Virus record (IMG/VR): IMGVR_UViG_3300037487_002640 | Span: 1-31,909 of that record | DNA: 31,909 nucleotides | Source of the DNA: a virus | Direction: 5' to 3' (one strand) | Shown here: positions 1 through 31,909 of the stretch, one piece after another | How the letters are laid out: each line of letters begins with the position of its first letter | How positions within the stretch are numbered: the first letter of the stretch is position 1 | Position numbers and translations under genes: made by a program | The notes under the pieces: generated by a model | What the model saw: only the letters and a program-made list of their open reading frames with translations | Database searches by the model: none | What the model was told of the DNA's origin: nothing

Positions 1-36
1 GTAGTCGACAAGCAAGGGACCTTGCTGGTCGACTAC
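1..36. repeat. Foldback inverted repeat at the contig end, probably an artefact
   Basis: Bases 1-9 (GTAGTCGAC) are the exact reverse complement of 28-36. Inside them AGCAAG at 11-16 pairs with CTTGCT at 21-26 around the loop GGAC, with one A/G mismatch at 10/27. The second copy of this locus at 31784 onward keeps the inner 6-bp hairpin but has unrelated sequence where 1-9 should be. This is what a strand that snapped back on the small hairpin and was extended would leave behind. Confidence 0.8.
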
Positions 37-138
37 AATGCCGTGGGCGTCGCTACTTTTGGCCTGGCAGTACATTCACTGATCGACCGCGCCGCCGTGG
101 TAAACTGGGGCGTCTCGATCGAGGCCTACTACCTGTGA
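1..138 (+). CDS. 3' end of fibre-like virion protein (wraps from the right end)
   Basis: An open frame runs from base 1 to TGA at 136-138 and ends ...IEAYYL. The same codons, from base 10 on, form the right end of the window, where the gene starting at 31193 runs off the edge in the same frame. Joined, the gene is complete at 239 codons plus stop. The first three codons here (V, V, D) differ from the right-end copy (Y, A, S) because bases 1-9 are not genuine sequence. The function is described at 31193. Confidence 0.85.
   Translation, partial: VVDKQGTLLVDYNAVGVATFGLAVHSLIDRAAVVNWGVSIEAYYL
10..135. repeat. Terminal direct repeat, left copy (126 bp)
   Basis: Base-for-base identical to 31784-31909, the last base of the window. 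The match ends on the left at base 10, where the foldback begins. Joining at this overlap restores one uninterrupted gene, so it is best read as an assembly overlap of a circular or circularly permuted molecule. A true packaged terminal repeat is possible but would not be expected to sit inside a coding sequence and stop exactly at the contig edge. Confidence 0.95.
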
Positions 139-147
139 GGTTTACGG

Positions 148-822
148 ATGGATCCGATCACTTTGGCCCTACTTGGGGTGGGCATTGCTAAGGCGGGCGC
201 CGGGATTGCCGAGGGGGTAGGGGAAGCCCGCGCCGGCAAGAAGATGCGCCTGTCTCCGGCCGAGCAGGCGGAGCTCGACGACCTCGAGCGCCGCAAGGCG
301 GGAGGCGCGCTGGGCTTGACCGAGCGCCAGCGCGGTGGCCTCGAGCAGCGGTTCCTCACCGAGCAGGCGGGCGCCACGCGCCAGATCGAGGCCCAGGGGA
401 TTCAACGGGCCGCCGCGCGCGGCACCGGCGCCTCGGGTCGCGAGCTGTTCCTGGCCGAGCAGGCCCAGGCGTCGGCCCAGCGCGACCCTCGGCAGAAGCA
501 AAACGAGGCAGTAGAAGTACTCAACGAATCCCAGGCTCAGGCCGACGTGGCCCGAATGGACGCCCTAAACGCGCAGCGCAGGCTGGCGGACGCTACAAGG
601 GCGAGGGGCATCGCGCAGGCCGTCAGCGGCGGGCTGGCGGGCGCAGGCGAGGCGGCCACGGCCGGTCTTAGCCAGATGCAGACCACCAAAATGGCCGAGA
701 TCAACGCCGCGGCCCGCGCCGAAGAGACCGCATCTCTACTTAGGCGCTTCAACGCCCCGGGTAGCACCACTGGCTTCGGCTTCAACGCCTTCGCTCCGAC
801 CACCGCCCGAGGGGGTTTCTGA
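148..822 (+). CDS. Putative internal virion (DNA-ejection) protein, 224 aa
   Basis: A 224-aa protein starting MDPITLALLGVGIAKAG, with a short hydrophobic, glycine- and alanine-rich N-terminus (about residues 4-22). A long alanine-, glutamine- and arginine-rich region follows that should be helical or coiled (about 35-150). A second small-residue stretch lies near 155-175, and the C-terminus is phenylalanine- and glycine-rich. No catalytic motif is visible. It is the first of three genes joined by 1-4 base overlaps and placed after the nozzle and fibre genes. In podoviruses such as T7 and P22, internal ejection proteins of rising size sit in this position. The role is inferred from position and composition, not from a recognised family. 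Confidence 0.5.
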   Translation: MDPITLALLGVGIAKAGAGIAEGVGEARAGKKMRLSPAEQAELDDLERRKAGGALGLTERQRGGLEQRFLTEQAGATRQIEAQGIQRAAARGTGASGRELFLAEQAQASAQRDPRQKQNEAVEVLNESQAQADVARMDALNAQRRLADATRARGIAQAVSGGLAGAGEAATAGLSQMQTTKMAEINAAARAEETASLLRRFNAPGSTTGFGFNAFAPTTARGGF

Positions 823-2873
823 TGGCTTCGACGCTCAAGGGAAAGGTTCCGGCCTACCTCGACCAGTACGCTCGCACGCTCGGCGCCGCCTACCGGGTGG
901 AGGCGATCCGCCGGGATATTGCGAGTGAACAGGATCAAGTCCGGTACATCGACTCCCTGATCAGCCAAGCGCAAAACACCGCCGCTGGGCTCGAGGCCGC
1001 GCTACAGGCGCAGCCGCCCGCCTCGCTTGAAACCGCGACCGCGCTCCTCAAGGAGCAGTATGACGCGGAGAACGCCGGTCGGACCCGGCGAGCAGGCGAG
1101 GGTCTTGCCGCGCGTCGCTCGGTCGAGTTGACTGCGGAGGATAAATCCGCGTTCACCGTCGGCAAGTACCTGGACAAGGAGGCCGTCGCGCTGGCCGCTG
1201 AAACGGCTATCAGGGCCCCAGGGACTACTCCTCAAAAGGCAGCCGCAATCGCTGCTTTCGCTGAGAAGCAGCTGGGCGCCGACTACAAAGACTTGGCCAA
1301 CATCCGGGCGGCCGTCAAGCAGCCGGTGGCGGCGGGCGGTGCGCGCGCCCAGGCGAGGGGCGTCCGCGCCCAGACCCCCGAAGAGGCGGCGCGCCAAGAG
1401 ACCCTCAACCAGCTCTTCGAGTCTACGTACTTCGCCGGTCCGAGCGGAATCGTCGGAGGCTACGAGGGCAAGGCCGTGGCCGACCTGCGGCCCCAGACCA
1501 AGGCGCCGGCCGCGACCGGGTTTGCGACGGCCGAAGACGCCTTCGTGGCTGCGGTCAACTCCCTGGAGAATGGCACAATCAACCGCGAAGACTTCGACAG
1601 CGACGAGGCTTTCGACTACGCTCGGGAGATCTACGCAGAGGCCAAGGTCGCCAAGGCCTTCCGAAACGACCAGCGGACGGCCTTCGAGCCCGCCGTGCTG
1701 AGCGCGCGCAAGCAAGTCGCGGATCTCAAGAAAGAGCGCGAACGTGCCGTCGGAACTACGTACAATGACCCAGGCCAGGAGTCCATCCGGCGGGAGCTCA
1801 TCGCGCGCGGCTACAGGCTCGAAGCGGCGGACTCGAAGGAGGCGTGGAAGAACGCCTACGTACAGTACCAGAAGACCGATGACTACGGCGTTTACATCGG
1901 CGCCCACGAGCGGGTGCGCGACGCGCTCAGCGCGGGCGAAGCACTCTCGCCCAACACCCGGGCCGAGCGCTTGGCGGTGCAGTACACCGGTATGAAGCTG
2001 CGCCGAGGGGATTCCCTTAGCGTGCAAGACCTGAGGGACCAGCTCAAGCGGGTCGGATACGACGGGAAGATTGCGGACGAAGCCGTGGCCTTTGCCATGG
2101 CCTACACCGAGCTGGGCGGCGAGGATCAAAGCCCCGAGCGCCGGGCGAAGCTCCAGGGCCTCGAGGCGGACGCTGAGACCCAGGTCAAGGCGCGCGAGGC
2201 CGAGGCCTCGGCTGCGGACCAAGCGGTGAAGGCCGCGGAGGCAGCTCGAAACCAGCTCGAAGAGGACCTCGCTCGGAGCCGCCCCCCGACGCCCCCGGCT
2301 GCACCCCCGGCGCCCCCGGCAGGTCTTTCGCCGGCGGCTCGCGACGCCGCGTCCGGCGCGCTTGAGGGTGGAACGCTCTCGGGGAGCCGAGGCGACGTGT
2401 TTCCGGGCGAGGAGGAGCTCGTGTTCGGCGGTGGCGTGGTTCCCCCGCTTGAGCCCGCTCCGGCGGCGCTGCCGACCAGGGCCCAGCTCGAGGCCCAGCG
2501 AGCGCAGCTGGAGGCACGCAGGGGGGCCGCGGGAGCCGTAGTGGCGGACCCCGTCATCGGAACCAGGGCTGCAGCTGCCCCGACCGCCCGCACGCAAGAG
2601 CTCCTCGATGTGATCTCCGGCAAGACCCCTGCGCCCCGGGCGGCCCCTGCCCGCGCGCCCGCGCCCGCGCCCGCCCCGAAGGCCCCCGCGCCCGCCCCGA
2701 AGGCGCCCGCCCCCAAGCCCCCGGCGCCCCCGGCCGCACCCCCGGCGGCCCCGGCAAGCAAGGCTGAGCAGGCTCGGCAGCTCAAGGCCCTGCTTTCCGC
2801 TGGCGCCATCCCGAGGGGCACCGATCAGTACAACGCCTTACTGGACCGACTTGACGAGCTGGAGGCTCAATGA
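822..2873 (+). CDS. Putative internal virion (DNA-ejection) protein, 683 aa
   Basis: The ATG at 822 shares its A with the stop codon of the 224-aa gene (TGATG), indicating coupled translation. The 683-aa product is mostly alanine-, glutamate- and arginine-rich predicted helix (residues 1-500), with a coiled-coil-like stretch near 440-490. Then come proline/alanine-rich low-complexity linkers (about 485-505 and 600-650) and a short helical end near 650-683 that closes ...LDRLDELEAQ. No enzyme motif was found. Size, helicity and place between a small and a very large partner resemble the middle internal core protein of podoviruses (T7 gp15 position). I cannot show homology. Confidence 0.5.
   Translation: MASTLKGKVPAYLDQYARTLGAAYRVEAIRRDIASEQDQVRYIDSLISQAQNTAAGLEAALQAQPPASLETATALLKEQYDAENAGRTRRAGEGLAARRSVELTAEDKSAFTVGKYLDKEAVALAAETAIRAPGTTPQKAAAIAAFAEKQLGADYKDLANIRAAVKQPVAAGGARAQARGVRAQTPEEAARQETLNQLFESTYFAGPSGIVGGYEGKAVADLRPQTKAPAATGFATAEDAFVAAVNSLENGTINREDFDSDEAFDYAREIYAEAKVAKAFRNDQRTAFEPAVLSARKQVADLKKERERAVGTTYNDPGQESIRRELIARGYRLEAADSKEAWKNAYVQYQKTDDYGVYIGAHERVRDALSAGEALSPNTRAERLAVQYTGMKLRRGDSLSVQDLRDQLKRVGYDGKIADEAVAFAMAYTELGGEDQSPERRAKLQGLEADAETQVKAREAEASAADQAVKAAEAARNQLEEDLARSRPPTPPAAPPAPPAGLSPAARDAASGALEGGTLSGSRGDVFPGEEELVFGGGVVPPLEPAPAALPTRAQLEAQRAQLEARRGAAGAVVADPVIGTRAAAAPTARTQELLDVISGKTPAPRAAPARAPAPAPAPKAPAPAPKAPAPKPPAPPAAPPAAPASKAEQARQLKALLSAGAIPRGTDQYNALLDRLDELEAQ
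2640..2760 (+). repeat. Proline/alanine low-complexity repeat inside the 683-aa gene
   Basis: A GC-only stretch built from repeats of GCGCCCGCCCCGAAGGC-like units encodes tandem APAPAPK and PAAPPAAP segments. It reads as a flexible extended linker before the last 35 residues. Its low complexity makes replication slippage or assembly error likely, so the exact repeat number is uncertain. Confidence 0.8.
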
Positions 2874-5800
2874 CCCCAGAAGAAATCGAGGCTGCGAGGA
2901 TCGAGCGACGGATCGAGCGCGACCGCGAGGCCCGACGGGCGGAGCGTGCGCTCAAGGCTTTGCCACTGCCCACGGACGTGCCCGCCACCCCGGAGTTTGC
3001 CCCGCTCGAAAGCGAGCCTGAGGCGCAGCTTCGGATGGCCGAGCAGGCCTACGAGGCGGTCAAAGAGCGGCTGCCGGTCGCTGGGCAAGAGGGCGAATCC
3101 GTGGCGCGCGAGCGCGCACGCCTCGAAGCGGAGCGGCTGGGCGCCGTTACGTCGATCCAGCCGGGCAAGGTCAGGGCCTCTACGGAGGTGGGCACCTACA
3201 TCCTGCCGACGTTTCGATCTACCCGCATCCGGCGCGTCGATCCCGATGCAAGGTTTGCTGAGGACCCGGCGACGGCATCGCCTGAGGAGATGAGCGATAA
3301 GCAGCTGGACGTCGCTATTCTCGCGTCCGCAGAGGGCACTCCCCGCCTGCGCGAGTTGACGGTCGAGTCGGACCTGCGCGAGCGCCAGCGCACGAAGGCC
3401 CTGAGGGCGACCCCCACGCCCGAGCTGATCGCTGGCCAGGCGCCGAGGGCCCCTTCGATCGAGGGCGAGCGGCTCTACCTCGACCCGGCCACGGGCAAGC
3501 TGCGTCAACCCACCGCTGGCGAGGAAGTTACCGAGGCTTTCGCGAAGCAGACGGTCATGTCCGAAGCTGCGGCGAAGGCGGCAGCGGACCGGATCTCGAC
3601 GGCCAGCAAGGAGCTTGAACGCCGGGTAGCCGCGGGCGAAGACGTGAGCTGGTACGAGGCTGCTGGTCCGTACTTTTCCGGTATTCTGAGCACGCGGGAC
3701 GAGCTCGGCGCGGGCACCACGGAAACCGAGCTGGGCGCCACGCTGAGGGCCGGGCTCGGTACGCTTTCGGTGCTCGCGGCCGAGGGCTACTTCCGCGGGC
3801 TCGGCTACGAGGTCGACCGAAACGGCGTGCCGAAGGACCCGAATGACTTCGGCCTCGCGGTGGCTCAGGTCCGCGAAAAGCTCGGGCTGACGGAGATCAT
3901 CAACCCGCTGGGCGCCCTCGAGGAGCCGCTGCGCGCTGCGGCGGGCAAGATCTCGCCCGAGCTCGCCCAGCAGGCGGTCGACGCGCTGCGCTCGATCCCG
4001 CAGCTCGCCATCCCGCTCCCTGGCGTGGCCACGCAGGGCACCGAGCAGGGCCCGACCAGCATGGACCCCGAGGGCCGGCGCCGCGTTTCTGGGATCGAGG
4101 TGCCCTCGGTGCTTGAAGACCCCCAGGGTTTCTACGAAGCCGAAACGCGCCGTTTGGCCCGAAGCCTCGCTGGCGGCCGCACCATGGCGGACGAGTTCCT
4201 CGACTCCCCCGCGACCCGCCGGTGGTACGCCAACGTCTACGGCGACCCCGACGCGGCTTTCTGGGCTGGCGCCGTCGGCGACGTGTTCATCCCCGCGGGC
4301 CCTGGCACCCTCGCCCGGGCGGCCAAGGGCCTGGGCAAGGCGGCGGCCGGGTCTAAGGCGGCCGGGGCTGCGGCGGCGGCCACGATCAACGCAGCGGAGG
4401 CCCTGCGAGGCACTCGGGCCGGTGCGCTGGTTAGCCCTGCGGCCGACTTCGCTGCGGCGATCACGAAGGGCGCGCCTTCGGACGGCCGGGTGGTCCGCAG
4501 GGTGGCGGAAAAGTCGATCAACACGATGAACGTGCCCGAGGCCAAGCGGGCCGCTGCGCGCCAAGCGATCGGCGGAACCTCGAACACGATCGACGAAGTC
4601 CGGCAGGATGTGGGCGCCGCCAACATCTTCACGCAGGCGGAGTTTGACTACTTCAACCGGACCTTTATCCGCAATGTTCCGGATGATATGGTCATGGTCA
4701 CCGACCGCGTGGCGGTGCCGAGGGTGCTCGGGCCGAAGTGGAAGGCGGAAGCCCAGCGCGTCCGTCAAGAGGTGCTCCTGCGGCCGGTGGCCGAGGTGCG
4801 CGCCCAGCTCGACGCGGTCAACGCCGCAAGCCCAGCCTACGCGAATGACCTTAGGAACATGTACAGGATCATCGACAACGCGAAAGGGCGCGCGCTAAGC
4901 GTTTCTGAGCGCCAAGCGATCAACAAAGAGTGGGATAAGCTGGTGGCCAAGTTTGGCGCGCCGCTGGATCGAAAGCAAGCAAGCCGTCTATACTTGAGGC
5001 GGCCTAAAGATCTTGATCCTGGCTACACCGACGAAGACTGGACGGATATTCCCGCTGCCTCTGTTGAGCGCCTCCTCAACGACCGGGTCGATTCGGCGCT
5101 GCTCAGGGCGATCCCGCAGGAGGCTCGCCTCGCCACCGACTTGACCTCGGCCCAGGTGGCTGTGCGCGACTACGGGACTGCCCTCGAAAAGCTCTTGGGG
5201 GATAGCCAGACTGCGCGCAGGCTGAGGGCGACGCTGCAGGGGCCCATGTTTGGCGGGCTCCGGCAAGAGTCGATCGCCTCGGCCGCGACCCGGAAGCAGA
5301 TCCAAGCGGCCGGGCAGACGGCGATCCGCGAGGAGGGCGCCGCAATCGCGAGGCGCGCCAAGAGGCTTGGCAGCTTCGAGGCCGCGCTTGACGCCGAGCT
5401 CGCCAAGCGGCTCAACACGGCGGACGTGCCCGCAGCGGAGGCCTGGGACAAAGCCCTGGAGGCCATCTACGGGAACCCCGAGCTCGCGAAGTCGGTCAAG
5501 GCCAGCGCCTTTGCCGACGCCTCCAACCTCCCGGCGGGGATCACCCGCGCTGGAGCCTCCAGGGCGGTCGAGTTTGCGGACTACCCCACCGTCGCCGCGC
5601 TCAAGGCGGTCGACCGGCTCTACGCGAGGTCCGGAAAGTTCCTTACGAACAACTTCACCACCGAGAAACTGTGGGGCGCCTTGCTGCCAAACTACGAGAA
5701 AGCCTTGCTCAAGGTGTTTCTCGAAGAGGGCGTCAAGAAGCGCCTCGCTCAAGCTGCGATGGAGTCCGACGAATACCGCGGGGCCATCGACTTTCTCGCC

Positions 5801-7642
5801 AACCCCACCCTCGACGCGAAGCTCGCGCAGGCGGAAGCGGAGGCCTTCGCCGAGGCGGTCAAGCTCGGCACGCGCGACCCCTCGCTCGCGAAGGTCGAGC
5901 TGCGGGCCACCGTGCCGAACGCCTTCGCAGTGCGCCTCTACGACCCCGCAGCGTCCGACGTCGAGCGAAGGCTGGCCGCAAACGGGGAGGAGCTCTTCGT
6001 GCTGGCTGAGGGCGTTGACCCCCGGCTGCGCGCCGACATCGGCGCCATGGCCAGCCAGGGCCGCGACTGGGCGATTGCGAACCTCGCCAAGAACCTCGAG
6101 AACGCGGTCAAGTACGGGTACTATCTACCGAACATTCCGTACATCGCGATGAAACTGTTCTCGATCCCGATCGTCAGCGTGGTGACCTCCGGTCTTTCCC
6201 GCACGGGCCAGGCCTCGGAGCAGTTCTTCCGCAGGCAGGTCAACGGCGGCGGGCTGCAGCTGCCGGACGGCCGCTACCTCTCCCCCTCCGACCTCGAGTA
6301 CGAGTACCGGTTTCACGGCCTTGGCTTGACCGAGGTCGAGTCCACGCGCGTCGGCGCCCTGGCGGACGACTTGATCCGCGACGGCGAGCGTGCGGCCGCC
6401 CAGGGCCGCGGAGCGGTGCGCGGGGCTGGTCGGCTGGCCTTCGACGTGCTGAGCCCGTTCAGCCGGACGGTGGGCCAGCGGCTCGCGCACTCCCTCGAGC
6501 TCTCTTTCCGGCGTGCGACCTTTGAGGCCCGCCTGCTGGCGGGGGACTCCTTCGAGGTGGCTGCGGAGGCGGCCAGGCGGTCGGTGCTCGACTACAGCGC
6601 GAGCCCGGACTTCGTGCGGAACCTGGTCGGAAAGTACGTGGCCGAGGCCTCGAGCATGTTTCAGCTCTCGGTCGAGCTGCTGCGATTTGGCTCCGAGAAC
6701 ACCGCAGTGTCGCGCGCCTTCGCGAAGGCCAACTCGGAGCGGGCGAAGGCCGAAGACCCCTACGGCGTCTACGGAGATCGAGCACTCAAGTCGCTCGGGA
6801 TCATTGGCGTGGGTGAAAGCACCTACTACCTGCCGTCGATCGGGCGGGTCTACGCGCCCTTCGAGCTGGGGCTGGCGGCCGTCCGGAACGGGAACCAGAT
6901 GGTCGCGGCTGCTGCTCGCGCGTCCGAGGTGGGTGGCGCCGAGGTCGAGGGGGCCCTGCTCAGCTCGGTGGTCGAAGAGGGCCTCGAAGTCACCCGCACC
7001 GGCCTAAACGCCGTGCTGCCCGCCCTTTCTGCTGCGCTTGACGCCGCGATTGAGGCTTCTGGGGCGAGCGACCAGTACCTGAGCGCCGACGTTCCCGACG
7101 CGAAGCCCATGGGGGACGCCCAGGCCTTTTGGGCTGCCGCTGTGATCGCGCACCACGGAGACCTCGACCGCAAGAATGGCGACTGGGACTTCTTTCTCAG
7201 CGTGTTTCAGCCCGAGTTTGTGCTCCCCGGCAAAGACCAAGCCGCCTACCCAGGGACGGCCGATAACCGGCGTCGCTACTGGAAATCCCGGCCTGAGGGG
7301 ATGCCCTACTTGGTCTGGGGCGATGACGCTGAGACTGGAGAGACGATCTACGTTGCGATCCAGCCGAGCAACATTGGCCTGATGAATGTTGGGATCATAA
7401 GGGCAATCCCTGGGTTGAGGCTCAGTGAAACGCTCGGCGTGGTCAGCGCCGCGCTGATCGAGGAGCACGAGAAGGCCTCGGCGCCCCCGGTTGAGCTGCG
7501 TCCTGAGGGCGTGCTCCCCAGGCTTGATCTGGAGGCGCCTGAGCGCGCCCTGGGCTTCGTGCTGGGTCAAGCCCCGTCCGTGGAAGATGAGCGCCGCAGG
7601 CAGGCCCTGGAGCTCGCTGCGGCCCGTGGGAAAACGGAGTAG
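2870..7642 (+). CDS. Giant putative internal virion / DNA-ejection protein, 1590 aa
   Basis: The ATG overlaps the previous stop by four bases (ATGA). At 1590 residues this is the largest gene in the genome. The N-terminal 100 residues are charged and helical. Residues about 475-520 are a small-residue segment rich in A, G and K (GLGKAAAGSKAAGAAAAA). About 1070-1115 is a hydrophobic patch (YYLPNIPYIAMKLFSIPIV) that could touch membrane. The region near 1200-1300 contains SVLDYSASPDFVRN followed by an amphipathic helix, recalling C-terminal parts of large phage polyvalent or internal proteins. I see no transglycosylase signature like that at the N-terminus of T7 gp16. Size and position after two smaller ejection candidates suggest an ejected channel or cargo protein; this is inference. 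Confidence 0.55.
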   Translation: MTPEEIEAARIERRIERDREARRAERALKALPLPTDVPATPEFAPLESEPEAQLRMAEQAYEAVKERLPVAGQEGESVARERARLEAERLGAVTSIQPGKVRASTEVGTYILPTFRSTRIRRVDPDARFAEDPATASPEEMSDKQLDVAILASAEGTPRLRELTVESDLRERQRTKALRATPTPELIAGQAPRAPSIEGERLYLDPATGKLRQPTAGEEVTEAFAKQTVMSEAAAKAAADRISTASKELERRVAAGEDVSWYEAAGPYFSGILSTRDELGAGTTETELGATLRAGLGTLSVLAAEGYFRGLGYEVDRNGVPKDPNDFGLAVAQVREKLGLTEIINPLGALEEPLRAAAGKISPELAQQAVDALRSIPQLAIPLPGVATQGTEQGPTSMDPEGRRRVSGIEVPSVLEDPQGFYEAETRRLARSLAGGRTMADEFLDSPATRRWYANVYGDPDAAFWAGAVGDVFIPAGPGTLARAAKGLGKAAAGSKAAGAAAAATINAAEALRGTRAGALVSPAADFAAAITKGAPSDGRVVRRVAEKSINTMNVPEAKRAAARQAIGGTSNTIDEVRQDVGAANIFTQAEFDYFNRTFIRNVPDDMVMVTDRVAVPRVLGPKWKAEAQRVRQEVLLRPVAEVRAQLDAVNAASPAYANDLRNMYRIIDNAKGRALSVSERQAINKEWDKLVAKFGAPLDRKQASRLYLRRPKDLDPGYTDEDWTDIPAASVERLLNDRVDSALLRAIPQEARLATDLTSAQVAVRDYGTALEKLLGDSQTARRLRATLQGPMFGGLRQESIASAATRKQIQAAGQTAIREEGAAIARRAKRLGSFEAALDAELAKRLNTADVPAAEAWDKALEAIYGNPELAKSVKASAFADASNLPAGITRAGASRAVEFADYPTVAALKAVDRLYARSGKFLTNNFTTEKLWGALLPNYEKALLKVFLEEGVKKRLAQAAMESDEYRGAIDFLANPTLDAKLAQAEAEAFAEAVKLGTRDPSLAKVELRATVPNAFAVRLYDPAASDVERRLAANGEELFVLAEGVDPRLRADIGAMASQGRDWAIANLAKNLENAVKYGYYLPNIPYIAMKLFSIPIVSVVTSGLSRTGQASEQFFRRQVNGGGLQLPDGRYLSPSDLEYEYRFHGLGLTEVESTRVGALADDLIRDGERAAAQGRGAVRGAGRLAFDVLSPFSRTVGQRLAHSLELSFRRATFEARLLAGDSFEVAAEAARRSVLDYSASPDFVRNLVGKYVAEASSMFQLSVELLRFGSENTAVSRAFAKANSERAKAEDPYGVYGDRALKSLGIIGVGESTYYLPSIGRVYAPFELGLAAVRNGNQMVAAAARASEVGGAEVEGALLSSVVEEGLEVTRTGLNAVLPALSAALDAAIEASGASDQYLSADVPDAKPMGDAQAFWAAAVIAHHGDLDRKNGDWDFFLSVFQPEFVLPGKDQAAYPGTADNRRRYWKSRPEGMPYLVWGDDAETGETIYVAIQPSNIGLMNVGIIRAIPGLRLSETLGVVSAALIEEHEKASAPPVELRPEGVLPRLDLEAPERALGFVLGQAPSVEDERRRQALELAAARGKTE

Positions 7643-7683
7643 AGTGCGGGGGCCGAAGCCAGTCCACGCCCGGAGGATCGACG

Positions 7684-8109
7684 ATGCCGACTCGAATCAC
7701 CAACTTCCTGCACGCCTCTCAGCTTACGGGCACGGACGGCTTGACCACCGCCTACGGTCTTGTCCGCACCCACAATCTGTCCGACAAGATCCCCACCAAG
7801 AACGCCTCGCGCTGGGTCGGGATCTTGGAGACGCTCAACCTGCACGTCCACGCCATCGCTGGCGGCGCGACCAAGCTCACGGTGCGGGTGACCAGCGATG
7901 CGGCCGGAAACGAGTCGATCCTGCCGGACACCACGGCCACGATCTCGACGGGGATTGGAGCGGCGGCCACCGGATCGGTCGCTTTCAGCGCGGGCGTGGG
8001 GATGACCAACCTCAACCCGACTCAGACGGATGTTACCGTCTACGTTTGGGCGAAGACCGACGCTGGAACGTGCAACCTCAAGGAATCCACGATCGTCTGG
8101 AGGGAGTGA
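7684..8109 (+). CDS. Small beta-rich virion protein, 141 aa
   Basis: Starts at ATG 7684 behind a strong GGAGG site. The product (MPTRITNFLHASQLTG...) is rich in T, V, G and S with alternating hydrophobic residues (KLTVRVTS, TDVTVYVWAK), typical of a beta-sandwich. It has no signal peptide or membrane segment. It sits 41 bases after the giant protein gene and 3 bases before another beta-rich gene. A decoration, fibre or head-surface role is reasonable, but no family was recognised. Confidence 0.5.
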   Translation: MPTRITNFLHASQLTGTDGLTTAYGLVRTHNLSDKIPTKNASRWVGILETLNLHVHAIAGGATKLTVRVTSDAAGNESILPDTTATISTGIGAAATGSVAFSAGVGMTNLNPTQTDVTVYVWAKTDAGTCNLKESTIVWRE

Positions 8110-8112
8110 AAC

Positions 8113-8865
8113 ATGCCGATCGTTCCATTCTTTGACCCAGCTACGGGCTCCTCCGGAGGGCCGGTCTCGACGCCGGCTGTTGCTGCGCTGCGGTCCCTGG
8201 GCGACCTCGCCGTCGGGTACATCTTCACGGACACCGCGGCGCTGCTCAGTAGCTATGCGTATGACGCCGGGACCGACGTCCACACCTTCACTCTCGCCAA
8301 CGTGGGGGTGGGCGCCGAGACCAACAGCTTCCTGAGCGGCGCCAACTTTACCGGTCCGAAGTACCGGGCGGGGCTCACCTACGCGGACGGTTCTCCAGTG
8401 CTGGCGGGCGACACCTTCAGCATGACCGTCTACGTGGAAAACCTTACCCCAGGGCTCGTGAGGCAGTACACCATCGCTGTCGGCGTCGCGCAGACCCCGT
8501 CTTCGACGGTGCTCGGCACCATGCGGGGGTCGGGGCTCTACGCCATCAGCACGAGCACGGGCGCGCCCGGCATGGGCGGCTGGGAAGAGAACCTCGGCAC
8601 CGCTTCGACCGTCGCAAGCATGACCAAGGGTGTGGGCACCTGCTCCTTCACGGGAACGCCGCAGAAGTACCGCGTGGGCAGCGCCTTCGGCGTCATGAGC
8701 GCGGCCGCGGGCAACGTCTCCAACCGTCTCGGCGGCGGCCAGTGGAACGTCGCGGACGCCACGCAACTCGGGCTCGTCGTTCTCGTCGGAACCAACGGCA
8801 CGGTCACAGCGACGGGCGGGGCAATCAGCGTCCGCCTTCGCTACGCCCTCACCAAGCTCAGCTAA
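8113..8865 (+). CDS. Beta-rich putative virion surface protein, 250 aa
   Basis: A 250-aa protein starting MPIVPFFDPATGSSGGP, followed by T/G/S/V-rich beta-like sequence to the end (RLRYALTKLS). A central segment, GDTFSMTVYVENLTPG (around residue 100), reads like a jelly-roll or carbohydrate-binding-type sandwich, but no family motif is clear. The start lies behind GGGAG, and the gap after the 141-aa gene is three bases, so the two are probably co-translated. Likely a structural or receptor-facing protein; function unproven. Confidence 0.5.
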   Translation: MPIVPFFDPATGSSGGPVSTPAVAALRSLGDLAVGYIFTDTAALLSSYAYDAGTDVHTFTLANVGVGAETNSFLSGANFTGPKYRAGLTYADGSPVLAGDTFSMTVYVENLTPGLVRQYTIAVGVAQTPSSTVLGTMRGSGLYAISTSTGAPGMGGWEENLGTASTVASMTKGVGTCSFTGTPQKYRVGSAFGVMSAAAGNVSNRLGGGQWNVADATQLGLVVLVGTNGTVTATGGAISVRLRYALTKLS

Positions 8866-8876
8866 GGGGATCACCT

Positions 8877-9095
8877 ATGCTCGCATTGAACGCAACCCAA
8901 GCTGAGATCCCCCTGCCTGACGGCTCTTACAGCGCCGGGTGGGTGGTCTCCATCGCCTACACGGACGAAGAGATGGCCGACCTCTTGAGCCGCTACACGC
9001 CTGGGGTGGGCACCTCGCCCGGCGTGACCGACGCCCGCCCGATCGCACGCTGCACTTTCGACGCGGTGCTCGCGACGCAGGGAGGTGGGGCATGA
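8877..9095 (+). CDS. Small hypothetical phage protein, 72 aa
   Basis: I chose ATG 8877 because AAGGGGA lies just upstream, immediately after the previous stop. The 72-aa product MLALNATQAEIPLPDGSY... contains SAGWVVSIAYTDEEMADLLSRY, with no membrane segment. Its stop overlaps the ATGA start of the holin candidate, placing it at the head of the lysis cassette. The family is not recognised. Confidence 0.55.
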   Translation: MLALNATQAEIPLPDGSYSAGWVVSIAYTDEEMADLLSRYTPGVGTSPGVTDARPIARCTFDAVLATQGGGA

Positions 9096-9406
9096 TGGCC
9101 GAGCTCGACGTCGCAGGCCTCGCGCCCTACCTCGCCGGCCCTGGCGCCGCCGTCGTCGTGCTGATGGCCGTGCTCTACGGGCTTTACCAGCTGGCGATCT
9201 CCCACCTCGTGCCGCTGGCCGCCGCGCTGGGCAAACGCCACCTCGACCAGATCGACGCGTTGATCGCGAATCAACGGGCCGAGGGCGTCGCCTTCGCGAA
9301 GACCCTGACCTCGATCGACCGGCGCCTGGCGAGGCTGGAGGGCCTCACGGACGCGGGCAGCTTCACCCCCAACCCTGGGGCCCAGAGCCCCGACCGGAGC
9401 ACCTGA
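9092..9406 (+). CDS. Putative holin: one-TM protein with coiled C-terminus, 104 aa
   Basis: The ATG at 9092 overlaps the upstream stop (ATGA) behind GGAGGTGGGG; a second ATG at 9095 is also possible. Residues about 12-36 form one hydrophobic membrane segment (GPGAAVVVLMAVLYGLY within it). A charged amphipathic helix follows (about 48-85, DQIDALIANQRAEG and SIDRRLARLEG), then a proline-rich tail. A single TM next to a long cytoplasmic helix, two genes before an endolysin, fits a small holin or holin-like membrane protein that times host lysis. Holins cannot be assigned by sequence alone, and another inner-membrane role is possible. Confidence 0.5.
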   Translation: MMAELDVAGLAPYLAGPGAAVVVLMAVLYGLYQLAISHLVPLAAALGKRHLDQIDALIANQRAEGVAFAKTLTSIDRRLARLEGLTDAGSFTPNPGAQSPDRST

Positions 9407-9555
9407 TGGCTGGCCTTTACGAGAACATCAACAAGCGCAAGAAGGCCGGTACGTCCCGGCCGAAGAGCAAGTCCACGGTCGACCAGAAGACCTACGACAA
9501 GATGGGGACTCCGGCCTTCGACAAGCCGAAGGCGAAGCCCAAGAAGGCTAAGTAG
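9406..9555 (+). CDS. Small basic conserved phage protein, 49 aa
   Basis: The ATG shares a base with the previous stop (TGATG). The 49-aa product begins MAGLYENINKRKKAGTS, is lysine- and arginine-rich throughout, and ends in KAKPKKAK. The YENIN-x-KRKAGTSR start is a pattern I know from many short phage proteins of unknown function found in virion or lysis neighbourhoods. Its charge would suit binding nucleic acid or the acidic virion interior, but this is inference. Confidence 0.7.
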   Translation: MAGLYENINKRKKAGTSRPKSKSTVDQKTYDKMGTPAFDKPKAKPKKAK

Positions 9556-9556
9556 A

Positions 9557-9811
9557 GTGCCGGTCCGTAGGATCGCCAAGGGCGAGCCGGGCCACGGCAA
9601 GCAGAAATTCGTGGCGACCGGCGAGTATGAGGGAAAGCCCTATACCGTCCGCTTCGGCGACGCGAACATGGAGATCAAGCGGGATGATCCGGAGCGCCGG
9701 GCCAACTTCCGCGCTCGGCACAGCTGCGATGATCCTGGCCCGCCCGACAAGGCGAGGTTTCACAGCTGCAAAATGTGGTCCAGCAAGCCGGTCTCGAAGA
9801 TCGCGAAGTGA
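9557..9811 (+). CDS. Conserved phage protein with FRARHxCDDPGP and SCKMW motifs, 84 aa
   Basis: Starts at GTG 9557, one base after the previous stop; no upstream in-frame ATG exists. The 84-aa product contains FGDANMEIKRDDPERR, then FRARHSCDDPGP and FHSCKMW. The H, two cysteines and tryptophan form a compact conserved block common in short proteins of many phages and sometimes listed as a DUF. The paired cysteines could bind metal, but no activity is known to me. Three small genes in a row here precede the endolysin. Confidence 0.65.
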   Translation: MPVRRIAKGEPGHGKQKFVATGEYEGKPYTVRFGDANMEIKRDDPERRANFRARHSCDDPGPPDKARFHSCKMWSSKPVSKIAK

Positions 9812-9817
9812 GGCTCC

Positions 9818-10294
9818 ATGGGGCATGAGATCGAGCTGCGCTTTGACGGAGCGCCGGGTAAGCATTTCTCCTGGCAAGAGCTTCAACGCACCTGGACAGG
9901 CTTGAATAACGGCGCTCCGACGCGGGCCTTGACCTGCCTCCAGATCTTGGTCCAGTACTTCCTCGACCCGCTGCGGGAAGCTCTGGGTCGCCCGATCCGG
10001 GTGACCTCGGGCTACCGGTCCGAGGCGGTGAACACCGCAGTCAACGGCTCGAAGACCTCGCGGCACCTCACGGGCGAGGCGGCCGACTTCAAGGTCGAGG
10101 GGCGGACCCACGGACAACTACTCGAAAAGATCGAGGAGTTGGGCTTGAGCTACGACCAGCTGATCTTCTACGCCCCTCAACGGGGCGGTCACGTCCACGT
10201 CCAGATCTGCGCCGGCGCCCCGCAGCGGCACCGCAAGCAGGTCCTCTGGGCCCCCGCCTCGGGCGGCTACGAGCCCTACAGGAGCGAAAGATGA
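9818..10294 (+). CDS. Endolysin: M15-family zinc D,D/L,D-peptidase, 158 aa
   Basis: A single-domain peptidase that would cut peptidoglycan stem peptides at the end of infection. The M15 (VanY/peptidase M15_3) zinc site is visible: SRHLTGEAADF (H83 and D90) and GGHVHVQI (H125/H127), with the family's TSGYRS motif near residue 63. There is no signal peptide or cell-wall-binding domain, so it should need the membrane to be opened by a holin, probably the product of 9092. The length of 158 aa is normal for compact phage M15 lysins. The start ATG 9818 lies six bases after the preceding gene. I see no spanin pair nearby. Confidence 0.9.
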   Translation: MGHEIELRFDGAPGKHFSWQELQRTWTGLNNGAPTRALTCLQILVQYFLDPLREALGRPIRVTSGYRSEAVNTAVNGSKTSRHLTGEAADFKVEGRTHGQLLEKIEELGLSYDQLIFYAPQRGGHVHVQICAGAPQRHRKQVLWAPASGGYEPYRSER

Positions 10295-10680
10295 TGAAGC
10301 CCGACCCAGACATCCAGCCCCCCACCTTGCCGCGGCAGTGGATGGACACCGACCTGCGCGCCGTTTCGCTGGGGCCCACCGCCCCCTGCGATGCGACCGG
10401 GCCGACCGTGCTCGAGCTGGCCGACATGTTCAAGATCCCCCGCCAGGTCATCCGAGGGATGGAGCTCCGCGCCGAGGCAGGTAGAGATACCTACGGGACC
10501 CAGCTTCGCGCGCCGTGGAAGCCGGGCGCCCGGGAGGCGTGGCAGGAGCTCCTCGATGGGCTCGGCTACCTGCTGGCCACGGGCGACGCGGACGACGCCA
10601 CCTTCGCGATGCGACTGGGCGGGCACCTCGACGTCTGGGCGCGCAAGCGGGGCATTTACACCGGCCACCACGACGGGTAG
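10291..10680 (+). CDS. Hypothetical protein, last gene of the plus-strand unit, 129 aa
   Basis: The ATG overlaps the endolysin stop (ATGA); an adjacent second ATG lies at 10294. The 129-aa product has a proline-rich N-terminus, a helical centre (FKIPRQVIRGMEL), then APWKPGAREAWQELLDG and GGHLDVWARKRGIY. The string ELLDGLGYL at about 86-94 fits an ExxDxxxYL arrangement, faintly like the metal-binding helices of MazG-type nucleotide pyrophosphohydrolases, but the first EExxE motif is not evident, so I do not assign it. It is followed directly by the structured terminator region. Confidence 0.55.
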   Translation: MMKPDPDIQPPTLPRQWMDTDLRAVSLGPTAPCDATGPTVLELADMFKIPRQVIRGMELRAEAGRDTYGTQLRAPWKPGAREAWQELLDGLGYLLATGDADDATFAMRLGGHLDVWARKRGIYTGHHDG

Positions 10681-10757
10681 ACTGGCTGGGTAGCCGGGCT
10701 CGCGAGACCCGTCTACGCGGGTCCAGAGAGGGGAGGGGTCCCTTCCTGGCCAGAGGA
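10681..10757 (+). other. Structured 3' trailer with several short hairpins
   Basis: Non-coding on both strands as far as I can support. It holds consecutive small inverted repeats: GGCT/AGCC, the palindrome CTCGCGAG flanked by GGG and CCC, GACCCG/CGGGTC at 10707-10724, and a G-rich/C-rich pair GGGGAGGG/CCCTTCCT. It joins directly to the strong hairpin at 10758. The whole could be a layered terminator or a structured RNA end that blocks 3' exonucleases. It is not a tRNA: there is no T-loop. Confidence 0.4.
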
Positions 10758-10794
10758 CCTCCCGTCAATGTTGACGGGAGGCTCTCTGCGTTTT
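10758..10794 (+). terminator. Strong rho-independent-like terminator of the plus-strand unit
   Basis: CCTCCCGTCAA at 10758-10768 pairs perfectly with TTGACGGGAGG at 10771-10781. After one mismatch the stem extends outward through CAGAG/CTCTG. TTTT follows at 10791-10794. It lies 78 bases after the last plus-strand gene. The U tract is short and displaced, so efficiency is uncertain. Confidence 0.7.
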
Positions 10795-10827
10795 AGGGGG
10801 GCGGTGCGTGCGGTGCAACCACGCAAG

Positions 10828-10864
10828 AAGCCCCGGCTCCCGCATGTCGCGAGGGTCGGGGCTT
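10828..10864. terminator. Second hairpin between the convergent units
   Basis: AAGCCCCG at 10828-10835 pairs with CGGGGCTT at 10857-10864. Further inner pairs (CGC/GCG, some G-U) lie around a small ATGT loop. There is no good U tract on either strand. It may back up the neighbouring terminators in either direction. Confidence 0.5.
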
Positions 10865-10873
10865 CAACCTATC

Positions 10874-10901
10874 TTGACGTCCGCTGCCGACATGTTACTA
10901 T
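10874..10901 (+). promoter_or_regulatory. Candidate sigma70 promoter between the convergent operons
   Basis: TTGACG at 10874-10879, a 16-base spacer and TACTAT at 10896-10901. It points away from the plus-strand genes and into the hairpin at 10924. Transcription starting near 10908 would reach that hairpin within about 45 bases. No protein gene lies in between. Confidence 0.4.
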
Positions 10902-10923
10902 TCGATCGTCGCTGCATCAACTG

Positions 10924-10952
10924 ACCCTCCGCCGCATTTCGCGACGGGGGGT
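10924..10952. terminator. Bidirectional terminator-like hairpin after the recombination operon
   Basis: ACCCTCCGCCGC at 10924-10935 pairs with GCGACGGGGGGT at 10941-10952 around ATTTC. There is one C/A mismatch and one U-G pair on the plus strand, and the reverse on the minus strand. On the minus strand it starts 11 bases after the last operon stop. On the plus strand it is followed by the T-rich TTCAGTGTTTCT. Confidence 0.55.
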
Positions 10953-10962
10953 TTCAGTGTTT

Positions 10963-11085
10963 CTACTCAGCCTCGCGCTCGCGCCGAAGGCCTTCGTAGA
11001 CGCTGACCGCGCACAGCGCGAAGGAAATGCCGAAAAGGAAGACTGGCAGGGCGTTGTAGAACCACAGGTTTGAGTCGGTGATCAC
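10963..11085 (-). CDS. Small one-TM membrane protein, 40 aa
   Basis: I take the GTG at 11085-11083, which overlaps the TGA of the exonuclease gene in a GTGA arrangement; there is no ATG in this region of the frame. The 40-aa product has a polar start (ITDSNLWFYN), one hydrophobic segment at about residues 13-30 (VFLFGISFALCAVSV) and a charged end (EGLRREREAE). It is the last gene of the minus operon, just before the hairpin at 10924. The positive-then-acidic tail suggests the C-terminus is cytoplasmic. No family was recognised. Possible roles include a membrane anchor, a superinfection or host-takeover peptide, or an accessory lysis factor. Confidence 0.5.
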   Translation of the reverse strand: MITDSNLWFYNALPVFLFGISFALCAVSVYEGLRREREAE

Positions 11086-11915
11086 TCGGCCTCCGGAGCG
11101 GGCTTGACCGCGGTGTAGGCGGCGCCGACCTGCAGGCCCGAGCGGCCCGGCCACTGGCCGCTGAGGGTGCACTCGGCCACCAGCTTGAGCAAGGCCGAGA
11201 GCTCATGGCTGGCGCGGGCCTTGGTGTCTTCGTCCCACTCGATGGCGGTGGAGTCGAAGGGGCCGTCGCTCTCGGCGACCACCGTAAACCACCGGACGGG
11301 GATCCCCGAGCTGAGGTCGATGTCGAAGTGGGCCTCGGCGGCGAAGGTGTAGAGGGCGAGCTGGATCAACCAGCCGTGTTGACGGGCCGCCCAGCAGATC
11401 AAGCTCGAGTCGGTGGACCCGAAGGTCTTGAGGTCGGCGATGATAAGGCCGTGCTCGACGCTGTAGTGCATCAAGTCGGGCCGCCCCTTGCAGGCCAGCT
11501 TGGCTTGTTCCAGTTCTGGGACGACGTGCGACAAATCGAACACCACCGAGGTCTCGGTACATGTACCAGGCAGGCCCAAAAGCCAGCGCAGGTGCGCGTT
11601 CTTGGTGTAGGCCTCGGCGATCAACTTCGCCTCGGCGTACTCGGTCGGGTTGAGGATCGACTTGCCCGCGTTCAGCTCGAGAAAGGCGGCGTAGTCCTTG
11701 TTCCGCTTGTCCTTGCGGCCGTCCCACACCGCGATCTGATCATCCGCAGCGAAGGGTTCGAGGACCAGCGCGTGAATCGCGCGGAGCTGGTGGTACTTGG
11801 CGTCATCCTCTTTGGGTTTGTCGAGCTCCCAGCGGTAGTGCGCCGGGCTTTTCCTCATGTGCTTGAGCGAGCTGTAGTTGATCGCGTCAAACACGCGGTA
11901 TTCCTGTTCGTTCAT
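11082..11915 (-). CDS. RecE-like PD-(D/E)XK exonuclease, 277 aa
   Basis: Predicted dsDNA 5'-3' exonuclease that would make single strands for the annealing protein encoded upstream. The N-terminus has the exonuclease VIII/DUF3799-type opening INYSSLKHMRKSPAHY and then LRAIHALVLEP (H48). The nuclease core follows: GRPDLM (D147), IADLKT (D161, K163) and QLALY (Q185). I chose ATG 11915 because GGAAGGG lies 5-10 bases upstream, overlapping the end of the resolvase gene, and the family motif begins at residue 11. The length fits stand-alone phage members. It overlaps the 40-aa gene by four bases. Confidence 0.8.
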   Translation of the reverse strand: MNEQEYRVFDAINYSSLKHMRKSPAHYRWELDKPKEDDAKYHQLRAIHALVLEPFAADDQIAVWDGRKDKRNKDYAAFLELNAGKSILNPTEYAEAKLIAEAYTKNAHLRWLLGLPGTCTETSVVFDLSHVVPELEQAKLACKGRPDLMHYSVEHGLIIADLKTFGSTDSSLICWAARQHGWLIQLALYTFAAEAHFDIDLSSGIPVRWFTVVAESDGPFDSTAIEWDEDTKARASHELSALLKLVAECTLSGQWPGRSGLQVGAAYTAVKPAPEAE

Positions 11916-11919
11916 GTAC

Positions 11920-12417
11920 TTACCCTTCCTTTCGGATGTAGAGGCCCTGCTCGAGGGCAAAACCGCAGGCGAGGCCGAGCGCCTGCCAGGCGTGGGAGGA
12001 AACCCCGTAGAGTGGGCCTGGGGCTTTCTTGGTGCCCACTCCACCGGGGTGAAGCTCGAGGACGACCTGCCGGACCAGCGCGTCCTTGCTCGCGCCCCCA
12101 CCGACCCCCAGGGCCTTGAGGACCTCGCGCCGGTATCGGATCCGGATCAACAGGCCTCGATCGTCGCAGGCTTGAAGCACGCGCCCGACCACCTCGGCCG
12201 TCTCGATGATGTGGTGGCCGGAGACCGCGCCGGCCGAAACCCGCTCGCAGAGCACGCAGGGGTCGGGAAGGCTCCTCGCCAAGTCGAGCTGCTTGATCAC
12301 CTGAACCCAGGTCAGCTTGGCTCCGCAGAACAGAACGGCCGGGTCGCCCCCGGTACGGTACACTACCAATCCGGAATGTACCGGACCAGGGTCGATGGCA
12401 ATGAGCACGGTGGCCAT
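11920..12417 (-). CDS. RuvC-like Holliday-junction resolvase, 165 aa
   Basis: A RNase H-fold resolvase of the RuvC type: AIDPGPVHSGLVVY holds the first catalytic Asp (D9), and LCERVSAGAVSG the Glu (E58). The C-terminal helix SSHAWQALGLACG occupies the place of the final catalytic residues, with His where bacterial RuvC usually has Asp. KDALVRQ at about 111-117 matches the basic/acidic helix before it. The start at ATG 12417 is favoured because AAGGAG lies nine bases upstream; an in-frame ATG 27 bases earlier would overlap that site. It would cut branched recombination or replication intermediates before packaging. The gap to the exonuclease gene is four bases. Confidence 0.75.
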   Translation of the reverse strand: MATVLIAIDPGPVHSGLVVYRTGGDPAVLFCGAKLTWVQVIKQLDLARSLPDPCVLCERVSAGAVSGHHIIETAEVVGRVLQACDDRGLLIRIRYRREVLKALGVGGGASKDALVRQVVLELHPGGVGTKKAPGPLYGVSSHAWQALGLACGFALEQGLYIRKEG

Positions 12418-12452
12418 TGATCCATTCTCCTTAGGTTGATCCACGTAGAAGA

Positions 12453-12506
12453 GGGGCGGCCTGCGGGCCCAAAGGTAGAGGTCAAACCCAACCTGCAGAC
12501 CGCCCC
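12453..12506 (-). terminator. Attenuator-like hairpin between annealing protein and resolvase genes
   Basis: On the minus strand GGGGCGGTCTGC (12506-12495) pairs with GCAGGCCGCCCC (12464-12453): 12 bp with one G-U. It encloses a 30-base loop and is followed by TCTTCT. It sits in the only sizeable gap of this operon (102 bases). It could reduce expression of the resolvase and exonuclease relative to the annealing protein. Confidence 0.55.
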
Positions 12507-12519
12507 TGGGAGAGGGGAA

Positions 12520-13557
12520 CTACCGAGCGACGGTCTTGCGGCGGCGCATCGCGGCGGGCGGCTCGGGGGCCGGGGCGGGCTCTTCGGCGATCAACGCGTT
12601 GGCCTCGGCGTCCATGCGGTCGAGCTCTTCGTCGAGGGCCGCGGCTTCGAGCTCCGCCTGGCGCAGGTTGGCGGGGTCGATCTCACCGTGCTTCGCGAGG
12701 GCGGCGGCCTTCGGCGAGGTGAGGTCGGACTTGCCCTTAGCCGCGGCGATCAGCTTCGCTTCGTCCCGCGCGGCCTGCTCTTGCTCTTCAATGAGCTTCG
12801 CGGCGCGCCGCTCCGCGTCCCACTGCGCGAGCGCGGCCTTGCCGTGGGTCGAGAGCCAGGAGATCATCTGGCGCTGGACGTGGCCCTCAAGCTCCATGGG
12901 GGTGGGCTTGCTGCGGGAGACGCACCAGTCGACCAAGATGCCGTAGTCGACGTATTCCTCGACGGCGTGCTTGAGCTCGGCCAGCGTCATGCGCTCGGCG
13001 GGGGCGCCGGCCGGCGGCGAGGCGACGGCGGTGGCCTTGGGCTGGGCCGCGGGCGGAGCCGAGGCCTGGGTGGCGGGCTGCGGCGCGGGGGCGGGCCGAG
13101 CGGGCGCAGGCGGGGGAGCCGGGCGCTGGGGCTGGGCCTGGGGGGAGGGGTTCCCCGCACCGGCGGCGCCGTTGCCGTCGTCGTCCGCCTGGATCACGCC
13201 AGCAATCGAGGCCAGGGTGTAGCGGCGCAGGTAGCTGATCGCGGAGCCGACCGCGTGGGCGTCGCGCTTGCCACCGACCGGCAGGGTGGCAGCGCTCTCC
13301 ATCCACTCGCCCGACTCGTGGGTGATGATCGTATGTAGAGTCACGTAGCTGACGTCGTCCGCGATGGCGGGGTGCTGGAGCACCGCCAGGCCGTTCGCGT
13401 TGAAGCTCGGCAGCACGGCCTCGAGCACGGCAGGGAGGGTGGTGTAGGCCGACCGAAAGGCCGGGTTGATGCCGTCCTTGAGGGCGAGGCCCATGCCGCC
13501 CTGGGCCTTGGCCAGCGCGGTGAAGAGCTTGGTAACGGTTTCGGATCGAGCAATCAT
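12520..13557 (-). CDS. ERF-family single-strand annealing protein, 345 aa
   Basis: Recombinase that anneals complementary single strands (P22 Erf family). Family features lie in residues 1-130: INPAFRSAYTTLPAVLEAVLP (the N-x-F-x-S-x-Y-T motif), then GSAISYLRRYTLASIAGV followed by an acidic ADDDGNG. A long P/A/Q-rich linker (about 137-187) leads to a helical C-terminal part (190-325) with coiled-coil character and a basic end RRRKTVAR. I chose ATG 13557, where the family homology begins; its Shine-Dalgarno (GGGG) is weak. It is the first gene of the minus operon, driven by the promoter at 13640-13668, and partners the downstream exonuclease. Confidence 0.85.
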   Translation of the reverse strand: MIARSETVTKLFTALAKAQGGMGLALKDGINPAFRSAYTTLPAVLEAVLPSFNANGLAVLQHPAIADDVSYVTLHTIITHESGEWMESAATLPVGGKRDAHAVGSAISYLRRYTLASIAGVIQADDDGNGAAGAGNPSPQAQPQRPAPPPAPARPAPAPQPATQASAPPAAQPKATAVASPPAGAPAERMTLAELKHAVEEYVDYGILVDWCVSRSKPTPMELEGHVQRQMISWLSTHGKAALAQWDAERRAAKLIEEQEQAARDEAKLIAAAKGKSDLTSPKAAALAKHGEIDPANLRQAELEAAALDEELDRMDAEANALIAEEPAPAPEPPAAMRRRKTVAR

Positions 13558-13576
13558 AGCGGAACCCCTGGTGAGT

Positions 13577-13632
13577 ACAGCAGGTCGGCGACCCCAAGAC
13601 CACCCTGGCCCGTTGAGGCCGCCGCCTGCTGT
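13577..13632 (-). promoter_or_regulatory. Hairpin in the 5' leader of the annealing-protein mRNA
   Basis: ACAGCAGG at 13577-13584 pairs with CCTGCTGT at 13625-13632. CGGCG at 13586-13590 pairs with CGCCG at 13620-13624 across a one-base bulge, giving 13 pairs. It lies almost wholly between the expected transcription start and the gene start, which also has a weak ribosome site. Translation control or leader protection is possible. Confidence 0.5.
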
Positions 13633-13639
13633 TGATACT

Positions 13640-13668
13640 ATACTATGCCGCCCCCCTCTGGCTGTCAA
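13640..13668 (-). promoter_or_regulatory. Sigma70 promoter of the recombination operon
   Basis: On the minus strand, consensus TTGACA (13668-13663), a 17-base spacer, then TAGTAT (13645-13640). A second TAGTAT overlaps just downstream. The spacer holds GGGGGCGGC, a block also present in the facing promoter. This is the best promoter match in the window together with that at 16523. Confidence 0.75.
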
Positions 13669-13700
13669 CAAGCTGCGCAAACAAAAGTTATAGAAACATG

Positions 13701-13730
13701 TTGACGGGTGGGGGCGGCCAGCTGTAGATA
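13701..13730 (+). promoter_or_regulatory. Sigma70-like promoter of the primase-helicase genes
   Basis: TTGACG at 13701-13706, an 18-base spacer containing GGGGGCGGC (13710-13718), and TAGATA at 13725-13730. The -10 is weak. The start would fall only about 12-15 bases before ATG 13751, with AAGGAG in between. It is arranged back to back with the promoter at 13640. Confidence 0.5.
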
Positions 13731-13750
13731 GAGCGGGCAAGGAGCGCTCG

Positions 13751-14773
13751 ATGATCGACCCCTGGGAAGCCGCCGGCCACGACCCGCCCATCGACCCATT
13801 CCCCGGCTCGGGGAGCTGGGACGTCTGCGTGGTCGGCAGCTGCTTCGATGAAAGAGTGCAGCCCAAGCGGCTTTACGGCTGGCAGGTCGCGAAGATGTTG
13901 GGCGAGCCCATCATCACGTCGCGCAAAGAGCGCGTTCCGCTGTGGCTGCCTGTTCGCGTGAACCAGCGCGAGGACGGCACTCTCGGCAAGACCAACGAAG
14001 ACGTGGAGTCGATCTCCATGTTTGTGGTCGACAGCGACTCGGGCATCGAGCTCGACGTGCTTCGGGCCCTCGGCGCGACTGAAGACTATGATCTGCTCCG
14101 CTTCGGGCACACGTCTTACAGCCATAGCACGTCAAAGACGAAGGGTCGCGTAGTGTTCCCTATGCTTGAGCCGGTGCCTGCGCGCCGCTGGCTCGCGGTC
14201 TGGGAGGCGGGCACCCGCTGGGCGGCATCTTGCGGCGTGGTCAACGACAAAGCCACGAAGAATCCGAGTCGGCTCTGGTATAAGCCCTCGGCGCCGCGCA
14301 CGGAGGACTTCCACTACTGGCAGACCGGAGGGACGAAAGGGCCCACTGGTGCGAGGCTTTGGAACGGTCAAGCTCTACTTGACCCAGCGTGGCTGATCCG
14401 TACTTTCCCTCCCCCTAAGGTTGAAAAGCCGCGGCCCAGGGAGCGCCTGACCCAGGCCTACGCCGCGCTCGGCCGCCCCGAAGACCGCGAGCGGGCAATC
14501 GCAAGCTCCTGGCTAAACGCTAAACTGACGAAACTATCCGTCATGGCTCCTGGCGCAGGGCAAAGCACGTACACGTACTCTTGCGGGAGGTCGGTCGGCC
14601 AGGCCGTCAATGGCGGCTACATCTATGACTCCACCCGGTGGGAGCAGCTCTTCGTGCAGGCGGCCATCTCGGTCGGCCTGAGCGAAAAACGAGCCCGAAG
14701 CAGCTTTTGCAACGGGTTCAATACAGGCCAGACCGAGGTCTGGCAGGACGTGATTGATGCAGCGAGAAAGTAG
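13751..14773 (+). CDS. Archaeo-eukaryotic-type (Prim-Pol-like) DNA primase, 340 aa
   Basis: Predicted primase that makes primers at the phage origin. The core is SMFVVDSDSG (D94, D96), followed by FGHTSYSHSTSKTKGRVVFP (about 118-137). This is the D-x-D, then T-S-x-S...R-V-V-x-P pattern of AEP/Prim-Pol domains in phage and plasmid replication proteins. The C-terminal part (about 225-340) is helical, with GRSVGQAVNGGY and a final FNTGQ segment like the PriCT-type tail. The start is ATG 13751 behind AAGGAG. The gene overlaps the helicase gene by 17 bases. In many mobile elements these two activities are fused, whereas here they are separate. Whether it also polymerises DNA cannot be told. Confidence 0.7.
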   Translation: MIDPWEAAGHDPPIDPFPGSGSWDVCVVGSCFDERVQPKRLYGWQVAKMLGEPIITSRKERVPLWLPVRVNQREDGTLGKTNEDVESISMFVVDSDSGIELDVLRALGATEDYDLLRFGHTSYSHSTSKTKGRVVFPMLEPVPARRWLAVWEAGTRWAASCGVVNDKATKNPSRLWYKPSAPRTEDFHYWQTGGTKGPTGARLWNGQALLDPAWLIRTFPPPKVEKPRPRERLTQAYAALGRPEDRERAIASSWLNAKLTKLSVMAPGAGQSTYTYSCGRSVGQAVNGGYIYDSTRWEQLFVQAAISVGLSEKRARSSFCNGFNTGQTEVWQDVIDAARK

Positions 14774-16142
14774 ATCGGTCGACGAGATCCGCGCCTTGAT
14801 GGAACACCCTCCGGGCGCCCGCAAGATCAACGAAGACGGCAGCAAGACCTGGGTCAAGAGCCCGCTGCCGACGCTCGAGAACATCGAGGTGGCCATCAAA
14901 GAGGACCCGGTGATCTCCGCTGCGGTTTCCTACGATGAGCTCCGCCACTGCCTCTGTTGGAACGGAGAGCCGCTGACCGACGCCTTTGTCACGCACCTGA
15001 CCACCGGCGTGGGGCGCACCTACAAGCTGCGGGTCAAGTCGGCCCTGTTCTACGAGCAGCTCTACAGCGTCGCTCGCATGTGCTGGTCGGTGAACCCGCT
15101 GAAAGACTACCTCGAAGGCTTGGTCTGGGACGGAATCCCCCGCCTGGGCGAGCTCTTGACCACGTCCGCCGGAGCGCCCGACACCCAGCTGGTCCGGTCG
15201 GTCGGCACGAAGTTTGCGGTCTCGGCCGTGGCGAGGGCCCTTGATCCTGGCTGCAAGGTCGACACCATGATGATCTTCGCCGGGGGCCAGGGCACCTTCA
15301 AGTCGACGTGGTTCCGCACCATCTTCGGGGATGATTTCTTCACCGACACGCGCTTCAACCTCGACGACAAAGACGCGTTGATGGGCCTTCAGGGCGTATG
15401 GGGATGGGAAATCGCTGAGCTGTCTTCGATCACCGGCAAGTCGGCCGAAAAGGTGAAGGCGCACTTGAGCTCGCAGGTCGACCGGTTCCGCCGCCCCTAC
15501 GCGAAGATCCACGAAACCGCCCCTCGGTCCACCGTCTTCGTCGGAACCACCAACCAGCAGCAGTTTCTCATGGATGATACCGGCGGACGTCGATTCTGGG
15601 TCATTCGGATCGGCCGGATCGACCTCGACTGGCTGAGCGAAAACCGCGACCAGCTGTGGGCTGAGGCGGTCGACCGCTTTCGGCAGGGCGAAACCTGGTG
15701 GCTGGGCCCCGAGGAAGAGGCCTTGATGATCGAGGCCCGCTCGGAGCACGAAGTCGAAGATGAGCCCTGGATCGAGTCTCTCGTCGGCTACGCCACCGCT
15801 ATGGCAAACACCCCCGGCGCCAGCCTGAAAGGGGTCTCGCTCCAAGCGGTGTTGACGGGGCTCAACCAGGCGAAGGCCAACGGTGACCCGTGGAAGCTGA
15901 GCCGTGGCCACGTCATGAGGTCCGCTGAGGCGCTCAAGGCCGCCGGCTGGACCAAGGCTCGGTTCAAGGTCGAAGGCCAGCCCAAGTGGCTCTGGCTGCC
16001 CGAGGGGAGGCAGCCGTCCGAGGGCGTGGTGCCTGACTGCGACCTCTCGATCACCGAGGCGGCCATCGAGGCTGCGGACAAAACGCTGCGAAACATGCGG
16101 CAGAGGCAGCAAGAGCACTCCGCAAGGCTCTCGCTCAACTGA
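14757..16142 (+). CDS. VirE-family replicative helicase/ATPase, 461 aa
   Basis: Matches the virulence-associated E (VirE) P-loop family found in phage and plasmid replication proteins. In order: NPLKDYLEGLVWDGIPRL (about 113-130), PGCKVDTMMIFAGGQG leading into Walker A GGQGTFKST (176-184), WGWEIAEL as Walker B (215-222), FVGTTN as sensor (261-266) and DTGGRRFW with the arginine finger (274-281). A C-terminal winged-helix-like region and a basic helical tail follow. I use ATG 14757; a TTG sits directly before it. Coupled to the primase gene by overlap, it should unwind the origin. No DNA polymerase follows, so host polymerase recruitment is likely. Confidence 0.85.
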   Translation: MQRESRSVDEIRALMEHPPGARKINEDGSKTWVKSPLPTLENIEVAIKEDPVISAAVSYDELRHCLCWNGEPLTDAFVTHLTTGVGRTYKLRVKSALFYEQLYSVARMCWSVNPLKDYLEGLVWDGIPRLGELLTTSAGAPDTQLVRSVGTKFAVSAVARALDPGCKVDTMMIFAGGQGTFKSTWFRTIFGDDFFTDTRFNLDDKDALMGLQGVWGWEIAELSSITGKSAEKVKAHLSSQVDRFRRPYAKIHETAPRSTVFVGTTNQQQFLMDDTGGRRFWVIRIGRIDLDWLSENRDQLWAEAVDRFRQGETWWLGPEEEALMIEARSEHEVEDEPWIESLVGYATAMANTPGASLKGVSLQAVLTGLNQAKANGDPWKLSRGHVMRSAEALKAAGWTKARFKVEGQPKWLWLPEGRQPSEGVVPDCDLSITEAAIEAADKTLRNMRQRQQEHSARLSLN

Positions 16143-16150
16143 GCGGTAGA

Positions 16151-16402
16151 GGTGCCAACCCCAGCCCCCTCGTGTTCAGTATGGAGCCGAGGGGGCTTCG
16201 TCTATCCCGAGCTGGACGTCAATCTCGAGAGCTCTCTCCAACCTCTGAAAAGCCCCTGAGGTTGGTTGGCGCCTCCAAAATCAGCTGCTGCTGCCCCTTT
16301 ACTTACTATAGATCCAACCTGAACAATAGAAAAGAGGTAAGAATAGTAGGCAGTAGTAGTAGTAGTATAGGTGTTGGCAGAATTTGAGGTGGGGTTGGCA
16401 CC
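16151..16402. repeat. Long-range 13-bp inverted repeat bracketing the non-coding region
   Basis: GGTGCCAACCCCA at 16151-16163 is the exact reverse complement of TGGGGTTGGCACC at 16390-16402. The arms lie 226 bases apart and bracket the AT-richer segment. Protein binding sites in opposite orientation, or a large foldback, are both possible. Confidence 0.7.
16163..16197 (+). terminator. Hairpin terminator after the helicase gene
   Basis: AGCCCCCTCG at 16163-16172 pairs perfectly with CGAGGGGGCT at 16188-16197 around a 15-base loop, 20 bases after the helicase stop. It is followed by TCGTCTATC, so the U tract is poor. It separates the replication genes from the non-coding region. Confidence 0.6.
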
Positions 16403-16470
16403 GTGAGCAAAGGCCCTGCAGCATGTCGCTTTCAGCGGGGCCATCCTTTTACCGACCTGAGGTTGGCGCG
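16204..16470. other. Candidate replication origin: repeat cluster with AT-rich island
   Basis: No gene of either strand can be supported from 16143 to 16583. GGTTGG-type elements recur: CCTGAGGTTGG at 16255-16265 and again at 16456-16466, GGTTGG at 16265-16270 region and 16393, CCAACCT inverted at 16238-16244 and 16314-16320. Between them, 16297-16380 is clearly poorer in GC than the rest of the genome (TTTACTTACTATAG, AATAGAAAAGAGG, then five AGT units). Iteron-like repeats, an unwinding-prone island and the adjacent primase-helicase genes are the usual marks of an origin. This is inference from structure only. Confidence 0.5.
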
Positions 16471-16522
16471 CACGCCCACGCCCAGCGAGGCACCCGGCCG
16501 CCTGAGAAACGCCTAAAGAAAG

Positions 16523-16552
16523 TTGACAAACACAGTCGGGCTGTGTTACCAT
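16523..16552 (+). promoter_or_regulatory. Strong promoter with a palindromic operator filling its spacer
   Basis: TTGACA at 16523-16528 and TACCAT at 16547-16552 with an 18-base spacer. The perfect inverted repeat AACACAG (16529-16535) / CTGTGTT (16541-16547), five bases apart, fills the spacer. A dimeric repressor here would block RNA polymerase. The ribbon-helix-helix protein encoded 32 bases downstream is the natural candidate. Confidence 0.7.
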
Positions 16553-16583
16553 AGATGCAGGGCTGAGCCCAAGGAGTGCACCA

Positions 16584-16943
16584 ATGGACGACTTTCCCGA
16601 CCGCGGCATCTGGGTCTCTGCGAGGATTCGCGAAGAGTCCCGTGACATCCTCGACACCCTGCGAGCAGCGACCGGTTGCAGAACGATCAGCGACACCTTG
16701 AACGCGGTCATCCGCGCCGCGGCCGAGCCTGAGGGCTTCACCGCCCTGAGCGCCTTCGTGGCCTCCAGGGGCCTCGCTGGCCGCCGGGCGCCCAAGCGCC
16801 TGGCCCGAGAGCCGGGAGCAGCCCTGGGCCCTTTGCCGAGCCCCGTGGCGGCAGCCGAGCCCGTGGTCGAGCCTGCACCCGGAGCGGTGGACTTCTGGTC
16901 GGCGGAGTTTGGCGGTGTCGAGCCCGCGCTGGCGGCGACTTGA
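16584..16943 (+). CDS. Ribbon-helix-helix-like DNA-binding regulator, 119 aa
   Basis: The N-terminal 45 residues fit an Arc/MetJ/CopG-type fold: a beta strand (GIWVSARIREES), a helix (RDILDTLRAATG) and a second helix (TISDTLNAVIRAAAE). The rest (about 55-119) is proline/alanine-rich with no domain I can name and ends VDFWSAEFGGVEPALAAT. The start ATG 16584 lies behind AAGGAG. It is the first gene after the operator-bearing promoter and opens the long packaging and structural unit, so autoregulation and control of that unit are plausible. The RHH call rests on the pattern only. Confidence 0.5.
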   Translation: MDDFPDRGIWVSARIREESRDILDTLRAATGCRTISDTLNAVIRAAAEPEGFTALSAFVASRGLAGRRAPKRLAREPGAALGPLPSPVAAAEPVVEPAPGAVDFWSAEFGGVEPALAAT

Positions 16944-17353
16944 GCCCGGAAGAGCGCGCCGCCTTGATCGCCGGCAGGGTGTTTCACGGCGACCTCGACA
17001 AGGGCCGGCGCGCCTGGTGCGCCGAGTGCGGCGCCCGGGTGGGTGCGACGCACTTCGACTTCGAGGCCTACGCCGAGGCCCACCCCCGAGCGCTTCAGGG
17101 GATCTCCGCACGGGACTTGACCGAGTTCCAGCGGCGGACCGGCGACGGCCTGCGACGCGTGGCCCGGTGGCTCCTCGAGCGCCGCGACCGTGACATTCGC
17201 GCCCTGGCTCTTGAGCTGAAGGCGGTGGGTGGCGGCTGGACTAAAGAGCTCGAGGAGGAGATCGAGCGGCGGACAAACGCGATCACGCTGCGAGTCAAGG
17301 GTCGGATGAACGGGGCAGGTCAACCGGTGCTTTCACCTAAGGGGATCGCCTGA
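16940..17353 (+). CDS. Hypothetical protein with a CxxC motif, 137 aa
   Basis: The frame opens at TTG 16940, overlapping the regulator's stop (TTGA); no suitable ATG follows, so a TTG start is the best choice. The product has RRAWCAECGARVG (CxxC, about residues 27-30), then a largely helical, charged remainder (ISARDLTEFQRRTGDG, WLLERRDRDIRALALE). A single CxxC could be half a zinc site. The gene is tightly coupled to its neighbours on both sides (four and one base overlaps). Function unknown. Confidence 0.55.
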   Translation: MSPEERAALIAGRVFHGDLDKGRRAWCAECGARVGATHFDFEAYAEAHPRALQGISARDLTEFQRRTGDGLRRVARWLLERRDRDIRALALELKAVGGGWTKELEEEIERRTNAITLRVKGRMNGAGQPVLSPKGIA

Positions 17354-17910
17354 TGGCAAAGACACCAAGGACCGAGGAACAGCTCGCTGATCTGCTCTGG
17401 GAAAAGTGCGTACTCGACCACGCCACCGGCTGTTGGGAGTGGACCGGGAAGCGAAAGCCGGAGGGCTATGGATCGCTGACCTGGCAGAGGTCACGCAAGG
17501 CGGTGATAGGGGCCCACCGGATCTCATACGCGATCTTCGTGGAAGACCCCGGAAGCCTCCACGTCATGCACTCGTGCGATAACCGTCTGTGCTGCAATCC
17601 GAACCACCTTTCGGTCGGAACGGACGCGGAGAACAAAGCCGATATGGTCAAGAAAGGGCGTCAAGCCAAAGGCGAGAGCTGCGCGCGGTCAAAGTTGACC
17701 GAGCCTGAGGTGCAGGAAATTCGGCTGCGCCTGCAGCACCAGAAAGGATCATACATAGCTGAGGCATATGGAGTGACAAAGCACGTAGTAAGCCAGATCA
17801 AACTCGGAAGTACATGGACCCATGTTCCGGACAGAGACTGGTCGCCCGAGGAGATCCCCTCGGTGCTCACGCACCGCTGGGTCGATCCGTTCGATGCCGA
17901 GCTCACCTAA
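17353..17910 (+). CDS. HNH (HNH_3-type) endonuclease with C-terminal DNA-binding module, 185 aa
   Basis: A typical phage HNH_3 nuclease: GCWEWTG (26-32), GYGSL, AHRISYAIF (54-62), then the catalytic block HSCDNRLCCNPNHLSVGT (H73 to about 90) and ENKADM. Residues 113-163 form a second part, SKLTEPEVQEIR followed by a helix-turn-helix-like AYGVTKHVVSQIK and ending DRDW, which should read target DNA. Around 17740-17830 base composition is visibly more AT than flanking genes, a hint of recent transfer. Such enzymes are often homing endonucleases; HNH proteins beside terminase genes can also assist packaging (known for HK97-type phages), and the sequence does not decide. Confidence 0.85.
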   Translation: MAKTPRTEEQLADLLWEKCVLDHATGCWEWTGKRKPEGYGSLTWQRSRKAVIGAHRISYAIFVEDPGSLHVMHSCDNRLCCNPNHLSVGTDAENKADMVKKGRQAKGESCARSKLTEPEVQEIRLRLQHQKGSYIAEAYGVTKHVVSQIKLGSTWTHVPDRDWSPEEIPSVLTHRWVDPFDAELT

Positions 17911-17922
17911 GGAGATCAACTG

Positions 17923-18222
17923 ATGCGCGCCAAACGAAAGGTTTCGGACAAGATCATGGGCGAGCAAAACCCCTTTTCCAAGCTCACGGTCGACAAGGTG
18001 CAGCAGATCCGGCTGCTGCCCGAAGAGCGCCTCACCGTGCTCGCCGCGCTCTACGGGGTGTCACGGAACACCGTGAAGAAAGTCCGGGATGGCAAGGCCT
18101 GGACCCAGGTGGAGGACCGGCCCTGGGCGCCGGGCGAGGCCGAGGCGGTGGGCAAGCGGCTGGCCCTGCACCGGTTCCTGCTCCGGCCCCACGAAGACGC
18201 CTGCGCCCTCGGCCACGAATGA
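17923..18222 (+). CDS. Orphan HTH protein related to the HNH C-terminal module, 99 aa
   Basis: Starts at ATG 17923 behind a strong AAGGAG. Residues 19-30 (SKLTVDKVQQIR) and 40-68 (ALYGVSRNTVKKVRDG... DRPW) line up with residues 113-124 and 135-163 of the HNH protein just upstream, but no nuclease block precedes them. A charged helical tail follows (70-99). It looks like a duplicated or separated DNA-binding module. It could be a repressor, a remnant of a second HNH gene, or a partner of the terminase encoded next. Confidence 0.6.
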   Translation: MRAKRKVSDKIMGEQNPFSKLTVDKVQQIRLLPEERLTVLAALYGVSRNTVKKVRDGKAWTQVEDRPWAPGEAEAVGKRLALHRFLLRPHEDACALGHE

Positions 18223-18322
18223 GTCGGGCCGGGAGCCAGCGTCCGCCTGCCCGGCGGGCTAAGATCGAGGTGCGCAACAGCGCTGTGCAATGTACGCATA
18301 GTTCAACTACTTAGGTGGCAAA

Positions 18323-18781
18323 ATGGCACTGGATCCCTGGCGCGTCATCGAGGCTTCGCTCACTCCGCTTCAGAAGAAAACTGTGAAGTGGCTCGCGAAG
18401 AACGCACCGAATGAACCGTACGCAGCTGGACGGGCGGGGATCGCTACCATTTCGGCGATCAACCGCTGGGGCTCGGACCACACGCGCGGCTGGGTGGCTG
18501 CCTACCGGAAGGAGTTCCCCTGCCCCGAGGAGGTGGCTGAAGAGGCTCGGAATCGGCTGCTGCGCATGGTTCCCGCAGCGGTGACCCTCATTGGGGAGGC
18601 GATCACGGGCACGGCAAAGCCCGGTCGGGTGAACCAGTTTTCCGTGCGCCTTGCGCAGTTCGCCGTAGAGACCGCCTTCGCCCGCGCTGACGCGCTCAAG
18701 AAGGAGCGCCTGGCGGCGGCCGACAGCGAAGAGGCGATCGAGTCCGAAGAGCTCGACAACATCCTTGATATGGCCGGGTAG
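18323..18781 (+). CDS. Putative terminase small subunit, 152 aa
   Basis: A helical 152-aa protein directly upstream of the large terminase gene (four-base gap). It has an N-terminal helix-turn-helix-like part (about 15-60: PLQKKTVKWLAKNAP, ATISAINRWGSD), a central helical oligomerisation region (60-125) and an acidic C-terminus (SEEAIESEELDNILDM) of the kind that contacts the large subunit. Position and architecture support DNA recognition for packaging. The 100-base gap upstream contains the palindrome ACAGCGCTGT (18277-18286). Small terminases diverge strongly, so this rests partly on context. Confidence 0.65.
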   Translation: MALDPWRVIEASLTPLQKKTVKWLAKNAPNEPYAAGRAGIATISAINRWGSDHTRGWVAAYRKEFPCPEEVAEEARNRLLRMVPAAVTLIGEAITGTAKPGRVNQFSVRLAQFAVETAFARADALKKERLAAADSEEAIESEELDNILDMAG

Positions 18782-18785
18782 GTAG

Positions 18786-20375
18786 ATGTACGTGCGGAAC
18801 CTTGCTGACGTCTTCGTCCCAGCGCGTGTGCCCAAGGCCAAGCGCGCTGCCGTGGCGAAGATGCTCAACTCGGTCGACAGCTACGCTAAACTACTGAAAG
18901 TGCAGAGCAAAGACTCGAAGAAGATGATCCCCTTCGCTGCCCTGCCCATGCAGCGGAAGATCTTCGACGCGGTGAACGCCGGATCGAAGCGGATCTTGAT
19001 CCTCAAGGCTCGCCAAGTGGCGGCCACCACGGGGTGCAAGCTGGTGCTCCAGTGGCTCGCCTCGACCACGAAGCAAGAGTCGATGCACGCGATCGTCTCG
19101 ATGCGCGATGACTCCGCTACAAGTCTGCTCGCGGAGAACAGGCGCTGGGTGCTTCACCCGCCCGCGATTCTACGTAGAGAGCTTGACGCCAGCGCGAAGG
19201 GGGGGATCACGTTCAAGAGCACGAAGGCCTCGATCAAGGCGTTCACGGCTCGATCCGAGAGCGGCCTGCGGTCGTTCTCCCCGACCGCCGCCCTGGTCTC
19301 GGAGGCCGCCTTCGCGCCCGACCTGGAAGAGGTCCTGGCCCAGGTCGACGCGGCCGTGGGCGAGGGCCTCATCATGGCCGAAAGCACAGCGAATATCCCA
19401 GGCGATTTCTTCAGCAAGCTGGTCATGGGTGCGCCCGAGAACGGCTGGACGCTGTTGACGATGTGGTGGTGGGAACACCCTACGTACTGCGACGGACCGA
19501 GCGAAGTGCCGGAGGACTTCGAGTCCCAGCTGTCGGCCGACGAGAAAGCGCTGCGCACCCTCTACGGGCTTTCCCTCGGCCAGCTCCACTGGCGCCGGCG
19601 GACCGAGGCCCGGCTGGGCTCGGCCCACAAGTTTCGCCGCGAGTACCCCGCGTGCATGGACGACTGCTTCCTCGACCGGAAGGGCGGGTACTTCGAGGAC
19701 GGCCTGCTCGGCGCCATCGACGTGCTTGAGGAGCTGCCCCTGCACGGTGGCCTGGGCCGCGAGCTCGAGGCCCCGCAGACCGAGGACCGCTACGTCATGG
19801 GCGTGGACGTGGGCGGCGGCGTGGGCGGCGACTACAGCACGCTCTGCGTGGTCTCGGTGAGCACCCGGCAGGCGGTCTACGTAGAGCGCAGCAACACCGT
19901 GACGCCCGCCCAGTGGGCCCAGCGCTCGGTGCAGGTGGCCAGTAGGTACAACTCCGCTATGATCCTCGCGGAGAGCAACAACCACGGCCACGCGTTTCTA
20001 CTTGAGATCAACTACTGTAGGTACAGAAACCTATGGCTCGACCCGAAGACCGGAAAGCCGTGGACCACCACCCTCCAGAGCAAGCTCGACGCCTTTGACA
20101 CGCTGCGCGAGAGCCTGCAGCTGATGCGGATTCTCGACCGTACCACTTGGATGGAGCTGCGCTCGCTGACCATCATGCCCGGCAAGGTCGCGCCCGAGGC
20201 CCCGAAGGGGGCGCACGACGACGCGGCCGTCGCCTGCGCGCTGGCCTTCAGGTGTTTACGCGACGTGCCCGCCAGCTGGCGCACCGCCGCGCTAAACTCC
20301 CCCCGAGACCGCGTGACCGACCTCCTGGCCTCGAACCGGGCCCGCAGAATCAAGTCGGGCTCGATGCCCTTCTAA
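18786..20375 (+). CDS. Terminase large subunit (packaging ATPase and nuclease), 529 aa
   Basis: Motor protein that pumps DNA into the prohead and cuts concatemers. The ATPase part holds LKARQVAATT (74-82), in the place of the Walker A arm, LVSEAAF (E173) as Walker B-like, and MAESTAN (197-203) as coupling motif. The RNase H-fold nuclease part shows GVDVGGGVGGDYST (D341, D349), ILAESNN (E396) and HDDAAVACALA (D478/D479). The Walker A analogue lacks the usual G-K-S/T, as in other terminases with a KxRQxG-type loop, but also has Ala where Gly is expected. Length is normal. The start is ATG 18786, following the small subunit. Confidence 0.9.
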   Translation: MYVRNLADVFVPARVPKAKRAAVAKMLNSVDSYAKLLKVQSKDSKKMIPFAALPMQRKIFDAVNAGSKRILILKARQVAATTGCKLVLQWLASTTKQESMHAIVSMRDDSATSLLAENRRWVLHPPAILRRELDASAKGGITFKSTKASIKAFTARSESGLRSFSPTAALVSEAAFAPDLEEVLAQVDAAVGEGLIMAESTANIPGDFFSKLVMGAPENGWTLLTMWWWEHPTYCDGPSEVPEDFESQLSADEKALRTLYGLSLGQLHWRRRTEARLGSAHKFRREYPACMDDCFLDRKGGYFEDGLLGAIDVLEELPLHGGLGRELEAPQTEDRYVMGVDVGGGVGGDYSTLCVVSVSTRQAVYVERSNTVTPAQWAQRSVQVASRYNSAMILAESNNHGHAFLLEINYCRYRNLWLDPKTGKPWTTTLQSKLDAFDTLRESLQLMRILDRTTWMELRSLTIMPGKVAPEAPKGAHDDAAVACALAFRCLRDVPASWRTAALNSPRDRVTDLLASNRARRIKSGSMPF

Positions 20376-20386
20376 GGACAAGACCT

Positions 20387-22093
20387 ATGGCTCTTTCTGC
20401 CCGAGACGTCCGCTCGATTGTCGTCAACCACGACGCCTACTTCGACTCTTGCCGGTCCGACCTGCGCGAGTGCAAAGCGCTGTACATGACGCGTTTCTGG
20501 CGGCACAGGAACGGGGCCACCGCGAGGGCCAACACCACCGAGGTGCCCAAGGGCTACGCCGTGGTCGAGAGCTACCTCGGCTCGCTCTACGCGAAGAACC
20601 CCTCGGTCCGGGTCGAGCCCGACCTCCGCGACCGCGGCAACCCGGCGGTGGCCCAGGCCACGGCCAACCAGTTCCTGCTCGACGTGCGCGAGCAGCTCGA
20701 AGACGCCACGCGCCTCGCCTTGATCTACCCCTGCGCCTTCATCAAGCTCGCCCCTGTGGAAAGCCCTGACCCGCTCAAGCGGGTGAGCTGCGGCGCCCTG
20801 CCGCCCTGGGAAGTGATCGTCGACGCGACCGCGACCAGCTGGGAGGCGCAGCGCTTCGTCGGCCACGTCTACCTCATGCCGCTCAGCGAGGCGTCCGTGC
20901 GTTTCAGCAAGCCCGAGGCTGAGTTCCGCCCTCGGGTTTACACTAAGTGGATCGACGGAGATCAAGTCAAGGTCGGAGGGATGGGCTCCCCGGTGGCCAT
21001 GCCCGAGCGCGACATGCAGTCCGAGACCGATAAGTGGGTGCGCGTCGCGGAGATGTACGACCTCCAGGCCGACAAGCTGCTGGTCTGGTCGCAAGACTAC
21101 GGGGACGGCGACGTCTTCCTCTTCGAGGGAGTCAAGGTGCAGGTCGGCGCCCTCGACCTTGGCGCCACGGCGGACAGCGAACAGGCCGACGCCGAGCTCG
21201 TGCATGAGACCTCGGGGATCCCCTATAAGAGCTCTTCCGGAAGGCCGATCGTCCCTATCATTCCGCTCTACTTCAGCCGCGACCCTGACACCCCGCTCCG
21301 GGGCTACAGCCTGATCGAGCGGAGCCGGGACCAGCTGCGGGAGCTCAACCTGATCCGCACCTACCAGGCCCAGGGCACGCGCCGGATGGCCCGCCAGTGG
21401 ATGGTCCGCGCGGGGTTCCTGAGCCAGGACGCTGCGGCGAAGATCTCTCAGGGGATCGACGGAGAGATGATCGAGGTCGACCTACAGCCGGGTCTCCCGC
21501 TCGAAGGCAACATCACCCCGGTGCCCCAGGCGTCGATGCCGCCGGACATCGAGGCCTACGCCTTGAACGTGCAGTCGGACATCAACGACGCCTCGATGCT
21601 GGCGCCGTTCACGCGGGGCGAGGCTACGGGAACCACCGCTACGGAACAGACCCTACTGGCCGCCTACACCTCCAGCGAGATCGGACGGATGGCTCGGGCC
21701 CGAGACGGCGTGATCACCTCGATCGCCATGGCCTACAACGTGATCTTGAGCGTGGTGCTCGGTGAAGACGCCGAGCCACTGGCCCTTCCCAACCCGGTCG
21801 GCCCCACCATCTTGAGCGCGGACGACTTGACCGGTGACTTCGGCTACTGGGCGGTGGACGCCGGCACCACGCCGATCTCGGACGCCACCAAACAGGCCTC
21901 GCTGGAGCGGCTGGCGCCGATCTTGACCAGCCTGGGCGCCGACCCGAAGGCCGTGCTCGAAGAGATTGTGCGCGCGTTCCAGCTGCCCGCCGACCTGGGT
22001 AAAGTCCTGCCCCCTCCCGCGCCGCCCCCCGGCGCCCCCACCCCCGAGCAAGACGCGGGCGCCCCGCCGCCGCCGCCTATGGAGATGATCTGA
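20387..22093 (+). CDS. Portal protein, 568 aa
   Basis: Dodecameric ring at the capsid vertex through which DNA enters and leaves. I chose ATG 20387 (MALSARDVRSIVVN) because AAGGA lies upstream and the preceding terminase ends at 20375; earlier in-frame starts lie inside that gene. The centre has the wing and stem-like pattern of portals (LIYPCAFIKLAPVES, PWEVIVDATATSWE, LIERSRDQLRELNLIRT). The helix region around YALNVQSDINDASML and TATEQTLLAAYTSSEI is typical of the crown and clip part. The C-terminus is proline-rich (PPPAPPPGAPTP). Gene order, size and these motifs agree. Confidence 0.85.
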   Translation: MALSARDVRSIVVNHDAYFDSCRSDLRECKALYMTRFWRHRNGATARANTTEVPKGYAVVESYLGSLYAKNPSVRVEPDLRDRGNPAVAQATANQFLLDVREQLEDATRLALIYPCAFIKLAPVESPDPLKRVSCGALPPWEVIVDATATSWEAQRFVGHVYLMPLSEASVRFSKPEAEFRPRVYTKWIDGDQVKVGGMGSPVAMPERDMQSETDKWVRVAEMYDLQADKLLVWSQDYGDGDVFLFEGVKVQVGALDLGATADSEQADAELVHETSGIPYKSSSGRPIVPIIPLYFSRDPDTPLRGYSLIERSRDQLRELNLIRTYQAQGTRRMARQWMVRAGFLSQDAAAKISQGIDGEMIEVDLQPGLPLEGNITPVPQASMPPDIEAYALNVQSDINDASMLAPFTRGEATGTTATEQTLLAAYTSSEIGRMARARDGVITSIAMAYNVILSVVLGEDAEPLALPNPVGPTILSADDLTGDFGYWAVDAGTTPISDATKQASLERLAPILTSLGADPKAVLEEIVRAFQLPADLGKVLPPPAPPPGAPTPEQDAGAPPPPPMEMI

Positions 22094-22617
22094 TGCCCCT
22101 CAAGTTTGGCAAGAAAGACGTGCCTGAAGAGCTCGCAATGGAAACCGACGCCATGGACGACGCCGTCGGTGAAGAGCTGGCTGGCATGACCCCGAAGCCC
22201 GACCGCCCCTACAGCGCGAAGGTTATGACCGCGCTGGGTAAGGCGATCTCCGCAGTGCTCAACGTCATGGGCGTCGAGGCCGAGGCCGAGGCCTACACCG
22301 AGCCCGTGCCCGAGCTCGACCCGGAGGAGGTGCGGTTCCTGTCGATGTTGACCGCCGCGGCGGCCGACTACGGGAAGCCCCTTCCGGTGACCCCCGACAA
22401 GATCATGGGCGACTCTGAGCTGACCTCGATCACCGCCGCCCTCATGGAGCTGGCGAAGGACGAAGGCTTCCGGGAGTTCCTCGGCGAGGTCGAGCCCGGC
22501 GAAGAGGAGGAGGGCATGATGGAGGAGCCCTCGGCCAAGATGAAGCCTAAGGGCAAGACCGGAATGGGTGAGAGTGAGCCCACCGACGACTTCTTCGCAG
22601 GCCGCATGCGCAAGTGA
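22093..22617 (+). CDS. Acidic head-module protein of unknown function, 174 aa
   Basis: The start shares a base with the portal stop (TGATG). The 174-aa product is acidic, with a helical middle (SAKVMTALGKAISAVLN), a second helical part (ELTSITAALMELAKDE), a glutamate-rich stretch near 140-150 and a basic end FFAGRMRK. No enzyme motif is visible. Placement between portal and scaffold suggests a head-assembly role such as a portal chaperone or scaffold partner; this is inferred from context only. Confidence 0.55.
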   Translation: MPLKFGKKDVPEELAMETDAMDDAVGEELAGMTPKPDRPYSAKVMTALGKAISAVLNVMGVEAEAEAYTEPVPELDPEEVRFLSMLTAAAADYGKPLPVTPDKIMGDSELTSITAALMELAKDEGFREFLGEVEPGEEEEGMMEEPSAKMKPKGKTGMGESEPTDDFFAGRMRK

Positions 22618-22625
22618 GGTAGCTG

Positions 22626-23225
22626 ATGGCGTTTGGGTTCAGCACGTCCCTGGTCAACAAAGCAAAGGGAATCCTCGGCTCGACCATTGTCGCGGCCGAG
22701 GGCGCCCTCAGCAAGATCAAGCGGATCTTCGGGCTGCCGTCCGACGCCGTCAAGCAAGGCACGGTGGTCATCGGCCGCCAGTTGACCCGCACGGGCACGG
22801 GGCGGGGCGAGGTCAACGCGATCCTCAGCGACGCGATCAAGTTCCGCCAGCCCGTGCGCTTCGTCTACAATGATAAGTGGGTTCCAGCGGACCCTGCCGA
22901 CCAGCTGGGGGCTAAGGGAACACGCGTAGGCGACCCCTGCGCGATGTGGATCGGATTCAACGGCGGCCAGTACCTCCACCTTTACATCGATCCTGAGAGC
23001 GTTTCGCTGAGTAACACCCTCGTCCGTGCGGGTAAGCGGTCGAGTGGCGGCGAAAAGCCAGGCTGGCGCACCTTCCTCGTTGAGCGCATCGGCTTCATTG
23101 AGCTGCTGTCCAACGGGGTTGACGCTAAGGGAAAGCCCATACCCTTCACCACGCCACCTGGGTGGAACCCAGGCTGGTACTCACGCAAAGCCGGGTACGT
23201 GCTACGCATGCTCGGCGACAAATAA
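22626..23225 (+). CDS. WYL-like domain protein in the head module, 199 aa
   Basis: Residues 1-60 are helical, with two hydrophobic stretches (KAKGILGSTIVAAEGALS). Residues about 69-160 follow the WYL-domain pattern: AIKFRQPVRFVYNDKW, then RVGDPCAMWIGFNGGQYLHLYID (the [W/Q]-Y-L segment), then WRTFLVERIGFIEL, where WYL proteins have F-x-L-x-R-I. I see no winged-helix at the N-terminus, unlike the bacterial WYL regulators. The start is ATG 22626 after GAGGT. The neighbours are head proteins. It might be a regulator, a ligand sensor, or a structural protein with a related SH3-like fold. The WYL assignment is my own reading and needs a profile search. Confidence 0.45.
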   Translation: MAFGFSTSLVNKAKGILGSTIVAAEGALSKIKRIFGLPSDAVKQGTVVIGRQLTRTGTGRGEVNAILSDAIKFRQPVRFVYNDKWVPADPADQLGAKGTRVGDPCAMWIGFNGGQYLHLYIDPESVSLSNTLVRAGKRSSGGEKPGWRTFLVERIGFIELLSNGVDAKGKPIPFTTPPGWNPGWYSRKAGYVLRMLGDK

Positions 23226-23235
23226 GGGAATCACC

Positions 23236-24156
23236 ATGCTTTTGGCGAACACCCCTGCAGCTGCGGCTGCACCGGCTGACTCCATGACCGCCTCCACTTC
23301 AAGCGCCCCCGGCACCTCGCTCGCCGAGACCGTGCTGGCGCAGGTCCAGGCGGTCGACGCTGCGGCCAAGGGGGCGGCCAAGCCCGCTCCCTCGACGAAG
23401 GCCAAGGCGCCGGCTCCGGCCAGCGCCCAGCCCGCCACGGGGACTCCGCAGTCCGAGGCCCAGGTGGCTTCGGACGCGGCCGACGCGATCGGCGACGTCA
23501 AGTCCGGCAAGCTCTCTTGGAACGACGCGCTCAAGCGGGTTCCGCCCGACGTGGCCTCGCTCATGAGGTCGATGCAGGCGGACTACACGCGCAAGACCCA
23601 AGAGCTCAGCCGGGCGCAGAAAGAGGCCCTTGCGGAGCGCGAGAGCCTCCTCAAGGGCGCCGCTGCGCTCAAGACGAAAGAGCTGCCCGAGTATGATCCC
23701 TTCAACGAAAGCACCGTACAAGCCCGTATCGAGAACGAAGTCTCGCGGCGACTGGCCGAGGTGCTCAAGCCGATGCAGGACGAGTACGAAATCAAGGCCG
23801 CCGAGGATCAGTACAACTCCTTCCTCGGTGAAAACCCTGACTTCAAGAGCGATGCCGGGCTCCGGTCCGAGGTGCAGCGCTTGCTCGAGAGCAACCCGTC
23901 GCTCGACCTCGAAACGGCCTACTGGGCCGCGAAGGGGCGTGGCGCGAAGCTCGCTGCAGCGAAGGCGGCGGCCGACGCGGAGGCCGAGGCCAAGACCGGC
24001 TCGGCGAGGCGGCGGGCCAACCAGGCCGCGGCCAGCACCGCGACCTCCCCGGCGCGCCGAGGCCCCGTCGCGGACGTGGCCACGGGCGGCAAGGTGGGGC
24101 GCACCACCACCAACGAGTCGATCCTTGCTATGGCCCGAGCGCGAATGGGCCAGTAG
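23236..24156 (+). CDS. Scaffolding protein, 306 aa
   Basis: Guides assembly of the prohead and is removed before packaging. I chose ATG 23236 (MLLANTPAAAAAP) because AAGGGA lies upstream, just after the WYL-like gene stop. The N-terminal 80 residues are low-complexity A/P/S/T. Residues about 85-235 are a charged coiled coil (MQADYTRKTQELSRAQ, EVSRRLAEVLKPMQDEY). The C-terminus is basic (RRRANQ, SPARRGP), as expected for the capsid-binding end. It sits directly before the major capsid gene, the standard order. No protease domain is seen. Confidence 0.8.
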   Translation: MLLANTPAAAAAPADSMTASTSSAPGTSLAETVLAQVQAVDAAAKGAAKPAPSTKAKAPAPASAQPATGTPQSEAQVASDAADAIGDVKSGKLSWNDALKRVPPDVASLMRSMQADYTRKTQELSRAQKEALAERESLLKGAAALKTKELPEYDPFNESTVQARIENEVSRRLAEVLKPMQDEYEIKAAEDQYNSFLGENPDFKSDAGLRSEVQRLLESNPSLDLETAYWAAKGRGAKLAAAKAAADAEAEAKTGSARRRANQAAASTATSPARRGPVADVATGGKVGRTTTNESILAMARARMGQ

Positions 24157-24213
24157 ACGTCCGCGAGCTGCTGCGCTATGATGTTGACGCTGGGGCCACC
24201 CCTTACAGGAGCC

Positions 24214-24253
24214 CTACGGCAACGCACCTGCGACGCAGGCACGCACTCCGTAG
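24214..24253 (+). promoter_or_regulatory. Nested hairpin in the major capsid leader
   Basis: CTACGG at 24214-24219 pairs with CCGTAG at 24248-24253. Inside, CCTGC at 24227-24231 pairs with GCAGG at 24235-24239. It lies 26 bases before the capsid ATG in a 123-base gap. It may stabilise or process the capsid mRNA. A TTGACG lies upstream at 24184, but no -10 fits it. Confidence 0.5.
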
Positions 24254-24279
24254 AAACCCTCTCTTGAAAGGAGGCTTCA

Positions 24280-25314
24280 ATGCCCACGAACAGCCTTATC
24301 ACGACCACGCTTCAGCTCCTCCGGGACAAGCTGATCGACAACAGCTTCATCTCCCACCCCCTGATCCGGGCCATCGAAAGCAAGGGTCGCCTCCGTAAGG
24401 TTACGGGTGGCCTGCGCATCGAGCAGCCCGTCATCTTCGGCGAGCACTCCTCGATCACCGAGTTCAGCAACGGCTTCGAGCCGATGAACATGGCGATCAA
24501 GGACCCTTTCTACGTGGCGAAGTTCGAGTGGGCCAACTTCGCCCAGCCGATCGTCATCAACCAGATCGAGCAGCTCGCCAACCGCGGAGACCTCGCGGTG
24601 GTCAGCGTTCTCGAGAGCAAGATGGCCAACGTCATGTTGGCCCTGCGCAAGCAGGTGACCCAGCAGATCATCCGCGGCGACTCGAGCAAGATCACCCAGC
24701 TCCAGACCCTCAACGGAAACGGCACCAACCTGGTGGCCCCCAACACCACCGGCTGGCTCGAGGGCGTGGCCTCGACCGCGCAGACCAACACGGTCGGCGG
24801 CCTGAGCAAGACCACCTTCCGCAGCCTCAACTGGTTCAACCAGTTCCAGGACGCGGGCGGCAGCTTGGCGATCTCGGACCTGGACCAGCTGTTCATCAAC
24901 GCGGAGATCTACAACCCGAGCGGCGCCACCCCCGACATCTTGCTGATGTCGCCCAAGTGCTACGCCGCGTTCCTGGCCCTCTTGGACCAGCGGATTCAGT
25001 ACATCACCGTGGCCGACCGCGACGGCCTCAACAGCAAGATGGTCGCCACCTACCGGGGCGCCCAGGTCTACGTCGACCCGAACCTCGGCTTCACCGCCTC
25101 GGCTTCGTCCGGCATGGGCGCGAAGGCGGTTTCGGCCTACCTGCTCGCCTCCGACCAGTTCGAGCTCTACGCCGACACCGACGGCTGGTTCGACATTGGC
25201 GAGATGCAGCCCGTTCCCGGCACGATCACCTCCGCTGCCACCGTGCTTTGCCGGATGCAGCTGGTGACCGGCCACCTCGCGAGCCACTCCATCCTCATCG
25301 ACGCGGAGGCCTGA
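24280..25314 (+). CDS. Major capsid protein (HK97-like fold), 344 aa
   Basis: Main shell protein. It starts at ATG 24280 behind a near-consensus AAAGGAGG, the strongest ribosome site in the window, as fits the most abundant product. The N-terminal helix (LITTTLQLLRDKLIDN) is followed by an E-loop-like part (GRLRKVTGGLRIEQPVIFGE) and a spine-helix region (LAVVSVLESKMANVMLALRKQ). The A-domain-like C-terminus (ILLMSPKCYAAFLALLDQR; MQPVPGTITSAATVLCRMQL) is typical of phage major capsid proteins of about 340 aa. There is no N-terminal delta domain, so a separate scaffold (the upstream gene) is needed. Confidence 0.9.
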   Translation: MPTNSLITTTLQLLRDKLIDNSFISHPLIRAIESKGRLRKVTGGLRIEQPVIFGEHSSITEFSNGFEPMNMAIKDPFYVAKFEWANFAQPIVINQIEQLANRGDLAVVSVLESKMANVMLALRKQVTQQIIRGDSSKITQLQTLNGNGTNLVAPNTTGWLEGVASTAQTNTVGGLSKTTFRSLNWFNQFQDAGGSLAISDLDQLFINAEIYNPSGATPDILLMSPKCYAAFLALLDQRIQYITVADRDGLNSKMVATYRGAQVYVDPNLGFTASASSGMGAKAVSAYLLASDQFELYADTDGWFDIGEMQPVPGTITSAATVLCRMQLVTGHLASHSILIDAEA

Positions 25315-25319
25315 TCCAT

Positions 25320-25967
25320 ATGGCTACCTCGAACCTGATTCAGTTCCTCAGCTCGGGCGAAAAGTCCCCTGGCGGCCCCAACCGCACCCAGGTGGAGACC
25401 TTCCTCGCGGGCGGCACGATCACCAAGGGCGACGCCGTCGCCTTCGATCTCTCGAAGACCGGCGCCGACAAGGTGTTGTACGTAATCGAGGCCACGGGCG
25501 GGGCGAAAGCCCTGATCGTCGGCGTGGCCCTCAACTCGGCCGTGGCCAACGGCGATGTTGACGTCGCCATCAGCGGCTACGTCGATGAGGCCGACGTTGC
25601 GACCGGTGTCACCGCTGGCGCGCAGCTTAGCGGCTCCGCCACCGCTGGTCGCTTCGGTCTCGCGCCGGGCTCTGCGGTGTTCTACTCGGCCGTCCAGACT
25701 GGCACCGGTGCCGCTCAGAACATCGCTCACGGCTTGGGTGTCGTGCCTGACGTCGTCTTCGTGGTCCCCGAAGACCTCAACGTCGCCACCATCGGCGCCT
25801 ACACCGTGGTCAACGGCACGCACACTTCGACCAACGCGATCTTCACCGTGACTACGTCGAAGACCTACCGCGTGGTCGCGATGACCTCCGCGGGGGCTCC
25901 GGTGGCGACCGCGCTGACGGCCGAGTCCGGGAACAAGGCCGCCGTCTGGTTCCACAAGAAGTTCTGA
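25320..25967 (+). CDS. Capsid decoration (head-stabilising) protein, two domains, 215 aa
   Basis: I use ATG 25320 (MATSNLIQFLSSGEKSPGG), five bases after the capsid stop. The first 120 residues are beta-rich, with TITKGDAVAFDLSKTG, IVGVALNSAVANGDVDVAIS and TAGAQLSGSATAGRF, a layout seen in DUF2190-like phage decoration proteins. Residues about 120-215 form a second domain (QTGTGAAQNIAHGLGVVPD, then YTVVNGTHTSTN) like beta modules attached to capsid and tail proteins of other phages. It should bind the outside of the mature shell. The placement right after the capsid gene agrees. Confidence 0.75.
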   Translation: MATSNLIQFLSSGEKSPGGPNRTQVETFLAGGTITKGDAVAFDLSKTGADKVLYVIEATGGAKALIVGVALNSAVANGDVDVAISGYVDEADVATGVTAGAQLSGSATAGRFGLAPGSAVFYSAVQTGTGAAQNIAHGLGVVPDVVFVVPEDLNVATIGAYTVVNGTHTSTNAIFTVTTSKTYRVVAMTSAGAPVATALTAESGNKAAVWFHKKF

Positions 25968-26014
25968 TCGCAGGCGGGGAGGCCGGGAGGCCGCTGAAAC
26001 CTGCGTGAAGGCCC

Positions 26015-26055
26015 AGGCCCTCTCCACCGGCTAAGATGCTGGTGCGGGAGGGCCT
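26015..26055 (+). terminator. Hairpin between decoration and adaptor genes
   Basis: AGGCCCTC at 26015-26022 pairs with GAGGGCCT at 26048-26055. The inner CCACC/GGTG pairs extend the stem. No U tract follows (CTCGCTAAGG). It could partly terminate or process mRNA so that capsid and decoration genes are expressed more strongly than the tail genes. Confidence 0.45.
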
Positions 26056-26074
26056 CTCGCTAAGGGGAGCACCG

Positions 26075-27445
26075 ATGAATCTCGGCCAGATCATTGACTA
26101 CATTGGGAACCTGTTGGACTATGATCCGACGAACGCAACCTATAGGGATCAACTGGTCAACATCGTGAATGACGCGCAGACGCGTGTTCTGAGCGACCGG
26201 CCGTGGGACTTTGTTCTGAGGGAAAGGGCTCTACGTGTTTGGACGGACCGGACCATCGCGGTGGGCGTGGTCAACGGCTCGGGCACGGTTACGGGCGGAC
26301 CCTTTCCGTTCTCCACCTCGGCGGTCAAGCCCGGCTCGGACCTCGAGGGCGCGCAGGTGTTCATCACCGACTCGAACGGGAACACCTTTCAGCACGTCAT
26401 TTCGTTCGTCGCAGCGTCCAACCAGCTGTTCTTGGACCGCGACTTCCTCGGCGCCTCGGGCTCCTACACCGCGACGGTGCAGCGCCGGGAGGTGTTCCTG
26501 CCGAGCGACTTCATGGCGGTGCAGTCCGTGGTTGACCCCTCGGTCGGGGTTCCGGTCAACACCCTGGCCTTGACCAAGTATGAGCGCGACGGCGCCAACC
26601 TCGACCGCGAGCTCCTCGGACGCATGGAGTTCTACCTGCCCAGCCAGGGGCGCAGCTCCAGGGCGCCTGTGACCGCCAGGGGCGTGACCGTGGCTACGGT
26701 GGGCGCAGGCCAGGGCATCCGCACCGTCAACGTCTACATGATCAACGTGGCCGCCCCGCTGGGCGTCAACGCGCAGGTCTACCCGCCCGAGGTCAGCGAC
26801 GGCTTCGAGTCGGCTTTCAGCGCGGTCGCGACCTTCGAGCTCAGCGACACCCAGACGCTGCGGTTCACCCCTGAGGTGGTGCCCAGCACTACCGGACTTT
26901 ACCGTAGGTACTACTTCACCTGCCCCACCGCCGGCATCTTGGCGCCGCTGCGCGTGCGGTCGGGCGGTGGCCAGGGCTTTGCCGCCCTCGGCGTTGACAC
27001 CGTGGCGCCGACCGGAACCGTGACGCTGGCCCCCGACCTGTCGCTGGCCACGCTTGAAGGCCAGAGCTTCCAGTCGACTGCGATCCGCTACCGGTCGAAC
27101 AACAGCGCCCGATACCAGTCGATCCAGCTCTACCCGCACCCGAGCGGCGACCAGAACATCGAGGTGCGCGCCATTGCCGCGGCTCCGCGTTTGTACGAAG
27201 ACCAAGACGCGCCGATCTTGCCCCACGCCTACTGCGAGATCTTGGCCCTGGCCGCGCTCGAAAACCTCTCGATCAAGCTCAACAACCCGGCGCTCGGCGA
27301 GGTCTACTCGCGAAAGAAAGCGGTCATGTTCCAGGGGATGGAGTCCGCCTACCTCAAGCTGGCGGCGCGCCGCCTGGTCCGCGGTGGCGGCGTGGCCGAG
27401 CTCTACTCCCCGAACCCGTTTGGGCCCCTCCGGTTCACCCCGTAA
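26075..27445 (+). CDS. Head-tail adaptor protein with inserted beta domain, 456 aa
   Basis: Connects portal to tail nozzle. I chose ATG 26075 (MNLGQIIDYIGNLLDYDP), behind AAGGGGAG. The N-terminal helices (YRDQLVNIVNDAQTRVLSD, RPWDFVLRER) and C-terminal helices (PHAYCEILALAALENLSIK, GEVYSRKKAVMFQGM) form the four-helix core of gp11/adaptor-like proteins in short-tailed phages. The middle 200 or more residues are beta-rich and form a large insertion, which explains the unusual length (adaptors are often about 200 aa). The order adaptor then nozzle matches T7-type tails. Confidence 0.75.
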   Translation: MNLGQIIDYIGNLLDYDPTNATYRDQLVNIVNDAQTRVLSDRPWDFVLRERALRVWTDRTIAVGVVNGSGTVTGGPFPFSTSAVKPGSDLEGAQVFITDSNGNTFQHVISFVAASNQLFLDRDFLGASGSYTATVQRREVFLPSDFMAVQSVVDPSVGVPVNTLALTKYERDGANLDRELLGRMEFYLPSQGRSSRAPVTARGVTVATVGAGQGIRTVNVYMINVAAPLGVNAQVYPPEVSDGFESAFSAVATFELSDTQTLRFTPEVVPSTTGLYRRYYFTCPTAGILAPLRVRSGGGQGFAALGVDTVAPTGTVTLAPDLSLATLEGQSFQSTAIRYRSNNSARYQSIQLYPHPSGDQNIEVRAIAAAPRLYEDQDAPILPHAYCEILALAALENLSIKLNNPALGEVYSRKKAVMFQGMESAYLKLAARRLVRGGGVAELYSPNPFGPLRFTP

Positions 27446-27454
27446 GGATCGAAA

Positions 27455-29632
27455 ATGCAGACACCGTCGACCTTTCAGGCTGAGACTATGGGAGGGCTGG
27501 AGACCACCCTCCCCCAAAACGCCAGCAACGCCGGGGTGGCACGAAACTTGACGTCCGACCGGGCGACCGGCGGCTGGTCCACCCGGGTCGGGTACGAACC
27601 CTACGTGGTCAACCCGACCAACTGGGACCCCTTCTCCAGCTGCGGGCCGATCACGAGCCTCTTCGTCGATCAGGGTCTTCCCGGAGGGGCGCGCCAGCAC
27701 ATCTTCTTCGAGGAGGGAGGCAACCTCCACCTCCTCTACGAGGCTGGCGGGACCGACGTGCTGCGGACCCTTCAGACCAACCGCAGCGTGCCGTCGCCCG
27801 ATGAGCCCGGCTCTTGGTACACCTCGACCCCGCAGGGCGTGGTGGTGACCAACGGGAAAGACCGTCCGATCATCATCAAGGCGTGGCCCCTGGCTGGCGC
27901 GGCGGAGAGCGCGTCGACGATCGCCTCTTGCGTGCGCCCCTTCGGCTTCGAGGGCACACCCAGCCCGCCCAGCGCCCGCCAGGTGCGTCCGCTGCCCGTG
28001 GCTGGCCCTGGGCCATCCGTGGCTGGGGCGGGCGGCGGGACGACTTTGTGGTGCCCCGTGCAGGGGGAGGGGATCCCCGCAGGGGCCGGGTGGGGGATCG
28101 GACCGGCCAACAACTCGACCGGCGCCGACGGGGACCAGGCGGCCGTCTACAGCTGGGCGGTGAGCTTCGTCTCGGCCTCGGGCTCGGAGGGTCCGATCTC
28201 GGGCTTGGGCTCGACCCGCTGGGCTCTGCCGGCGTCGGCTAAGGGGTTCACCTACGCGGTCGCGGTGGAGATTCCCACGGGTCCGACCGGCACGGTGGCC
28301 CGCAAGATCTACCGCACGGCCAACTACGCCTTCGGCCAAGCCGCCCAGGGGGATGACACCCTCTACTTTGTCGACATCATCCGTAACAACACGGACCGGG
28401 TGTTCTTCGACGCGACCCGGACCACGGCGCTCGGCGCCTACGTTCCGGACCCGCCCTTGCTCGCGCTGCCCTCGACCCGGCCGCGTTTCTCGGCCCTTCA
28501 CCGCAGCCGCTTGTGGATCGACGGCGGCGAGAGCGAGTCCTCTACGCTGTTCTACAGTGAGAGCGGTCTCATCGAGCAGTTCGCCGCGGACGCTTTCATC
28601 ACGCTCTCGAGCGAGGGCGGACCAATCACTGGGATGTTCCCGCTCTACCAGAATCTATTGGTCTTCCGAGAGCGGTCGATTGACATCATTCAACAGGCCG
28701 AAGACGGATCATTCTCCGTATCTACCCTTAGCTCCAGCGTGACCTGCCGCTCGCCCCACTCGATTGCCGCGGTCCCTGGGCTCGGCGTGGTCTTCCTCGC
28801 GCTGGACGGCGTTTACGCGGTGACGGGCGGCCTTGAGGGCGGCGCGGTTTCGGACCTCATCAACGTCGGCGCCCCTGTCGAGGGGGAGCTGGAGCGGTTG
28901 ACGGCCGACTGCCTCGCGAAGGCCTGGGGCAACTTCAGCGCGCTGACCCGCGAGTACCTCTTGCACGTCCCCACGGACGGGGCGGACCGGCCGACGCTCG
29001 GCTTGGTGCTTCACGTTGACCGGCTCGCCAGCCAGCCCCAGGGGCTGTCGCCGTGGTCGACCCGTAAGGCCTTTCCCGTAGGCTGCCTCGCCAACTTGTA
29101 CGACGGCACCGTCATTTTCGGCCACCACACCGGGTCCGAGGCGGGCGGATCGGAGGCGCAGCGCGGGCTCTTCGTGCTCAGCGGCAAGCGGGCGCGGGGG
29201 AAGATCTACGTCGACGACGTCTTTCAGTACGCAGATCCCCCTGTCTCGGAGTGGCGCAGCGCGTGGATGAGCTTCGGCGACCCGAAGTACCAAAAGCAGG
29301 TGCAGAACGTCGTTCTGTGGGTGATGACCACCGGCGCCCCGAAGATCACCATGCGGCACTATAAGGACTTCTCCTTGACTGCCGTGCTCGAGCGCACCTA
29401 CGTCGCGCAGCCGCCCGACGCCGCTCCTCTGCCCGAGCTCGACGCTGCCGTCTTACAGGGGGGTGGGGCTTACACGGAGTCCCGCTTGGTCCCGCTGCGT
29501 TTCTCGATCGCCCACCAGAGCGCGGCGTGGTGGGCCTTCGGGATCGAAACCCTTGATGATCTTGTCTTCATCGGCTTCGAGGTAGACTTCGTTCCGAGCA
29601 CCACGCTTACGATCAAGGGAGTGCGGGGATGA
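27455..29632 (+). CDS. Tail nozzle / tail tubular protein B-like, 725 aa
   Basis: A 725-aa, largely beta-strand protein with the repeating pattern of the beta-propeller nozzle of short-tailed phages (T7 gp12 type). It opens with MGGLETTLPQNASNAGVARN. Repeated blade-like segments follow, such as HRSRLWIDGGESESSTLFYSE, PLYQNLLVFRERSIDIIQQ and SIAAVPGLGVVFLALDGVY. The last is the characteristic V-F-x-x-x-D-G-V-Y blade. The adaptor lies directly upstream and fibre-like genes overlap downstream. It would form the channel for DNA exit and carry the fibres. Confidence 0.75.
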   Translation: MQTPSTFQAETMGGLETTLPQNASNAGVARNLTSDRATGGWSTRVGYEPYVVNPTNWDPFSSCGPITSLFVDQGLPGGARQHIFFEEGGNLHLLYEAGGTDVLRTLQTNRSVPSPDEPGSWYTSTPQGVVVTNGKDRPIIIKAWPLAGAAESASTIASCVRPFGFEGTPSPPSARQVRPLPVAGPGPSVAGAGGGTTLWCPVQGEGIPAGAGWGIGPANNSTGADGDQAAVYSWAVSFVSASGSEGPISGLGSTRWALPASAKGFTYAVAVEIPTGPTGTVARKIYRTANYAFGQAAQGDDTLYFVDIIRNNTDRVFFDATRTTALGAYVPDPPLLALPSTRPRFSALHRSRLWIDGGESESSTLFYSESGLIEQFAADAFITLSSEGGPITGMFPLYQNLLVFRERSIDIIQQAEDGSFSVSTLSSSVTCRSPHSIAAVPGLGVVFLALDGVYAVTGGLEGGAVSDLINVGAPVEGELERLTADCLAKAWGNFSALTREYLLHVPTDGADRPTLGLVLHVDRLASQPQGLSPWSTRKAFPVGCLANLYDGTVIFGHHTGSEAGGSEAQRGLFVLSGKRARGKIYVDDVFQYADPPVSEWRSAWMSFGDPKYQKQVQNVVLWVMTTGAPKITMRHYKDFSLTAVLERTYVAQPPDAAPLPELDAAVLQGGGAYTESRLVPLRFSIAHQSAAWWAFGIETLDDLVFIGFEVDFVPSTTLTIKGVRG

Positions 29633-30288
29633 AGCACTGGACGGTGTTACAGGCGACCAAGGGGGCTTCCCTTACCCCCGACGAGATCAACGCCGAGATC
29701 CGCGCGCAGCAGAGCAGCGCGACCACCCTCGACCGGGCGCAGCTTCCGGCGGGCTTCGTCTCGACCCCGAGCCTGGTGCCCAACGCGCTCCACCAGGTCT
29801 GGGCCAGCAACGCCTTTCCGGCGCAGGGGGAGCAGACCGAAGAGCGCGACCCGGACGTCTACGACGACGCGTGGATCTCGAGCACCATCCAGATCTCCAG
29901 CGGCTCGTGGTTTTCCGTACACGGAACACCCCTTACCCTCACGGGATTCAAGGGGGGCAACCTGTTCTTTGAGTGGTCCTGCAACATCTACGTAAACAAC
30001 ATTGCTGCGCGTGGGACCAACGACCAGTTCCCAGGGTCGCCAAACTACGCTCGGCTGCGGATCTTGGTCAACGGCATTGTGGTCGCTGAGCGCCGCGGGG
30101 GGCACCTTACGCAAACCTCCAGAGTGGTGGCCAACGCGGACCTCCCGGCAGGGGACCTCTCGGTCGAGCTCCAGGTGTTCTTCACGCCGCCCTCTCAAGA
30201 CGCGCCTGCGGTTGACACCAGCGCAGATCACGTAAGCTACGGTCACATCTGGAAGAGCCGCTATCTGGCTATCGCGAGGTACAGATGA
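29629..30288 (+). CDS. Fibre-like virion protein 1, 219 aa
   Basis: The ATGA start overlaps the nozzle stop by four bases. A short N-terminal module, ASLTPDEINAEIRAQ then TTLDRAQLPAGFV (about residues 11-48), has counterparts at the N-termini of the next two genes and may be the attachment part. Residues 60-219 are beta-rich (SVHGTPLTLTGFKGGNLFF, LSVELQVFFTPPS) and end in IWKSRYLAIARYR, like a jelly-roll head. It is probably a tail or head fibre, or part of a receptor-binding complex. No family was recognised. Confidence 0.55.
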   Translation: MKHWTVLQATKGASLTPDEINAEIRAQQSSATTLDRAQLPAGFVSTPSLVPNALHQVWASNAFPAQGEQTEERDPDVYDDAWISSTIQISSGSWFSVHGTPLTLTGFKGGNLFFEWSCNIYVNNIAARGTNDQFPGSPNYARLRILVNGIVVAERRGGHLTQTSRVVANADLPAGDLSVELQVFFTPPSQDAPAVDTSADHVSYGHIWKSRYLAIARYR

Positions 30289-31193
30289 CCCGGATTGCGA
30301 TCCCTGTAGTTGAAGACGGCGACAAGATCACAGCAGCCTCGATCAACAGCCGCCTGACGCCATTCACGCAGGTCGGCACCTTAGACGCTGCCAACGTGCG
30401 GAGCGCCGGGGTGGACCTCGCCCAGTTCAGCTCGACGCGTTTCATGGCGCCGAAGATCGCGCACACGTCGATCGGATACAACCGGTACAAACACGACCTG
30501 TTCAACACCGTTTCGGGCCAGCAGACCGGCGCTACGCCGCACATTGTCAGCGACTCAGGAGGAACCCCTACGGTGCTCTCCCTGGGGGCGACGGGCTTTA
30601 GCCTTACCACCAGCGACATCTTGCGAGTTTACTGGGATCTTTCCGTACGTAGTCTTTGGCCTGTCGGGGTCCGGGAGTGGGTCAACGCCAACCTCGTCCA
30701 GCAGTTCAAGGAGTTCGACGGCACCACCAACATCCGGGTCTCGAATGGGCACGCGTGCTGGGCCTTTTGGCTGCAGTGGGACGTGACCTCGGCGGCGCTC
30801 GCCAACTTCGTGAACACCCCCACCCAGGGCAGCTTCAACACCGTGGTGGTCGGCACCAGGGGAGGGAACCTCCTTAGCAACTGCGACTCGACCTCGGTCC
30901 AGTGCGCGCTCGAGGAGTACCCAAGCAACTTGTTCTCGGGCCAGTTCACCGGCTTCAGCAGGCCTGGGCTCGGCGACGCCGGGTGCAACTGGACCGGGGT
31001 GGACGGGGCGTGGCACTTTGCCCCAAGCTCGCCCCTGACCGTCTACGGACTTCGGGTGGTGTTTACCGGAGTGCTCGGTGCGTACAACAACGGTACGGCA
31101 AACTACTTGGTCCGGTGCGACAACATCTACGACAAGGTCACGCTCGACTACAACGGCGGCCAGCTCGGCGCTCTGCTCATGAGGAAGAGCTAA
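30285..31193 (+). CDS. Fibre-like virion protein 2, 302 aa
   Basis: A four-base ATGA overlap follows the preceding gene. The N-terminus DGDKITAASINSRLTPF then GTLDAANVRSAGVDLAQF (about residues 12-48) matches the layout of the neighbouring fibre-like proteins. The remaining 250 residues alternate beta strands with W- and N-rich loops (GHACWAFWLQWDVTSAA, CNWTGVDGAWHF) and end LGALLMRKS. It is probably a virion surface protein. Its stop overlaps the start of the third member by one base (TAATG). Confidence 0.55.
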   Translation: MTRIAIPVVEDGDKITAASINSRLTPFTQVGTLDAANVRSAGVDLAQFSSTRFMAPKIAHTSIGYNRYKHDLFNTVSGQQTGATPHIVSDSGGTPTVLSLGATGFSLTTSDILRVYWDLSVRSLWPVGVREWVNANLVQQFKEFDGTTNIRVSNGHACWAFWLQWDVTSAALANFVNTPTQGSFNTVVVGTRGGNLLSNCDSTSVQCALEEYPSNLFSGQFTGFSRPGLGDAGCNWTGVDGAWHFAPSSPLTVYGLRVVFTGVLGAYNNGTANYLVRCDNIYDKVTLDYNGGQLGALLMRKS

Positions 31194-31909
31194 TGGCTTT
31201 CGCTCCGCCGACCACCTTCGTCAACGGCACCGTCTTGACCTCCGCTGCGCTCGAGGGTGACTTCGAGGCGCTGCGGGTCTACCTGCACCGGGGCGTGGCC
31301 GCGGGCGACCTCCGCACGGACGTGCCCTGGATCGACACCCGGCACGTACAACCCCCTGAGGCAAACCCCTTATATGGCGTGCAGCACGGCGTTTCGGGGC
31401 ACCAGGGTGGCCAGTGGGCAGGCGGCGTTGACGTGCGCTTGGCCTTCGCCACAAAGTCGCTGTCGGGGCAGGGCCGTCCCGAGAACAACGGCGTGCACGC
31501 CATTCAGCAGAGCTCTTTCTCGCTTGCGATCCGCCGGAACGCGAAGATTCTCTTCCACTATTGGTGGGAGATCGAAGGTGGAAGCGACGAATCTACGGCT
31601 TCCTACCAGGCGGGCGTCGATGACCGCTTCGTCTTCGTCATTCCCTGGTTCGGACGGATCGAGAACGCGGTAGGTTCGTATAGTTACGCATCCCAAGAGT
31701 GCGGAAACGCCGATGGCGGCTTGCAATCGACCTACCCCCCAGGCCTGCCGAAGCCCCCGCAGGTCACGGGTGGGTACGCCTCGAAGCAAGGGACCTTGCT
31801 GGTCGACTACAATGCCGTGGGCGTCGCTACTTTTGGCCTGGCAGTACATTCACTGATCGACCGCGCCGCCGTGGTAAACTGGGGCGTCTCGATCGAGGCC
31901 TACTACCTG
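31193..31909 (+). CDS. Fibre-like virion protein 3, 5' part (completes at 136-138)
   Basis: Starts at ATG 31193 and runs in frame to the last base (codon CTG, 239 codons). Across the circular join the next codon is TGA at 136-138, so the full protein is 239 aa ending IEAYYL. The N-terminus NGTVLTSAALEGDFEALRVY then DLRTDVPWIDTRHVQPP is a looser version of the module in the two genes before it. The rest is beta-rich (SLAIRRNAKILFHYWWEIE, FVFVIPWFGRI) with a compact C-terminal sandwich. A receptor-binding or fibre role is likely by position; the family is unknown. Confidence 0.65.
   Translation, partial: MAFAPPTTFVNGTVLTSAALEGDFEALRVYLHRGVAAGDLRTDVPWIDTRHVQPPEANPLYGVQHGVSGHQGGQWAGGVDVRLAFATKSLSGQGRPENNGVHAIQQSSFSLAIRRNAKILFHYWWEIEGGSDESTASYQAGVDDRFVFVIPWFGRIENAVGSYSYASQECGNADGGLQSTYPPGLPKPPQVTGGYASKQGTLLVDYNAVGVATFGLAVHSLIDRAAVVNWGVSIEAYYL
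31784..31909. repeat. Terminal direct repeat, right copy (126 bp)
   Basis: Identical to bases 10-135. It includes the last 42 codons of fibre-like gene 3 and the small hairpin AGCAAG/CTTGCT at 31785-31800. Unlike the left copy it is preceded by sequence that keeps the gene in frame (TACGCCTCG), so this copy is the authentic one. Confidence 0.95.

Follow-up and report, generated by a model that had tools for sequence, protein, structure and literature searches.

In bacteria, the WYL domain is familiar as the sensing part of defence and DNA-damage regulators. Makarova et al. (PMC4012209) characterised it as an SH3 barrel of the Sm-like type in which four basic residues are conserved, and suggested that ring assemblies are possible. 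A study of PafBC (PMC11804915) names PafB residues R181, Y196, R204, R208, R211 and R214 as either needed to bind ssDNA or implicated in doing so. WYL1, an accessory of Cas13d systems, has been reported to bind ssRNA (PMC9122601, PMC11804915); likened to the protein described here by description only, it is also a WYL protein outside transcription regulation, though it is a CRISPR accessory and not a phage gene. A Limnohabitans phage carries a WYL-annotated gene, listed among auxiliary metabolic genes (PMC12195039), and the open-licence PMC literature yielded no description of a WYL protein belonging to a phage head module.

The window is the whole stretch of viral DNA analysed here, 31,909 nucleotides, positions 1 to 31,909 of IMG/VR record IMGVR_UViG_3300037487_002640, and the features relevant to this analysis are listed in Table 1. 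Because a predicted WYL fold is encoded in it between the portal and capsid genes, unaccompanied by a DNA-binding regulator domain, this fold has probably been co-opted for assembling the head or packaging DNA.

Table 1. Genes of the head operon and segments of the WYL-domain protein in the window
Feature	Position	Strand	Description
Terminase large subunit	18786..20375	+	PHROG 2, E 8e-24; Pfam Terminase_6C
Portal protein	20387..22093	+	PHROG 156, E 1e-8; start read from sequence
Acidic protein	22093..22617	+	174 aa, pI 4.3; start overlaps portal stop codon
WYL-domain protein	22626..23225	+	199 aa, pI about 10; ORF, Pfam WYL in relatives, AlphaFold and Foldseek
Basic N-terminal segment, residues 1-52	22626..22781	+	one low-confidence predicted helix, no HTH
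WYL core, about residues 59-161	22800..23108	+	motifs AI-VRFVY, RVxxP, YLHLY, WRTFxxxRI
Tail motif PGWNPGWY, residues 178-185	23157..23181	+	kept across the relatives
Probable scaffold	23236..24156	+	labelled by position only, because no profile matched
Major capsid protein	24280..25314	+	PHROG 9953, E 1.3e-22

Assignment of the WYL fold and its ligand groove

The open reading frame is intact, running from ATG to TAA with GAGG ahead of the start, and the motif patterns noted in an earlier reading are all present in it (AI-KFRQP-VRFVY, RVGDPCAMW, QYLHLY and WRTFLVERI). Taken alone, the window protein had no match in Pfam, in PHROGs or among PDB sequences. Relatives were the route to a family assignment; 28 came from viral contigs and further ones were recruited via an alignment search, and the set was reduced to 34 non-redundant members. 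Across these, residues V77, F79, Y81, R100, P104, A106, Y116, L117, H118, Y120, W147, R148, T149, F150 and R154 do not vary and, given this invariance and the low dN/dS reported below, the motifs exceed what is expected by chance.

Pfam WYL (PF13280) was matched by 32 of the 34 members at E <= 1, the best at E 4.1e-5. Two, L131 (26.2 bits) and L058 (23.9 bits), lie above the curated cut-off of 21.8 bits and match nearly the full model of 70 positions, most of the others score slightly under the cut-off, and four reversed control sequences gave no PF13280 match. The core of the relatives aligns with positions 2-70 of the model and the modelled helix and strands are WYL-like. A PDB hmmsearch with the first family alignment returned no matches, and scans of the divergent alignment against NCBIfam and PHROGs gave isolated weak matches only; with hhalign, six plasmid or E. 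coli WYL regulators aligned collinearly and weakly (probability 2.8, P 0.016).

The first AlphaFold model reached a pLDDT of 61.5 overall and about 85 in the core. When it was compared to the PDB using Foldseek, ranks 1-11 were all occupied by WYL proteins (PafBC, BrxR and DriD), with an E value of 1.3e-3 for the best match and a probability of 1.00 for most of the eleven, and CapW was found at ranks 14 and 22. The TM-scores were low (0.33-0.37 on the query), which is to be expected when the match covers a single small domain of a longer chain and the first model is weak. A second model, built from 34 rows, had a pLDDT of 75.6, rising to 90-97 through most of the core and falling to 46-61 in the N-terminal segment. 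It was compared to the viral structure library only, where the top match was an uncharacterised Ackermannviridae protein of 154 aa (BFVD A0A8S5VTW8, Ackermannviridae sp.; E 1.3e-5, 20 % identity) and a protein named "WYL domain containing" was also among the best.

Hence, on the profiles of its relatives and its predicted structure, the window protein is assigned as a predicted WYL (Sm/SH3-like) barrel. The first-pass annotation, which had proposed a WYL domain from the motifs and named profile and fold searches as the check, is borne out by matches obtained via the relatives and the AlphaFold model, not from the window sequence alone. The protein shares with the PF13280 family the motif order, the predicted fold, a basic groove that appears largely kept and, in two relatives, a score over the cut-off, but differs in that it has no profile match itself, the WYL triplet varies in its first letter and one groove arginine is lost. 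The best structural match is to the WYL core of the HTH-WYL-WCX regulators (PafBC, BrxR, DriD, CapW), whereas the window protein has neither winged helix nor WCX and is encoded in a phage late head operon.

The groove was compared to that of PafB using R-E-V-E-P, WYL and then RVFRLSR as register landmarks in the PafBC sequence. The register was read from alignments, not from structural superposition, and combines an Arthrobacter chain with Mycobacterium numbering; in it, PafB R181, Y196, R208 and R214 are equivalent to R100, Y116, R148 and R154 of the window protein. In the divergent set, the three arginines are invariant and Y116 is nearly so. The equivalent of R211 is residue 151, a position occupied by Leu or Ile in 34/34 members, and PafB-like binding of ssDNA is for this reason not assured. 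PafB R204 falls in an unalignable loop.

The C-terminus of the protein in the window (23170-23222, GWYSRKAGYVLRMLGDK) is one residue longer than in the relatives and off their GWYxxVGxP pattern, differing even from that of L001, which is 84 % identical.

Place of the gene in the head operon

The gene had been described earlier as lying inside the head module, between an acidic protein and the scaffold, and comparison of loci upheld this location. Using capsid proteins as queries, independent of the WYL gene, 67 distinct loci were found in which the sequence upstream of the capsid gene extends for 1.8 kb or more. They all belong to one related group, and each of the 67 has the WYL gene 894-1077 nt upstream of the gene for the major capsid protein and in the same orientation. 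The two genes are also on the same strand in the 230 loci that have both. The acidic gene neighbours the WYL gene in 91/93 loci, a gene in the scaffold position separates it from the capsid gene in 89/93, and the order TerL-portal-acidic-WYL-scaffold-capsid is found in nearly all loci. Sequence identity of the WYL gene declines about as fast as that of the other head genes, and no fusion of the WYL protein to neighbouring genes or to other head proteins was found among the loci. The WYL gene is a core gene of the head operon in the sampled group, though operon position alone is no proof of a structural protein.

For about 80 of 94 loci, the WYL start codon is no more than 10 nt from the stop codon of the acidic gene, and the two often form TGATG or TAATG, a pattern that is typical of translational coupling. 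Between the body of the acidic gene and the scaffold gene, no promoter-like or terminator-like site was found on the coding strand. The median pI of the protein and its relatives is 10.5, the N-terminal segment carries a net charge of +4 to +8 in the 34 members, and the acidic neighbour has a pI of 4.3; the two proteins may interact. dN/dS for the WYL gene is 0.04-0.15, indicating purifying selection; between the window and L001, its value of 0.13 compares with higher ones of 0.28 for the scaffold gene and 0.36 for the acidic gene.

Some further features of these loci were recorded. The acidic protein (22093-22617) ends in FFAGRMRK, and a CGCATGCG-like stretch encoding RMR precedes the WYL start codon in many relatives, which suggests a conserved C-terminal motif of the acidic protein. 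The window also includes a 1590-aa ORF (2870-7642) with no match in Pfam or PHROGs, and in IMGVR_UViG_3300021381_000026 (L037 7713-8213, L008 5986-6486) a truncated relative of this ORF stands immediately before the WYL gene, with the terminase, portal and acidic genes absent due to an assembly join or a deletion. Downstream of the capsid gene, a 469-aa protein (26036-27445) is a candidate tail adaptor, matching the SU10 adaptor PF24175 at 26.9 of 27 bits, under the Pfam cut-off.

Role of the protein

As stated in the first-pass annotation, the protein has no winged helix: the approximately 52 residues before the core include a single low-confidence helix and gave no HTH profile match. A WCX dimerisation domain was also not found, as the about 38 residues that follow the core are too few for one. 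The same annotation had left open whether a WYL fold had been placed in the virion or a regulator was hidden in the late operon. A role in morphogenesis is favoured, though not decisively, because the gene occupies a fixed place in every sampled relative, is spaced as if coupled to the acidic gene and is under purifying selection, and because the protein lacks HTH and WCX domains.

We therefore consider, with a probability of about 0.6, that the gene, from an uncultured podovirus-like group, encodes a late protein for morphogenesis or packaging that is built around a WYL/Sm-like barrel. It would probably be made together with the acidic protein encoded immediately before it, and its most likely function is to help assemble the head or package the genome close to the portal, where the apparently retained basic groove probably binds either nucleic acid or the coupled acidic partner; a procapsid or virion role and the identity of the ligand are what we infer. 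As a core head-operon gene in a widespread virus group, the WYL gene would extend the fold to phage assembly and provide a testable nucleic-acid-binding candidate in packaging, and it is a caution against labelling such phage WYL genes transcription regulators. A more specific and tentative version is that the barrel was turned into a part of the packaging or portal machinery, possibly as an Sm-type ring contacting DNA and, if true, WYL would be a structural nucleic-acid module beyond regulation and defence.

SH3-like barrels are common in head-tail connectors, and this together with the loss of one groove arginine would suit a purely structural small barrel, either a head-completion protein or a portal-associated adaptor, that inherited its likeness to WYL and has lost ligand binding. 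However, the three other groove arginines are invariant and the best fold matches are WYL proteins rather than connectors, making this improbable. Genes for anti-defence proteins are usually early and variable between relatives, whereas the WYL gene is universal in the sampled group, is in the late operon and is conserved about like the other head genes. A protein, made late or delivered, that mimics host WYL regulators of the BrxR/CapW type or soaks up their nucleic-acid ligand is the least probable of the readings considered; BREX and CBASS are under WYL regulators (PMC9122601, PMC9122588) and the fold, as predicted, is similar to BrxR and less strongly to CapW, but there is no WCX domain for dimerising with the host regulators.

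A regulator hidden in the operon is also less likely than a role in morphogenesis or packaging. It would be an HTH-less WYL sensor of a nucleic acid or nucleotide signal, timing late events via a partner, e.g. RNA polymerase or another DNA-binding protein. Though most of the WYL proteins that have been studied well are regulators (PMC9122601, PMC11804915) and the groove residues appear largely kept, the protein has neither HTH nor WCX and its gene, which all sampled genomes carry at the same fixed place in the head operon, has no promoter-like site of its own, and we regard this role as unlikely.

Distribution and candidate relatives

The gene belongs to an uncultured aquatic, podovirus-like phage group and is found in every genome checked. 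Judged by capsid or terminase, identity to the closest named phages is only about 22-28 %. No homologue was found in the cultured phage collection (one chance-level match) or, in a single scan, in bacterial genome contigs, and profile scans with PHROGs and NCBIfam did not link the protein to any known family of phage head, connector or packaging proteins. The T4 DNA-end protector gp2 was examined as a possible relative and rejected, since hhalign (A2 versus gp2) gave a probability of 0.2 with no meaningful alignment; a weak fold match to a gp2 relative, at rank 4 with the first model, was only at rank 18 with the better one. Roseobacter phage CRP-7, Manatee Spring phage MW202489 and a Bradyrhizobium phage were likewise rejected as carriers of a homologue at this place, as there was no profile match, and the translated small genes between portal and capsid in these phages look different.

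Two small phage proteins, A0A6J5RNM4 and TP-84 AQY55055 (131 aa), are alike in having a predicted WYL-like fold, but no sequence relation to them was found and the TP-84 gene is outside the head module. In Geobacillus phage TP-84 (L100 27713-28108), the end of a 131-aa hypothetical protein, NGDYFIKGYDDEGMWRTIDVDSI, resembles the second half of a WYL domain, and the TP-84 entry of the same length (131 aa) was matched by Foldseek with a probability of 1.00.
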